Assembly (NCBI GenBank): GCA_003252375.1
Contig: QKEJ01000094.1
Location: 1-53,992, forward strand
Reading direction: 5' to 3'
DNA: 53,992 nucleotides
DNA from: Halodesulfovibrio sp.
GTDB lineage: Bacteria > Desulfobacterota > Desulfovibrionia > Desulfovibrionales > Desulfovibrionaceae
A model generated the notes under the pieces. It saw only the letters and a program-made list of their open reading frames with translations, ran no database searches and was not told the origin of the DNA. How positions within the stretch are numbered: the stretch's first letter is position 1; each line of letters starts with the position of its first letter. A program made the position numbers and the translations under genes. Shown here piece by piece: positions 1 to 53,992 of this stretch.

Positions 1-450
1 CTAGCCGTTGGGCATGTGCAGGTAGACCTGGCTGGGGAACTTGCCGTCCACCTGCGGAACCTGCAGCCCGAGCTTGGCCTGATGGTTCACGAGAATGGGG
101 CCGGTAAGGTTGAGCGCGGTCTTTTCCGGTTCGCCCTGGGGAATGCTCACGGTGACGAGCACGGCAACCTGGCGGATGTTCTGCAGGCGCAGGAGCTTCT
201 GCTCCGCCTCGCTCACCCTGATGGGGTAGTCTTCGAGAAAGCTGTAGGGATCGGCCACAAGCAGGCCGAGGCGGGGATCATCCATGCTCTGGAGCACGAG
301 AAACGGCGAGCCGTCCTTGAGCTGCAGCAGGGTGAATTCGTGCATGTCCTCAAAGCCCATGATGCCCCGGGGAAAGTAGATAACCTTGTCCAGGGACACC
401 ACCTGTTTGCCGAGGCGCGTCTGTATTACTTTTTCGTTTTGCCTTGCCAT
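1..450 (-). CDS. fliW: Flagellar assembly factor FliW
   Basis: FliW binds cytoplasmic flagellin and, once flagellin is exported, binds and inhibits CsrA, which lets flagellin mRNA be translated (family knowledge). The product is 149 residues, the usual length. Its TAG stop occupies the first three bases of the window, so the gene is complete. The start ATG lies inside csrA, giving a 25-base overlap and probable translational coupling. It is the last gene seen of the flgF-to-fliW block. The N-terminal part, with a [11 protein letters not shown] stretch and a [12 protein letters not shown] stretch, matches the family as I know it. Confidence 0.95.
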
Positions 451-665
451 AACTGGGTAGCCGCCAACAGGTCCGCGTCGCTCGTTTCAAGGGCCAGACG
501 GTTTTGTTCTTTGACTCTGAGATAGACTTCTTCCCGGTACACGGTCATGTCGGAAGGCACATCAAGACCAAGCTTGATCTGCTTTCCCTGCACGCTCAGA
601 ACCGTGATCTTTATGTTGTCGCCCAAATGCAGGCTTTCGCCAGGGCGCCGGGTAAGAATGAGCAT
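426..665 (-). CDS. csrA: Carbon storage regulator CsrA
   Basis: CsrA is a small dimeric RNA-binding repressor that binds GGA motifs in mRNA leaders. The product has 79 residues and begins [11 protein letters not shown], the hallmark N-terminus, with the [10 protein letters not shown] segment near residue 44 that carries the key RNA-binding Arg. It is about 15-20 residues longer than the E. coli protein, with a polar C-terminal tail. It lies 6 bases after flgL and overlaps fliW by 25 bases, so the regulator and its antagonist are made from the same flagellar transcript. Confidence 0.97.
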
Positions 666-671
666 AGACGA

Positions 672-2225
672 TTAGATGTAGTTCGTAAGGTTCATTTGCA
701 TGATTTGGGCGGACGACTTGAGCACACTGTTGTAGACAAGCTGCTGCTGCGCAAGCTTGGTCATGAGCTCCGCCACATCAATGTCCTCAATATTACTCAT
801 TCTTGCCTTTTCGTCCAGTTCAATGGTTTCGAGCACGTTGCCCGCAACCTCAAGCCTGTTTTCGCGGCCGCCGAGCGAGGCTGCCTGCGTCATGATGAGG
901 GAGCTTGCCGTGTCCAGATCGGCCAGTGCTTCCTGGATGCCGCTCTGGTTGTTGGTCTCCATGTAGCCCACAAGGCGTCCCACTACCTCGAAAAGGTTTC
1001 TGCCGTCGCCGTCATAGACTGCCGAGGCGTTTGAGGCGCCATATGACTGGTATACGCCACCGAACACATCCTTGCCGATGCTGTTGACGGTGATGGTTTC
1101 GTTCTGGGCGATCTCGAATTTCACGTCCCCCCGATGGGGGTGCACGATGAACTGCTGGCCCTGCGTGTTGTTCAGGCTGGCGTTGCTGCCCGTCAGGGTG
1201 AGGAAGCCGCCCGGAATGATGAGTGACGCGCTGCTGAGCGTGCTCGCATCCTGCGCGGTGTTGCCGGTAACCCATGAATTGCCGTTGTCCAGGCTGTACG
1301 AGTACTCGATGAGCCCGGTCATGCTGGCGTTGGAATTGTCTATGCGGACCGTGATGTCGTCGGCGAACACGCCCGTGGCGGAAAAGCCCACCGGGGCATC
1401 CCCGTATTGGGTGATGGTGGGGGGCAGGTCGTTGTCGTCGCCCATGTAGACTGCGGTGGGGCGTACGTACACCCATGTACCGTTCATGCTGCCGTTGCTG
1501 AGCGTTTCGTGAACGTTGGTCGTGTCCACGCCCTGCACGTTGGTGCCGCTCTGGAAGGTGATCTGCACGCCGTTGATGGTGAGCTGAGTATCACCTGCCG
1601 GGATGGAGCCGTCCTGCCATGTACGCCCGGCATCCGTGGAGAAGCGCAGCGGTACGGCGGAGCCGCCGCCGATGGTGGCGTTGCTGGTGAACTGCACCAG
1701 GAAGGTCTTGTCCGCGGTACCAGTGACGGAGAAGCTGCCGTTGGAGAAGACCGCATCATTGGAGGTGAGGTTCAGGCCCTTCACGAACGCGGATTCACCG
1801 GTCTTGTGCCCTGCAAAGACGTGCCGCCCCTCGTACTGGGTGTTGGCCAGGTTGATGAGCTGCTCGTACTGCTGGCGCAGTTCGTAGCTGATCTGTTCGC
1901 GGTTGTTCTCGTCCACGGAACCGGTGGCGGCCTGTTCGGCAAGGCCCTTCATGCGGGTGAGAATGGTGTTCACCTGCGTCAGGGTCTGATCGGCAAGGTT
2001 GAGCCAGCTTTTGGCCGTGTCGATATTCTTCTGGTACTGATTGATGCCGGAAAGGGAGTCGCGGTAATTCATGACGCGGGCCGTACCAATAGAGTCGTCA
2101 GAAGGCTTGTTGATGCGCTTCTGGCTCGAGGCCTGGATATTGGATTCCATGAGGTCGGCAAGCGATGTGTTCATGTTGCTCACGAAGTTCGTGAACAGGC
2201 TGCGCTGCGATACTCTTACTGCCAT
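672..2225 (-). CDS. flgL: Flagellar hook-filament junction protein FlgL (HAP3)
   Basis: FlgL forms the second ring of the hook-filament junction. The 517-residue product keeps the conserved helical ends: the N-terminus resembles the flagellin D0/D1 segment (RVSQRSLFTNFVSNMNTSL and the motif INKPSDDS near residue 38), and the C-terminus ends in a junction-type helix (LMTKLAQQQLVYNSVLKSS). It is much longer than the roughly 317-residue enterobacterial form because of a Gly/Thr/Ser-rich middle, probably a surface-exposed domain. It starts 19 bases downstream of flgK. Confidence 0.93.
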   Translation of the reverse strand: MAVRVSQRSLFTNFVSNMNTSLADLMESNIQASSQKRINKPSDDSIGTARVMNYRDSLSGINQYQKNIDTAKSWLNLADQTLTQVNTILTRMKGLAEQAATGSVDENNREQISYELRQQYEQLINLANTQYEGRHVFAGHKTGESAFVKGLNLTSNDAVFSNGSFSVTGTADKTFLVQFTSNATIGGGSAVPLRFSTDAGRTWQDGSIPAGDTQLTINGVQITFQSGTNVQGVDTTNVHETLSNGSMNGTWVYVRPTAVYMGDDNDLPPTITQYGDAPVGFSATGVFADDITVRIDNSNASMTGLIEYSYSLDNGNSWVTGNTAQDASTLSSASLIIPGGFLTLTGSNASLNNTQGQQFIVHPHRGDVKFEIAQNETITVNSIGKDVFGGVYQSYGASNASAVYDGDGRNLFEVVGRLVGYMETNNQSGIQEALADLDTASSLIMTQAASLGGRENRLEVAGNVLETIELDEKARMSNIEDIDVAELMTKLAQQQLVYNSVLKSSAQIMQMNLTNYI

Positions 2226-2244
2226 GGTACTACCCTTCTCCGCT

Positions 2245-4362
2245 CTAGTTCTTCAGACCGAGCACCGTTTGCATCATCTGGTCTGCGGTGGTGATGAGCT
2301 TTGCTGCGGCTTTGTAGGAGTGCTGGAACTTGACGAGATTGCTCATCTCTTCATCAAGGTTTACGCCAGCCACTTCGTTCTGCCGCTCGTTCAGGTCGGT
2401 GGCCAGCGTTTCGTTGAACATGGCGTTGAACTTGGCGTTGGCCGTATCGGCACCCACCACGCCCACCAGGGAGTTGTAATATTCCTGAAGGGTCTGGTTG
2501 GAAGAGGTGTCGAAGGCTGTGCTGATGCGGACATCCTTGTTTTTCAGTTCGGCGATGGAGAGCGCGGTCTTGTTGTCGCCGTCGTTGGATTCGGCGCTGC
2601 CGTTCACGCTGCCCGCATTGATCAGGTTGGAGTTCTGCCGCACGTCATCCCGGATGGCGATGGTGGCGGCGGATTCTCCCTTGAAGAAGGTATTCAGCCC
2701 CAGTGCGGCATTGAGCCCCGTGGAATCCGTGCCAAGCTGGAAGGCATAGCCGCTCTTGGAGTTCAGCACCAGCTTGTTGTCCTGAATGGTGGCCGTGACA
2801 AAGGTGCCGAAGGTGCTGTTGAAAGCATCCTGCACGTCCTGCAGGCTGTGCTGCGTCGGGTCGAAATTCTGAATGCCCGGCGTGGCGGGATCGAAGTCCA
2901 GCGGACCGAAGGACGCGGACGAGGCCAGCTCGCCGGTTGCCGTATCATAGGCGTAGAAGGTCATGTTCCCTTCGGCCAGCCTGTCTCCGTAGTGCAGCCC
3001 GGAGCTGTTGGAGGCAAGCGGGACGTCGCTTTTGCTGACGCTGTAGGTGCCGTACAGGTTGGTCAGCGGCGTTTCGCCGCCGCCCTGGCTGTGCAGGCGG
3101 TTCACTTCCCAGGCCAGTGATTCGCTGAGGGAATCGAGGCGTTCCTTGTATCTGCCGACGCTGAAGTCGCGCAGGGCGAAATACCCGGCAATGGAGCCGC
3201 CTGTCATGCGCCGCTGGTTGTCCGTGCCGTCAAAGAACGACTGGGGCGTGATATTGATGTCTTCCGTGGTGGGTGAAACCCAGGTCAGGTGATTCTTGGG
3301 CACCACGGTGAACGTGTCGCCCTGCGAAAGATTCTGGGTGCCGGGCTTGAAGTAGATGTCGATGCCCTGCACGGAAACCATCTCCGATTCCGGTCGTGCG
3401 GCAAAGAGCTTGTCCGTGCCGTCGTCATCCTTCAGCCAGGTCCGTCCGCCGTCGAGCGAGACGCGGAACAGGGCCGCGCCGGTGCCGGCGTTACTGGTCA
3501 CGGTGCCGCCCTGCACCACTTCCACGGTGTACTCGTATTCGTCCTGCCCGTCGAAACCGATTTCACCATCAAACGAAGAGCCGGTGGCCAGCTGCTTGTA
3601 GGAATCCGGGCCCGTGAACTTGATTTCAAAGGCCTCCGGACCGTCCACCAGCGTGTAGCCGGCCTTGGTGTTGACCGTGAAGTCTCCGCCGCCGTTGTCG
3701 ATGACATCCACGTCCATCTTTTCCGCAAGGTCGCGGACCAGCCCGTTGCGCTGGTCGATGAGCGTGTTGGCATTGTTGACGCCGGGCACGTCATGGATCT
3801 GGATCTGCCGGTTCAGGTCCGCGATGCGCGTGATCAGGTCGTTGGCGTCCGTCACTTCCTGCCTGATGAAGTCGTCCATCTGGTTCTGCATGCGCGTGAG
3901 GTTCTGGTCCGTGTCGTGCAGCAGCATGAGCAGGTTGTCGCTGTGCGCCAGCAGGGCTTCGCGCACGGCATCGTCGTCGGGACGCTTGGCCAGTTCCTGC
4001 CAGTCGTTGAAGAACTGGTTCATCATGGCGTTCAGGCCGTCGGAGTTGGCTTCGTTGAACAGGCTTTCCACGCTCTGCAGCACTTCCTGCTGGGTGTCCC
4101 AGCGCTGGTAGATGGAGCTGCGGTCGTTGTACTGCTCTTCCACGAACTTGTTGAAGTAGTGGAAGACCTCTGCGGCAATGGCGCCGGTGCCGAGCTGGCC
4201 GGGGCGGCTGTCGATGGAAACGTTTTCCTCGAAGCGCACGGCCTGGCGCGAATACCCTTCGGTATTCACGTTGGCGATGTTGTTGCCCGTTACCTGAATG
4301 GCACTCTGCGAAGCGAAGAGCGCTCCGTTGCCAAGGTTAAGCAGTGAGGTAAGACCACTCAT
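2245..4362 (-). CDS. flgK: Flagellar hook-associated protein FlgK (HAP1)
   Basis: FlgK forms the first junction ring between hook and filament. The product has 705 residues. The N-terminal axial motif is clear (LFASQSAIQVTGNNIANVNT near residues 14-33, then EGYSRQ), and the C-terminus has the standard NLDEEMSNLVKFQHSY segment followed by LITTADQMMQTVLGL. The middle is long and variable, as in related sulfate reducers. It lies 12 bases after its export chaperone gene flgN and directly before flgL. Confidence 0.96.
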   Translation of the reverse strand: MSGLTSLLNLGNGALFASQSAIQVTGNNIANVNTEGYSRQAVRFEENVSIDSRPGQLGTGAIAAEVFHYFNKFVEEQYNDRSSIYQRWDTQQEVLQSVESLFNEANSDGLNAMMNQFFNDWQELAKRPDDDAVREALLAHSDNLLMLLHDTDQNLTRMQNQMDDFIRQEVTDANDLITRIADLNRQIQIHDVPGVNNANTLIDQRNGLVRDLAEKMDVDVIDNGGGDFTVNTKAGYTLVDGPEAFEIKFTGPDSYKQLATGSSFDGEIGFDGQDEYEYTVEVVQGGTVTSNAGTGAALFRVSLDGGRTWLKDDDGTDKLFAARPESEMVSVQGIDIYFKPGTQNLSQGDTFTVVPKNHLTWVSPTTEDINITPQSFFDGTDNQRRMTGGSIAGYFALRDFSVGRYKERLDSLSESLAWEVNRLHSQGGGETPLTNLYGTYSVSKSDVPLASNSSGLHYGDRLAEGNMTFYAYDTATGELASSASFGPLDFDPATPGIQNFDPTQHSLQDVQDAFNSTFGTFVTATIQDNKLVLNSKSGYAFQLGTDSTGLNAALGLNTFFKGESAATIAIRDDVRQNSNLINAGSVNGSAESNDGDNKTALSIAELKNKDVRISTAFDTSSNQTLQEYYNSLVGVVGADTANAKFNAMFNETLATDLNERQNEVAGVNLDEEMSNLVKFQHSYKAAAKLITTADQMMQTVLGLKN

Positions 4363-4374
4363 GGAGAACCTCCC

Positions 4375-4839
4375 CTAGAGCCGTCCCCTGATGAGGGAGG
4401 CTTCGGGACGTGATTGGGTGTACCGGCCCATCTTGCCGTAGGTGCCCTGATTCTTGGGCATGATCTGGTTCTGGATGAAGTCGAGCAGTCCCTGGCTCTG
4501 GTCGTGCAGAGCAAGGGCCAGCTTGGCATTGATGGATGCCTGCCGTGCGCAGCGCTGTTCCACGTCGTCGATTTCCTGGAGCAGGGCGCTTAAGATTTCC
4601 TGCTGCTCTTCGGGCAGCATGGGCATGACATCCCGAAGGCGCTTGTCACCCAGCATTTTCTTGAGTTCCAGCCGTTCCACGGCAAGCTGACGCATCAGTT
4701 CGTGGATGGCAAATTCGGTGGCAGTGACGTCCTGAGGTTTATTTTTCCTAAGATGGGCAAACTCTTCCTCAACGAGCGTCTCGAGAACAAGGAGGCCCTT
4801 GTGCTGGCGGATAAGATTGCCGTGTGTGTATTCGAACAT
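4375..4839 (-). CDS. flgN: Flagellar export chaperone FlgN
   Basis: FlgN is a cytoplasmic helical chaperone that escorts FlgK and FlgL to the flagellar export gate. The 154-residue product is almost entirely charged or helical sequence (for example RQLAVERLELKKMLGDKRLR), and the length fits the family. Position is strong support, since it lies between the flgJ/M23 gene and flgK, 12 bases from both. Sequence conservation in FlgN is low, so the call rests on size, helicity and context. Confidence 0.85.
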   Translation of the reverse strand: MFEYTHGNLIRQHKGLLVLETLVEEEFAHLRKNKPQDVTATEFAIHELMRQLAVERLELKKMLGDKRLRDVMPMLPEEQQEILSALLQEIDDVEQRCARQASINAKLALALHDQSQGLLDFIQNQIMPKNQGTYGKMGRYTQSRPEASLIRGRL

Positions 4840-4851
4840 GGGATACCTCCG

Positions 4852-6051
4852 TTAGCTTTGCCGTCCCACTGAAAGTCCCGCCAACAGGCGGTTTCTGACT
4901 TGCTCCGGGTTCCAGGCAAGCTCGCCCTGCCGTATTTCGAAGTGCAGGTGCGGCCCTGTGGAACGGCCTGTATTGCCAACTTCTGCAATTTTCTTGCCGG
5001 AACGAACTTCGTCGCCGACTTCCACGTCAATCTTGCTGGTATGGCCGTAGTAGCTGCGCCATCCGCCTTCATGCTCCAGCACAACAAGGTTGCCATAGCC
5101 CTCGCGTTCGCCGGCGTAGACCACAATGCCGTCCCATGCCGCGGCAATGGGATCACCGGTTTCGCCGCCGATGTCGACGCCCGCATGCCATTCCCGCTGT
5201 CCGGTGAAGGGATCGTTGCGCCAGCCAAAGTCGGAGGTTATGCGGCCGGGCAGGGGCCAGTTCAGCATGCCCATTTCGGGATCGCGGTTGACCGGGCCGC
5301 CCAGTCCACCCAGGCCGCCCAGTCCGGAAACGGGCGTCATGGCGCTGGGGACAGCCTCACCTGTGCTGCCGCCTTCCATGGGGCCGGGACCGCCCGACGG
5401 GGCGGGGTCTCCGGGGACATTCTGCTGTTCGCGCACAATGCTCTTGGCCAATTCCTCGACCTTGGTCAGAACGGCCTTGTCATTCTCGGAAAAGGGCGGG
5501 GGCGCGATCGTACGGGCGGACTCGGTGTCGGCCGTCTTCCCGGCCTGATCGCCGATGCGCGTGGAGGCTTCCTGATCAAGCGGGGTGTACAACGGGTCCG
5601 TGTCCTCTTCGATATCCGCCTTTACCGGGTGCTCCGGCGTGTCGGCTTCCCGCAGGGGCGACAGGGGCAGGGGGTTGTTCACCCGGCTGGGGGCCGTGGT
5701 GCGGCTGGCGTCGTTGATCTTGCCCTTCAACTGTTCATAGAGCATGTCGGACAGGCCAATGCCTCCGGCCTCGGTCATCTTCTTGGACAGTTCCTGGTCG
5801 AACATGCCCTGCCAAAATTCCTCGTCCTTGCCGTGCAGGTAGCCTTCCTTGGGCACGGTGGCCCGCATCTGCTGCCAGATCTTCTGGACGAAAATGGCCT
5901 CAAAGCCCTCGGCGGCTTCGCGCAGCTTCTTGTCGCGGGCATTGGGATCGCTCAGGCGCTGCCTGAGGGCGTCCATTTCCAGCTTGCGGCGGGTCAGTTC
6001 CTGCCCGCTCATCTGCGTGCTGAGCATTTGTGTGTCGAGGGGAGTGGCCAT
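4852..6051 (-). CDS. flgJ: FlgJ rod-binding domain fused to M23 peptidase
   Basis: Two-domain protein of 399 residues. Residues about 45-110 match the FlgJ rod-binding domain (LREAAEGFEAIFVQKIWQQM, then DEEFWQGMFDQELSKKM). A Pro/Gly/Glu-rich linker of about 150 residues follows. Residues 264-385 form an M23 (LytM-type) zinc endopeptidase, with visible metal ligands His289 and Asp293 (HAGVD) and His370 (HLHFE), plus the YYGH motif at about 334-337. In enterobacteria the FlgJ C-terminus is instead a glucosaminidase, so here the murein-cutting activity that opens a path for the rod is probably a peptide-bond hydrolase. It sits between flgI and flgN. It lacks an obvious signal peptide, as expected for a type III-exported rod cap. 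Confidence 0.92.
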   Translation of the reverse strand: MATPLDTQMLSTQMSGQELTRRKLEMDALRQRLSDPNARDKKLREAAEGFEAIFVQKIWQQMRATVPKEGYLHGKDEEFWQGMFDQELSKKMTEAGGIGLSDMLYEQLKGKINDASRTTAPSRVNNPLPLSPLREADTPEHPVKADIEEDTDPLYTPLDQEASTRIGDQAGKTADTESARTIAPPPFSENDKAVLTKVEELAKSIVREQQNVPGDPAPSGGPGPMEGGSTGEAVPSAMTPVSGLGGLGGLGGPVNRDPEMGMLNWPLPGRITSDFGWRNDPFTGQREWHAGVDIGGETGDPIAAAWDGIVVYAGEREGYGNLVVLEHEGGWRSYYGHTSKIDVEVGDEVRSGKKIAEVGNTGRSTGPHLHFEIRQGELAWNPEQVRNRLLAGLSVGRQS

Positions 6052-6052
6052 G

Positions 6053-7204
6053 TTAGATCACCTCAAGCTCCGCATGGAGCGCACCGGCCGCCTTGAGGGC
6101 GCGGAGGATGGAAATGAGGTCGCGCGGGGTTGCGCCAATGGCGTTCAGGCCGTCGGTCAGTTCCTGCAGGGTGGCCCCCTCCATCAGCACGAGACGGCGA
6201 TTCTCTTCCTTGGCTGCCACATCGGTCTGCGGCGTGACCACGGTCTGTCCGGGGCTGAAGGCGCCGGGCTGGGAAACCTGCGGATTTTCCTGCACCACGA
6301 TCTGCAGGGCGCCATGGGCAATGGCCACACGCGAGATACGGACGTCCTGTCCGACCACCACGGTGCCGGTCTTTTCATCCACCACCACCTTGGCCTTGCT
6401 GTCGGGGGTGACCTGAAGGTTTTCGATGGAGGCCATGAGCGGCACGAGGTTGCTCTGGTACTCGGGCGGAATGCGCAGGCGTATGGTGGAAATGTCCGAG
6501 GCCTGGGCAAAGTCGCCGCCGATGCTGTTGTTCAGACGTTCCACGACCTGCTGGGTGGTGGAGAAGTCCGGCGTGTTCATGTGCAGGGTCAGGGTGTCCT
6601 GATTATTGAACTGGAAGGGAACCCCGCGCTCCACGGAAACACCGTTGGGAATGCGTCCCACGGTGGTGATGTTCTTCTGTGCGCTGGCTGCGGCACCCTG
6701 TACCGAGAAACCGCCGAGGGCCAACGGGCCCTGCGCCAGGCCATAGACCTTGCCGTCAATGCCCTTGAGGGGGGTGAGCAGCAGGACGCCGCCCAGCAGA
6801 CTGGAGGCGTCACCGATGCTGGACACCGTGGCATCCAGACGGGAGCCCGGCTGCGAGGAGACGGGCATCTTGGCCGTGACCATGACGGCGGCGACGTTCT
6901 TGGGCTTGAGCGCGGTACGGTCGACACTGACGCCGAGCTTGTCCAGCATGTTGGCCATGGAACTGACCGTGAAGGTGGAGGACTTGCCGTCCCCGGTGCC
7001 CCCGAGGCCCACCACGAGGCCGTAGCCCACGAGCTGGTTGTCACGTACGCCGCCGAAGGTGGCTATGTCCTTGATGCGCACGGCACCTGCGGGGTGCGCA
7101 AGGCCGAGCAGCAGCGCCAGTACTGCGAGCGTTGCCGCCAGCATGGAGGTTGACCGGTGCCACAGGGACGGGCGCGGGGATATGGTACACGTGATGGCTT
7201 GCAT
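6053..7204 (-). CDS. flgI: Flagellar P-ring protein FlgI
   Basis: FlgI forms the periplasmic P ring around the rod. The product is 383 residues. An N-terminal Sec signal peptide precedes a hydrophobic run ([21 protein letters not shown]) and then [31 protein letters not shown], the FlgI signature start. The C-terminus carries the typical [19 protein letters not shown] segment. The ATG at 7204 has GGAG about 8 bases upstream. A shorter start at 7144 would keep a more standard signal peptide and cannot be excluded. Confidence 0.96.
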
Positions 7205-7222
7205 GCGAAATTCTCCATGGCC

Positions 7223-7948
7223 CTAGAAGGGCCAGACATTATCCATGAGCCGGACGAACCAGCCCGGTTTCTGCTTGTCGGCCACGGCGCCCTCTCCGTA
7301 GTAGGCGATGCGCGCGTTGGCGAGCTGCGTGGACTGGACCGCATTGTCGGCATCCACGTCAGAGGTGCGGACGAGGCCGCTGATGACCATGTACTGCGTT
7401 TCGTCGTTCACGCGGGTTTCCCGTGCGCCTTCCAGCTGCAGCAGGCCGCCGGGCAGCACCTTGATGACCCGGCAGGCAATGGTGGAGGTAAAGGTGTTTT
7501 CACGCTTGGTCTCGCCCTTGCCCGTGAAGTCGGAGGTGGCTGATGTGCTCAGCATGGGGGTGGTGGTGCCGCCCAGACTGCCCGGTATGGAGAGCGGGCC
7601 GAGCCCCACGCGGCTGTGGCCGAAGAAGGTGCTCACCCCGAGATTCATGTTTGATTCCTTTTCGGTGGTGGTCTCGGCCTTGTTCTTGGCGGTGGTGGTT
7701 TCCACGATGTTCACCAGCACGATATCGCCGACCCGGCGGGCGCGGTTGTCGGTGAAGAGGTAGTTGGCCTCTGCATCGTCAAACAGCGATCCGGGGTTCG
7801 CAGCCTGCTCCTCCGGCGTCATGGCCGCAGGCGAGGGCATCATGGGCGGCATGGGGCCGGGCTTTTCCTTGGCGGCCTGACATCCGCCCAGCAGGGCGCC
7901 GGCGAGCAGCAGTGCCAAAAAACCGGCTTTGTGTCTGTGCATGTTCAT
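7223..7948 (-). CDS. flgH: Flagellar L-ring lipoprotein FlgH
   Basis: FlgH forms the outer-membrane L ring. I place the start at 7948, because a GAGGTGG ribosome-binding site lies about 7 bases upstream and the product then begins with a lipoprotein signal peptide ending in the lipobox LLGG-C. A longer frame opening at 8047 would bury that signal and overlap flgA. The mature part has the expected SLFDDAEANYLFTDNRARRVGDIVLVNI stretch, cut here to its recognisable pieces SLFDDAEANYLF and RVGDIVLVNI. The product is 241 residues. It is followed 18 bases later by flgI, its ring partner. Confidence 0.94.
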   Translation of the reverse strand: MNMHRHKAGFLALLLAGALLGGCQAAKEKPGPMPPMMPSPAAMTPEEQAANPGSLFDDAEANYLFTDNRARRVGDIVLVNIVETTTAKNKAETTTEKESNMNLGVSTFFGHSRVGLGPLSIPGSLGGTTTPMLSTSATSDFTGKGETKRENTFTSTIACRVIKVLPGGLLQLEGARETRVNDETQYMVISGLVRTSDVDADNAVQSTQLANARIAYYGEGAVADKQKPGWFVRLMDNVWPF

Positions 7949-8003
7949 GTTCCACCTCTTGTGGCCGGAAGCGCCGGCCTGCGCGGGTTGCGCGGGGCAA
8001 CCG

Positions 8004-8999
8004 CTAGTTTCCGATGACCACCGTGTTTTCATCCTGCACCGTGGCATAGACTTCCTTCTTGCTGTGCAAATTGCGGACCGGGATGGTATCCCCCGGTTTT
8101 CCGTCGGCCAGGGTTTCCACGGGAACGGTCAGGCGCAGCTGCTTGCCCCTGTATATGAGTTCGACGCGCGTGCCCTTGGTGAGCACGGGGAGCATCTCGA
8201 TGTCGGACTGGTAGATGACGCTGCCCGCCCCGATGGGCCGGAGCAGCCGCCATGGACCGCCCTTGCCGTCCCAGACTTCGCCGTTCAGGTAGGCGAGGTT
8301 CTTCTTGGCAAAGGTCACGGCATCCGGGGTGAGGGGATCATGCCGGTTCACGGGGATGGCCGCACAGGGCACGGTAATCCACTGATCCAGCGTGGCGCCT
8401 CCTGTAATGCGGCGGACAAGGTCCCCCTTGGGGGTCACTTCGCGCATCCGGATGGTGATTTGCCCCGGGGCCATGGAGGTGGGCGGTTCCACCTCAAGCT
8501 TGTTGAGTCGGTCACTGAGGAAGACGAACGACGGCAACTGCGTGTTCCGGATGCTCACCTCGCCGCGCATCTGCGCGGTGAGAGGTGTCAATGAACTGAC
8601 AACCAGCTTGTTCAGCTCGGCTTCCAGCAGCACGGCACCGCCTTGCTGTATGGCCAGGGACGAGGGGTAGATGGCCAGCTCCGCGGCATCTCCCAGGTAT
8701 TTCCCCAGTTCCTTGCGCAGGCGCGTCTTGGAGATGGTCATGGGGCGTCCCGGTTTGGGGGGCGCCGGCCAGAGCTCCATGCGGGCGAAGTTGGCCCAGT
8801 TCTTGGGATTGATGTCTCCCACCGGGTCGGCAATCTCTCCCAGGTGTACCCGCTTGCCCGCCACCACGGCGGCGTCACGGATATGAATGCGCCAGTCGGC
8901 ATCGATCCGTGCACCCGCCGCTGCCACGGTAGCGAGCAGCAGCACGGCCGCGAACAGGGCGGTCCGTGTGGCGAGGTGTATGGCGTGCCTTGCGTTCAT
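8004..8999 (-). CDS. flgA: Flagella basal body P-ring formation protein FlgA
   Basis: FlgA is a periplasmic chaperone for P-ring assembly. The product has 331 residues, longer than the E. coli form of about 219. An N-terminal signal peptide (LFAAVLLLATVAAAGA) is followed by an extra N-terminal region, and the C-terminal half has the SAF/FlgA fold, with PVNRHDPLTPDAVTFAKKNL, then a basic beta-rich stretch and the end VYATVQDENTVVIGN. It lies between flgG and flgH, next to the ring genes it serves. Confidence 0.9.
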   Translation of the reverse strand: MNARHAIHLATRTALFAAVLLLATVAAAGARIDADWRIHIRDAAVVAGKRVHLGEIADPVGDINPKNWANFARMELWPAPPKPGRPMTISKTRLRKELGKYLGDAAELAIYPSSLAIQQGGAVLLEAELNKLVVSSLTPLTAQMRGEVSIRNTQLPSFVFLSDRLNKLEVEPPTSMAPGQITIRMREVTPKGDLVRRITGGATLDQWITVPCAAIPVNRHDPLTPDAVTFAKKNLAYLNGEVWDGKGGPWRLLRPIGAGSVIYQSDIEMLPVLTKGTRVELIYRGKQLRLTVPVETLADGKPGDTIPVRNLHSKKEVYATVQDENTVVIGN

Positions 9000-9034
9000 G
9001 TCGTCTCCTTCAGTTGGTCAGGGCGTTACCGGGC

Positions 9035-9820
9035 TTAGCTGCGCTTGAGCTGCACGGCCATCTGCAGCATGCTGTCAGAGGTCTGGATGGCCTTGGAGTT
9101 CATTTCGTAGGCACGCTGCCCCACGATCATGTTGACCATTTCATCCACGATTTCCACGTTGGACATTTCCAGGAAGCCCTGGGAGATCGTGCCCACGTTG
9201 TCCGTGCCGGGAACGCCTTCGGTGGCGGCGCCCGAGGCGTCCGTTTCCGAATAGAGGTTGCGCCCGCGGGCATCGAGGCCCGACGGATTGATGAAGGTGT
9301 AGAGCGGGATATCCGCTGCCGCCAGTTCCGCACCCGAGCTGTCCAGGGCGGCAATGTGGCCCGTTTCGGAAATGGAGATGTTCTTGGTTTCCGCAGGCAC
9401 GGTGAACTGGGGCTGCAGGACGTAGCCGTTGGCGTTGACGATGGTACCGTCCGAGTCGAGCTTGAAGGAGCCGGCGCGGGTGTACATGAGCTCGCCGTTC
9501 ACATCGACCTGGAAGAAGCCGTCGCCTTCGATGGCCATGTCCAGGCTGTTGCCGGTGTTGGAGTAGTCGCCCTGGGTGAAGAACTTGTGCACCGTGGTGG
9601 GGCGTACGCCCATGCCCACCTGAATGCCGGTGGGAATGGCGTTGTCACCGCCGTTGGAAGAACCGGCGATCTTGAGGGTCTGATACATCAGGTCCTCGAA
9701 TTCCGCGCGGCTTTTCTTGAACCCGACCGTGTTCACGTTGGCCAGGTTGTTCGAAATGACGTCGATGTTGAGCTGCTGGGCGACCATGCCCGTGGCAGCG
9801 GTCCAGAGAGAACGCATCAT
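9035..9820 (-). CDS. flgG: Flagellar distal rod protein FlgG
   Basis: FlgG forms the distal rod. The 261-residue length is essentially that of the E. coli protein. The N-terminal rod motif is present (SNNLANVNTVGFKKSRAEF at about residues 24-42), as is the C-terminal motif (EMSNVEIVDEMVNMIVGQRA, then YEMNSKAIQTSD). Two ATG codons in a row begin the frame, and either could be used. It follows flgF by 21 bases. Confidence 0.97.
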   Translation of the reverse strand: MMRSLWTAATGMVAQQLNIDVISNNLANVNTVGFKKSRAEFEDLMYQTLKIAGSSNGGDNAIPTGIQVGMGVRPTTVHKFFTQGDYSNTGNSLDMAIEGDGFFQVDVNGELMYTRAGSFKLDSDGTIVNANGYVLQPQFTVPAETKNISISETGHIAALDSSGAELAAADIPLYTFINPSGLDARGRNLYSETDASGAATEGVPGTDNVGTISQGFLEMSNVEIVDEMVNMIVGQRAYEMNSKAIQTSDSMLQMAVQLKRS

Positions 9821-9841
9821 GGTCCGTAACCTCCTGAAAAA

Positions 9842-10624
9842 TTATGCCTTCGCCTTGGCGACGCGTTGGATGGCATCCTTGTCCAGCGTGTCCGTGCTTT
9901 GCATTACCTTGGTGTATGCTTCGAACTGGCGCTGGGCTTCGATCATGTTCACCATCTCGGTCACCACTTCGACATTCGATGTTTCGAGAAAACCCTGAGC
10001 CACGGTGGTGCCCTCGGCGGGAATCTCCGCCGCGTTGGCTCCGGGCCTGGGTTGGAAGAGATTGCGGCCGCGCTTTTCCAGCACGTCCAGGTTTTCGTAG
10101 GTCACCACCTGCAGCTGGCCCACAACCTCGTTGCCGTTGAAGACCTGTCCGGCATCGTCGATGGTGACCTTGGCATTGGCGGGCAGGGTGATGGGACCGC
10201 CGGTGCCGAGGACAGGCCAGCCCTGTTCCGTGACGAGGGTACCGTCAGCCGTTTGACGGAAGTGGCCGTTGCGGGTCACGTATTCCCCGTCCGGCGTCTG
10301 TACCTTGAAGAACCCCTCCCCATGCAGGGCAACGTCCAGTGGTCCTCCCGTAACCTTCAGGCTTCCTTGAGAAAAGTCCGTCTTGGAGACGGCAAGTCTC
10401 GGCTTGGCAATATGAATGGGTTCCGGGAAGAGTTTCTTGGAGCGCACCGTGGCAACAGGTTCCATGATCTGGTCATGCGCGAACATGATGAAGGTATCCT
10501 TGAAGGCAAGCTCGTCCTTCTTGTACCCCGTGGTGTTCACGTTGGCGAGATTGTTGGTAATACTGTTGAGCCGGTGCTCGTTGGAGAGCGCTCCGAAGAG
10601 GGCGCTGTACATACTGTCTTGCAT
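9842..10624 (-). CDS. flgF: Flagellar proximal rod protein FlgF
   Basis: FlgF is a flagellar rod protein. I choose the start at 10624 (MQDSMYSALFGALSNEHR), which has AAGGAGG about 8 bases upstream; a longer frame to 10705 would run through the promoter. The 260-residue product has NNLANVNTTGYKKDELAFKD near the N-terminus and a TSNVEVVTEMVNMIEAQRQF segment near the C-terminus. It is the first gene of the flagellar transcript and lies about 30 bases downstream of a sigma-54 promoter. Confidence 0.93.
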   Translation of the reverse strand: MQDSMYSALFGALSNEHRLNSITNNLANVNTTGYKKDELAFKDTFIMFAHDQIMEPVATVRSKKLFPEPIHIAKPRLAVSKTDFSQGSLKVTGGPLDVALHGEGFFKVQTPDGEYVTRNGHFRQTADGTLVTEQGWPVLGTGGPITLPANAKVTIDDAGQVFNGNEVVGQLQVVTYENLDVLEKRGRNLFQPRPGANAAEIPAEGTTVAQGFLETSNVEVVTEMVNMIEAQRQFEAYTKVMQSTDTLDKDAIQRVAKAKA

Positions 10625-10663
10625 GGGATCCTCCTTGCGGCACATGCCGCGTGCAGGAGGTTT

Positions 10664-10679
10664 TGCAAAAGGCAGGCCA
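10664..10679 (-). promoter_or_regulatory. Sigma-54 (-24/-12) promoter of the flg operon
   Basis: On the minus strand the sequence is TGGCCT-GCCTT-TTGCA, against the RpoN consensus TGGCAC-N5-TTGCA. Both invariant dinucleotides (GG and GC) and the exact spacing are present. Transcription would start near 10653, giving a leader of about 29 bases before the flgF ATG. This predicts control by RpoN and an enhancer-binding activator. No activator gene is in the window. Confidence 0.85.
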
Positions 10680-10749
10680 TAACGGGAATCTCCTTTGCTA
10701 GCCAAGCGGCCCGGCTTCTGGTATGCGCTAGCATCCCTACGAGGCGAGC

Positions 10750-12723
10750 ATGAATATCAATATACAGAACCTGACCAAGACCTATGGCGGACACGACCTG
10801 TTCGCCAATTTCTCGCTGGAGATTCAGTCCGGCGTGCGCCTGTGTGTCTGCGGCCCCAACGGTTGCGGCAAGTCCACCATTATCAAGCTGATAGCCGGGG
10901 TCATCTCCTCCGATGGCGGCAAGGTCGCCGTGCCCAGGGAGTGCCGCATGGGCTATGTGGCGCAGGAGATGGACGAGGAACTGCTGGAGACGCCGCTCAT
11001 CAACTGGGTGCTGGAAGTGCTCCCCGACTGGAATGATTTCTGGGACGAGTGGGAGGCCGCCACCAATGCGGGAGACGAGGCCGCCCTGAAGCGACTGGGC
11101 ACCCGGCAGGCGGAGCTGGAGCAGATATACGGGCACAACCCGGAGCACAGGGCCAAGACCGTGCTCTCCGGCCTCGGCTTTGCCGAACGCAAGTGGCACA
11201 TGCCCATCCGGCAGCTTTCCGGCGGCTGGCGCGAGCGCGCCAAGCTGGCCCGAGTGCTCACGGCCGGAGCCGATGCGCTGCTGCTGGACGAACCCACCAA
11301 CCACCTTGACCTTGAAGCCGTGGAATGGCTGGAAAACTTTCTGCTCGATTACAAGGGCGTGCTGGTTTTCGTGGCGCATGACCGGGTGTTCATGGACAAG
11401 ATCGGCACGCATGTCCTCTACCTCGGAGCGTCCAAGCCCATGTTCCGCAAGGGGAACTTCACCCAGTTCCTGGCTCTGCAGGAGGAAGTGGAGGGCCAGA
11501 AGGTGCGGGAACAGCAGCGTCTTGCCGGAGAGATCGAGCGCAAGATGGATTTCGTGCGCCGTTTCAAGGCCAAGGCCAGCAAGGCCCGTCAGGCCGGGTC
11601 CAAGCAGAAGATGGCAGCCCGGCTGGAGAAAGAGCTGGACGGCATTCAGGTGGAGGCCCGCCGCAAGACCCTGAAATTCAAATGGCCCGAGCCGGTGGAA
11701 GCGGACAAGACCGTGTGCAGCGTGGTGGGGCTGGATTTCAGCTTCCCTGACGGCACCCGGCTGTGGCCCGCTCTGGATTTTCAGCTCTACCGGGGCATGC
11801 GCGTGGCTCTCGTGGGCCATAACGGCTGCGGAAAATCCACCCTGCTCAAGCTCATTGCCGGGCGCATGGAGCGTGAGCGTGGCAACGTGGTGTTCGGTTC
11901 CAAGGTGCGCATGGGCTATTTCAGCCAGCATCAGCTGGACATCCTGAATGCCTCGGGTACGGTGCTGGGCGAGATTCGGCGGCTTTCCGACCCCCGCACC
12001 ACGGAAGAGGAGCTCATGTCCGTGCTGGGGCTGTTCATGCTGGGGCAGGGCTTTTTCGAGCGGCAGGTGCGTTCGCTTTCCGGCGGCGAGAAGAGCCGTC
12101 TCCTGCTGGCTACCCTGTTCCTCTCGCGCAGCAACTTCCTTGTGCTGGACGAACCGACCAACCATCTTGATCTCGAATCGCGCGAGGCTCTTGTGGAGGC
12201 GCTTGACGCCTATGACGGCACCATCTTCATGGTGGCCCATGACCGGCATCTGCTGTCTTCCGTGGCGGACCAGGTGTGGGCCCTCAACGAGAACGGATTC
12301 AGCGTGTACGAGTCCGGGTTCGAGGAGTATGACAAGGCCCGGCGTCAGATGAACGCCGACACGGCCCGCAAGGATGCCGACGGCCCCCGTGGCGGCGGTC
12401 TGAGCCGCGAGGAGCAGAAGCGCATCAAGCGGCAGCAGGCGGAACTGCGCAATGCCGTCTACAAGGAGCTCAAGCCCAAGCAGGAAGCCTACGCCCGGCT
12501 GGAAAAGGAATTCGAGGCCCTGCTCGGTGAGCAGGGCGAGGTGGAGGCGCTGCTGGCGGACCCCGCCGTGTACGCCGATTCCGCCAAGGCGGCAGATCTG
12601 CTCAAGCGGTTCCACGCCCTGCAGGCGCAGGGCGAAACGCTCATGGAGCGCATGGGCGAGATGGAAGCGGCCATCAATGAACTTGAAGCGCGCAAGGCCG
12701 CGTTGGTGGATGGCGTGGAATAA
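10750..12723 (+). CDS. ABC-F family ATPase
   Basis: Soluble protein with two tandem ATP-binding cassettes and no membrane domain. First cassette: Walker A GPNGCGKST at residues 35-43, signature LSGGW at about 155, Walker B LLLDEPTNHLD at about 178. Second cassette: Walker A GHNGCGKST at about 356, LSGGE at about 440, Walker B LVLDEPTNHLD at about 464. An Arg/Lys-rich linker joins them and a charged coiled coil fills residues 540-655. ABC-F proteins (EttA, Uup, YheS) act on the ribosome; which subclass this is cannot be settled by eye. It is divergent from flgF across a 125-base gap. Confidence 0.93.
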   Translation: MNINIQNLTKTYGGHDLFANFSLEIQSGVRLCVCGPNGCGKSTIIKLIAGVISSDGGKVAVPRECRMGYVAQEMDEELLETPLINWVLEVLPDWNDFWDEWEAATNAGDEAALKRLGTRQAELEQIYGHNPEHRAKTVLSGLGFAERKWHMPIRQLSGGWRERAKLARVLTAGADALLLDEPTNHLDLEAVEWLENFLLDYKGVLVFVAHDRVFMDKIGTHVLYLGASKPMFRKGNFTQFLALQEEVEGQKVREQQRLAGEIERKMDFVRRFKAKASKARQAGSKQKMAARLEKELDGIQVEARRKTLKFKWPEPVEADKTVCSVVGLDFSFPDGTRLWPALDFQLYRGMRVALVGHNGCGKSTLLKLIAGRMERERGNVVFGSKVRMGYFSQHQLDILNASGTVLGEIRRLSDPRTTEEELMSVLGLFMLGQGFFERQVRSLSGGEKSRLLLATLFLSRSNFLVLDEPTNHLDLESREALVEALDAYDGTIFMVAHDRHLLSSVADQVWALNENGFSVYESGFEEYDKARRQMNADTARKDADGPRGGGLSREEQKRIKRQQAELRNAVYKELKPKQEAYARLEKEFEALLGEQGEVEALLADPAVYADSAKAADLLKRFHALQAQGETLMERMGEMEAAINELEARKAALVDGVE

Positions 12724-12745
12724 CCGCCGGACGCAGGAGGAGACT

Positions 12746-13162
12746 ATGCAGGAACTACACGTGGTGGCGGGTATTGTCTGGAAGGACGGCCGGTTTCTTG
12801 CGGCCAGGCGGCCCGAGGGAAAGCGGTTTGCCGGATTCTGGGAATTCCCCGGCGGCAAGATCGAGACGGATGAATCGCCCGAGGCGGCACTGGTGCGCGA
12901 GTTCCGGGAAGAGATGGCCATTACGCCCCGGGAGTGGTCGTTCTGGCAGCATGTGCGCCATGAATACTGCGAGCTGACCGTGAATCTCTATTTCTATCAC
13001 ATCACGGTTTTCGACGGCGCGGTCGTGCCGCTTGAAGGGCATGAGGTGGGCTGGTTCACGCACGATGAGGCCATGCGGATGCCGTTTCTGGAGGCCGACA
13101 TCGCCATCGTGGACGCACTGAAGACATATTCCGGGGCCGCTCCGGACAGGGGGGATGCATGA
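12746..13162 (+). CDS. Nudix hydrolase, MutT-like
   Basis: The 138-residue product carries a Nudix box at about residues 35-57: G-x5-E-x7-REFREE is intact, but the usual Gly near its end is Ala and the hydrophobic position after RE is Phe. The fold and the end (GHEVGWFTHDEAMRMPFLEA) resemble MutT, which removes 8-oxo-dGTP from the nucleotide pool. The start at 12746 has GGAGGAG about 5 bases upstream. The last base of the ATG-overlapping stop is shared with the next gene (ATGA). The exact substrate is an inference. Confidence 0.85.
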   Translation: MQELHVVAGIVWKDGRFLAARRPEGKRFAGFWEFPGGKIETDESPEAALVREFREEMAITPREWSFWQHVRHEYCELTVNLYFYHITVFDGAVVPLEGHEVGWFTHDEAMRMPFLEADIAIVDALKTYSGAAPDRGDA

Positions 13163-13602
13163 ACTGGTTTTTCATAGGGCTAGCCCTGCTGGCCGGGGCA
13201 ACCCTGCCCACGCAGGCGGGCATTAATGCCCAGCTGCAGCTGCACTGGGCACGGCACCCCGCCCTTGCATCCCTTGTCTCGTTCACCGTGGGGACGCTGG
13301 CGCTCATCCTCTATTGCGTGGCGGCGCGGGTTCCCTTTCCCTCTTTCGCCGGTTCCACCACCCAGTGGTGGCATTGGGTGGGCGGGCTGCTGGGCGCCCT
13401 CTTCGTTACGGTGGTGACCTTTCTTGCTCCGCGCCTGGGCGCCGCCACCATGGTGGGACTGGTTGTGGCAGGACAGATGCTGGCCTCTGTGGGGCTGGAT
13501 CACTTCGGGCTGCTCGGCTATGCGGAGCGCCCCCTCTCGCTCATGCGTCTGGTCGGGGTGGCTCTGCTGGTTTTCGGGGTGATACTCATTCGCAGGTTTT
13601 AG
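13159..13602 (+). CDS. DMT-family membrane protein, YdcZ/DUF606-like
   Basis: A small integral membrane protein of 147 residues with four hydrophobic helices at about residues 1-20, 35-55, 70-95 and 120-145. Motifs such as GATLPTQAGINAQL near the N-terminus and GALFVTVVTFLAPRLGAATM in the middle fit the YdcZ/DUF606 half-size drug/metabolite transporter family. Substrate is unknown. Its ATG overlaps the Nudix stop, so the two are translationally coupled. Confidence 0.8.
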   Translation: MNWFFIGLALLAGATLPTQAGINAQLQLHWARHPALASLVSFTVGTLALILYCVAARVPFPSFAGSTTQWWHWVGGLLGALFVTVVTFLAPRLGAATMVGLVVAGQMLASVGLDHFGLLGYAERPLSLMRLVGVALLVFGVILIRRF

Positions 13603-13624
13603 ACCGGAGCCGGCCAACTACGCA

Positions 13625-13653
13625 TTGTCTTTGACCGCATGTTGGCCTATGCT
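13625..13653 (+). promoter_or_regulatory. Candidate sigma-70 promoter of the hemerythrin gene
   Basis: TTGTCT (4 of 6 against TTGACA), a 17-base spacer, then TATGCT (4 of 6 against TATAAT). It lies about 80 bases before the hemerythrin start in an otherwise featureless 129-base gap. This is a weak match and a prediction only. Confidence 0.35.
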
Positions 13654-13731
13654 GGAGGATGTTCTCGCTACCCCGGTTCCGGATGTTTTTGGGGGGCCGG
13701 ACGAGCTTCGTCGCGAAACCCGGGAGGGCTC

Positions 13732-14145
13732 ATGGGCACATTCTTATGGGACGCCAGCATGAGTGTTGGCGTGAAGGAAATCGACGAACAGCATGCCGAG
13801 CTGACCGATCTGATCAATCAGCTCTACTATGCCTACATGGAGGGCGACGAGCACGCCGCCCTGGCCGATCTCATCAACAAGGTGAATACCTACGCCCAGG
13901 TGCATTTTGCCACCGAGCGCAGGTACATGCAGCCCTACATCAGTGAGATCCCGAATTTTGAGGAGCACATGCAGCAGCACCGCGCGTTCTTCACCGACTG
14001 CGTGAACTTTCTGCTGGAGTACCTCGACAAGGGAACCGGCATTACGCCGGAACTGCTTGATTTTCTGACCGACTGGTGGTTCCGGCATATCAACGGAACA
14101 GACAGGGTCATGGGCGAGATACTCGTGAAGAAGGGTGTTTCGTAA
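13732..14145 (+). CDS. Bacteriohemerythrin
   Basis: An O2-binding di-iron protein of 137 residues. All seven expected metal ligands are visible: His21 (DEQH), His58 and Glu62 (HFATE), His79 and His83 (HMQQH), His119 and Asp124 (HINGTD). The start at 13732 is chosen because GGGAGGG lies about 5 bases upstream and the product then begins in register with the family; an in-frame start at 13639 adds an unrelated Gly/Arg-rich stretch. In anaerobes these proteins are thought to bind, buffer or deliver oxygen. It stands alone, with no chemotaxis or signalling domain attached. Confidence 0.93.
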   Translation: MGTFLWDASMSVGVKEIDEQHAELTDLINQLYYAYMEGDEHAALADLINKVNTYAQVHFATERRYMQPYISEIPNFEEHMQQHRAFFTDCVNFLLEYLDKGTGITPELLDFLTDWWFRHINGTDRVMGEILVKKGVS

Positions 14146-14301
14146 CACGGTTGTTCCATGCACCGCATAGGCCCATGCGGCGCATGCAGGATATAATGCC
14201 GGAGTTGGCGGACTCCGGAGGATACCAAGGCAAGGGATTCGGGAATGTCTTAGCATTCCACCGAATGGTGCGTAGTTGTGTGATTAAGGAGAGATATTCC
14301 A
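14146..14301 (+). promoter_or_regulatory. asd upstream region with TATAAT and two stem-loops
   Basis: This 156-base gap holds a perfect TATAAT at 14192-14197 without a convincing -35, an inverted repeat CCGGAGT/ACTCCGG at 14199-14218, and a stem-loop at 14237-14266. The latter pairs ATTCGG with CCGAAT and GAATG with CATTC across a two-base bulge and a six-base loop. Neither hairpin is followed by a T-run, so they are not standard terminators. A GGAG ribosome-binding site at about 14290 precedes asd. A structured leader is possible but unproven. Confidence 0.4.
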
Positions 14302-15348
14302 ATGAGCAAAGAAAAGTTGGTCGTGGCAGTTGTCGGCGCGACAGGTGCCGTAGGCCGCGAAATGCTGAAGACGCTCGAGCAGAGGGACTTCCCTGCTCAC
14401 AGGGTTATTGCCCTTGCCTCCGCCCGTTCCGCGGGCACCAAGGTTCCCTTCAAGGGCGGTGAGCTCACCGTCGAGGAACTGACTGAAAATTCGTTTGCAG
14501 GCGTTGATATCGCCATCTTCTCCGCTGGTGGCTCCACCTCCGAGAAGTTTGCTCCCCATGCCGCCAAGGTCGGCTGCGTGGTGGTGGACAACTCCAGCGC
14601 ATGGCGCATGGACAAGCGTTGTCCGCTGGTTGTGCCGGAGGTGAATCCGCAGGACCTGGAGTGGCACAACGGCATCATCGCCAACCCCAACTGTTCCACC
14701 ATCCAGATGGTCGTGGCGCTCAAGCCGCTGCATGATGCCGCACGCATCAAGCGCGTGGTGGTTTCCACCTACCAGGCTGTTTCCGGTACCGGTCAGAAGG
14801 CCATTGAGGAACTGGAAACCCAGGTTCGTCAGCTGTTCAACATGCAGCAGCCCGAGCCCAAGGTGTACCCCTACCAGATCGCCTTCAACGCCTTGCCGCA
14901 GATCGATGTCTTCCTGGACAACGACTACACCAAGGAAGAAATGAAGATGGTGCACGAAACCGTGAAGATCATCGGCGACCCCGGCATCAAGGTGACGGCG
15001 ACGGCCGTGCGCATTCCCGTGTTCTACGGCCACAGCGAAGCCGTGAACATTGAGACCGAGAAGAAGCTCTCGGCCCGTGACGCCCGCGTCATTCTCACCC
15101 AGGCCCCCGGAATTACCGTGCTGGATAATCCCAAGGAGAAGATCTACCCCATGGCCATCGAGGCTGCCGGGGAAGACGCCACCTTCGTGGGACGCATCCG
15201 CGAGGATGACACCATCGAGAACGGCCTGAACATGTGGATTGTTGCCGATAACATCCGCAAGGGCGCCGCGCTCAATGCCGTGCAGATTTCCGAAGAGCTG
15301 GTGGAGCGCAACCTGCTGGGCGTGAAAGATACCTCGGTGTTCATCTAA
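14302..15348 (+). CDS. asd: Aspartate-semialdehyde dehydrogenase
   Basis: It reduces aspartyl phosphate to aspartate semialdehyde with NADPH, the branch point to lysine (and diaminopimelate), threonine and methionine. The 348-residue length is normal. The nucleotide-binding motif VGATGAVGRE is at residues 11-20, and the catalytic Cys is Cys131 in NPNCSTIQ. The conserved RVVVSTYQAVSGTG segment follows. The ATG has AAGGAGAG upstream. A class IV aminotransferase follows by 23 bases. Confidence 0.97.
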   Translation: MSKEKLVVAVVGATGAVGREMLKTLEQRDFPAHRVIALASARSAGTKVPFKGGELTVEELTENSFAGVDIAIFSAGGSTSEKFAPHAAKVGCVVVDNSSAWRMDKRCPLVVPEVNPQDLEWHNGIIANPNCSTIQMVVALKPLHDAARIKRVVVSTYQAVSGTGQKAIEELETQVRQLFNMQQPEPKVYPYQIAFNALPQIDVFLDNDYTKEEMKMVHETVKIIGDPGIKVTATAVRIPVFYGHSEAVNIETEKKLSARDARVILTQAPGITVLDNPKEKIYPMAIEAAGEDATFVGRIREDDTIENGLNMWIVADNIRKGAALNAVQISEELVERNLLGVKDTSVFI

Positions 15349-15371
15349 CTGTCGGAAATACAGGAAGCAAC

Positions 15372-16316
15372 GTGATACCCGTTTGCGATACTGAAGAATA
15401 TGTGCAGAAGCTCCTGTCCGCCCGCCGCGCGGGCGAACAGGGGGTTCTTGCATTCTACGAGCACAGGCTGGGCTGCATCTGCCGGAATCCGCGCCTGATG
15501 CTGCTGCCCATGGATGACCATCTGGCGCATCGCGGGGACGGCATCTTCGAAAGCATCAAGTGGGTGGATGGGCGCATCTATCAGCTGGATGCCCATATCG
15601 AGCGCATGAAGCGTTCCGCCAAGGGGTTGTATCTGCAGCCTCCCTGCACATGGGAGCGGCTGCGCGAGATCGCCGTGGAGGTGGCATGCGCCGCCGAAAC
15701 CGAAAACGGCATGCTGCGCATCCTTGTGGGGCGTGGCCCCGGAGGGTTCGGCATTGATCCCGCCGAATGTCCCGTCGCCAGTCTGTACGTGGTGGCCTAC
15801 CAGTTCAAGGCCTTCCCGCAGGAGCTGTACGACAAGGGGCTTACGGCGTTCCGGTCCTCCATTCCGGCCAAGCCGGGGTACATGGCCCGGATGAAGAATG
15901 CCAACTACATCCCCAACGTGCTCATGCGCCGAGAGGCGACGGAACGCGGCCTCAATCTGCCGCTCAGCTTCGATGACGACGATTTTCTGGCCGAGGGCGC
16001 CACGGAGAACGTGGCCCTGGTGGACCAGAGGGGGACACTTGTCATTCCGGAGTTCACCAACGCACTGACGGGAACCACCATCATGCGCGCCGTGGACCTC
16101 ATGAAGGACCGCATGCCTGTGGAGTTCCGCAGGGTGCGCGAAGACGACATCTATCGTGCCCGCGAACTCATGGTCATGGGGACCACGGGCGGCTGTGTCA
16201 GCATTGTCCGGTTTGAAGGCCAGCCCATTCATGACGTGAAGCCCGGCCCGGTGGCGCGGGAAATCCGCGAACTGCTGGATCAGGATATCAAGGAACAGGG
16301 TGTGGCAATCCGCTAG
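15372..16316 (+). CDS. Class IV PLP-dependent aminotransferase
   Basis: A fold-type IV enzyme of 314 residues, related to branched-chain aminotransferase, D-amino-acid transaminase and aminodeoxychorismate lyase. The PLP Lys is Lys175 in ARMKNANYIPNVLMR. Other motifs are HRGDGIFESIKWVDGRIY at about 53-70 and EGATENVALV at about 210. The start is GTG at 15372 with AGGAAG upstream. Which substrate it uses cannot be told from these motifs. It follows asd closely and may be cotranscribed, which would fit amino-acid metabolism. Confidence 0.88.
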   Translation: MIPVCDTEEYVQKLLSARRAGEQGVLAFYEHRLGCICRNPRLMLLPMDDHLAHRGDGIFESIKWVDGRIYQLDAHIERMKRSAKGLYLQPPCTWERLREIAVEVACAAETENGMLRILVGRGPGGFGIDPAECPVASLYVVAYQFKAFPQELYDKGLTAFRSSIPAKPGYMARMKNANYIPNVLMRREATERGLNLPLSFDDDDFLAEGATENVALVDQRGTLVIPEFTNALTGTTIMRAVDLMKDRMPVEFRRVREDDIYRARELMVMGTTGGCVSIVRFEGQPIHDVKPGPVAREIRELLDQDIKEQGVAIR

Positions 16317-16422
16317 GGTGGAATCTGCCTCCCGGATACCGGTTTGTTGGTACCGCGTGGGCGTGTGGTGTTTCACCCCGGGAGTGTTGCCGACCATTAT
16401 CTGACAGGAATTCATTTCGTTG

Positions 16423-17484
16423 ATGCATATATTGTTGCTCGATCTGGGAAGGGAAATGCGTGGCGGCCAGTGGCAGGTGTACTATCTTGCCCGCGCTCTG
16501 GCTGCTTCCGGTGCCTTTTCCCCCATCGTTGCCGCCCCGGCTCGTAGTCCCTTGCTGGAGCAGGTCTCCGGCCTTGAGGGCGTGCGTGCCGTTCCGCTTT
16601 CCGGTACCCGGGAGTGGGACCCGCGTACCCTGCATGCCATCCGGCGTCTGGTGTACCGCGACGGGGTGCGCATCGTGCATTCGCACTGCGCCAGAAGTGC
16701 CGCCCTTGCCGCCTTCTGCAAGAAACTCTGGGCAAACAGGGTGGTGGTGGTGCATTCCCGGCGGGTCTCCTATCCCCTCAAGAAAGGCATGCGCGGCAGC
16801 AAGTACCTGTGCGCCGATGCCGTTGTGGGGGTAAGCCAGGAAATTTCGGATGTGCTGGTTGCTTCCGGCATGCCGCAGGAAAAGGTCCGGACCATCCATT
16901 CCGGCATTGACTGCAGCCGCTATGCGCGCAGGCGTGAACGCGGCGACGGCCGAACGGTCATCGGCATGGTCGGGGCCTTCACGCAGCAGAAGGGGCATGA
17001 GGTGCTCGTAAGGGCGCTGGCCGAGCTGCAGAAGGTGCCGGGGCTCATGCCGTGGGAGGTCCGCATGCTGGGGACGGGCGAACAGTTTGCCCCGGTTGCC
17101 GCTCTGGCGGCGGAACTGGGGGTGGATACCCGTCTGGCCATGCTGGGCTGGCAGGATAGCCGCGCGTTTCTGCCGGACTTCAACCTGCTCGTCGTGCCCT
17201 CCGTGGACGGAGAAGGCTCGTCCGGCACGATCAAGGAAGGCTGGGCCACGGGCCTGCCCGTGATCGCCTCCGACCTGCCTTCCAACCTCGAACTGATTCA
17301 GGACGGCGAGAACGGGCTGGTCTTCACCAATCGTGATCATGTGGCGCTTGCGGATCGTCTGCAACGCCTTATGGGAGATGCCGCCCTGAATGCCCGCCTT
17401 GTTGAAGGCGGATTCGCAACCGTGGAACGGTTTTCGGACCAACGCATGGCGGAAAGCTACATGGAGCTGTACCGTTCCCTGTAG
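16423..17484 (+). CDS. Glycosyltransferase family 4 protein
   Basis: A GT-B-fold retaining glycosyltransferase of about 353 residues. The N-terminus MHILLLDLGREMRGGQ has the glycine-rich loop typical of GT4, and the C-terminal donor-binding E-x7-E motif is in GEGSSGTIKEGW (about residues 264-275) followed by ATGLPVIASD. It probably adds a sugar to a cell-surface glycan; acceptor and sugar are unknown. An alternative TTG start one codon upstream is possible. A strong terminator follows directly. Confidence 0.9.
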   Translation: MHILLLDLGREMRGGQWQVYYLARALAASGAFSPIVAAPARSPLLEQVSGLEGVRAVPLSGTREWDPRTLHAIRRLVYRDGVRIVHSHCARSAALAAFCKKLWANRVVVVHSRRVSYPLKKGMRGSKYLCADAVVGVSQEISDVLVASGMPQEKVRTIHSGIDCSRYARRRERGDGRTVIGMVGAFTQQKGHEVLVRALAELQKVPGLMPWEVRMLGTGEQFAPVAALAAELGVDTRLAMLGWQDSRAFLPDFNLLVVPSVDGEGSSGTIKEGWATGLPVIASDLPSNLELIQDGENGLVFTNRDHVALADRLQRLMGDAALNARLVEGGFATVERFSDQRMAESYMELYRSL

Positions 17485-17525
17485 CCGTCCGTGGTGCGGC
17501 CATTGTTTACGGACTGTGTATGAGG

Positions 17526-17553
17526 GCCGATGCTGCAAGGCATCGGCTTTTTT
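17526..17553 (+). terminator. Rho-independent terminator after the GT4 gene
   Basis: A perfect 8-bp stem GCCGATGC/GCATCGGC with a 6-base loop is followed at once by six T residues. It lies 42 bases after the glycosyltransferase stop and separates it from the PhzF-like gene. Confidence 0.93.
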
Positions 17554-17598
17554 GCTATGCGCCGAAAGACGCGCGCTGCTGCGTGAAGGAGGAGAGAA

Positions 17599-18567
17599 AT
17601 GGATGTGACCGTTCTTCTTGTGGATGCCTTTACCACCACGGTCGGCAAGGGCAACAGGGCTGGCGTGGTGCTTGCGGCAGAGGGGCTGGACGCCCGGCAG
17701 ATGCAGGCCATTGCCGCGTATGTGGGCGTTTCCGAAACCGCCTTCGTGCTGCCGCCTGATACCCCGGCTTCTTCCGTGCCTGCAGGGATTCCCGTGGGGC
17801 CGGATGGTGCGGACATGCGGGTCCGTTTTTTCACGCCCACGGTGGAGGTGCCGGTGTGCGGCCATGCCACCATTGCCACCCACTTCGCCCTGGCCGAGGC
17901 CCGGGGGATAACGGAGGCCAATCACGCCATGGATACCGGTGCCGGGCGCATGCCCGTGCTTATCGGCCGTGATGCGGCCGGACGGGTGCAGGTGGCCATG
18001 ACGCAGGGGGAACCGCAGCTGGGAAGGGCGCTGGATGTGGCGGACGTGACGGCCATCGCCGCTGCGTTGCGCATCCCCGTGGAAGCCGTGCGCACGGATA
18101 TTCCCACGCAGTATGTGTCCACGGGCTCACAGACCGTTATCCTGCCGCTGCGGGACACCAATACCCTGCACGACATGCAGCCGGATTTCGGGGCTCTGAC
18201 CGCACTGGCGCCACGGGTGGGGACCACGATCTACGCATTTGCGCTGGCGGATCCCGAGGCTGACTACCTTATTGACGGGCGCTGCTTCGCCCCGTCGGAG
18301 GGCATTGACGAGGACCCAGTGACCGGCATGGCCAACGGGCCAGCGGGCGTCTATCTTGCCGCACACGGTCTGCTGCCGCGGGAGGAGACCCTCAGTTACG
18401 TGGCCCGGCAGGGCTATGCCATGGGCAAGGAGGGGTTCGTGGAGGTGACGGTGTACCGCTTCGGCGAGGCCGTGGTGGCCGCCCAGATTACAGGGCTGGC
18501 GGTGCAGGCGGGCGTCCTCCAGCTGCAGGTGGCGGAAGATGGTACCGTGTCTCCTGCGGATGCCTAG
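17599..18567 (+). CDS. PhzF family isomerase/epimerase-like protein
   Basis: Member of the PhzF/diaminopimelate-epimerase-like fold family, 322 residues. The conserved acid is in VSETAFVL (Glu about residue 46), CGHATIATHF is at about 93, and the second-half motif EDPVTGMANGPAGVYL follows near residue 238. The start has GGAGGAG about 7 bases upstream. Most PhzF relatives outside phenazine clusters have no assigned substrate, and no phenazine genes are near. Its TAG stop shares the palindrome CTAG with the stop of the convergent YaeQ-like gene. Confidence 0.9.
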   Translation: MDVTVLLVDAFTTTVGKGNRAGVVLAAEGLDARQMQAIAAYVGVSETAFVLPPDTPASSVPAGIPVGPDGADMRVRFFTPTVEVPVCGHATIATHFALAEARGITEANHAMDTGAGRMPVLIGRDAAGRVQVAMTQGEPQLGRALDVADVTAIAAALRIPVEAVRTDIPTQYVSTGSQTVILPLRDTNTLHDMQPDFGALTALAPRVGTTIYAFALADPEADYLIDGRCFAPSEGIDEDPVTGMANGPAGVYLAAHGLLPREETLSYVARQGYAMGKEGFVEVTVYRFGEAVVAAQITGLAVQAGVLQLQVAEDGTVSPADA

Positions 18568-19190
18568 CCGGAGTCTCCAGGCTGCAGCTGGGTGATGGTG
18601 CTCGTGAACGCGCCATGCCCCTTCCTGTTGGCAATGTCCAGAGTGATGGAGGCCAAGGCTTCCGGAGGTATGGCTTCAGTCCCGTCCGACCCGGTGGTCC
18701 TGCCTTGCTCTGCGTGGGCGGAAAGCGTTGCGCGGATGTGATTGGTCGTATCCAGATGGGCGGCCAGGGCGTCCACCATGCCGTTTTCAAAGGCCAGCAG
18801 GCGAACTCGTCCGGGGTAGCGCATCCGTCCCAGTGACTGGGCCAGCAGCTGCGCATCCCGTGCGGTTCGCCGCAGGATGATGAACGGCACATCCGGCCCC
18901 ACCTTCTGGGCAACCCGTTCTATCTTGCGCACGGCGATGTTGCCGCAGTCCACCCACAGGCGCAGCGCCCCCTGGTCGTTGAGCGAGACAAGATCCGGCT
19001 TGTAGTGCCAGCCTATGCCCTCCTCGATGCGGGGGGCATATTCCATGAAAAGAAGGTAGCCCAGCAACTTGAGGGCGATGTGCCATGCCACTTCGCTGGG
19101 AGCTGCGTGGAGCACCAGCTTGGCGTTGCGGGGGACTTCGCGGGTGCCCGCAAGGGCGCGTTCTATGCTGACGGTGTATTTCATGGGCAT
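18564..19190 (-). CDS. yaeQ: YaeQ family protein
   Basis: The product is about 208 residues and starts MPMKYTVSIERAL, similar in register to E. coli YaeQ. The conserved core is recognisable: SEVAWHIALKLLGYLLFMEY, a PDLVSLNDQGALRLWVDCG segment and a following RKIERV. YaeQ has a PD-(D/E)XK nuclease-like fold of unknown function (family knowledge). The start choice is uncertain because no strong ribosome-binding site is present; ATG at 19184 is an alternative. It is convergent with the PhzF-like gene, the two stops overlapping by 4 bases. Confidence 0.7.
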   Translation of the reverse strand: MPMKYTVSIERALAGTREVPRNAKLVLHAAPSEVAWHIALKLLGYLLFMEYAPRIEEGIGWHYKPDLVSLNDQGALRLWVDCGNIAVRKIERVAQKVGPDVPFIILRRTARDAQLLAQSLGRMRYPGRVRLLAFENGMVDALAAHLDTTNHIRATLSAHAEQGRTTGSDGTEAIPPEALASITLDIANRKGHGAFTSTITQLQPGDSG

Positions 19191-19312
19191 GGTCCGGCAG
19201 GGGCCGTTCCTTCCGGTAGCATCGGCAGTTGGCTGTTGCAAGGGCGCGGTTGCGGAGTGTATGGTGCGGCCTCGCTGAATTCATCGTCCAACCGCAGAGT
19301 ATCGGAGCGCTC

Positions 19313-20503
19313 ATGGCATCCATTCACAAGATCAGTCGTCGCGTGCAGAATATCCGCATTTCCGCCACCAAGCTCATGCCCATGCTGGCCGCACGGGTGG
19401 GTGGGTGTGTCTCCCTCGGGCAGGGGGTGCCCTCCTTCGCCACGCCGCCCCACATTGCCGAGGCCGTGTGCCGGGCGTTGCGGGATGAGCCTTCCATAGG
19501 AAAATACTCTCTGCAGCCCGGACTTCCCGCCCTGCGTGAGGCCATTGCAAGCCGCCTTGAGCAGGACAAGGGCTTTGTGGTCGACCCGGACACCGAGGTG
19601 GGAGTGACCGTCGGGGCCATGGAGGCCCTGCTCATGGCCATGCTTACCATTGTGGACCGGGGCGACGAGGTCATTATCCCTTCGCCGGGCTACGCCTCGC
19701 ACGCCGAGCAGGTGCTCATGGCCGAAGGCATGCCCGTGTATGTGCCGCTGCGCGCCCATGATTGGGGGCTGGACGTGGCGGCCATTCGTGCCGCCGTGAC
19801 CGACCGGACCCGCGCCGTCATTCTGTGCAACCCCGGCAATCCCACGGGCACGGTCTATGACGAGGCAGATGTGCGCGCATTGTGTGCGCTGGCCCTTGAA
19901 CGGGATTTCGTGATCATTTCCGATGAAACCTATGATTTCATGGTCTTTGATGCGGCAGGGAATCCTGGCCCCATGCCGTTCAGCCCGGCCAGCCTGCCCG
20001 AGATGCGCAATCATGTCCTGTGCATCAACTCCTTTTCCAAGAAGTATGCCCTGACCGGATGGCGTGTGGGCTATGTGGCCGCTGACAAGACCTGGATGGA
20101 CGAACTGCTCAAGGTGCACGACGCCGCCGCCATATGCGCCCCCACGGTGTCGCAGTTCGCCGCGCTTGCCGCCCTGAACGGCCCGCAGGATTGCGTTGCC
20201 GCCATGCAGCAGGCTCTTGCCGCCCGGAGGGCCCTGACCTGCTCGGCGCTGGACGGCATGAACGGATATTTTTCCTATGTGGCGCCGCGCGGGGCGTTCT
20301 ACGTGATGGCCCGCTATAGTGGCAGCATCCCTTCGCCGGAAATGGCCCGCCGCATACTGGAAGAGGCCCGGGTCATCACCATTCCCGGCGCGTCCTTCGG
20401 ACCGGAGGGTGAGGGACATCTTCGTTTGTCCTTCGGTGGGGACGAGCAGGAATTGGCGGAATGCTTCCGCAGATTGGCGGCCTGGGCCGAAGGTGAACGC
20501 TAG
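19313..20503 (+). CDS. Class I/II PLP-dependent aminotransferase
   Basis: A fold-type I aminotransferase of 396 residues. The PLP Lys is Lys243 in [15 protein letters not shown], the cofactor-binding CNPGNPTG is at about residue 172, and the C-terminal Arg is in HLRLSFG. The start at 19313 has GGAGC 7 bases upstream; an earlier in-frame start at 19229 adds an unrelated stretch. It most resembles aspartate/aromatic-type aminotransferases, but the substrate cannot be assigned. The stop overlaps the GTG start of ung by one base. Confidence 0.92.
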
Positions 20504-21213
20504 TGGCGCGGCGCATGGTTGCGGCGGCGCAAGACGCATCCGCTACGGTGCCTGCGGACTGGCAGGAAGCCGTGCCCGAGCTGCGAGAGGGACAGCATCT
20601 TTCGGTTCTGGCGGCCGTTGCCCGGCAGCGGGCCAAGGGGACTGTGTACCCGCCTGAATCGCTGGTATTCAATGCGCTGCATCTGACGCCGCTTCCATCC
20701 GTGCGGGTGGTCATTGTGGGGCAGGACCCCTATCATGGGCCGGGGCAGGCGCACGGGCTGGCTTTTTCGGTGCCGGAGGGGGCGGTGGACGGGGGGGTGA
20801 AAATGCCGCCTTCGTTGCGCAACATATTCAAGGAGCTTGCCACGGAGTTCCCCGGCAGCCCGGAATTCCCCCCAACGGATCTGAGCCGCTGGGCCCGGCA
20901 GGGCGTGCTGCTGTTGAACACCACGCTGACTGTGGATGCAGGAAAGGCTGCGTCCCATGCAGGTCTGGGGTGGGCAGCCATCACTGACGCCATACTCAGA
21001 ACCGTGAGTGAACAGTGCGCTCCTGCCGTCTTTCTGCTCTGGGGAGCGCATGCGCAGCAGAAGGCTGCGCTGGTGGATGCCGAACGTCATCTGGTGCTGC
21101 AATCGGCACATCCGTCTCCACTCTCCGCCTATCGCGGCTTTTTCGGTTGCGGACATTTTGCGCAGGCCAACGCATGGCTTGCGGAGCGGGGGAGGGAGGC
21201 GATTGTCTGGTAG
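20503..21213 (+). CDS. ung: Uracil-DNA glycosylase
   Basis: It excises uracil from DNA in base-excision repair. The product has 236 residues if GTG at 20503 is used, or 232 from ATG at 20515. The catalytic GQDPYHGP motif contains Asp75, and the C-terminal [13 protein letters not shown] loop contains the active-site His. Length and motifs fit family 1 (Ung). It is coupled to the preceding aminotransferase by a one-base stop/start overlap and convergent with yjbQ. Confidence 0.96.
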
Positions 21214-21225
21214 CGTCTCCTGGCG

Positions 21226-21621
21226 CTATGCGCCTATGAATTTCATCCACAGCTTGCGCTGTCTCGGGCCGTCGAACTCGCAGAAGTAGATGACCTGCCA
21301 TGTGCCGAGCATGACTTCCCCCTTCTCTATGATGAGCATCTGGGAAGGCCCGAACATGGAGACCTTGATGTGCGCGTCGCTGTTGCCCTCGGCATGCCGG
21401 TAGTCGCCGCGCAGGGGAACCAGCTTGGCCATGTTTACGGCAATGTCCCGACGCACGTCCGGGTCGGCTCCCTCGTTGATGGTGATGGCCCCCGTGGTGT
21501 GCGGGCAGTAGAGCAGCAGCATGCCGTCCTGCCAGCCCTGCGCATGGACCATTGCCTGTACCTCGCGGGTGATGTCGATGAGTTCCTCGCGTACCGATGT
21601 CCGTATGTCCAGTGTCTGCAT
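21226..21621 (-). CDS. yjbQ: YjbQ/UPF0047 family protein
   Basis: A 131-residue protein of the YjbQ family. The hallmark YCPHTTGAITINEGADPDV segment is at about residues 44-62, and GTWQVIYFCEFDGPRQRK lies near the C-terminus. The start at 21621 has GGAGGAG about 5 bases upstream; the frame continues far beyond it but is not coding there. Some family members have weak thiamine-phosphate-synthase-like activity, but the in vivo role is unclear. It is divergent from selB and convergent with ung. Confidence 0.93.
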   Translation of the reverse strand: MQTLDIRTSVREELIDITREVQAMVHAQGWQDGMLLLYCPHTTGAITINEGADPDVRRDIAVNMAKLVPLRGDYRHAEGNSDAHIKVSMFGPSQMLIIEKGEVMLGTWQVIYFCEFDGPRQRKLWMKFIGA

Positions 21622-21857
21622 GAGCTCCTCCTTCCGGTTCGGCGCAGTATGCCTCCCCGTGCCGGTTATCGCAACCGGAGGACACCGGAGGCGGGCGCTG
21701 CCGATTCGGGCGCAGGTGGGCAATCCCTTGTTCACATCCCGATTTTCCCCTACAACCTTCCTGTATGCCGCCGGGTTTATTGCACGTCCGTTTGGAGTGC
21801 TCCGGGGCTGCATCCCGCCGGCGTCCTGCGGGGTCATTTTCATGCCAAGGAGTTGCC

Positions 21858-23774
21858 ATGCCTGTTGTACTGGGCACTGCCGGACATATCGATCACGGAA
21901 AGACAACGCTGGTCAAAGCCCTTACCGGGATAGACTGCGACCGCCTGGAGGAGGAGAAGAAGCGGGGCATCACCATTGAACTGGGGTTTGCCTTCTTCGA
22001 CCTGCCCGACGGTTCCCGCATGGGCATCGTGGACGTGCCCGGACACGAGCGGTTCGTGAAGAACATGGTGGCCGGGGCCTCCGGGATAGATTTCGTCATG
22101 CTGGTCATTGCCGCGGATGAGGGCGTCATGCCGCAGACCCGCGAGCACCTGGAAATCTGCTCCCTGCTCGGGATAGAGACCGGCTTTGTCGCCCTGACCA
22201 AGACAGACATGGTGGACGAGGAATGGCTCTCCCTGGTGCAGGACGACGTGGCCAACTTTCTGGTCGGTTCCTTTCTTGAAGGCGCTCCCGTGTTTCCCGT
22301 TTCCTCCCATACGGGTGAGGGAATGGATGCCGTAAAGGCGCATATCGTGCGCATGGAACAGGAGCTTGCCCCGCAGCGTCGTTCCGACCTCTTCCGCCTG
22401 CCCGTGGACCGGGTGTTCACCATGAAGGGGCACGGCACCGTGGTCACGGGGACCATGCTTTCCGGTTCGGTCGCCGTGGGGACGGATGTGCAGCTGTATC
22501 CCGGCAGCACCATGACCAAGGTGCGCAGCCTGCAGAGCCATGGCGGCTCTGTGGATGTGGCCCCGGCAGGCAGGCGCACGGCCATCAACCTGCATGGGCT
22601 GGAAGTCGCGGACGTGGAACGGGGGGACGTGGTCGCCGTGCCGGGGTCGTTGTTTCCCTCCACTGTCTGGCATGTTGAGCTGCTCTGTCTTTCCTCTGCA
22701 CCCACCCCGCTGAAGAATCGTACCCAGGTGCATGTGCATCACGGCTCGCGGGAAACGCTGGCGCGACTCTATTTTCCGGACCGGGACAAGCTCATGCCCG
22801 GCGAGACCGCCCTGTGCGAGATGCGCTTTGAATCCCCCATGGTGGGTGTGTACGGCGACCGGTGCGTTGTCCGTTCCTTTTCGCCGCTGCGGACCGTGGC
22901 TGGCGGAAAGCTCATCAATCCCAACGCCCAGCCGTTGCGCAAGAAGCATCCCCGCTATGCGCAGATGCTGGAGGCGCTGGCCGCCCTTCCCTCGGCAGAG
23001 CCGGAGGACCGCATTCGCCTTCATGTAGGCATGGCCGGGGAGCAGGGGGTGACCTTTCGTGAACTGTGCATCCTTACCGATATTGAATCCAAGGCCCTCG
23101 AGAAGGGGGTGAACCTGCTGGGCGGCAAGCAGGCAATCGCCTGTTTTGACAAGGAAGAACGGGCATACGTGGAGGGATCGTTGCTGGACGGGCTGGCCGA
23201 CGGTGCGCTGAGCGTCGTTGCGGAATACCACAGGAAGGAGCCGCTCAAGAACGGCATGCCGCGCGCCATGCTTGCGTCGGGATGGGGCAGGAAGCTTGCG
23301 CCCAAGCTGGTGCATTTTCTTGTGGAGCGTCTGCTCAAGCAGGGCAGGCTGGTCCTGGAGGGGGACGTGATGCGCTGTGCAGAGCACAAGGTCTCGCTGG
23401 CGGCGGATCAGGAAGGGCTGCGCAAGACGCTGCTGGAGGCGCACGCTGCAGGAGATACTACCCCGCCGAATCTGAAGGACGTGCTGGAGCCGTTGAATGT
23501 GACGGCCAAGGAGGCCGGACCGGTGCTGCGGCTCATGGAAGCAGCTGGCGAACTGGTAAAGGTGAAGGACGGCATGTATTTTCATGGTGCAGCCATGGAC
23601 AAGCTGGTGGGCATGGTGCGTGAATACTTTGCCACCCATGATGATCTGGGACCCACCGAATTCCGGGACCTGACCGGGCTTTCCCGCAAGTATCTCATCC
23701 CGCTGCTTGAATATTTCGACAAGGCCAAGGTCACCATTCGTGTGGGCGACAAGCGCAAGCTGCGCGGCAGCTAG
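21858..23774 (+). CDS. selB: Selenocysteine-specific elongation factor SelB
   Basis: SelB delivers selenocysteyl-tRNA to the ribosome at UGA codons flagged by a SECIS hairpin. The product has 638 residues. The GTPase domain shows [10 protein letters not shown] at residues 9-18, [13 protein letters not shown] at about 60-72 and TKTDMVD at about 112. The EF-Tu-like beta barrels and four C-terminal winged helices, which bind SECIS RNA, fill the remainder (ending [18 protein letters not shown]). The start at 21858 has AAGGAGT upstream. Its presence says the organism makes selenoproteins. A weak promoter-like pair (TTGTTC and TACAAC, 17-base spacer) is at 21728-21756. Confidence 0.96.
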
Positions 23775-23811
23775 GGATTACTGGCCGGACAGCGGCGTTT
23801 GCCGCCATAAG

Positions 23812-23836
23812 AAAAACCGCCCCGAGGGGCGGTTTT
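23812..23836. terminator. Bidirectional terminator between selB and the 83-residue gene
   Basis: The stem ACCGCCC/GGGCGGT with a tight CGAG loop is flanked by an A-run at 23812-23816 and a T-run at 23833-23836. It can therefore end transcripts from both convergent neighbours. Confidence 0.9.
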
Positions 23837-23865
23837 CTGTGTGCAGTTGTACAGGCAGCAGACGG

Positions 23866-24117
23866 TCAGAACAGGAAGGCCCGCAGCATGTTCACCAGAC
23901 CGGTCTTGGACGCGGACCCGGTTGAGGCAAGGGGCTGGCCGGTCATGGCACCCTCCTCGAGGGGAAGGGCCTGCAGGCACTCCTCGCGGAATCGGGCAAA
24001 AGCGGATTCAAGCTTCTGCTGCTGACGTTCGCGCTTGCGGGCGGCCTTTTCCTGCTGGCGCGACAGCTTCTCCATATGCTTGAGATGCTGCTCCACCAGA
24101 TGATCAACGCTGTACAT
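23866..24117 (-). CDS. Small charged coiled-coil protein, unknown function
   Basis: I do not recognise this 83-residue protein. Residues 5-45 are highly charged and helical (QHLKHMEKLSRQQEKAARKR and onward), suggesting a coiled coil. The C-terminal third is Gly/Ser/Thr-rich and ends in a short hydrophobic tail (LVNMLRAFLF). No Cys, no signal peptide. It is supported as a real gene by a GGAG site about 9 bases before ATG 24117, a good sigma-70 promoter about 100 bases upstream, and terminators on both sides, which make it a monocistronic unit. Confidence 0.7.
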   Translation of the reverse strand: MYSVDHLVEQHLKHMEKLSRQQEKAARKRERQQQKLESAFARFREECLQALPLEEGAMTGQPLASTGSASKTGLVNMLRAFLF

Positions 24118-24223
24118 GATGGTAATCTCCAACGTGGCTTGTCTGCTTTCGCAGTACAGTTTTCCCCCCACGTGAGAGCCGTCTCGTCCGTGTCCCGAAG
24201 ACGGTCGAAGACGGTGGAGGTCT

Positions 24224-24252
24224 CTTATGCGCCATTCGAATGGGGGTGTCAA
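24224..24252 (-). promoter_or_regulatory. Sigma-70 promoter of the 83-residue gene
   Basis: Minus strand TTGACA (perfect), a 17-base spacer, then CATAAG (4 of 6). It starts a leader of about 100 bases containing a tandem CCGTCTTCG repeat (24195-24215 area) before the small gene. Confidence 0.6.
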
Positions 24253-24334
24253 TATGAGGATTCGGTGGGCAGAGGGCCGAATGCGAAGGGGATGGAGCAG
24301 GGGGGCGGGCTGGAGAGGGATGAAGGACGTTTGC

Positions 24335-24365
24335 AAAAAAAAACGGGCGCCGAAGCGCCCGTTTT
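24335..24365 (-). terminator. Rho-independent terminator of the rimP-pnp operon
   Basis: On the minus strand, stem ACGGGCGC/GCGCCCGT with a TTCG tetraloop is followed by nine T residues. It lies 21 bases after the pnp stop. Confidence 0.95.
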
Positions 24366-24385
24366 CAGTACGAGAGAGGGGGAGA

Positions 24386-26635
24386 CTAGCGGCGTCCGCC
24401 GCGGTCGCCACCACGTCCGCCGCGATCACCGCGGCCACGATCGTTACGACCGCCACGGTCACCACGGTCGCCACGGGGGGCGCCGCCACGGGGGCGTGCG
24501 GTGTCTTCGGGGTTCCAGGGAGTACCCTGCGCCTCAAGCAGCACGGCCTTGCGGCTGGCGCGGACACGGCCGTCGTTGATTTCAATGACCTTGACCTTCA
24601 TGTCTTCGCCCAGGGCGCAGATGTCTTCGGTCTTCTCCACGCGGGCGATATCCAGCTGGGAGATGTGCACCAGGGCTTCAACATTGGGCAGGATTTCGAC
24701 GATGGCGCCGATTTCGAGCATCTTCTTGACCTTGCCCATGTAGTCCTTGCCCACTTCGGCGCGCTGGTCGTAGTACTGGACCATTTCGCGGGCCTGCTCC
24801 AGGGATTCGAGGGTGGGGGCGAAGACGGTTACCTTGCCGCTGTCCTCGATGTCGATGGAGGCGCCGGTGGCGCTGGTGATGGCCTTGATGTTCTTGCCGC
24901 CGGGGCCGATGATCACGCGAATGATTTCGGGGTTCACTTCCAGCACGGCGATCTGCGGAGCGTAATCGGAGAGCTTGGAGCGGGAGGCAGGCAGTACCTT
25001 GGCCATTTCGTCCAGGATGTGCAGGCGTGCCACGCGGGCCTGGTCAAGGGCGCGGGCCATGACGTCTGCGGGAATACCGGTGATCTTGATGTCCATCTGT
25101 ACGGCGGTCACGCCTTCGGCGGTACCGGCGATCTTGAAGTCCATGTCGCCGAGGGCGTCTTCGTCACCGAGGATGTCGGTCAGCACGAGGTAGTCGTCGC
25201 CTTCCTTGATCAGGCCCATGGCGATACCGGCCACGGGAGCGGAAACCGGCACACCGGCGTCCATCAGGGAGAGGCAGCCACCGCACACGGCGGCCATGGA
25301 CGAGGAACCGTTGGATTCCATGGTCTCGGATACCACGCGCAGGGTGAAGGGGAAGTCTTCACCGGCAGGCAGGATGGGGCGCAGGGCCTTTTCTGCCAGG
25401 GCGCCGTGGCCGATTTCGCGGCGGGAGACGCGTACGGGCTTCACTTCGCCTACGCAGTAGGGAGCAAAGTTGTAGTGCAGCATGAAGCGCTTGGTCACGT
25501 CCCCGGTCAGGGAGTCCATGCGCTGCTCGTCCCCGGAGCTGCCGAGGGTGGCAACAACCATGGACTTGGTTTCGCCGCGGGCGAACAGGGCGGAACCGTG
25601 GGTGCGGGGCAGCAGGCCGGCTTCGATCTTGATGGGGCGCACGGTCTTCACGTCGCGGCCGTCGATGCGCACGCCTTCCTTGTGGATGCGGGCGCGCACG
25701 ATCTTCTTTTCAAGGGCGGCGAGCATGTCGGACACTTCGGCCAGGGGCGAGGAATCCTCGGCGTATGCAGGATCTTCAAGCAGGGCAGCCATGACGGCTT
25801 CCTTCACGGCCTTGCGGGCGTCCTTGCGGGCCATCTTTTCGGCAACCTGCAGGGAAGCTTCGATGCCGGCCTTGGTGGCCAGGGCGGTGACCTTGTCGAG
25901 CAGTTCGGTGTTCGGCACCGGAGGTTCGAAGGCCATCTTTTCCTTGCCTACCAGGGCGCGCAGTTCGTCCTGTGCGTCCAGCAGGGGGGTGATTTCCTTG
26001 TGGGCCCATTCCAGTGCTTCGGCAACGACCGATTCGGGCACGAACTTGGCTTCACCTTCTACCATGACAACGGCTTCGCGGGATGCGGCGAACACGAGGT
26101 TCAGGTCGGCATCAGCCATTTCAGGGATGGAGGGGTTCAGCACGAAGGCGCCGTTGATGCGGCATACGCGTGCACCGGCTACGGGGCCGCCGAAGGGAAT
26201 GGAGGAGATGGACAGCGCGGCGGAAGCACCGGTCAGGGCCAGTACGTCGGATTCTTCCTTCTGGTCGGAAGAGATGACGTTGGCCAGAACCTGTACTTCG
26301 TCACGGAAGCCCTTGGGGAACATGGGGCGGATGGGCCGGTCGATAACGCGGCAGCACAGCGTTTCACGTTCGCTGGGGCGGCCGATTTCGCGGCGGAAGA
26401 ACGAACCGGGGATGCGGCCGGCGGCGTACATCTTTTCGGTGTATTCCACGGTCAGGGGGAAGAAGCCCATGTTGCGCATGTCAGGCTGGGTGCAGGCCGT
26501 AACCAGCACGACGGTGCCGCCGCACTGCATCCAGACCGAACCGTTGGCCTGATTGGCCAGGCGTCCGGTTTCGAAGATGACTTCCTTGCCACCAACGGTC
26601 TTGACGATACGCTTTGCGTCAAAAATGTTTTCCAT
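24386..26635 (-). CDS. pnp: Polyribonucleotide nucleotidyltransferase (PNPase)
   Basis: A 3'-5' phosphorolytic exoribonuclease of the RNA degradosome. The product has 749 residues from ATG 26635, which has AAGGA upstream. Two RNase PH-like halves are visible (RPIRPMFPKGFRDEVQVLAN at about 95-115; the second core with RGETKSMVVATLGS and GHGALAEKAL near residue 400), then a KH domain (VIIGPGGKNIKAI) and an S1 domain (GAIVEILPNVEALVHISQL). The C-terminus carries an extra Arg/Gly/Asp tail of about 40 residues rich in RGG and DRGG repeats, probably an RNA-binding disordered segment. It is the last gene of the operon, after rpsO. Confidence 0.97.
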   Translation of the reverse strand: MENIFDAKRIVKTVGGKEVIFETGRLANQANGSVWMQCGGTVVLVTACTQPDMRNMGFFPLTVEYTEKMYAAGRIPGSFFRREIGRPSERETLCCRVIDRPIRPMFPKGFRDEVQVLANVISSDQKEESDVLALTGASAALSISSIPFGGPVAGARVCRINGAFVLNPSIPEMADADLNLVFAASREAVVMVEGEAKFVPESVVAEALEWAHKEITPLLDAQDELRALVGKEKMAFEPPVPNTELLDKVTALATKAGIEASLQVAEKMARKDARKAVKEAVMAALLEDPAYAEDSSPLAEVSDMLAALEKKIVRARIHKEGVRIDGRDVKTVRPIKIEAGLLPRTHGSALFARGETKSMVVATLGSSGDEQRMDSLTGDVTKRFMLHYNFAPYCVGEVKPVRVSRREIGHGALAEKALRPILPAGEDFPFTLRVVSETMESNGSSSMAAVCGGCLSLMDAGVPVSAPVAGIAMGLIKEGDDYLVLTDILGDEDALGDMDFKIAGTAEGVTAVQMDIKITGIPADVMARALDQARVARLHILDEMAKVLPASRSKLSDYAPQIAVLEVNPEIIRVIIGPGGKNIKAITSATGASIDIEDSGKVTVFAPTLESLEQAREMVQYYDQRAEVGKDYMGKVKKMLEIGAIVEILPNVEALVHISQLDIARVEKTEDICALGEDMKVKVIEINDGRVRASRKAVLLEAQGTPWNPEDTARPRGGAPRGDRGDRGGRNDRGRGDRGGRGGDRGGRR

Positions 26636-26822
26636 AATATGAATCCTTGTCTTCTTTTGCGCGAAGGGGATTCCGGGGAGAAAACCTTGGCGGCACACGG
26701 TTGTGCCTGCCACGGAGCAAGGTGCTCTTCCCGGACCCCCCTTTCACGCGACTGCTATTGGCGGTCCTGTGACCGCATGAAGTGAGACCGGGGAACCCCG
26801 CAGGGGGTTCCCCGGAGAAAGC
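26636..26822 (-). other. rpsO-pnp intercistronic region with strong hairpins
   Basis: Just after the rpsO stop is a perfect 12-bp stem CCGGGGAACCCC with a 4-base loop (26789-26816) and no T-run. A smaller stem GGCACA/TGTGCC lies at 26692-26707. In E. coli the same spacer holds a leaky terminator and the RNase III site through which PNPase controls its own mRNA, so these hairpins may be processing sites (inference). Confidence 0.6.
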
Positions 26823-27092
26823 CTACTTCCGGAGGCCGAGCTTCTTGATCAGGTCGCGGTAGCGCTGAACGTCCTTGTTAGCAAGGTACTTCAGCAGCTT
26901 GCGGCGCTGACCAACCAGCTTGAGCAAGCCGGTGCGGGAGTGAAAGTCTTTCTTGTGATCCTTGAAATGATCGGTGAGGTACAGGATGCGGGCGGTGAGC
27001 AGCGCGATCTGTACTTCAGGGGAACCGGTGTCGCCTTCGTGCTGGGCGTGTTCCTCAATAATGGCCTTCTTCTGTTCAGGCGTCATTACCAC
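26823..27092 (-). CDS. rpsO: 30S ribosomal protein S15
   Basis: S15 is a primary binder of 16S rRNA. The product is 89 residues with the conserved core [38 protein letters not shown] and RRKLLKYL. I choose GTG at 27092 because GGAGGA lies about 8 bases upstream; the ATG two codons on is 14 bases away. It lies between truB and pnp, the usual order. Confidence 0.97.
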
Positions 27093-27121
27093 AGCAATAT
27101 CCTCCGAATGTTAAGGGATTG

Positions 27122-28048
27122 TTACCGCCACAATCCGCGTACGATGGCCCAGGCAGGCATGCCCTTCACCAGTTGCGTCTCGGCAAGCGCCAGCGGCGTA
27201 CGGTCCGGGCCCAGCAGCATGGCGGGTATGCCCTCGGAAAAGGGCATGCTGGCAAGCTGCGCAGGGTCATAGGGGACCGCGATGCCGTTCCTGACATTCT
27301 GGGCCGTGGTCTCGTCAAGGACGAGCTTGGGCCAGTCCGTCAGGGCCCTTTCGAGCGGGATGACCCGGTCGGGAAGGGTTTCCGGCGCCTCGAGGATGGC
27401 GTCCAGTGCATGCGCCTCGTCCATCGAGAACGGGTGGCTGTACTCCCGGATCAGCTCAGTGAGCACCGCTCCGCACTCCAGTCGCAACCCCAGGCTGTGG
27501 GCCAGGGATCGAATGTATGTGCCGGTGCTGCAGCGTACCCGGAAGCGTACCAACGGAAGCTCACACATCAGAACTTCCGCTTGAGAAATTTCAATGGTCT
27601 TAATCTTGACCGGGGTCTCCTTGCCCTGCCGTGCCAGCTTGTACAGCGACTGGCCCTGATGCTTGGCTGCGGAGTACGAGGGAACCTCCTGCTCGGTCAG
27701 CTGCAGCCAGGCTGCAACCTCGCGGCGGACATCCTCCTCCGTCACGTGGTCCCACGGGGCCGTTGCCACGGTTTCCCCTTCGGCGTCCCACGTATCCGTG
27801 GTTTCTCCCAGACGCAGCGTGCCGGAATAGACCTTTTCGCCGCCGCCCATGAGATGGCCGGACAGTTTGGTGCCCTGTCCGAGCAATACGATAAGGACAC
27901 CCTGTGCCATGGGGTCCAGGGTGCCGGCGTGTCCGATCTTCTTTTGTCCCAGGCGTTTGATCTTCCCTATGCACCCTCCGGACGAGGGGCCCTTGGGCTT
28001 GTATACGATCAATACGCCATCCTGCTGTGCGGGATACTGCTCTGCCAT
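27122..28048 (-). CDS. truB: tRNA pseudouridine(55) synthase TruB
   Basis: It makes pseudouridine 55 in the T loop of tRNAs. The 308-residue product begins MAEQYPAQQDGVLIVYKPKG and has the catalytic Asp45 in GHAGTLDPMAQGVL. Further motifs are VYSGTLRLGETTDTWDAEG and STGTYIRSLAHSLG. An upstream extension of the frame to 28174 lies inside nrnA and is not used. It follows nrnA by 4 bases and precedes rpsO. Confidence 0.96.
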   Translation of the reverse strand: MAEQYPAQQDGVLIVYKPKGPSSGGCIGKIKRLGQKKIGHAGTLDPMAQGVLIVLLGQGTKLSGHLMGGGEKVYSGTLRLGETTDTWDAEGETVATAPWDHVTEEDVRREVAAWLQLTEQEVPSYSAAKHQGQSLYKLARQGKETPVKIKTIEISQAEVLMCELPLVRFRVRCSTGTYIRSLAHSLGLRLECGAVLTELIREYSHPFSMDEAHALDAILEAPETLPDRVIPLERALTDWPKLVLDETTAQNVRNGIAVPYDPAQLASMPFSEGIPAMLLGPDRTPLALAETQLVKGMPAWAIVRGLWR

Positions 28049-28052
28049 ATAC

Positions 28053-29039
28053 CTAAGCCTGTCCGGAGTCCAGCAACAGTTTTTCCGCCAGTTCGGCCAG
28101 CACGGCCTGCAGTGCCTCGGGGATGGGCATGCCGAGGGTAGCGCCGGCTGCATTCTTGTGCCCGCCGCCGCCAAAGCTTGCCGCCACCTCCTGCACGTTC
28201 AGGTCGCCATGCGTGCGCAGGCTGATCTTGGTCGATCCGGCCTCGGCATCACGCAGGGTAAGGGCAACCTTGACGCCATGGATGCGGCGCAGGAAATTCA
28301 CGATGCCTTCGGCATCCTCCATGGAGGTGCCGGTTTCCGCAAAGAGTGAGTCGGGCAGCGTCATGTAGGCCACCTGCCCGTCAAGGGCAAGGTGCACGCT
28401 GTCAAAGAGCCTGCCCCACAGGTGGACCTTGTTCAGGGACCACGTGGCCTCGGCCCGTGCGGTAAATTTTTCGAGGTCAAGCCCGCGCCGCAGAACCTCA
28501 GCGGCAATTTCCAGCGTGCGCGGCAGGGTGTTGCCGTAGCTGAAGTTGCCGGTGTCGGAAGACATGGCCAGGTAGATGGCCTCGCCAAGTTCTTCGGTCA
28601 GCACCACGGCAAGGTGGTCCGCCAGCACGGCAAGCATTTCGCCCACGGACGAATAGGTCGGGTCGATCCAGTTGATGCTGGCGAACTCGGGAGTCTTGAG
28701 ATGGTGGTCTATGCAGATGCTCGGAACGGTTCCAAGATATGCCTCCATGGCATCGCCGGCACGGGATGCGGAGCCGGAGTCCAGCACGATGACGCGCCGG
28801 GGGGCAAAGGGAAGCGTTTCAAGGTCCGTGTACACGGTGCACGGAAAGGGCAGCCAGCTCAGGTAATGGGGAACACCGGAAACGTTGTACGCGCAGGCGC
28901 GCTTGCCGAGGCGGGTGAGCATCCAGCAGAGCGCGGCCATGGACCCGATGGCGTCGCCGTCGGGGCTCACGTGGGCGGTAACGAGGAAGTCGTCCTCTTC
29001 ACGCAGTATGCGGGCTATGTCCTTGATAGTTTCGAGCAT
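28053..29039 (-). CDS. nrnA: DHH/DHHA1 phosphoesterase, NrnA-like
   Basis: A 328-residue DHH-family phosphoesterase, probably an oligoribonuclease/pAp phosphatase of the NrnA type. The motifs are in order: HVSPDGDAIGS (residues 23-33), VLDSGSASRAGD, DHHLK at about 117, SSDTGNFSYGN at about 164, and the DHHA1 motif FGGGGHKNAAG near residue 293. In operons like this the protein finishes RNA decay begun by PNPase. The substrate is inferred from family. It is 18 bases after the DUF503 gene. Confidence 0.93.
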   Translation of the reverse strand: MLETIKDIARILREEDDFLVTAHVSPDGDAIGSMAALCWMLTRLGKRACAYNVSGVPHYLSWLPFPCTVYTDLETLPFAPRRVIVLDSGSASRAGDAMEAYLGTVPSICIDHHLKTPEFASINWIDPTYSSVGEMLAVLADHLAVVLTEELGEAIYLAMSSDTGNFSYGNTLPRTLEIAAEVLRRGLDLEKFTARAEATWSLNKVHLWGRLFDSVHLALDGQVAYMTLPDSLFAETGTSMEDAEGIVNFLRRIHGVKVALTLRDAEAGSTKISLRTHGDLNVQEVAASFGGGGHKNAAGATLGMPIPEALQAVLAELAEKLLLDSGQA

Positions 29040-29057
29040 GGGCGTTTGTTCCTGCTG

Positions 29058-29348
29058 CTATTCGGCACCGAAGAATTCCATGTCGCTGTACACCATCTCT
29101 TCGTGGCATACGGCTTCCATCATGCTGAGGCATTTGGTCAGGCGGCTTTGCAGATGCCTTTCACTGTTGCTGACCGAGACGATTCTGAGCGAGAGGCGGG
29201 AGAGGGAGTCTTCGGAGCCGACCTCGGCGATGGATACGTTGAACTGGTTGCGTACCTTCTGCTTCAGGCTGTTGGCGACGCGCCGTTTTCCCTTGAGGGA
29301 ATCGTTGCCATGGAGTCTGTATTCCACGGAGAGCACGCCGATGACCAT
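29058..29348 (-). CDS. DUF503 family protein (YlxP-like)
   Basis: A small conserved protein of 96 residues, commonly encoded between infB and rbfA/truB in many bacteria. The N-terminus MVIGVLSVEYRLHGNDSLKGKRR is cut here to its hallmarks: the HGNDSLKGKRR motif and the following SLKQKVRNQFNVSIAEV. In the related Bacillus protein a link to ribosome biogenesis has been suggested; the molecular role is unclear. Here it sits directly between infB and nrnA, with no rbfA. Confidence 0.9.
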   Translation of the reverse strand: MVIGVLSVEYRLHGNDSLKGKRRVANSLKQKVRNQFNVSIAEVGSEDSLSRLSLRIVSVSNSERHLQSRLTKCLSMMEAVCHEEMVYSDMEFFGAE

Positions 29349-29413
29349 TATAGAGCCTGCCTGACAAAAGCACGGGGCCGGACGGATACGCGGTCCGGCC
29401 CCGTGTATGATGC

Positions 29414-32413
29414 TTACAGCGTTGCGGCTTCCTCGACGGTGTCGAAGGCTTCGATGGCGTCACCGACCTTGATGTCGTTGAAGTTCTCGAGGCCGATACC
29501 GCATTCGTAGCCCTTGGCCACTTCCTTCATGTCGTCCTTGAAGCGGCGCAGAGACGTGATCTTGCCGGTGTAGATAACCACACCGCCGCGCAGCAGGCGT
29601 ACGCCGGCATTGCGGGTGATCTTGCCGTCTTCCACGATGCAGCCGGCGATGATGCCGACCTTGGGAACGCTGAAGGTTTCGCGAACCTCGGCCTGGCCGA
29701 GGTACACTTCCTTGATAACCGGGGCGAGCATGCCGGCCATGGCGGCCTTGATCTCTTCCACCAGCTTGTAGATGATGTCGTAGAAGCGGATATCCACGCC
29801 TTCGCGGTCGGCCACTTCCTTCACCTTGACGGTGGGACGCACGTTGAAGCCGATGATGACGGCGTCGGATGCGGAGGCCAGCAGGATGTCGGATTCCGTG
29901 ATGGAACCGGCGCCGCTGTGGATGACGTCCACCTTGACCTTCTCGGTAGCCTGCTTGCGCAGAGCCTCGATGATGGCTTCCACGGAACCCTGCACGTCGG
30001 CCTTGAGCACGACGTTGAGGTTCTGCACTTCCTGCGCGTCGGCGCGGCGGGAGAGGAAGGTTTCCAGTGTGACCTTGGATTCGCGGGCCAGGGTGCGCTC
30101 GCGCATCTTCACGGCGCGCTGTTCCGCAATGCGGCGTGCAACCTTTTCGTCCTCCAGCGCCACGAATTCCTCACCGGCTTCCGGTACGCCGTCAAAGCCC
30201 TGAACTTCCACCGGAGTGGAGGGACCGGCTTCGGTCACCTTCTTGCCCTGGTCGTCGAACATGGCGCGGACACGGCCGGAGAAGGTGCCGCAGACGAACA
30301 CGTCGCCCTGCTTGAGGGTACCTTCCTGAACCAGCACGGTGGCCACGGCGCCGCGACCCTTGTCGAGCTTGGCTTCCACGATGTGGCCGCGGGCAGGCTT
30401 GTCGGGGTTGGCGCGCAGTTCGAGTACTTCGGCCTGCAGGGCCAGCACTTCGAGCAGGTCGTCAAGGCCCTGGCGGGTCTTGGCGGAAACCTGTGCGAAG
30501 ATGGTGTCGCCGCCCCAGTCTTCCGCAACCAGTCCCTGTTCGGACAGTTCGCGCATGACACGTTCGGGGTTGGCGCCTTCCTTGTCGATCTTGTTGACGG
30601 CAACAACGATCGGCACTTCAGCGGCCTTGGCATGGCTGATGGCTTCACGGGTCTGTTCCATGACACCGTCGTCGGCGGCGACAACAAGGATGACGATGTC
30701 CGTCACCTTGGCGCCGCGGGCACGCATGGCCGTGAAGGCTTCATGGCCGGGGGTGTCGAGGAAGCAGAGGTCGCCGCGCTTGGTGGTCACGTGGTAGGCA
30801 CCGATGTGCTGTGTGATGCCGCCGGCTTCACCGGAGGTGATGCTGGACTTGCGGATGGCATCAAGCAGCGAGGTTTTGCCGTGGTCAACGTGGCCCATGA
30901 TGGTCACAACGGGCGGACGGGCCTTGAGGTTCTCCTCGGTATCGATATCCTGTGCGCGGGGCAGCAGCATATCTTCTTCGGAGAAGCCCACCTTTTCCAC
31001 TTCGTAATCAAATTCGGCACACACCAGGGTTGCGGTGTCGATGTCCAGAGACTGGTTGATGGTGGCAAAGACGCCGAGCTGCATCAGAACCTTGATGACC
31101 TCGGAGCCCTTCACGCCCATCTGGTGCGCCATGTCGGACACCCGGATGGCTTCATCCACCTTGATCTTGCGCTTGGCCGCCTTGAGGGGCTGGGTGGAAC
31201 CGCTCTGTTCCTTGCGCTTGCCGCCGCGCTTGGGCTTGCGGCCGCGTGCCCACTCATCGGAGCCTCCCATTGCCTGGTCCTTGCTGCCCTTCTTGGTGCC
31301 GCGGGTGCCCTTCTTGCCGAAGTCCTCGCTGCCGCCATCACGACCGAATTCCACGGTGCGCTTGGACTTTGCATGGCGCTTGCGGGAATCATCGCTGCCC
31401 GGCACGGGGCCGTCGGGAGCAGGACGCTGGAAGCCACCGCCGGGACGGGGGGCGCCACCGGGACGGGGTGCGCCACCGGGGCGGTTGTCCTGACGGGGGG
31501 CTCCACCGGGGCGGTTGTCCGGGCGGGGTGCGCCGCCGGGGCGGTTGTCACCACGGGGGCCGCCACGATACTGGCCGCCGGGGCCACCGGGACCACCGGG
31601 GCCACCCGTACGAGGACGGTAGCCATCACGGTCAGACCGTTCCTGAGGAGCGGGCTGGGGCTTGGGCTGCTCGGGATCGGGCAGGGAGATGATGCGTACC
31701 TGGGGGGTCGCAAATTCTTCACGTCTCTTGGGCTTCTTCTTTTTCCGCTTCCGAGCCTCGTCGTCACCGTCCTGGGCGTCATCGCCGGAAGCGGCGTCAC
31801 GGGCCGCCGCAGCAGCGGCCTGAAGCACCTCAGGGTTGGCCGGAAGTTCGGACTTGAATTTTACGGATTCCGGTTCCTGCTTGGGAGCCTCAACGGCTTC
31901 CGCCTGCGGAGCGCTGGCGGCAGGTGCGGTTTCTTCCCGTGCGGCGGCGGATTGCTGGGGGGCTTCAGCGTTCACGGCATCGGCAGGGGCGATGATGCGT
32001 ACGGCAGGCGCCTCGGGCGCGGCCTTCTCGGCTGCGGCAGCAGGGGCGTCTGCAGGACGGATGATGCGGGCCTTGGGGGCCTCGGGAGCTGCGGCAGGAG
32101 CTGGAGCCTCGGCTTTCGCAGGCTGTGCGGCAGCCTCTGCAGGCTTCGCGGCGCGGGCTGCGCGGCCGGCAGGCTTGTCCGTGCTCTGGCGGCGACGGAC
32201 AATGACGCCCGACGCGGTTTCCTTGCGCAGCACTTCCCGCTGGGCAGGGCCGGACTTCACCCGCTCTGTGATGCGGGGAATGTCTTCACTGGAGACCGTG
32301 CTCATGGCGCTCTTGGCAGGAATGCCGAGCTCCCTGAGCATGGCCATCAGATCCTTGGCGGAAACGCCGAGGTCTGTGGATAAATCTTTAACCTTCGTTC
32401 TTTCGTCACTCAT
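29414..32413 (-). CDS. infB: Translation initiation factor IF-2
   Basis: IF-2 brings initiator tRNA to the small subunit and promotes subunit joining. The product has 999 residues. An N-terminal IF2_N module ([20 protein letters not shown]) is followed by a long Ala/Pro/Glu region and a Gly/Pro/Arg repeat block. A second IF2_N module ([20 protein letters not shown], about residue 425) precedes the GTPase: [14 protein letters not shown] (about 510), DTPGHEAF (about 556) and [10 protein letters not shown] (about 610). The C-terminal domains II-IV end [12 protein letters not shown]. It lies between ylxR and DUF503. Confidence 0.98.
31440..31560. repeat. 30-bp tandem repeats inside infB
   Basis: About three to four imperfect 30-base units, each containing GGGGCGGTTGTC on the plus strand, encode decapeptide repeats of the type [10 protein letters not shown] in the IF-2 linker. 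The units stay in frame with infB, so this is a coding repeat and not a CRISPR array. Confidence 0.85.
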
Positions 32414-32428
32414 GCTAACTAACCCCCT

Positions 32429-32656
32429 TTACTTCCGACGCACACGGTATTGGGTGAACCGTTTCACGCAATCCGGATCCGTGCAGATGTAATAACCCCG
32501 GCCTGGAAGCACCTGTCGTTCGTCTGGGACAAGTGCATTTGCATTGCCATCCGCCGGGGGGCAGACGTATCGCAGAAGTGCACCCTTGGGGTGCCTTGTT
32601 CTGCATATTACGCACATTCGCGTAGGCTCATGTGCTTTCCGGATAGAGTCATCCAT
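32429..32656 (-). CDS. ylxR: YlxR (DUF448) family RNA-binding protein
   Basis: A 75-residue protein normally encoded between nusA and infB, as here. The hallmark HEPTRMCVICRTRHPKGALLR segment (in part: TRMCVICR, then KGALLRYV) is near residues 11-30, and the C-terminal GRGYYICTDPDCVKRF follows. Four Cys residues could bind metal. Relatives have been reported to bind RNA or affect gene expression. The start ATG lacks a strong ribosome-binding site and may depend on coupling with nusA, whose stop is 6 bases upstream. Confidence 0.92.
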   Translation of the reverse strand: MDDSIRKAHEPTRMCVICRTRHPKGALLRYVCPPADGNANALVPDERQVLPGRGYYICTDPDCVKRFTQYRVRRK

Positions 32657-32662
32657 CCGGTA

Positions 32663-33961
32663 TTATTCCGTTTCCTCACCGTCCACAGTCACTTCCGGCT
32701 CATCTTCCCTGGTGTCGTCCGTGTCTCCGACGGCGGAAGACAGGAAGTTGATTGCGGTACGCAGGTCCGCAATCTTCGAGGCGGTGAGACCCGGTACGCT
32801 TTCCAATTCTTCATCGGTTGCGTCACGCAGGCTTTCAATTGTCTGGAAACCGGCTTCCACAAAGACTTCCAGCGGCACTTCCGCCACGCTGGCAAGCTGT
32901 TCGAGGCCCTGGCCGATGGCGTTGGCTTCGTTGTAGCGGCTTTCCGTAAAGATATCGATTTTCCAGCCCAGCAGCTTGGAGGCGAGCTTGACGTTCTGCC
33001 CCTTGCGGCCGATGGCGTTGGTGAGCTGATCGTCCGGCACCACCACTTCGAGCATGTTCTCGTCCTCATCCACAATGATGCGGCTGATGGTGGCGGGCGA
33101 GAGGGCGTTGCGGGCGTAGGTGGCCACGTCGGCGCTCCAGACCACGATGTCGATGCGCTCACCGCGCAGTTCCTGCACGATGTTCTGGATGCGGGAACCG
33201 CGGATGCCCACGCAGGCGCCTACGGGATCCACATCACGGTCGCGGGACATGACGGCGGCCTTGGCACGGCTGCCCGGATCACGGGCGACGTTCATGATCA
33301 CCACGGTGCCGTCGTCCACTTCAGGCACTTCGCGCTTGAAGAGGGCTGCCATGTAGTCGGGGTGCGAGCGGGAGACGATGACCTGCGGGCCACGGCCTTC
33401 CTTGCGCACTTCGATGATCAGGGCCTGAACGCGGTCGCCGCGCTTGTAGTGTTCGCGGGGAATCTGTTCGTCCTTGGGCAGCAGGGCTTCGGTACGGCCG
33501 AGGTTGATGATCCAGCCGGACTTGTCGCGACGCTGCACGATGCCGCTGCTGATGTCGCCGATACGGTCCTTGAACTCATCATAGATGATTTCCTGTTCCG
33601 CATCACGCATGCGCTGGATAATGACCTGCTTGGCGGACTGGGCTGCGATGCGGCCGAGGTCCTCGACCTTGAGGCGGAAGCCCATTTCGTCGTCAAGCTG
33701 CACGGAGGGATCGTGTTCCCGGGCTTCCTCGAGGGAAATCTGGGTAATCTCGTTCTCCACTTCCTTGGCAACGATCTTGAACTGAAACACCTCAATCTCG
33801 CCGGTCTCTTCGTTGAAGCTCACTTCCACGTCCAGATCGTCGCCATACTTGCGTACGACAGAGGTGCGCACCGCTTCTTCAAGGGTGTCCACCAGCATCT
33901 CGCGATCAAGGCCGCGGTCCTTGCTGATCTGGTCTATGGCTTTCTTGAGTTCCATGCTCAT
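32663..33961 (-). CDS. nusA: Transcription termination/antitermination factor NusA
   Basis: NusA modulates pausing, termination and antitermination. The 432-residue product contains the N-terminal RNAP-binding domain (KKAIDQISKDRGLDREMLV), an S1 domain (DISSGIVQRRDKSGWIINLG at about 135), and two KH domains (GVGACVGIRGSRIQNI-type segment reading DPVGACVGIRGSRIQNIV, then NAIGRKGQNVKLASKL). The C-terminus has a single helix-hairpin-helix-like repeat and an acidic tail. The start at 33961 has GGAGGA 8 bases upstream. Confidence 0.97.
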   Translation of the reverse strand: MSMELKKAIDQISKDRGLDREMLVDTLEEAVRTSVVRKYGDDLDVEVSFNEETGEIEVFQFKIVAKEVENEITQISLEEAREHDPSVQLDDEMGFRLKVEDLGRIAAQSAKQVIIQRMRDAEQEIIYDEFKDRIGDISSGIVQRRDKSGWIINLGRTEALLPKDEQIPREHYKRGDRVQALIIEVRKEGRGPQVIVSRSHPDYMAALFKREVPEVDDGTVVIMNVARDPGSRAKAAVMSRDRDVDPVGACVGIRGSRIQNIVQELRGERIDIVVWSADVATYARNALSPATISRIIVDEDENMLEVVVPDDQLTNAIGRKGQNVKLASKLLGWKIDIFTESRYNEANAIGQGLEQLASVAEVPLEVFVEAGFQTIESLRDATDEELESVPGLTASKIADLRTAINFLSSAVGDTDDTREDEPEVTVDGEETE

Positions 33962-34005
33962 TGTAACTGTCCTCCGACTCGCTCTTGACTGCCCTGTGGG
34001 CCCTG

Positions 34006-34509
34006 CTAGTGTTTCTTCTTGCCTTTCGACGTGTCGGGAAACACATGGACAAGGTGCGTCTTCTTAATATCATTCCAATGCACGGTCAGTGCACCTTCGG
34101 TATCGGTAAGTGCCAGCGTGATGGTTTCCCCATCAATGCCCTGCAGGTTCCCCTGGAACTTGCGGCGTCCGGAAAATTCTTCGTTGGGTTCGCGCAGCAC
34201 CACGACCACGGGGCTGCCGACGTAGGCCGCCATCTGGTCGGGACGGAAGAAGGGGCGCTCCAGGCCGGGAGAGGAGACTTCAAGGATGTATGCTCCGGAG
34301 AGTACTTCATCCACTTCCAGCGCCAGGCCGACATGGCGCGATATTTCGGCGCACTGGTCGATATTGACGCCTTCCGGGCCTTCCACATAGATGCGCACGA
34401 CAAGACGGGGGCCGGCGCCAAGCTCGAGTCCCCAGAGCGAGATGTTCATGGATTCGACAATCGGTTCGACGATGGCTCGAATCTGTGCGTATTTCGCGTT
34501 GCCGCTCAT
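34006..34509 (-). CDS. rimP: Ribosome maturation factor RimP
   Basis: RimP assists 30S maturation. I start at 34509 (MSGNAKYAQIRAIVEPIVES), giving 167 residues; the frame extends further upstream only through leader sequence. The conserved motifs LELGAGPRLVVRIYVEGPEG, CAEISRHVGLALEV and YILEVSSPGLERPF are present. It is the first gene of the rimP-nusA-ylxR-infB operon and is preceded by a leader that contains its own intrinsic terminator. Confidence 0.95.
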   Translation of the reverse strand: MSGNAKYAQIRAIVEPIVESMNISLWGLELGAGPRLVVRIYVEGPEGVNIDQCAEISRHVGLALEVDEVLSGAYILEVSSPGLERPFFRPDQMAAYVGSPVVVVLREPNEEFSGRRKFQGNLQGIDGETITLALTDTEGALTVHWNDIKKTHLVHVFPDTSKGKKKH

Positions 34510-34567
34510 GCTGTCGTTTTCCTTCCGTGCTGCGAAAAAAAGTTTCTGTTCCCGAACGTGGGGCAAT

Positions 34568-34595
34568 AAAAAAAGGGGGCCCCCAAGGCCACCCC
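34568..34595 (-). terminator. Intrinsic terminator upstream of rimP
   Basis: On the minus strand, GGGG-T-GGCC, a loop of about five bases, and GGCC-CCC form a G:C-rich stem with a one-base bulge, followed by seven T residues. It lies 59 bases before the rimP start and downstream of a promoter at 34710-34738. It could end hmc-rrf readthrough, act as an attenuator, or define a small RNA. Confidence 0.75.
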
Positions 34596-34709
34596 GTGCA
34601 ATGCCGTCGTGCGGCTACAGGATGTCTCGACATAACATACCGAAAACGCGAACGTTATTCTTAATGTCGCCGGACATGAACGGTCTGTCCAGCACTGCCG
34701 AATCGGTTG
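34596..34709 (-). ncRNA. Candidate leader RNA / small RNA upstream of rimP
   Basis: The interval between a good minus-strand promoter and the terminator predicts a transcript of about 130 bases ending near 34568. Inside it are short inverted repeats, including the palindrome ATGTCTCGACAT at 34623-34634 and GGACA/TGTCC pairing near 34670-34690. It has no ORF with a ribosome-binding site and no tRNA features. Structured attenuator-like leaders in front of rimP are known in other proteobacteria; identity with any of them was not tested. Confidence 0.4.
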
Positions 34710-34738
34710 TTAATACGTCGGATTATGGTTCGTGTCAA
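34710..34738 (-). promoter_or_regulatory. Sigma-70 promoter of the rimP operon leader
   Basis: Minus-strand TTGACA (perfect), a 17-base spacer and TATTAA (4 of 6). It lies between the rrf2 stop and rimP, and would start transcription near 34703, upstream of the terminator at 34568-34595. Confidence 0.65.
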
Positions 34739-34777
34739 GTGTGGCGCCGGGTGAGATGGGCCACTGCATGCCCGGAA

Positions 34778-35227
34778 TCAGGTACGCGGGGGAACGGAAT
34801 CCGGCTGGTTCTTGGGGCAGAGCGACGTGTCCCGGATGAGGTCTGCAAGGGTGAAGGTATTCAGCTTGTTGTACATGGCCTTTGCGCCTTCGGCCCAGAT
34901 GGTGCGGGTGAGGCAGACGTGCATGCGCGGGCAGCAGTTCTGCCGTTCGTCGCAATCGTAGCAGGGGGCCGTGCGTTCAAGGGAGTGGGTCACGTCGCCG
35001 ATGGGAATGTCCGCCGGGTCCTTGGCCAGCACGTATCCGCCATGGGCGCCAAGCCGGCTTTTGATGTAGCCATCCTTCTTGAGAACCCGCATGAGCTTTT
35101 CGAGGTACTTGAGGGATATCTCCTGACGCAGGGCGATATCCTTGATGGATACCGGGCCGTCCTCCTGGTTCATGGCGATATCGAGAAGCATGCGGGTGCC
35201 GTATCGGCTGCGTGTGGTCAACTTCAT
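34778..35227 (-). CDS. rrf2: Rrf2-family transcriptional regulator
   Basis: Founding-type member of the Rrf2 family, 149 residues. A winged-helix domain occupies residues 1-75 (MKLTTRSRYGTRMLLDIA, then SIKDIALRQEISLKYLEKLM and LGAHGGYVL). It has Cys residues 89, 92, 98, 99 and 105, of which 92, 98/99 and 105 fit the iron-sulfur ligand region of the family. In Desulfovibrio vulgaris, rrf1 and rrf2 lie downstream of the hmc genes and influence hmc expression (known). It is separated from rrf1 by a very strong hairpin. Confidence 0.94.
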   Translation of the reverse strand: MKLTTRSRYGTRMLLDIAMNQEDGPVSIKDIALRQEISLKYLEKLMRVLKKDGYIKSRLGAHGGYVLAKDPADIPIGDVTHSLERTAPCYDCDERQNCCPRMHVCLTRTIWAEGAKAMYNKLNTFTLADLIRDTSLCPKNQPDSVPPRT

Positions 35228-35260
35228 GGAGAAAGGGTGTGTTAGGGTGGTTCTGTGAAA

Positions 35261-35295
35261 CTGTCGGCAGGGCAGCAGGGCTGCCCTGCCGACAG
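35261..35295 (-). other. Perfect 16-bp hairpin between rrf1 and rrf2
   Basis: CTGTCGGCAGGGCAGC pairs perfectly with its complement across a three-base AGG loop. On the minus strand it is followed by only TTT, so it may be a weak terminator or a stabilising or processing hairpin that lowers rrf2 expression relative to the genes upstream. Confidence 0.7.
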
Positions 35296-35297
35296 CA

Positions 35298-35654
35298 TTA
35301 AGACGCTGTCGTGCTGCGGATGATCCCGATCAGCTTTTCCGGATCGAACGGCTTGTTCACCGTTGCCACCGCATTGGGTACGGCGTGGTGCAGGCCGGGC
35401 ATGCCGCTCAGCAGAATGAACGGTACCGCGGCAAGCCCCGGAAGGGCGACCAGCTCCTTGTAGAGCAGCGGGCCCGCCTCTCCCGGCATTTCCATGTCCA
35501 GCGTGATCAGATCAGGCGGCTGCGCCGCTGCAAAACGCAGGGCCTGGGCGCCGTCTGTCACGCCTTCCGTTTCGTACCCATGGGCAGTCAGGACATTGAC
35601 GAGGTATTCGACGATATTGGGGTCGTCGTCGATTACCATGATGCGTATGGCCAT
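35298..35654 (-). CDS. rrf1: Single-domain response regulator Rrf1
   Basis: A 118-residue receiver domain with no output domain. The acidic pocket is IDDDP (Asp9-Asp11), the phosphoacceptor is Asp53 in LITLDMEMP, and the conserved Lys is in VNKPFD. The start at 35654 is chosen because AGGAG lies 7 bases upstream; the frame opens earlier at 35693. The gene lies between hmcF and rrf2, the same order as in D. vulgaris. No histidine kinase gene is in the window. Confidence 0.93.
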   Translation of the reverse strand: MAIRIMVIDDDPNIVEYLVNVLTAHGYETEGVTDGAQALRFAAAQPPDLITLDMEMPGEAGPLLYKELVALPGLAAVPFILLSGMPGLHHAVPNAVATVNKPFDPEKLIGIIRSTTAS

Positions 35655-35700
35655 GACCGACTCCTGGATGGGCTGGAGGGTTTCGAAGAACATCGCCTCC

Positions 35701-35743
35701 TTCCGCCAAGGCGGAAAGTGCGGGGAGGCAAGCGCCTCCCCGC
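35701..35743 (-). other. Two tandem hairpins between hmcF and rrf1
   Basis: The first is a perfect 10-bp stem GCGGGGAGGC/GCCTCCCCGC with a four-base loop (35720-35743). The second is TTCCGCC/GGCGGAA with a two-base gap (35701-35716), close to the rrf1 ribosome-binding site. No T-run follows. They may set different mRNA levels for hmc genes and regulators. Confidence 0.65.
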
Positions 35744-35749
35744 TACTGG

Positions 35750-37141
35750 CTATTCGTCGTCGTCCTGCGGCTTCAGGTGGTCGGGGATGATCGCCATCTT
35801 CATGACCAGCGGCTTCAGGAAGGACCAGCGGATGCCGATCTCGTACTCTTCCTCAAGGTCGCGGATGGCGTCCCAGCAGTTATGGCAGGGGGCAATGACC
35901 AGCTTGCACCCGGTGGCCAGGATCTGGTCACGCTTGGTCTTCAGCGCCTCGTTACGCTGGTGGCGGTACTTGCCGATGCCGTTGAAGCCGCCGCCACCGC
36001 CGCAGCAGTAGTTGTGCTCGCGGTTGGGGGCCATCTCGCGGAAATCCTCGGCAATGTAGCTCATGATTTCACGCGTGATGTTGGCAAGGCCGTGGTTACG
36101 CACATAGTTGCAGGAGTCCTGCAGCGTACAGGGCTCCTTGATCTTCTTGGCCGGGTCGATCTTGATCTTGCCGGTGCGCAGCGCTTCCGCCAGCCATTCC
36201 ACGTAGTGGATGTACGGCGCCGGGGGCAGGCCATCGGGGCGTCCGGCCCAGTAAGGGCCTTCAATGACCGTGGCGCGGTGCGCGTGACCGCATTCGGTGC
36301 CCACGACCCGCTTGGGGCGCAGGCGTTCGATGGCGGCGTACACGGTTTCCACCTGCTGCTTGCAGGCAGCCCAGTCGCCGGCAAACATGGCCAGGGAGGT
36401 CTGTTCCCAGCCCTGGCTGGGCACGGTCCAGTTCTCACCGGCAAGGTGGAAGAGGATGGCGGCTTCGGCAAGGTCTTCCGGGTAGTGCTTGGGTTCGCGG
36501 GCATTCAGGGTATACATGATGTCCGCATCTTCCTTGTCCACCGGGATTTCCAGGCCGGGCCATTCCTCGCCGTACTCGTCGGCCATCCACTCGCAGGTAT
36601 CCACCCAGTCTTCTTCGGTCACGTCCATCTGCGCGTTGTACACGCGGTGCATGCCGGAACCGATCTTCATTTCCCACGGCACGAAGCCCTGGGAGTAGAG
36701 CAGGCCGCGCAGGTAGCTGAACATGACGCCCATGTCGATGCCATGGGGGCAGTACATGCCGCAGCGGTTGCAGCAGGTGCACTGCGACCAGGCGACGTCC
36801 ACGCAGTGACGCATGAACTCGTTGGTCACGTTGCCCTTCTTCTTGACGATTTCGCCAAGGGTGGACTGGATCTTGTAAGCGGGCACCTGCTTGGGATCGC
36901 GGTCGGAGACGCGATACAGGAAGCAGGAATCGGCGCACATGCCGCAGTGGGCGCAGATCTCGAGCCAGGTGCGGGTACGCGATTTACAGGTTTTTTCCAG
37001 CGTGGCGGCCAGCGCGGGCACGTCCACGTCCAGATGCTTCATTTCTTCGTAGTATTGTGCACCGCCCTTGTCACCGAGAAGGGCCTTGAGGTCTTCCTCG
37101 GTGTTCACGGGCTGCTTGTTGCAAAAGGTACCTTCAGGCAT
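35750..37141 (-). CDS. hmcF: HmcF, cytoplasmic iron-sulfur subunit of the Hmc complex
   Basis: The cytoplasmic catalytic-type subunit, 463 residues. Two Cys clusters at about residues 62-74 ([11 protein letters not shown]) and 122-133 ([12 protein letters not shown]) should bind 4Fe-4S centres. The C-terminal half has CCG-type motifs as in heterodisulfide reductase ([10 protein letters not shown] near residue 379 and APCHNCWD near 424). It receives or donates electrons through HmcC/HmcE at the inner face of the membrane. It lies 23 bases after hmcE. Confidence 0.95.
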
Positions 37142-37164
37142 TGGTTACTCCTAGAGGCTCGCTG

Positions 37165-37845
37165 TTACCAGGGGAAAGCGAAGGTCCGCTTCATGCCGCC
37201 GCGCTTGATGCTGTAGTCCATGCCCAGCTGACCGCGGGACATGAAGAAGAGCACGATGTGCGAGAGCTTGGTGAAGGGCGCAATGATGAGCAGCAGCTCG
37301 CCGGTAAGGATGTGGGCAGTGATCCAGAAATCATAGTTGCCCCAGTGCATACGGGCGATAAGGCCGCTCACGAACGGCGCCACGGAAACAGCCAGAATGA
37401 ACCAGTCGTAGACGGTGGTGAGGATGCGCACCTCGGTCAGGGCGATGCGGCGCAGGGCCAGCATCACGCCGCCGATGATGGCGAGCACGGTCAGCACGTC
37501 CGCCACGATGGAAGGCATGGCGGGCAGACCGAAGCCCAGCGCCTGCTTCAGAAGGACCTGATGGCCCAGCAGGAACAGGGGAACCAGCACGCCGCCGATG
37601 TGGAACAGGAAGAAGGCGGCAGCCATGAAGGGCTGCGCACGCCAGCTGTATGTTCCACCGGGGATGAGCCAGCGGCGGATGGAGTGCAGGGCACCCTTCA
37701 TGCCGAGGGCGAGGTGGGGCTTGTAGGCAACCCGTTCGAGCTGCCAGTTGAGGCCCCTTACGTACATGACGGCACGAAACGCGAGTCCCACGAAGAATAT
37801 CGCAAGGGATATCAGCATCATCGGTCCGGTAAGGAATCCAATCAT
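37165..37845 (-). CDS. hmcE: HmcE, membrane subunit (cytochrome b-like) of the Hmc complex
   Basis: An integral membrane protein of 226 residues with about five hydrophobic helices, including PMMLISLAIFFVGLAFRAVM at the N-terminus. It resembles NarI/HdrE-type haem b subunits and several His residues lie in or near helices (for example AHILTGELLLII), so haem binding is possible. A GGAG site precedes the ATG at 37845. It probably links quinone or haem electron flow to HmcF. Confidence 0.92.
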   Translation of the reverse strand: MIGFLTGPMMLISLAIFFVGLAFRAVMYVRGLNWQLERVAYKPHLALGMKGALHSIRRWLIPGGTYSWRAQPFMAAAFFLFHIGGVLVPLFLLGHQVLLKQALGFGLPAMPSIVADVLTVLAIIGGVMLALRRIALTEVRILTTVYDWFILAVSVAPFVSGLIARMHWGNYDFWITAHILTGELLLIIAPFTKLSHIVLFFMSRGQLGMDYSIKRGGMKRTFAFPW

Positions 37846-37884
37846 TGTCTTCTCCTTGTCTTGCTGATGCGTCAGACGCGCAAG

Positions 37885-38028
37885 CTAGTACTTCCGCATT
37901 TTCTCATCTCTGCCGGTAAGGAACAGCCAGTAGCCGACAAAGCTGACCAGTGCCACGCCCATCAGCACGTAGGTGATGGACTTGGTGTGCAGCATGAACT
38001 GATGGAGCGTGTAATAGATATGTTCCAT
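37885..38028 (-). CDS. hmcD: HmcD, 47-residue membrane protein of the Hmc complex
   Basis: Found by reading the gap between hmcC and hmcE. The product is 47 residues: MEHIYYTLHQFMLH, one transmembrane helix (ITYVLMGVALVSFVGYWLFL) and a basic tail ending DEKMRKY. A GGAG site precedes the ATG. Position, size and single helix fit the small HmcD subunit of D. vulgaris. It probably packs against the membrane subunits; no cofactor is expected. Confidence 0.9.
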   Translation of the reverse strand: MEHIYYTLHQFMLHTKSITYVLMGVALVSFVGYWLFLTGRDEKMRKY

Positions 38029-38046
38029 TGTTCTTTCTCCTATGGG

Positions 38047-39207
38047 CTAGTGGGCGTCCTTGTACTCAGGATGCTCGTAGAGAACGGGCATCTTGGTAGC
38101 AATGAACCGGTAGGTGGTGATGATGACCGTGACAATGAAGATGGAGATGCCCACTTCCATCCAGTTGGGGAAGTAGCGTTCGGCAGCCGGAAGCTGCCAG
38201 TTGAAGGCAATCATGCTTACATTGAAGCGGTTGATCACGATGCCGAGAACCCCGAACACGGAGGCGATGCGAACGATCTTCATGTTCCTTTCCCGTACGC
38301 CCAGGGCGTAGAGGAAGGAGGGCAGCAGGACAAAGCCGAAGATTTCGACCAGGAACCAGGCACCGTAGCCGGTGGCAAGGTACTGCCAGTCGTCATCCAT
38401 GGTGATGTCGAACAGTTTGATGAAGAAGTAGCCCATCAGGATGAAGGAGGCAGCCTTGGCCATGCCGAAGGCCACGCCTTCTGCTTCCTTCAGATGGGTT
38501 TCGTCCATCTTGTGGTGCAGCCCCTTGTGCGCCAGTGTGCCTTCAAAGATCACCATGGAGGAACCGGCCACCATGGAGGAGATGAAGAAGAACACGGGCA
38601 GGAAGCTGGAGTACCACAGGGGATGCAGCTTGCCGGGAGCGATGACGAACAGCGCGCCGAGCGAGCTCTGGTGCATGGTGGAAAGGACAACGCCGAGAAT
38701 GGTCAGCGGCAGGGTCAGCTTGATCACGAAGTTGCGGATCTTGCGGAAGCCCAGCCACTCCAGCGCGGCAGGAGACCATTCGATGAACAGGACGGACACG
38801 TACGTGGCAACGCACAGGCCCACTTCGAAGAGCAGGGACGTGGTGCCCTGCGAGAGTACCAGGGGGTAGGGCAGGCGCCACGGGTGACCAAGGTCGTACA
38901 GCAGGGCCACGACAACGAAGAAGTAGCCGAGGAACGCCGTGGTGATGGCGGGACGCACTGCCGAATGGTAGTGCTTGAGGCCGAAGAGGTAGCAGGATGC
39001 GGACGTCACGTAGCCGCCGGCAGCAAGTGCCACGCCGCACATGAGGTCGAATCCGATCCAGAGGCCCCAGGGGTTGTTGTCATCAAGGTTGGTGACAGCC
39101 CCGATGCCCTTGTAGAAGCGCAGGAATGTCAACACCAGGCCGCCGGCAAGAATGAAGGCGGTGAGGACATTGCCCGGCGTCCAGAATGATTTCTGGTTAT
39201 CGTTCAT
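38047..39207 (-). CDS. hmcC: HmcC, NrfD-like membrane subunit of the Hmc complex
   Basis: A polytopic membrane protein of 386 residues, with about ten hydrophobic segments, of the NrfD/PsrC family. Motifs include NPWGLWIGFDLMCGVALAAG at about 45-64 and ALEWLGFRKIRNFV. These subunits interact with quinone or move electrons between periplasmic and cytoplasmic partners without haem. Its ATG shares the A of the hmcB stop (TAATG), so the two are translationally coupled. Confidence 0.95.
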   Translation of the reverse strand: MNDNQKSFWTPGNVLTAFILAGGLVLTFLRFYKGIGAVTNLDDNNPWGLWIGFDLMCGVALAAGGYVTSASCYLFGLKHYHSAVRPAITTAFLGYFFVVVALLYDLGHPWRLPYPLVLSQGTTSLLFEVGLCVATYVSVLFIEWSPAALEWLGFRKIRNFVIKLTLPLTILGVVLSTMHQSSLGALFVIAPGKLHPLWYSSFLPVFFFISSMVAGSSMVIFEGTLAHKGLHHKMDETHLKEAEGVAFGMAKAASFILMGYFFIKLFDITMDDDWQYLATGYGAWFLVEIFGFVLLPSFLYALGVRERNMKIVRIASVFGVLGIVINRFNVSMIAFNWQLPAAERYFPNWMEVGISIFIVTVIITTYRFIATKMPVLYEHPEYKDAH

Positions 39208-40313
39208 TATGCTTCCTCCTCCGGCGTTTCACCGGCATCGGCTTCGTCTGCGGGGGCCTGGGCGGCGGCGAGCTTTTCTTCAAAAGCCTTTTCCGCTTCG
39301 GCAACAGCCTTCTTGACCTCGCGGTCAACGGCTGCGGCCTTTTCCTTGTCCGCCTTTTCCATGGCGGCCTTGAGCGCGCCATCGGCCTCGGCCTTGGTTG
39401 CGTTCACGGCGTCCTTGACGGCTTCGGCACGTTCTTCGGCGGCGATCTTTTCCTTACGCTTGCTGATGCCGTAGGCACCGGCGAGCAGGACGGGCCAGAT
39501 GCCCACAACCATGGGAACCGCACCCAGTGCACCGGAGGTGAGCTCGGGAGCGGAGGTCTTGCCGACAACGGGCATGCCCAGTTCGGCGTGAGGAACGGGA
39601 GACAGGTACAGCCAGCTGGTGCCGCCTGCTTCGGTCTCGCCGTAGATGTGCTTTTCGTACCGGTCGGGGTACTTGCGGATGCGCTCGCGGGCAATGGCGA
39701 GCAGATCCTCGCGCTTGCCGAAGGTGAGGGCTTCCTTGGGACAGATCTCCACGCAGCCGGGCAGCTTGCCTTCCTGGATGCGGGGATGACACATGGTGCA
39801 CTTCTGTACCAGCGGATCGAGCGGATCGTCGTATTCGAACGCCGGAACGCTGAACGGACAGGCCACCATGCAGTAGCGGCAGCCTACGCAGAGGTCGCCG
39901 TTGTAGGTGACGGAACCGTCAGGATTCTTGGTGAACGCCTTGACGAAGCAGGCGGACGCGCAAGCGGGTTCCTGACAGTGGTTGCACTGCTGCTTGCGGA
40001 AGACCGGGTGTTCCAGACCGGCGGTGTTGTACTTGTTCACCACGGTGTAGGTCTTGGCATCCGTTCTGCGCTTGGTGTCCAGCACGGTCAGATCGTCGAA
40101 CGCGGCGGACGGCTTGGGAAGGTTGTTGACTTCGTTACACGCCTGCTCACATTTGCGGCAGCCGATGCAGCGCGTGCTGTCATGCAGCACGCCCATGGCG
40201 TCGGGGTAGCCCTTGAATGTGTGGGTGCCGCCACCGGCCTTTGCCTTGGTCGCTCCCATGGCAGAAGCAAGACCGGCACCACCCAACAGGCTCAGGAATT
40301 TTCTGCGATGCAT
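39207..40313 (-). CDS. hmcB: HmcB, periplasmic ferredoxin-like subunit of the Hmc complex
   Basis: A 368-residue iron-sulfur protein. A twin-Arg-type signal ([19 protein letters not shown]) precedes four Cys clusters: [11 protein letters not shown] (about 48-58), [24 protein letters not shown] with PFSV, and CTMCHPRI with CVEICP, fitting four 4Fe-4S centres. A hydrophobic helix near residues 265-285 may anchor it. The last 80 residues are an Ala/Lys/Glu-rich coiled-coil-like tail. It passes electrons between HmcA and HmcC. Confidence 0.95.
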
Positions 40314-40331
40314 AACTGATCCTCCGGGGTC

Positions 40332-41939
40332 CTAGTTCTCGCGCACGGCATGACACTCGGTGCACGCCGTGGCCTTGGGCTTCTCAAGCTTCATGGCTGC
40401 GTGGCAGCCCATGCACTGCTGATGGTAGGCTGCCTTGAGACCGGGGCGATCGCCCTTGGCGGTTTCAAACGGCTTGCCATGGCAGCTCTGGCACTTGGGA
40501 GGCGTCTTGCTGACGGGGCTGTTATGGTGGCAGCCCTGGCAGAAGGTGCCGGGAACGGTATGGAAGGTCGCAGCCATCTTGCTGCCGGCAACCGAGGCGA
40601 TCATGGTCTTCACGATCTTGCGGTGGGGCATCTTGGAGGCGGCGTACTTGTCCGAAATGGCTCCGATTTCAACGATCTCGGGGATATCCTCTTCGGCGTA
40701 CACGACCATCTTGGCAGGGCGGGCGGCAACCAGTGCGGCTGCTGCTGCCTGCTTCTGTTCCTTGCTCATGGCAGCCAGCTCGTCGCCCTTGGGGGCGCCG
40801 GTGGCGTGACATGCGGCACAGGACTGCTCGGAAGCGGCGTTGCTGGGCATGGCGCCGTGGCACCCGGCACAGGAGACGTCCGTCTTGGCTTCGTTATGAC
40901 AGCCGATACAGGACGCCTGGGCCTTGACGGCGTGCATGGCCTGCTCGAGCTGGACGAAGTTGCCTTCCTTCTTGCCTGCCACGGTGTGACAGTCGGTACA
41001 GGCGGCGATCTTGGCGTGGTGGCAGCTGCGACAGTTGTCGAGCGCGCCTTCATGCGCCAGGTGGTTGAAGGCGACTGCAGGCAGCTTGGCCTTCTTCAGG
41101 TCGTCGGCAGCAATGAGGGCGGCGTCGGGCTGGCCGCGCTTGAGGCGGGGCACGTCCTTGACGACCTTGTACTGCTTCTGGGCCTCGGCGGTGTGGCAGC
41201 CCGCACAGGTGACGGGGCCGGTGTCGCCGGTGGTCTTCACGTGACAGGTCACACAGGCGGCGTGGGCGGCGTCATTGAGGGCGGGCTTCATGTCCGCGCT
41301 GCCCTCGGCAACCGGGGTGGGCGTTTCCTTGTGGCAGGCACGGCAGGAATCTTCCTCTCCCTTCTTCCACGCAGCCTTCTTGGAGGCGGCATCATAAATA
41401 TGGTGACATGCGCCGCAGTTCACATCCTGTCCGGCGACCTTGATGGTCTTGGCAGCGATGTGGCGGTAGTGCAGGGACTTGTCCATGCCTACTGCTTTCC
41501 ATGCGGAGGTGTCGGCCGGGTTGGGGTTGTGGCAGGCGCGACATTCGCCTTCCTGCGGCCCCGTGTTGTTGCCGGCGGCAGCCTGTTCGGCATGGCAGGC
41601 AAAACAGTTGGAGTGATACAGTTCCTTCAGTTCTTCCGCGCTACCGTCCTCGGTGCGCATGAACTTCAGGGACATGGTGCCATCCTGCGTTTTGTGACAG
41701 GCGGAGCAATCCTTGTTCAGCTTCTTCATTGCTTCCGTGTGCAGGTCATGGCGATAGGTAACAGCCGGCAACTCGGTGTTCCCCATTTTACCGATCACAT
41801 CGATGGTGACGACGTCAGCATAGCTCGCGGCTGAGGCTTCCTCAGTTTTGGAGCTCTGCGCCTCGTGTCCCCAGACCGAGACGAGAGCCACCGCAACCAG
41901 CAGTCCCGCCCATCGCAGCAGTGATCTTCCTTTCATCAT
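40332..41939 (-). CDS. hmcA: HmcA, 16-haem high-molecular-weight cytochrome c
   Basis: The periplasmic cytochrome of the Hmc complex, 535 residues. A Sec signal peptide (LLRWAGLLVAVALVSVWG) is followed by sixteen CXXCH haem c motifs by my count (the first CSACH near residue 78, the last CTECH near 528). It takes electrons from the periplasmic cytochrome c3/hydrogenase pool and passes them to HmcB. Two ATGs in a row begin the frame, with AAGGA upstream. It is the first gene of hmcABCDEF-rrf1-rrf2. Confidence 0.97.
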   Translation of the reverse strand: MMKGRSLLRWAGLLVAVALVSVWGHEAQSSKTEEASAASYADVVTIDVIGKMGNTELPAVTYRHDLHTEAMKKLNKDCSACHKTQDGTMSLKFMRTEDGSAEELKELYHSNCFACHAEQAAAGNNTGPQEGECRACHNPNPADTSAWKAVGMDKSLHYRHIAAKTIKVAGQDVNCGACHHIYDAASKKAAWKKGEEDSCRACHKETPTPVAEGSADMKPALNDAAHAACVTCHVKTTGDTGPVTCAGCHTAEAQKQYKVVKDVPRLKRGQPDAALIAADDLKKAKLPAVAFNHLAHEGALDNCRSCHHAKIAACTDCHTVAGKKEGNFVQLEQAMHAVKAQASCIGCHNEAKTDVSCAGCHGAMPSNAASEQSCAACHATGAPKGDELAAMSKEQKQAAAAALVAARPAKMVVYAEEDIPEIVEIGAISDKYAASKMPHRKIVKTMIASVAGSKMAATFHTVPGTFCQGCHHNSPVSKTPPKCQSCHGKPFETAKGDRPGLKAAYHQQCMGCHAAMKLEKPKATACTECHAVREN

Positions 41940-42022
41940 AGTGGCAGTCCTTTCGATGAAATTACAAACACGTCCTTCAGACTTCCCTCAGCCGATGGCC
42001 CGTCGCTCCGGTTCCCTGCGGA

Positions 42023-42050
42023 GCGGCAGGACAGGTAACAATCCTGCCGC
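42023..42050 (-). other. 9-bp hairpin in the hmcA leader
   Basis: GCGGCAGGA and TCCTGCCGC pair perfectly around a 10-base loop, about 85 bases before the hmcA start. No T-run follows, so it is more likely a stabilising or regulatory stem than a terminator. Confidence 0.6.
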
Positions 42051-42160
42051 AAGCACAAAAAGGCAGCATGTGGCAACACGCTGTTTTCATTGTGCTTAAT
42101 ACGGCCAGTTTTCGAATGACCCCGAACACACACAGGGGTGGTGTCCGTGGCAAGAACCCA

Positions 42161-42175
42161 TACCGTGTATCGGTA
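42161..42175. promoter_or_regulatory. Operator-like inverted repeat 1 upstream of hmcA
   Basis: TACC-N7-GGTA. It is the least perfect of three related repeats; its centre is 20 bases from that of repeat 2. Confidence 0.5.
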
Positions 42176-42179
42176 AAAA

Positions 42180-42196
42180 CCTACCATGTTGGTATG
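42180..42196. promoter_or_regulatory. Operator-like inverted repeat 2 upstream of hmcA
   Basis: CCTACC-ATGTT-GGTATG, matching the perfect repeat 3 in 5 of 6 bases of the second arm. Its centre is 25 bases from that of repeat 3. Confidence 0.6.
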
Positions 42197-42204
42197 AGTT
42201 AAAT

Positions 42205-42221
42205 CCTACCACTCAGGTAGG
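42205..42221. promoter_or_regulatory. Operator-like inverted repeat 3 upstream of hmcA (perfect)
   Basis: CCTACC-ACTCA-GGTAGG, a perfect 6-5-6 inverted repeat. It covers the expected -10 position for the TTGACG at 42237-42242. A dimeric regulator is likely to bind; Rrf2 is the obvious local candidate. Confidence 0.65.
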
Positions 42222-42412
42222 CGAATTGCCTATGGGCGTCAAGGACATTTTATATTTTAGGAGACAAAAAAATCGGCCATAATTGACTGATTTCATTGCA
42301 GAGATGGTTGTGCGGGTGCTCAACTTGCGACGGGCTGCCACCCCGGAGACAAGGCCTGAGGCGGGTTATGTACAACTCCGGTAGGAAATGATGCCGGATA
42401 CGGAGGGGGGAA

Positions 42413-43381
42413 TTACGGTCGCTCTGCGAGCGGGGCCGTGCGGAGGATGCCCTGGAGCACGTCGGCGGCGAGGTCGATGCCGGTCAGTTCACGGATGGTG
42501 CGGATGCCGCCGGGGCTGAGCACGTTGCATTCAAGAACGTACGGATAGACCAGGTCCACGCCTGCAAAGGAGACGCCCCGCGCCCGCAGCCATAGGCCGA
42601 GACGGTTGCAGAGCGCCGTCTCATCGGGTGTCAGTGTGCATGGCTCGCTGGAGGCTCCCTGGGCCAGATTGGTGCGATGGTCCTGCGCGGAGCGGCGCAG
42701 GTACTGGCCCACGACCGTTCCTCCTGCAATGAGGACGCGTTTCTCGCCCTGCGCAATTTCCGGCACATGGCGCTGCAGCAGGCAGTAGCGGCTGTTGTCG
42801 TTGCCGGTCATGGACTGCAGGATGGCCCGGGCATTGGTGTCCGTGGCGGAGATGAGGAAGACGTTGCGCCCGAAGGCTTCGGCCGGAGGCTTGACGATCC
42901 ATTGTCCGCCGGAAGCGCGCACGATACTCCATAGATACTCGGCATCCGAGGAGGCGTGGGTTTCCGGATGCCGGAAGACGTCGTCCATGCCGGCCATGCG
43001 ATACTTGCTGTTCAGATGCATGAGGGCATCCACCGAGTTGGCCACCACGGTGTGTTTCTCGGCCATGCGAAGCAGCTGCACCCTGTCGAGAAAGCCGTTC
43101 CGGCGGCCGAAGCTGAGCACCTGCACGTGGTCGAAGTCGGCCAGCGGCATGGTGTGCACATCCGTATCGAGCTTCAGACCCGGCAACGCGTCTTCTGCGG
43201 AGGGGGCGGTCACAACGGGGAGGGTGTTGCAGACCACCTGTCCCGTCCTGAGGCTCAGGGTGTCCATGAGCCCGAAGTGCACACGCAGGCCCAGTTGCAG
43301 GGCGGCGCGTGCCAGTTCCGTCCCGTTTTCCGGGTCTTCGTGCGGGTCGCGGACAAGGAGGCAGAGGGTGGCTGTGGTCAT
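42413..43381 (-). CDS. ATP-grasp protein, glutathione synthetase-like
   Basis: A 322-residue protein resembling GshB-type ATP-grasp ligases. Visible motifs include NSVDALMHLNSKYRM (about 115-129), QWIVKPPAEAFGRNVFLI (about 160-177), the late R-x-N-x-AQGA segment (DHRTNLAQGAS, about 236-246) and the metal-binding VLECNVLSPGG near residue 289. ATP-grasp enzymes join a carboxylate to an amine or thiol. Whether this makes glutathione or another peptide cannot be told, since no gshA-like gene is close. Confidence 0.8.
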   Translation of the reverse strand: MTTATLCLLVRDPHEDPENGTELARAALQLGLRVHFGLMDTLSLRTGQVVCNTLPVVTAPSAEDALPGLKLDTDVHTMPLADFDHVQVLSFGRRNGFLDRVQLLRMAEKHTVVANSVDALMHLNSKYRMAGMDDVFRHPETHASSDAEYLWSIVRASGGQWIVKPPAEAFGRNVFLISATDTNARAILQSMTGNDNSRYCLLQRHVPEIAQGEKRVLIAGGTVVGQYLRRSAQDHRTNLAQGASSEPCTLTPDETALCNRLGLWLRARGVSFAGVDLVYPYVLECNVLSPGGIRTIRELTGIDLAADVLQGILRTAPLAERP

Positions 43382-43460
43382 GGTGCGCTCTGGTTGAGGG
43401 GATGGGAGAAAACTCTAGGGCCTTTCCAGGGAGACAGCAAGCGTCGTCCGTGCGGCCGGG

Positions 43461-44129
43461 CTAGAAGTCCGGCACGGAGCAGAAGGCCAGTTCCTCTCCG
43501 GAGACCGGGTGGCGGAAGTGGAGATAGGCCGCATGCAGATGGAGGGTGTCCCCTTCCTGCCCGTGGCCATAGAGCGAATCGCCGACAATGGGGCAGTCCA
43601 GCCCCTTGGGGTGCGCGGCGTGCACCCGCAGCTGGTGCGTGCGACCGGTGATCGGGATGAACTCCACCCGCGTCCTGCCGTCTTCGCGTTCCAGAACGCC
43701 CCACTGGGTGATGCCGGTCTTGCCGTGTTCCGGGTCATAGACCTGCCGGGGACGGTTGTCCGGGTCCAGGCGAAAGGGCAGGACTATCTCACCCGTGGAG
43801 CCGGAGACATTTCCTTCCAGCAGGGCGATATAGCGTTTGTCCACGCTGCGCTCGGCGAACTGCCTCGAAAGGCCCACATAGGCTTCGGTGGTCAGCCCGA
43901 AGACCATGAGACCGGACGTGGCCATGTCCAGCCTGTGAGCGGCGGGGTAGTCGATGCTTTCCGGAAACAGTTCCCGGACGCGGTTCATGGCGCAGTCCTG
44001 CTTGTCCGGGCCGCGTCCGGGCACGGCCAGCAGTCCGCCCGGCTTGATGATGACCACCACATGGGGGTCGCTATGGAGTATCTGCACTCGGGGATCCTTG
44101 TCTTTAGTATGATGGTCCTGCTGCGGCAT
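43461..44129 (-). CDS. RluA-family RNA pseudouridine synthase
   Basis: A 222-residue pseudouridine synthase of the RluA/RsuA-like fold without an S4 domain. The catalytic Asp68 is in AAHRLDMATSGLMVF, the VVVIIKPGGLLAVPGRG segment is at about 24-40, and the C-terminal PITGRTHQLRVHAAHPKGLDCPI-type segment reads TGRTHQLRVHAAHPKG. The target RNA site is unknown. The start at 44129 has no good ribosome-binding site and lies 8 bases after the stop of the Cys-rich upstream gene, so it may depend on coupling. Confidence 0.9.
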   Translation of the reverse strand: MPQQDHHTKDKDPRVQILHSDPHVVVIIKPGGLLAVPGRGPDKQDCAMNRVRELFPESIDYPAAHRLDMATSGLMVFGLTTEAYVGLSRQFAERSVDKRYIALLEGNVSGSTGEIVLPFRLDPDNRPRQVYDPEHGKTGITQWGVLEREDGRTRVEFIPITGRTHQLRVHAAHPKGLDCPIVGDSLYGHGQEGDTLHLHAAYLHFRHPVSGEELAFCSVPDF

Positions 44130-44137
44130 GGAGTGGT

Positions 44138-44998
44138 TCAGGGATGCGGCATGCCGCACAGCATGTGGCCGAGTATGGGGTAGCATTTCTCCTGACAGGA
44201 GGGATAAAACTGCCCATGGCGTCGTGCGCCTGAGCGGCTTTCCCTTCCCCAGTAGAATTCGGCCAGTCCCAGCGGGGTCAGGTGGTGCAGGGCCGCATAC
44301 TGCAGGAGCTTGGGGGCGCAGCAATCGCCCGTACCTGTGGGAATGCCGCGGCCTGCGGGAAAGATGTCGAACAGCGAGGCGGAGTCACCCTTGAAATTGC
44401 GCACGCGGTAGAGGGCGTGGATGTCATGCATGGACTGGCGGGAGCGAAGTCTGCGTGTTTCCGTCAGGCGGGCGCGCTCCTCCTGCAGGGCCGCTGCAGG
44501 GCCATCCTCTCCCGGTGCGGGGGAGGGGCAGGCGGCGATGCGTTCGTCCAGCGCCCGGATCTCCCGTCCCATGCGGTTGATATCCGGATCATCCTTGGCC
44601 ACCACGGTATCGAAGGCGGCGATGTCCAGAAGCGGAGGCACCCAGCCGTCCACATGCCAGATCCGGTTGTACTGGGCGGAAAAGGCCCGTAGCGTGCCGT
44701 AGGTTCCCTGCTGCGTGCGGCAGACAAGCACGCCGAACATCTGGCCTCTGGCCACGCCGTGCAGGTAGTCCAGCGAAAGACGAGGGTCGGCGTATTCTTC
44801 CGTCACGGCAAGGTCGATGCGCCCGTTCCGTTCCAGTTCCTGCATCAGGCTCCGGCACTCGGCCCGGGCAAGGCCGGTGGCCAGGGTGTGCTCCGCACCG
44901 CACCATGGGCAGAGTCCCACGGCGGCAACCGTGGGGTCGTACTCCGGATGGCATGTGTCCGGAGGCAGGGCCGTATCAATGGTCAGGGGGTGGAGCAT
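44138..44998 (-). CDS. Cys-rich protein encoded with an RluA-type synthase
   Basis: A 286-residue protein without a name I can give. It has possible zinc ligands Cys30 and Cys33 (CPWC) and later Cys motifs in GDCCAPKLLQYA, FYPSCQEKCYPIL and HMLCGMP. The middle is a charged helical stretch. From memory, a similar region forms the N-terminal half of large RluA-type proteins in some gammaproteobacteria; here it is a separate gene directly upstream of the synthase. A role in RNA recognition for the synthase is an inference. The frame differs from that of the synthase. Confidence 0.7.
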   Translation of the reverse strand: MLHPLTIDTALPPDTCHPEYDPTVAAVGLCPWCGAEHTLATGLARAECRSLMQELERNGRIDLAVTEEYADPRLSLDYLHGVARGQMFGVLVCRTQQGTYGTLRAFSAQYNRIWHVDGWVPPLLDIAAFDTVVAKDDPDINRMGREIRALDERIAACPSPAPGEDGPAAALQEERARLTETRRLRSRQSMHDIHALYRVRNFKGDSASLFDIFPAGRGIPTGTGDCCAPKLLQYAALHHLTPLGLAEFYWGRESRSGARRHGQFYPSCQEKCYPILGHMLCGMPHP

Positions 44999-45015
44999 GG
45001 CGGTGGGTATTCCGG

Positions 45016-45621
45016 TCAGGAGCGCTGGGCCGCCATGGTGCGTTGGCGTTCCGCCTTCCAGACGAAGCTGGCCACGTCACGGTTGGCGGTGGATTCGAAT
45101 CGGCGGATCTGCTGCACGGTATCCTTGTCCAGAAGGTCGTCTTCCCCGGCCACGTACACCTCGCCCCACAAGCGCTGGATGACGAACGAGCAGGCGGAAA
45201 GGGGGGCCAGCAGGGCTGTGGATGCATCATCCAGTGCCGAGGCGTCACGTCCCTGCAGGAACCCGGCGTGCAACGAGCTGACCTCGCTTCCCCGGACGTT
45301 GAGGTAGGCTTCCAGCGCCGCGCCGGTGGTCGGGATATCCTGCCGGACCAGCCGGAAGGGGGATTTCTTGCGGGTATGCTCTCCCAGCCGTTGCCAGAGC
45401 AGGGAAAATGCCTGCTGGAAGGCCTGTGAATCCCCGGCGTTTTGAAAGGGGAGGGGCTCTTCCCAGAACAGCGGGAACAGGCTTGACGGCTCAATGGCCG
45501 CAGGCGCCACCCGTTCGCCCATCAGAAAGGCCCTGACGGCGGGGAAGGCGTAGGTGCATGGATAGCGCGTCAACTGGGCTTCAACCAGTTCGCGAATGCG
45601 GGTGTCGGTCTGGGGGGTCAT
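45016..45621 (-). CDS. Hypothetical protein, 201 residues
   Basis: I do not recognise this protein. It is soluble, has no signal peptide or transmembrane helix, and has one Cys near the N-terminus (YPCTYAF) and one in the middle. Conserved-looking stretches are FPAVRAFLMGERV and FVIQRLWGEVYVAG. A GGAGG site lies before ATG 45621. It lies 17 bases upstream of the Cys-rich gene on the same strand, so it may belong to that operon. Confidence 0.65.
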   Translation of the reverse strand: MTPQTDTRIRELVEAQLTRYPCTYAFPAVRAFLMGERVAPAAIEPSSLFPLFWEEPLPFQNAGDSQAFQQAFSLLWQRLGEHTRKKSPFRLVRQDIPTTGAALEAYLNVRGSEVSSLHAGFLQGRDASALDDASTALLAPLSACSFVIQRLWGEVYVAGEDDLLDKDTVQQIRRFESTANRDVASFVWKAERQRTMAAQRS

Positions 45622-45728
45622 GGTTGCCTCCGGGCTGATCCGCGCCGCACGTATGGTCGCATGGCGCGCGGGGTATCAGTAGCCCAGTCGGCAACGGATG
45701 TGAAGAGGCAGGCGGGGGAGTGCCGTTC

Positions 45729-45762
45729 CGGCAGGGACGGCCCGGTTGGGGCGTCCCTGCCG
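45729..45762 (-). terminator. Terminator-like hairpin after flavodoxin
   Basis: A perfect 11-bp stem CGGCAGGGACG/CGTCCCTGCCG with a 12-base loop lies 20 bases after the flavodoxin stop. No T-run follows, so it is either a weak terminator or a 3'-end stabiliser. Confidence 0.5.
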
Positions 45763-45781
45763 TGCAGAACCTTTGGACGGG

Positions 45782-46431
<650 letters not shown>

Positions 46432-46491
46432 GGAGGGCATTGCCGATAGGGTATGGCCGGATTCCACTTTCACCCATACGAAAGGTGCACC

Positions 46492-47184
46492 ATGAGCGAC
46501 ACCCCCTGCCCGCAGATAATTGAAGCATTGCGTGAGGATATCAATCTGCGTCTTGCCCCCTCCGAGGCCCTGGCCGAGCTGGCGCGCGCTGCACGCCGTC
46601 TCCACTTTGAAAAGGGGGCGTACGTGTTCGAGGCCGGGGACAGCGCGGAGCAGTATTATCTGGTGGAGAGCGGGCGGGTCGTCTTGTCGCGGGAGTCGCC
46701 GGGGGGAAAGGTCTTCACGTTCCGCATCGCCGTGCGGGGGACGCCGCTGAACGCCGTAACCTGTTTCCGGACCCGTGTCCGGTTCTTTTCCGCCCGCGTT
46801 GCCGAAGCCGCCACCATCATCACCATTCCCTGTGCGGTCTTCAAGGCCTGGGTGCTCGATAATCCAGCGGTAGCCGCCGGCATTATCAGTACCATGGGCG
46901 ACCTGCTGGACGGTGCCTACACACGCATTCTGGATCTCATTGACGAGAGCGTCGAGAAACGCATCCTGAATGCCCTGAGCATGCTCTCTTCCCGAATCGG
47001 ACTGGAGTTGCCGCTGACCAACGCCGATGTGGCGGAACTGGTGGGAACTTCCCGCGAGTCTGCGGCGCGCGTCATTTCCCGCCTGCAGGAGCATGGCCTT
47101 GTCGCGAAGTCGCGCGGGGCCATCAGCGTCATGGACAAGGAGCGCCTCGACGCCTCGTCCACCAGTCCCTTCTTCATTCTCTGA
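46492..47184 (+). CDS. Crp/Fnr-family transcriptional regulator
   Basis: A 230-residue regulator. An N-terminal cyclic-nucleotide-binding-like beta roll is present (KGAYVFEAGDSAEQYYLVESG at about 38-58 and PGGKVFTFRIAV), then a dimer helix and a C-terminal helix-turn-helix (LTNADVAELVGTSRESAARV at about 182-201). The four N-terminal Cys of Fnr are absent, so an oxygen-sensing 4Fe-4S cluster is unlikely; haem or another ligand is possible. The start at 46492 has AAAGGTG upstream. Confidence 0.92.
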   Translation: MSDTPCPQIIEALREDINLRLAPSEALAELARAARRLHFEKGAYVFEAGDSAEQYYLVESGRVVLSRESPGGKVFTFRIAVRGTPLNAVTCFRTRVRFFSARVAEAATIITIPCAVFKAWVLDNPAVAAGIISTMGDLLDGAYTRILDLIDESVEKRILNALSMLSSRIGLELPLTNADVAELVGTSRESAARVISRLQEHGLVAKSRGAISVMDKERLDASSTSPFFIL

Positions 47185-47334
47185 GCGGAATTCTGCGTCT
47201 CAGTGACCCGGATCATTGTTCCCTGGTCAGATCCCGTCTAGAAATGGCGTTTGGTGCTGCCGTCGCGGACCGTCATCCTGTGTGACGTCCGTTGCGGTGG
47301 CGCATGGCAACATGTCAACACGCTACGGGAGCAT

Positions 47335-47655
47335 ATGGTGCAAGGATACCTTGTTACGTTTTATACCCAGCAGAATCGCACGCATGATGGGGTTCCGCTG
47401 GCCCGGTGGATAATCGGGCAAGCCAAGCAGCTGGGCGTCGGCGGCGCCACACTGTTTTCCGGCAGGGAAGGATTCGGGCATGACGGCCGGTTCCATTCCG
47501 AGAACTATTTTGATCTGGAAGATCCGCCCCTGCAGGTCGCCATGGCGCTCAGCGCCGAGGAATGCCAGACCCTGATGGATCGTCTGCGCACGAGCGGCGT
47601 GCGGGTTTTCTACACGAAATCCCCAATCGATTTCGGGTTCACCACGGAGCGTTGA
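47335..47655 (+). CDS. DUF190 family protein (PII-like fold)
   Basis: A 106-residue protein of the DUF190 family. Hallmarks are VTFYTQQNRTHDGVPLARWI near the N-terminus, GVGGATLFSGREGFGHDGRF-type stretch (GATLFSGREGFGHDG) in the middle and a short beta-rich end. The family has a PII-like fold and is often encoded with CrcB fluoride channels; none is here. The ATG at 47335 has GGGAG close upstream; an in-frame TTG at 47251 adds a Cys-rich extension that is less likely. Confidence 0.8.
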   Translation: MVQGYLVTFYTQQNRTHDGVPLARWIIGQAKQLGVGGATLFSGREGFGHDGRFHSENYFDLEDPPLQVAMALSAEECQTLMDRLRTSGVRVFYTKSPIDFGFTTER

Positions 47656-47776
47656 GAACGCCATGCGCCATGATGCCCAGAGGCTGCGGCGCGCCGTGTC
47701 CGGGTGAAACTTCTCTTTGTACCCCTTGTCGTCAAACGGTGGAGGGCGTTCGTGCGCCCGCCCGAAAGGAACTGGT

Positions 47777-48487
47777 ATGATCGGTCCGTATATCAATGGA
47801 GCGGCGCTTGTGCTTGGAAGCGCCGCAGGGGCTCTTATTGGTCCCAAACTCAATGTCGGCATCCGGCAGCAGATGCCCATGGTCTTCGGGTGCGCCTCCA
47901 TGGGGCTTGGCGTCGCCATGATCGTGAAGGTGAAATTCCTGGCCCCGGTGGTGCTCGCCCTGGTGGTGGGCGCTCTTTTCGGTGAACTGATTCAGCTGGA
48001 GCGGCTCATCCAGAAGGCCGCAGCCAGTGCCCGCACGCTGATCGAGAAGGTGGTGCCCCCTGCCAGCGACATCAGTCAGGAGGAGTTTCTGGACAAGTTC
48101 GTCGCCCTGCTGGTGCTGTTCTGCATGAGCGGGACCGGCGTGTACGGCTCCATGAGCGAGGGCATGACCGGTGATCCCACTCTGCTTGTGGTCAAGGCCA
48201 TTCTTGATCTGTTTACGGCGCCGATCTTCGCCTCGACCATGGGGATTACCGTCGGCATCCTCGTGGTTCCGCAGTTCCTTGTGCAGGGGATGCTGTACTG
48301 GGGGGCCTCACTCATCCTGCCCCTGACAACGCCGGACATGCTGGCGGATTTTTCCGCCTGCGGCGGCCTCATCATGTTGGCCACCGGGTTCCGCATCTGC
48401 GGGATCAAGCAATTCCCGGTGGCAAGCATGATTCCGGCGCTGCTTCTGGTCATGCCGCTCTCGTGGCTGTGGGCCGAATTCGTGTAG
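47777..48487 (+). CDS. DUF554 family membrane protein (YqgA/YdfK-like)
   Basis: An integral membrane protein of 236 residues with about six to seven helices. It begins MIGPYINGAALVLGSAAGAL, and has the family features GALFGELIQLERLI, FCMSGTGVYGSMSEG and GGLIMLATGFRICGIKQFPV. Transport function is suspected from topology but unproven. AAGGA precedes the ATG. It follows DUF190 by 121 bases on the same strand and ends before a terminator. Confidence 0.88.
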   Translation: MIGPYINGAALVLGSAAGALIGPKLNVGIRQQMPMVFGCASMGLGVAMIVKVKFLAPVVLALVVGALFGELIQLERLIQKAAASARTLIEKVVPPASDISQEEFLDKFVALLVLFCMSGTGVYGSMSEGMTGDPTLLVVKAILDLFTAPIFASTMGITVGILVVPQFLVQGMLYWGASLILPLTTPDMLADFSACGGLIMLATGFRICGIKQFPVASMIPALLLVMPLSWLWAEFV

Positions 48488-48510
48488 CGGAGGGGGGCAG
48501 TGCACGCATG

Positions 48511-48540
48511 AAGGGGCCGCATCTTTGATGCAGCCCCTTT
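48511..48540. terminator. Terminator after the DUF554 gene
   Basis: AAGGGGC-GCATC pairs with GATGC-GCCCCTT around TTT, with one C/A mismatch, followed by TTTG. It can serve the DUF554 gene and, in reverse, the deacetylase. It resembles the tRNA-Asp terminator at 50645-50674. Confidence 0.7.
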
Positions 48541-48547
48541 GTATGTA

Positions 48548-48592
48548 TGGCAGAGCGGACAGGAGGCGAACCTGCGGCCTTCGTCTGACACG
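48548..48592 (-). pseudogene. tRNA-Asp-like 3' half relic
   Basis: On the minus strand the end GGCCGC-A-GGTTC...TCC-T-GTCCGCTC-T-GCCA matches the intact tRNA-Asp 3' end at about 26 of 32 positions by my alignment. It keeps a T-arm stem with a paired change, the encoded CCA, and a TGTCA like the Asp anticodon loop. The matching 5' half (GCAGAGC acceptor strand) is absent, so it cannot be a working tRNA. Its downstream hairpin is also alike. Confidence 0.6.
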
Positions 48593-48629
48593 CCGATAGA
48601 AGGCATGGTGCTGAAGGGCGTGCTGTCGG

Positions 48630-49676
48630 CTATTGCTGGCCGGTCTGGGGAATGCGGCCAAGTGTTCCCTTGCCCCCGAAAAGAGGATCCACGTAGCGGT
48701 TGTCCCCCGGGGTGTCAAAGAAGCCATCGCGTACGGTTTCCACGGGTCCCATTTCCAGCAGTTCGCTGACGGTTACGAATTCGTAGCCCAGCTTTCGCAG
48801 TTCTGGTACCAGTCTGGGAACCAGTAACTGTGTTTTCTTGGGGACCGCATTGGCGTGCATGAGGATAATGGCCCCGGGCTTCAGCTTCTTGAGGTTCCAC
48901 GCAACGAGCTGGTCCACGGTGCGGTCCAGTTCATCCTGTTCTCCTTCCACCGACCACTGGATCATGGGCAACCCCATTGAGGCGACAATGGCAGCCGTGT
49001 GCTCGTTGTTGCGTCCGTAAGGCAGCCGCATCAGCCGCAAAGACGAGGGGATGGATGTCATTTCCGACTGTACCCCGCGGGCCTTGGCCCGTTTCCCAAG
49101 TTCCGTGTACAGCACCTCATATTGCCCTTGCGTCCAGTTCAACTGCTCCCTGACTTCCTGTTCATCCATCAGGGCGAAGTTGCCGTGGGTCCATGCATGG
49201 TTGCCCATCTCGAAGAGCGGGTCTGCCATGAGCTGCATGGCCTTTTCTGGATGGGAGCGCATCCATTTGCCGCCAGCAAAGAAGGTGGCCTTGATTTGCT
49301 GGTCGCGCAGATAGTTGATGATATCCTTCTGGTATCCGGCCAGATGCGGCGCGCGCTCGCACAGGTCGAACGTCAGGGCGACAACCTTGCGGTTGTTTCC
49401 GGGGACGACGCGTACGATGACTTGCTGCCGCGCAGGAGGGACGGGGGGCAGAACGTGTTCCGGGCTGGTGCGAACAGGGGGGCGAAGGTCGGGGGCGGCA
49501 AGGGTGGCGCGCGCAAGATCGCTGTCTGAGCCGGCCAATTGTGCATCAAACCACAGGGTGTGCAGCAGGGAGGAGGAGCCGAAGGTCTGGGCGGCACGGA
49601 CATCCGTTGTCCCGTAGGCAAAGAGGCATGTGAGAATGAACAGGATGCCCATGAGGGCAGAGCGGACTGAAGTCAT
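48630..49676 (-). CDS. Periplasmic polysaccharide deacetylase (NodB fold)
   Basis: A CE4-type deacetylase of 348 residues. An N-terminal signal peptide (ALMGILFILTCLFAYG) is followed by a Pro-rich spacer and the NodB domain from about residue 95. The metal motifs are altered TFDLCE (in place of TFDD), GNHAWTHGN (His-x3-His) at about 158-166, RLPYGRNN near 218 and ILMHAN near 275. The target glycan is not known; peptidoglycan or an exopolysaccharide is possible. It lies 15 bases after the HD-GYP gene, likely cotranscribed. Confidence 0.9.
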   Translation of the reverse strand: MTSVRSALMGILFILTCLFAYGTTDVRAAQTFGSSSLLHTLWFDAQLAGSDSDLARATLAAPDLRPPVRTSPEHVLPPVPPARQQVIVRVVPGNNRKVVALTFDLCERAPHLAGYQKDIINYLRDQQIKATFFAGGKWMRSHPEKAMQLMADPLFEMGNHAWTHGNFALMDEQEVREQLNWTQGQYEVLYTELGKRAKARGVQSEMTSIPSSLRLMRLPYGRNNEHTAAIVASMGLPMIQWSVEGEQDELDRTVDQLVAWNLKKLKPGAIILMHANAVPKKTQLLVPRLVPELRKLGYEFVTVSELLEMGPVETVRDGFFDTPGDNRYVDPLFGGKGTLGRIPQTGQQ

Positions 49677-49691
49677 GGAAATATCCTTCGC

Positions 49692-50483
49692 TTATTCGGA
49701 TGCACTCGCCGTGTTGGCGTATGGCTCAAGGCCGCCCTTGTTGATTTCTTCAATGAACACCTCAACCAGTTCCGGATCAAGGTGGTCTCCGGCAAGTTTG
49801 CGCAGGATCGCAAAGGCTGCCTCAGCGGACTGGCCTTGCTGGTAGCTACGGGTGGTGGTGATGGCGTCAAAACAGTCGGCAATGGCAATGATGCGGACCC
49901 CCTGCGGGAGATCGCCTGCGGGAATGCCTCGCGGATAGCCGGTGCCGTCCATGCGTTCGTGGTGGGAGTGCACGAATTCCAGGACGGGCTTCAGAAAGTC
50001 CAGCCCTTCAAGGATTTCCATGCCCCAGATGGGATGGGTCCTGATTTCCGCAAGCATTTCCGGATCCGGTCTGGTGTCCTGATTGGAGAGCAGGCGGTCG
50101 GAAAAACCGATCTTGCCTATATCGTGCAGCATGCCGCCTATGCGGATGTGTTCGGTTTCCTCGTCATCCAGCTTGAGGCGTCTGGCCAGGCGTTCGCCAT
50201 ACCGGGATACCCGTTCTGCATGCCCCTTGGTATAGACATCGCGGGCGGAGAGGGCGTTGGCCATGCCGAGCACGGTCTTGAGGACGTTTTCCTTGAGCTC
50301 TCTGAACAGCAGTTCCAGATTGTACTCGCGGGATTCGATGCTGACCATCATCATGCCGACGGCTTCGGCGGTTTCCCGTATCGGCTGCGGATAGTCCGCC
50401 TGCGTGAGCTGGAAAATCTCGTCGGAATATTCGCCGGCTGCGATGCGTTTGATGATGTCCAGTAACTGGTCCTGTCCCTTCAT
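49692..50483 (-). CDS. HD-GYP domain protein (c-di-GMP phosphodiesterase-like)
   Basis: A cytoplasmic protein of 263 residues. A helical N-terminal part of about 70 residues precedes an HD-GYP domain: His88 (KGHAERVSRYGERLA), His120-Asp121 (LHDIGKIG), HPIWGMEIL, HHERMDGTGYPRG with the GYP triad, and IIAIADCFDAITTTRSYQ. It should degrade cyclic di-GMP; no recognised sensor domain is attached. The start at 50483 has GGAG 7 bases upstream. It may link c-di-GMP to envelope change through the next gene. Confidence 0.92.
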   Translation of the reverse strand: MKGQDQLLDIIKRIAAGEYSDEIFQLTQADYPQPIRETAEAVGMMMVSIESREYNLELLFRELKENVLKTVLGMANALSARDVYTKGHAERVSRYGERLARRLKLDDEETEHIRIGGMLHDIGKIGFSDRLLSNQDTRPDPEMLAEIRTHPIWGMEILEGLDFLKPVLEFVHSHHERMDGTGYPRGIPAGDLPQGVRIIAIADCFDAITTTRSYQQGQSAEAAFAILRKLAGDHLDPELVEVFIEEINKGGLEPYANTASASE

Positions 50484-50644
50484 GTGTTCTCCCCCTGTTG
50501 TCGTGGCTCGGTGGCGGCCTGGGTTGCGCCTCTTGAATGGCCTGCCAGCGGCGTTGGACTCTAGCCGCGAATGGCCCGGTGGACAATTAGATATCGTGGG
50601 GGGAGCGTGCATCTGTGCCCGTCGGGCGACGCTGAAGGCCATAC

Positions 50645-50674
50645 AAAAAGGGCTGCATCGTGTGATGCAGCCCT
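50645..50674 (-). terminator. Terminator of the tRNA-Val/tRNA-Asp unit
   Basis: On the minus strand AGGGCTGCATC and GATGCAGCCCT pair perfectly (11 bp) around a 4-base loop, followed by TTTTTG. It lies 10 bases after the tRNA-Asp CCA end. Confidence 0.93.
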
Positions 50675-50684
50675 CTTGCATTCA

Positions 50685-50763
<79 letters not shown>

Positions 50764-50766
50764 ATG

Positions 50767-50842
50767 TGGTAGACGGTACAGGACTTGAACCTGTGGCCCC
50801 CGCCGTGTGAAGGCGATGCTCTACCAGCTGAGCTAACCGTCC
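50767..50842 (-). tRNA. tRNA-Val (CAC)
   Basis: The acceptor stem is GGACGGT/ACCGTCT (one G:T pair). D arm with AGCTCAGCTGGTAGAGC, anticodon arm CGCC-TTCACAC-GGCG with anticodon CAC, T arm ACAGG-TTCAAGT-CCTGT, and encoded CCA. Confidence 0.97.
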
Positions 50843-50857
50843 ATGTGAGGAGCACTG

Positions 50858-50884
50858 TTTATACGGACTCTCGGATGCTGTCAA
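50858..50884 (-). promoter_or_regulatory. Promoter of the tRNA-Val/tRNA-Asp unit
   Basis: Minus-strand TTGACA (perfect), a 15-base spacer and TATAAA (5 of 6), 16 bases upstream of the tRNA-Val 5' end. The spacer is short but within the working range. Confidence 0.6.
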
Positions 50885-50953
50885 CAGAATCTCGCCGAGT
50901 TTGCAATGAATTCGACGAAAAACTTTCCGAGGGGGGATGCCCGTCGTGCCGGA

Positions 50954-51607
50954 CTATTGGACGGCAATGTCGGCGGTGCGGGTCAGCGTTACCCGCTTGG
51001 CAGTTGCCGGGCCGGTATGGAGCAGCCAGACGGCCGCCTGCTCGATGAACAGACTTTCCGCCGAGAGGCCGTCAACGGGCAGGATGACCTGCAGCCCGCG
51101 TTGCGCCGCGCCGGTGGCGGTGTTCAGGACCGCTCCGTGTGCGGCCGTGCCCGTGACGATGACGGTACTGACGTGCAGGTCTTCAAGCAGGGTCTCCAGC
51201 GGCGTGTTCAGGAACTTGTCCACGCTGGCCTGCACGACCGGGTCGCCATGCCGGGGCGCAACCGCCGGAAGGATGGTCTCCCGCGTCCCCTTGGGGGTGA
51301 TGCTGTACAGTACCGGCATGTGCGCCTCGCGGGCGCGGCGCATCAGGTCGGCAATGCGGGGCACTGTTTCAAGGCAGCGCGGTCGTCGTTCCGCGTTGCA
51401 GGTCAGTTCCTCTATGTCGAGTATGAGCAGGGCCGTGGTGGCGTGGGCTACCGAAACGGCTTGTACTGCAGGGGCTTCCGGGGGCTGCACGGATGTCCAG
51501 TCGCGGACGATGTCCTTGTATTCCGCCGCACCCGAGGGGGCGCAGGTCAGCAGTACGAGGAGCAATGCCGGAATCAGACGCAGGGCGTTCGCCATAAACG
51601 TATGCAT
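50954..51607 (-). CDS. Periplasmic isochorismatase-fold protein lacking the catalytic Cys
   Basis: A 217-residue protein with an N-terminal signal peptide (LRLIPALLLVLLTCAPSGA) followed by an isochorismatase-like hydrolase domain. The usual triad is Asp-Lys-Cys. Asp64 (LILDIEEL) and Lys131 (VDKFLNTPLETLLED) are present, but the position of the nucleophile in the GTAAHGAVLNTATGA loop is Ala159 where the family has Cys. It is therefore probably not an active thiol hydrolase. The start at 51607 has AGGA 8 bases upstream. The function is unknown. Confidence 0.82.
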   Translation of the reverse strand: MHTFMANALRLIPALLLVLLTCAPSGAAEYKDIVRDWTSVQPPEAPAVQAVSVAHATTALLILDIEELTCNAERRPRCLETVPRIADLMRRAREAHMPVLYSITPKGTRETILPAVAPRHGDPVVQASVDKFLNTPLETLLEDLHVSTVIVTGTAAHGAVLNTATGAAQRGLQVILPVDGLSAESLFIEQAAVWLLHTGPATAKRVTLTRTADIAVQ

Positions 51608-51763
51608 GGTGGTATCCTCGCTGGTTCGGGATGGGAATGAGGTTTTTTCATGATGCAGCGTTGCAACATGTTTCGGGGATGTCAATGAGATACCGGAAGA
51701 TGGCCGGTCCGTTCTTTCGTCCTGCATGCAGGCGAGGGGGCGTTTTTGTGCCGGGAATGTCTC

Positions 51764-51791
51764 TTGACATGTACAGGGTTTTCGATAGCAT
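51764..51791 (+). promoter_or_regulatory. Sigma-70 promoter of the rsgA leader
   Basis: TTGACA (perfect), a 16-base spacer and TAGCAT (4 of 6). It starts a leader of about 290 bases in front of rsgA. An in-frame AAGGAG plus 14-codon ORF lies 17 bases downstream. Confidence 0.6.
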
Positions 51792-51818
51792 CCCGGCACG
51801 ACATATCAAGGAGTCTGG

Positions 51819-51863
51819 ATGTTACATAAGTGCATGGATCTTGTGCCCTCCGTATGGAAATAA
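51819..51863 (+). CDS. Possible 14-residue leader peptide
   Basis: ATG at 51819 is preceded by AAGGAG five bases upstream, better than the site in front of rsgA itself. The ORF encodes MLHKCMDLVPSVWK and ends in TAA. No run of one amino acid is seen, so classical attenuation is not indicated. It could be a translated upstream ORF or a chance match. Confidence 0.35.
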   Translation: MLHKCMDLVPSVWK

Positions 51864-52085
51864 CGGGCAATCGACAGGTCTGAGCTACTTTGGGCCGCGC
51901 ATTCGTGCGGCTGTCATATGGTTGTTTCCAACCAGCCTGGAGTTGTTTCGTTCGAAACAGGTCTTTTCGTTCGCCCGTATTTTCATACCCCCATTCTGCG
52001 TGCCATTGGCCGCCGGTCCTTCTGTTGACCGGCGTGTGTTTGTGCTTGGCCGGGGTGCATCCCCGGCGACAACGAAGAGAATGAA
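51864..52085 (+). other. Structured leader upstream of rsgA
   Basis: The region holds a 16-base palindrome TGTTTCG-TT-CGAAACA (51944-51959), and a nearby direct repeat of TTTCGTTCG (51946-51954 and 51965-51973). It also has two perfect 7-bp hairpins: GCCGGTC/GACCGGC with an 8-base loop (52012-52033) and GCCGGGG/CCCCGGC with a 5-base loop (52049-52067). Neither hairpin has a T-run. A 155-codon frame covers the region but looks non-coding. Confidence 0.5.
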
Positions 52086-53213
52086 ATGGGATCCATAATG
52101 ACTTCACAGAGAGTGTGTGAACACGACTATGCGGGCTGTACGCTGGCGGAGGGACTTCGCCAGATAGGGTGGAACGAGCATTTTGAGCGTCAGATGGCTG
52201 GTCTGGATATCGCGCCGGGCCGGGTGGCCAGAGTGCTGAGCGCTCAGCGGGACCAGTTTCTGGTCACGGATGGACTTGCCGAGTGGCTCTGCACGCCTTC
52301 GGGAAAGGTGCGGCATAACAGGCAGGGAGACTACCCCGTTACCGGGGATTGGGTGATCGTCCGGGAAACCGTCATCGAGCAGGTGCTCGCCCGGAAGAAC
52401 CTGCTCAGTCGCGGAGATGCCGGTTCGCGCGGCACACGGCAGCCATCGGCAACCCGTGTGCAGCCCATCGGCGCGAACATCGACATGGCGTTCATCGTCT
52501 GCGGCCTTGACCGTGACTACAATCTGCGGCGCATCGAGCGGTATCTGACCCTGATCTACAACTGCGGCATCACCCCGGTGGTGGTTCTGACCAAGGCCGA
52601 CCTGCATGACGACCCGGAACCGTTTCGGCAGGAGGTGGAAAGCGTGGCCTTTGGCGTGCCCGTGGTGCTGACCTCCATGCATGCCGAAGACAGTGCGCAG
52701 GCGTTGCACGGGTTTGTCGGAGGCGGGCGGACCGTGGCCATGCTCGGCTCTTCCGGAGCAGGAAAATCCACCCTTGCGAACGTGCTCTACGGGAGCGACA
52801 TGCGGGCCACGGCAGCCGTGAGTACCAGCGTGGGCAAGGGGCGGCATACCACCACGGCCCGGGAGCTCATCCGCATGCCGCAGGGCGGGATGCTGATGGA
52901 CAATCCGGGCATCCGCGAGATCGCCTTTTCAACTGCCGGCGGCGGCGTGGATACGGCCTTTCCGGACATTCAGCGGCTGGCCGAGGGCTGCGCCTTCGGG
53001 GATTGCACGCATGCGCATGAACCGGGCTGTGCCGTGCAGCAGGCCGTTGTGGATGGCGAACTTGAGGCGCATCGTCTGGAGAGCTACCACAAGATGGCCC
53101 GCGAGATGGCGTATGTGGCGGAGCGCAGTGAAAAGAGCGCGGACCGCCTTGAAAAGGAGCGCTGGCGGGAGGTCTCCCTCCTGATCCGGCGCATGAAGAA
53201 GAAGGGGGAGTAG
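52086..53213 (+). CDS. rsgA: Ribosome small subunit-dependent GTPase RsgA
   Basis: A circularly permuted GTPase that checks 30S maturation. The 375-residue product has an N-terminal OB fold, then the G motifs in permuted order: TKAD (G4, about residue 178), GSSGAGKST (G1, about 222) and DNPGIRE (G3, about 275). A zinc knuckle follows (FGDCTHAHEPGCAV near 308-321), as in the family, then a basic helical tail. A second ATG at 52098 is a possible start; neither has a strong ribosome-binding site. Confidence 0.95.
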   Translation: MGSIMTSQRVCEHDYAGCTLAEGLRQIGWNEHFERQMAGLDIAPGRVARVLSAQRDQFLVTDGLAEWLCTPSGKVRHNRQGDYPVTGDWVIVRETVIEQVLARKNLLSRGDAGSRGTRQPSATRVQPIGANIDMAFIVCGLDRDYNLRRIERYLTLIYNCGITPVVVLTKADLHDDPEPFRQEVESVAFGVPVVLTSMHAEDSAQALHGFVGGGRTVAMLGSSGAGKSTLANVLYGSDMRATAAVSTSVGKGRHTTTARELIRMPQGGMLMDNPGIREIAFSTAGGGVDTAFPDIQRLAEGCAFGDCTHAHEPGCAVQQAVVDGELEAHRLESYHKMAREMAYVAERSEKSADRLEKERWREVSLLIRRMKKKGE

Positions 53214-53257
53214 CCCCCGCACCGTGACGCATGCACGCGCCACGCATTCCAAACGAA

Positions 53258-53290
53258 AAGGACACCGGCCGCAGGGCCGGTGTCCTTCTT
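53258..53290. terminator. Bidirectional terminator between rsgA and yjdM
   Basis: A 13-bp stem AAGGACACCGGCC/GGCCGGTGTCCTT with a 4-base loop is flanked by A and T runs, and lies between the convergent genes. Confidence 0.9.
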
Positions 53291-53320
53291 GTAGTATTTG
53301 CAGTGCGTCAGCGGACGGGA

Positions 53321-53656
53321 CTAGCCCTTCTTGACCACCGAGGTCTTCAGCATCATGGAGCCGAATCCGGGAATCTTGCAGGAGATGTCGTGCACGCCGT
53401 CTTCGGGAACCACCAGTTTGATGTTCTTGACCTTGGTGCCCTTCTTGATGGGGGAGGTGGCGCCCTTGACCTTCAGGTCCTGCGTGATGATGACCGTGTC
53501 ACCATCCACAAGGACATTGCCGTTGGCATCCTTGTAGACGCGTTCCGCCGTGTCCGTGCTCTGGAATTCGAAGCCGCATTCAGGGCAGATGAGCGCATTG
53601 CCGTCAGAGTAGACGTATGCGGAGTTGCACTGCGGGCAGTTCGGATATGTTTCCAT
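53321..53656 (-). CDS. yjdM: YjdM (PhnA-like) zinc-ribbon protein
   Basis: A 111-residue protein, the same length as E. coli YjdM (also called PhnA). An N-terminal zinc ribbon (CPQC and CPEC, at about residues 7-10 and 25-28) is followed by KDANGNVLVDGDTVIITQDL, KVKGA, and GTKVKNIKLV with the end DISCKIPGFGSMMLKT. Start 53656 is chosen over 53665 because the AAGGA site is correctly spaced for it. Its function is not phosphonoacetate hydrolysis in most species and is still unclear. Confidence 0.93.
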   Translation of the reverse strand: METYPNCPQCNSAYVYSDGNALICPECGFEFQSTDTAERVYKDANGNVLVDGDTVIITQDLKVKGATSPIKKGTKVKNIKLVVPEDGVHDISCKIPGFGSMMLKTSVVKKG

Positions 53657-53811
53657 GGGTTCCATCCTTTGTTTCTCTGGTTCTCATTGCTGAAAAGCGC
53701 GACGCCGGACGGGACAGGAGGCCTCGGCTTCCGCGTGACTGGTCTGTGGGTATGACGCACACCCCAATAGGGTATTACACCCGTTTGGGCAAGTTTTGTG
53801 GAATGGTTACT
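53657..53811. other. Gap between yjdM and the AT-rich edge
   Basis: The composition shifts from GC-rich to AT-rich near 53800. No good promoter, terminator or gene was seen; a GGGTATTACACCC imperfect palindrome lies at about 53771-53783. Confidence 0.5.
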
Positions 53812-53992
53812 TTATCTTGTAGTTTTCAATTTACGCTTATTATTTTTCTTACTATCTATTCTCGATAGTATTTTACCATATATTGGATTGTATGAACCTC
53901 CTCCAAGTGAATTGAATTTAGTAAGTAGATACAATAGGTTTGAAAGTGGCTGATTTTGTTTTAGTTTTATTAAAAAATATTGAAGGCTATTT
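53812..53992 (-). CDS. 3' end of an AT-rich gene cut by the window edge
   Basis: Reading the minus strand from the right edge gives 59 codons with no stop until TAA at 53812-53814, in sequence so AT-rich that chance stops would be expected. The C-terminus reads, in part, SLGGGSYNPIYGKILSRIDS and ends in a basic KKNNKRKLKTTR tail. I do not recognise the family. The start is outside the window. Codon use (AAA, AAT, TTA) is unlike every neighbour, which suggests horizontal transfer. Confidence 0.55.
   Translation of the reverse strand, partial: NSLQYFLIKLKQNQPLSNLLYLLTKFNSLGGGSYNPIYGKILSRIDSKKNNKRKLKTTR

Follow-up and report, generated by a model that had tools for sequence, protein, structure and literature searches.

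A conserved pair of palindromes at the predicted hmc promoter as a candidate operator for the operon-encoded Rrf2 regulator

The window, i.e. the whole 53,992-nucleotide stretch of DNA analyzed here, carries an hmc operon on its minus strand that begins with the hexadecaheme cytochrome gene hmcA and has rrf2 as its last gene (Table 1). The names hmcB, hmcC, hmcE, and hmcF are those we take to follow from operon order, and the name rrf1 is likewise presumed. Upstream of hmcA is a 473-bp gap (41940–42412), beyond which lies a gene in the same direction (42413–43381, minus strand) encoding a glutathione-synthetase-like ATP-grasp protein that scores below the equivalog cut-off.

Table 1. Genes, repeats, and predicted promoter features of the hmc region, in window positions
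Feature	Position	Strand	Sequence	Remarks
rrf2, Rrf2-family regulator, candidate operator binder	34778..35227	-		PF02082, E 7.6e-40
rrf1 (name presumed)	35298..35693	-		stand-alone response-regulator receiver domain
hmcF	35750..37141	-		name presumed from operon order
hmcE	37165..37845	-		name presumed from operon order
hmcC	38047..39207	-		name presumed from operon order
hmcB	39207..40313	-		name presumed from operon order
hmcA, hexadecaheme cytochrome	40332..41939	-		NCBIfam equivalog NF045713, 690.3 bits vs cut-off 400
predicted untranslated leader, ~268 nt	41940..42207	-		start inferred from -10
third, weaker repeat	42161..42175		TACC-N7-GGTA	kept in 3/7 aligned genus relatives
candidate operator site 2	42180..42196		CCTACCATGTTGGTATG	CATACC-N5-GGTAGG on - strand; center 25 bp downstream of site 1
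candidate operator site 1, perfect 17-bp palindrome	42205..42221		CCTACCACTCAGGTAGG	CCTACC-N5-GGTAGG; overlaps predicted -10
predicted -10	42214..42219	-	TACCTG	17 nt from -35; inside site 1; poor match to TATAAT
predicted -35	42237..42242	-	TTGACG	invariant in 8 aligned genus sequences

A sequence-only reading of this DNA had described three related inverted repeats, 20 and 25 bp apart, in the gap before hmcA, and we find them there, centered at 42168, 42188, and 42213. Sites 1 and 2 are perfect copies of the 17-bp palindrome CMTACC-N5-GGTAKG, and the third repeat has a spacer of 7 bases as against 5 in the other two. When the 473-bp gap was shuffled 5000 times with its dinucleotides preserved, no shuffle contained two perfect sites, 1 contained at least one, and 23 contained an exact TACC-N7-GGTA, the third repeat alone. 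The tandem pair is unique in the source genome assembly (3.44 Mb, 86.5% complete; the window is its contig C196), even with up to three mismatches allowed, and the reversed control pair has no occurrence. It is the perfect pair alone that stands out from chance. Perfect single sites number three in this genome (two at hmc, one on contig C144), the same as for the reversed control (three), and loose matches do not rise above chance: the window holds 20 with up to three mismatches, a number reached by 47 of 100 shuffles, and the genome holds 178 with up to two mismatches versus 474 for the reversed pattern. A motif-blind test, scoring an exact 5-bp arm and loop length that occur twice, failed to single out the array because sites 1 and 2 are unlike each other at a single arm base. 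A plasmid search with the promoter region gave no match.

The most perfect repeat had been suggested to cover a possible −10 element, and the geometry TTGACG-N17-TACCTG indeed places site 1 on the predicted −10, although an automatic sigma-70 scan called no promoter at that position (minus strand, 42242–42214). Judged from the position of the predicted −10, hmc transcription would start near 42207, with site 2, 25 bp further, in the predicted leader and the third repeat 20 bp later. The final ~55 nt of the leader (41940–42000, minus strand) are nearly invariant across the eight aligned sequences of the genus. Also within the predicted leader, a hairpin followed by a T-rich tail resembles a terminator (42083–42064, minus strand); 0.5 such hairpins are expected by chance.

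Conservation was assessed on 108 assembled hmcA regions (69 genome loci, 38 named records, and the window), 89 of which were scored. The 69 loci were hand-chosen out of 216 genomes with an hmcA match, among 288 genomes searched, and 30 hmcA loci had already been viewed beforehand. The 19 unscored regions are L061 and L062, taken as the same as L102 and L104, and L069, L081–L084, L086, and L088–L098, which have a partial hmcA, are duplicates, or have a short flank; genus g18 was left out whole, its listed matches spanning only the second half of HmcA. Each region was scored with a profile built from the other genera, its own being withheld, and compared with 300 shuffles, non-ACGT letters being treated as A, and a pair was called at p ≤ 0.01. 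Genus labels of the loci from the 38 records, and labels of rrf2 as near or not near, were assigned by hand.

A like pair with 24–26 bp spacing is present in 46 of the 89 scored upstream regions, its centers lying 25 bp apart in 30 loci, 26 in 15, and 24 in 1, so that the conservation anticipated for the repeats in related genomes is borne out for two of them. The pair occurs in all eight regions of the window's own genus, in 6/6 of g12, 9/9 of g33, and 12/15 of g37, in both regions each of g4, g13, g19, and the Desulfomicrobium-like L074/L078, and in the single regions of g15, g35, and g36. By profile scoring it is absent from g39 (0/6), g24 (0/8), g21 (0/4), and g2 (0/2), from single regions of g7, g25, g28, g32, g34, and g41, and from all 14 other named records, mostly titled Desulfobacteraceae, Desulfobacterales, or Deltaproteobacteria. 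The third repeat is retained in the three nearest aligned relatives (L099–L101), with constant half-sites and a variable spacer, and absent in four other aligned relatives of the genus. The proposed three-repeat array stands as a widely kept two-site pair, with its N7 member restricted to the nearest relatives aligned: the candidate operator unit is the pair at 24–26 bp spacing, and the third repeat is a local addition.

The position of the pair relative to a −35-like TTGAC is also constrained. In 44 of the 46 pair-bearing loci a distance of 17 or 18 nt separates TTGAC from the TACC position of a site that follows it, namely site 1 in 37 loci and site 2 in 7. In these seven the pair lies one repeat further upstream, on the −35 and −10, with TTGAC inside site 1. 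L132 and L140 have the pair, with TTGAC at this distance before neither site. In genus g24, which has no pair, TTGAC-N17-TA is kept in 8/8 loci examined.

Presence of the pair follows presence of an rrf2 gene near hmcA, defined as a gene within 12 kb by tblastn and genome searches and found in 55 of 76 decidable loci. The pair is present in 44 of these 55 loci versus 1 of the 21 without rrf2 (Fisher 1.3e-9), and within the window's family in 42 of 53 versus 1 of 15. These locus-level counts come from genomes that share ancestry, and the genus-level test, with one vote per genus and state, is weaker (11/15 with rrf2 versus 1/9 without, p = 0.009). Thirteen loci, including the pair-bearing L125, are undecidable for rrf2 where the contig or stretch ends too soon, and L066, L076, and L167, with short flanks, were not counted as rrf2-less. 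Six g39 genomes, G219, and G220 encode Rrf2 proteins elsewhere and none near hmc, and lack the pair. The regulator gene is not always in the same place: it lies ~7.7 to 9 kb downstream in g33, g35, and part of g37, and ~0.5 kb upstream of hmcA in G029 (g13), g15, and g19, where the pair is on the −35 and −10.

Eleven loci have rrf2 near and no pair, i.e. all eight of g24 and those of G001, G166, and G170. In G028 the pair is present and rrf2 is missing from the neighborhood of hmcA. Genus g24 is the main exception to the link. Its loci (L130, L131, L133, L137, L138, L139, L141, and L145) carry another 17-bp dyad, GGGAA-N7-TTCCC, just after the −10, exact in four (L130, L131, L138, and L145) and altered in the other four; this dyad may be a diverged operator.

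The protein encoded at the end of the operon had been read as an Rrf2 regulator with Fe-S-type cysteines, and both parts of that description are upheld. Residues 3–133 match PF02082 with 136.6 bits against a cut-off of 30, and the protein contains the Lx3Gx6Gx2GGx2L motif as L49-KKD-G53-YIKSRL-G60-AH-GG-YV-L67, a motif assigned to helix 3 and the wing of the Rrf2 family in PMC9338935. Among solved structures its best matches are 4cic, which carries the name BadM/Rrf2 family (E 1.9e-26), and 4hf1, which is E. coli IscR (7.4e-22). It falls under the cut-off of the IscR equivalog TIGR02010 (110.2 versus 207.55 bits), and under those of NCBIfam for NsrR (49.5/182), CymR (89/195), and RirA (59.9/193). 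Rrf1 was considered as an operator binder and rejected; Pfam gives it a receiver domain and no other.

The window Rrf2 aligns with E. coli IscR without gaps, placing Glu43 on Glu43. Glu43 and Lys40 are found in 46/46 Rrf2 rows from near hmcA (some of them identical) and in the 6/6 Rrf2s of g15/g19, and Lys44 in 45/46 rows. Residue 59, in the wing, is leucine in the window Rrf2 and arginine in 31 of the 46. The cysteine loop that precedes the long helix, C-DERQN-CC-PRMHV-C-LT (C-x5-CC-x5-C-LT), has the three or more cysteines counted here as the Fe-S type, and such a loop is present in 44 of the 46 rows; it is missing from the protein of G029 and from the nearer of the two copies in G031. In G031, G115, and G116 (L263, L264, and L265; g15/g19) two tandem rrf2 genes lie upstream of hmcA, the nearer product having one or two loop cysteines and the farther product four. 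G029 (L113) is the only case in which the pair is kept and the sole near-hmc Rrf2 is poor in cysteine, having two in the loop. Cluster-based sensing is thus likely for most near-hmc Rrf2s and may not extend to all of them.

The same 17-bp word also occurs elsewhere. Ten genomes contain 40 perfect single sites versus 9 for the reversed pattern; placed by hand, 19 of them belong to hmc, 5 precede a CoA-disulfide-reductase/rhodanese-like gene, 4 stand near Rrf2 paralogs (0.2 to 0.8 kb upstream), and 12 are at other positions. In the source genome the perfect single site on C144 (22829–22845; L171:3330–3346) lies ~190 bp before the gene for this flavoprotein, which scores below the CoA-disulfide reductase cut-offs (336 versus 578.8 bits) and has, reading by eye, what we take to be a rhodanese part. 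Of 12 relatives, nine have a flavoprotein promoter site that matches at 11 or more of the 12 positions and three have one that matches at 10, as scored with a relaxed pattern by which 10/12 is not rare.

Three further contigs of the source genome have near-perfect sites upstream of Rrf2 paralogs: a single one, CCTACTACACAGGTAGG, ~165 bp upstream on C189 (L168), a single one ~87 bp upstream on C122 (L170), and three before two tandem paralogs on C79 (L169). Adjoining the C79 paralogs is a type III sulfide:quinone reductase, which scores 674 bits for NF049943 versus 525. The C189 paralog precedes sensor-kinase-like and response-regulator-like genes, their roles being read by eye. Among relatives, a site is present at 3 of 5 C189-like loci (L218, L219, and L231; not L221 or L222) and at 2 of 3 C122-like loci (L216 and L220; not L217). 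Across Rrf2 genes at large the sites are modestly enriched, occurring in 7/60 upstream versus 3/60 downstream stretches of ~500 bp each.

Taken together, we consider it likely that the array is a conserved two-dimer hmc operator for autogenous repression by the operon's own Rrf2. Rrf2 had been named as the obvious candidate binder, and we judge that it probably does bind the pair, as suggested by co-occurrence (44/55 versus 1/21), by Glu43, by the 17-bp CC...GG geometry, and by the single sites before some paralogs. A homodimer from the operon's last gene would bind each palindrome through its winged helix-turn-helix, with Glu43 reading the outer CC/GG (±7, ±8) and Lys40 and Lys44 recognizing the G/T bases further in, and a neighboring dimer would raise affinity. 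Repression of hmc is probable. As in the arrangement of an autogenous repressor, the predicted promoter and the site overlap, and the operon includes the regulator gene or has it nearby; since site 1 covers the predicted −10 and start, with site 2 ~25 bp downstream of it, occupancy would exclude RNA polymerase. That Rrf2 senses redox via an Fe-S cluster we hold to be about evenly balanced; loss, oxidation, or modification of a cluster in the cysteine loop would change how Rrf2 binds DNA, and electron flow through Hmc would thereby be adjusted to the redox state of the cell.

In a less likely reading, which we offer tentatively, Rrf2 would respond to the redox state of persulfides or thiols as opposed to oxygen or iron, the movable operator then tying Hmc to a small sulfur-redox circuit. 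The operator would be movable in that it covers the −10 and leader in most genera and the −35 and −10 in others, and the same 17-bp word, singly, would control the flavoprotein and the Rrf2 paralogs beside the type III sulfide:quinone reductase. If so, the pair would be the DNA target of the type of Rrf2 that named the family.

The paralogs also bear on which protein is the main ligand. Single sites of the same kind stand before the C189, C79, and C122 paralogs and some of their counterparts in relatives, and all four own-genome paralogs aligned keep Glu43, as would be expected if another Rrf2-family protein (e.g. the C189 or C79 paralog) were the main ligand of the pair and the operon Rrf2 one of several competitors. 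However, the tandem pair follows the near-hmc rrf2, pair-less genomes also have paralogs elsewhere, and operon and non-operon proteins group apart in the Rrf2 tree, in which many forks are weak, making this an unlikely arrangement. We assign a similarly low likelihood to activation of hmc by Rrf2, or to action in both directions as for IscR at type 2 sites. The poor −10 (TACCTG), of a kind seen at promoters needing help, together with the missing sigma-70 call leaves room for an activator role, but the pair covers either the −10 and start (37 loci) or the −35 and −10 (7 loci), which are places typical of a repressor.

Kinship confounds the co-occurrence, and g24 breaks it, so a protein outside the Rrf2 family could bind the palindromes, with the rrf2 link reflecting shared ancestry. 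We find this slightly more doubtful still, given the contrast inside genus g37, where the pair accompanies rrf2 in 11/11 loci versus 0/2 without it, the sites before some Rrf2 paralogs, and the IscR-like 17-bp CC...GG spacing. A role for the repeats as hairpins in the mRNA leader would be allowed by the arms pairing in an alignment fold and by sites 2 and 3 lying beyond the predicted start, but it is highly improbable, as site 1 coincides with the predicted −10, other genes are preceded by the same palindrome, the pair is on the −35/−10 in seven loci, an Rfam search gave no match up to E = 10, and most operator arm pairs in the fold never vary and therefore yield no covariation; a few third-repeat pairs do vary on both sides.

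With repression by Rrf2 as the preferred reading, what is added to rrf1 and rrf2, already cited as regulators of hmc, is a concrete candidate DNA target for this Rrf2. The operator is short, conserved, and nearly unique, and with the contact residues named a single protein and a single DNA fragment suffice to test the proposal; the operator may also allow hmc control to be predicted in further genomes. Operators displaced by one repeat, copies of Rrf2 that have lost cysteines, and a genus with a changed site form a natural series for the evolution of Rrf2 sites. A curated regulon database may presumably hold a predicted site for this regulator, under what we take to be the name HmcR. This name led to no relevant paper in the open-licence PMC literature, and no description of an hmc operator was recognized in the portions of that literature searched.

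A close comparison at the level of DNA recognition is with E. coli IscR, whose type 2 consensus is CCxYAx7TRxGG. The outer bases of that consensus (CC/GG at ±7/±8 of the 17-bp dyad) are present in both halves of site 1 and one half of site 2, whereas in place of its inner YA-N7-TR bases the hmc sites have AC-C...G-GT. The window system resembles IscR and its type 2 site (hya) in the Rrf2 fold predicted from sequence, in Glu43 on the recognition helix, and in the outer CC/GG. In IscR, Glu43 contacts C7C8 and C7′C8′ of the type 2 site according to PMC5411485, and the C at −8 on both strands according to PMC9338935. The two differ in that the window regulator is encoded in hmc and not isc, and has Lys40 and Lys44 where IscR has Ser40 and Gln44, replacements that fit the changed inner operator bases. 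IscR Arg59 enters the minor groove, and the window Rrf2 has leucine there, which, like the differing inner bases, counts against the preferred reading.

NsrR, RirA, and CymR share the Rrf2 superfamily, and the window protein scores well under the cut-off of each. RisR of Myxococcus xanthus is, like the proposed window regulator, an Rrf2-family delta-proteobacterial repressor acting on an imperfect promoter palindrome, but, according to PMC9973013, its core is GAC-N7-GTC, its sites precede isc and suf, and it does not conserve Ser40, Glu43, and Gln44 of IscR.

A further known counterpart is the control of hmc by Rrf1 and Rrf2 in D. vulgaris Hildenborough, where hmc expression reportedly rose after deletion of rrf1 and rrf2. 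This control is attributed to Keon et al. (1997), which is cited by both PMC10924467 and PMC9338935. PMC10924467 names rrf1/rrf2 as regulators of hmc expression, and PMC9338935 gives D. vulgaris Hildenborough as the organism in which the Rrf2 family, including IscR, NsrR, and RirA, was first described. The window belongs to another organism and has the same operon and the same pair of regulators.
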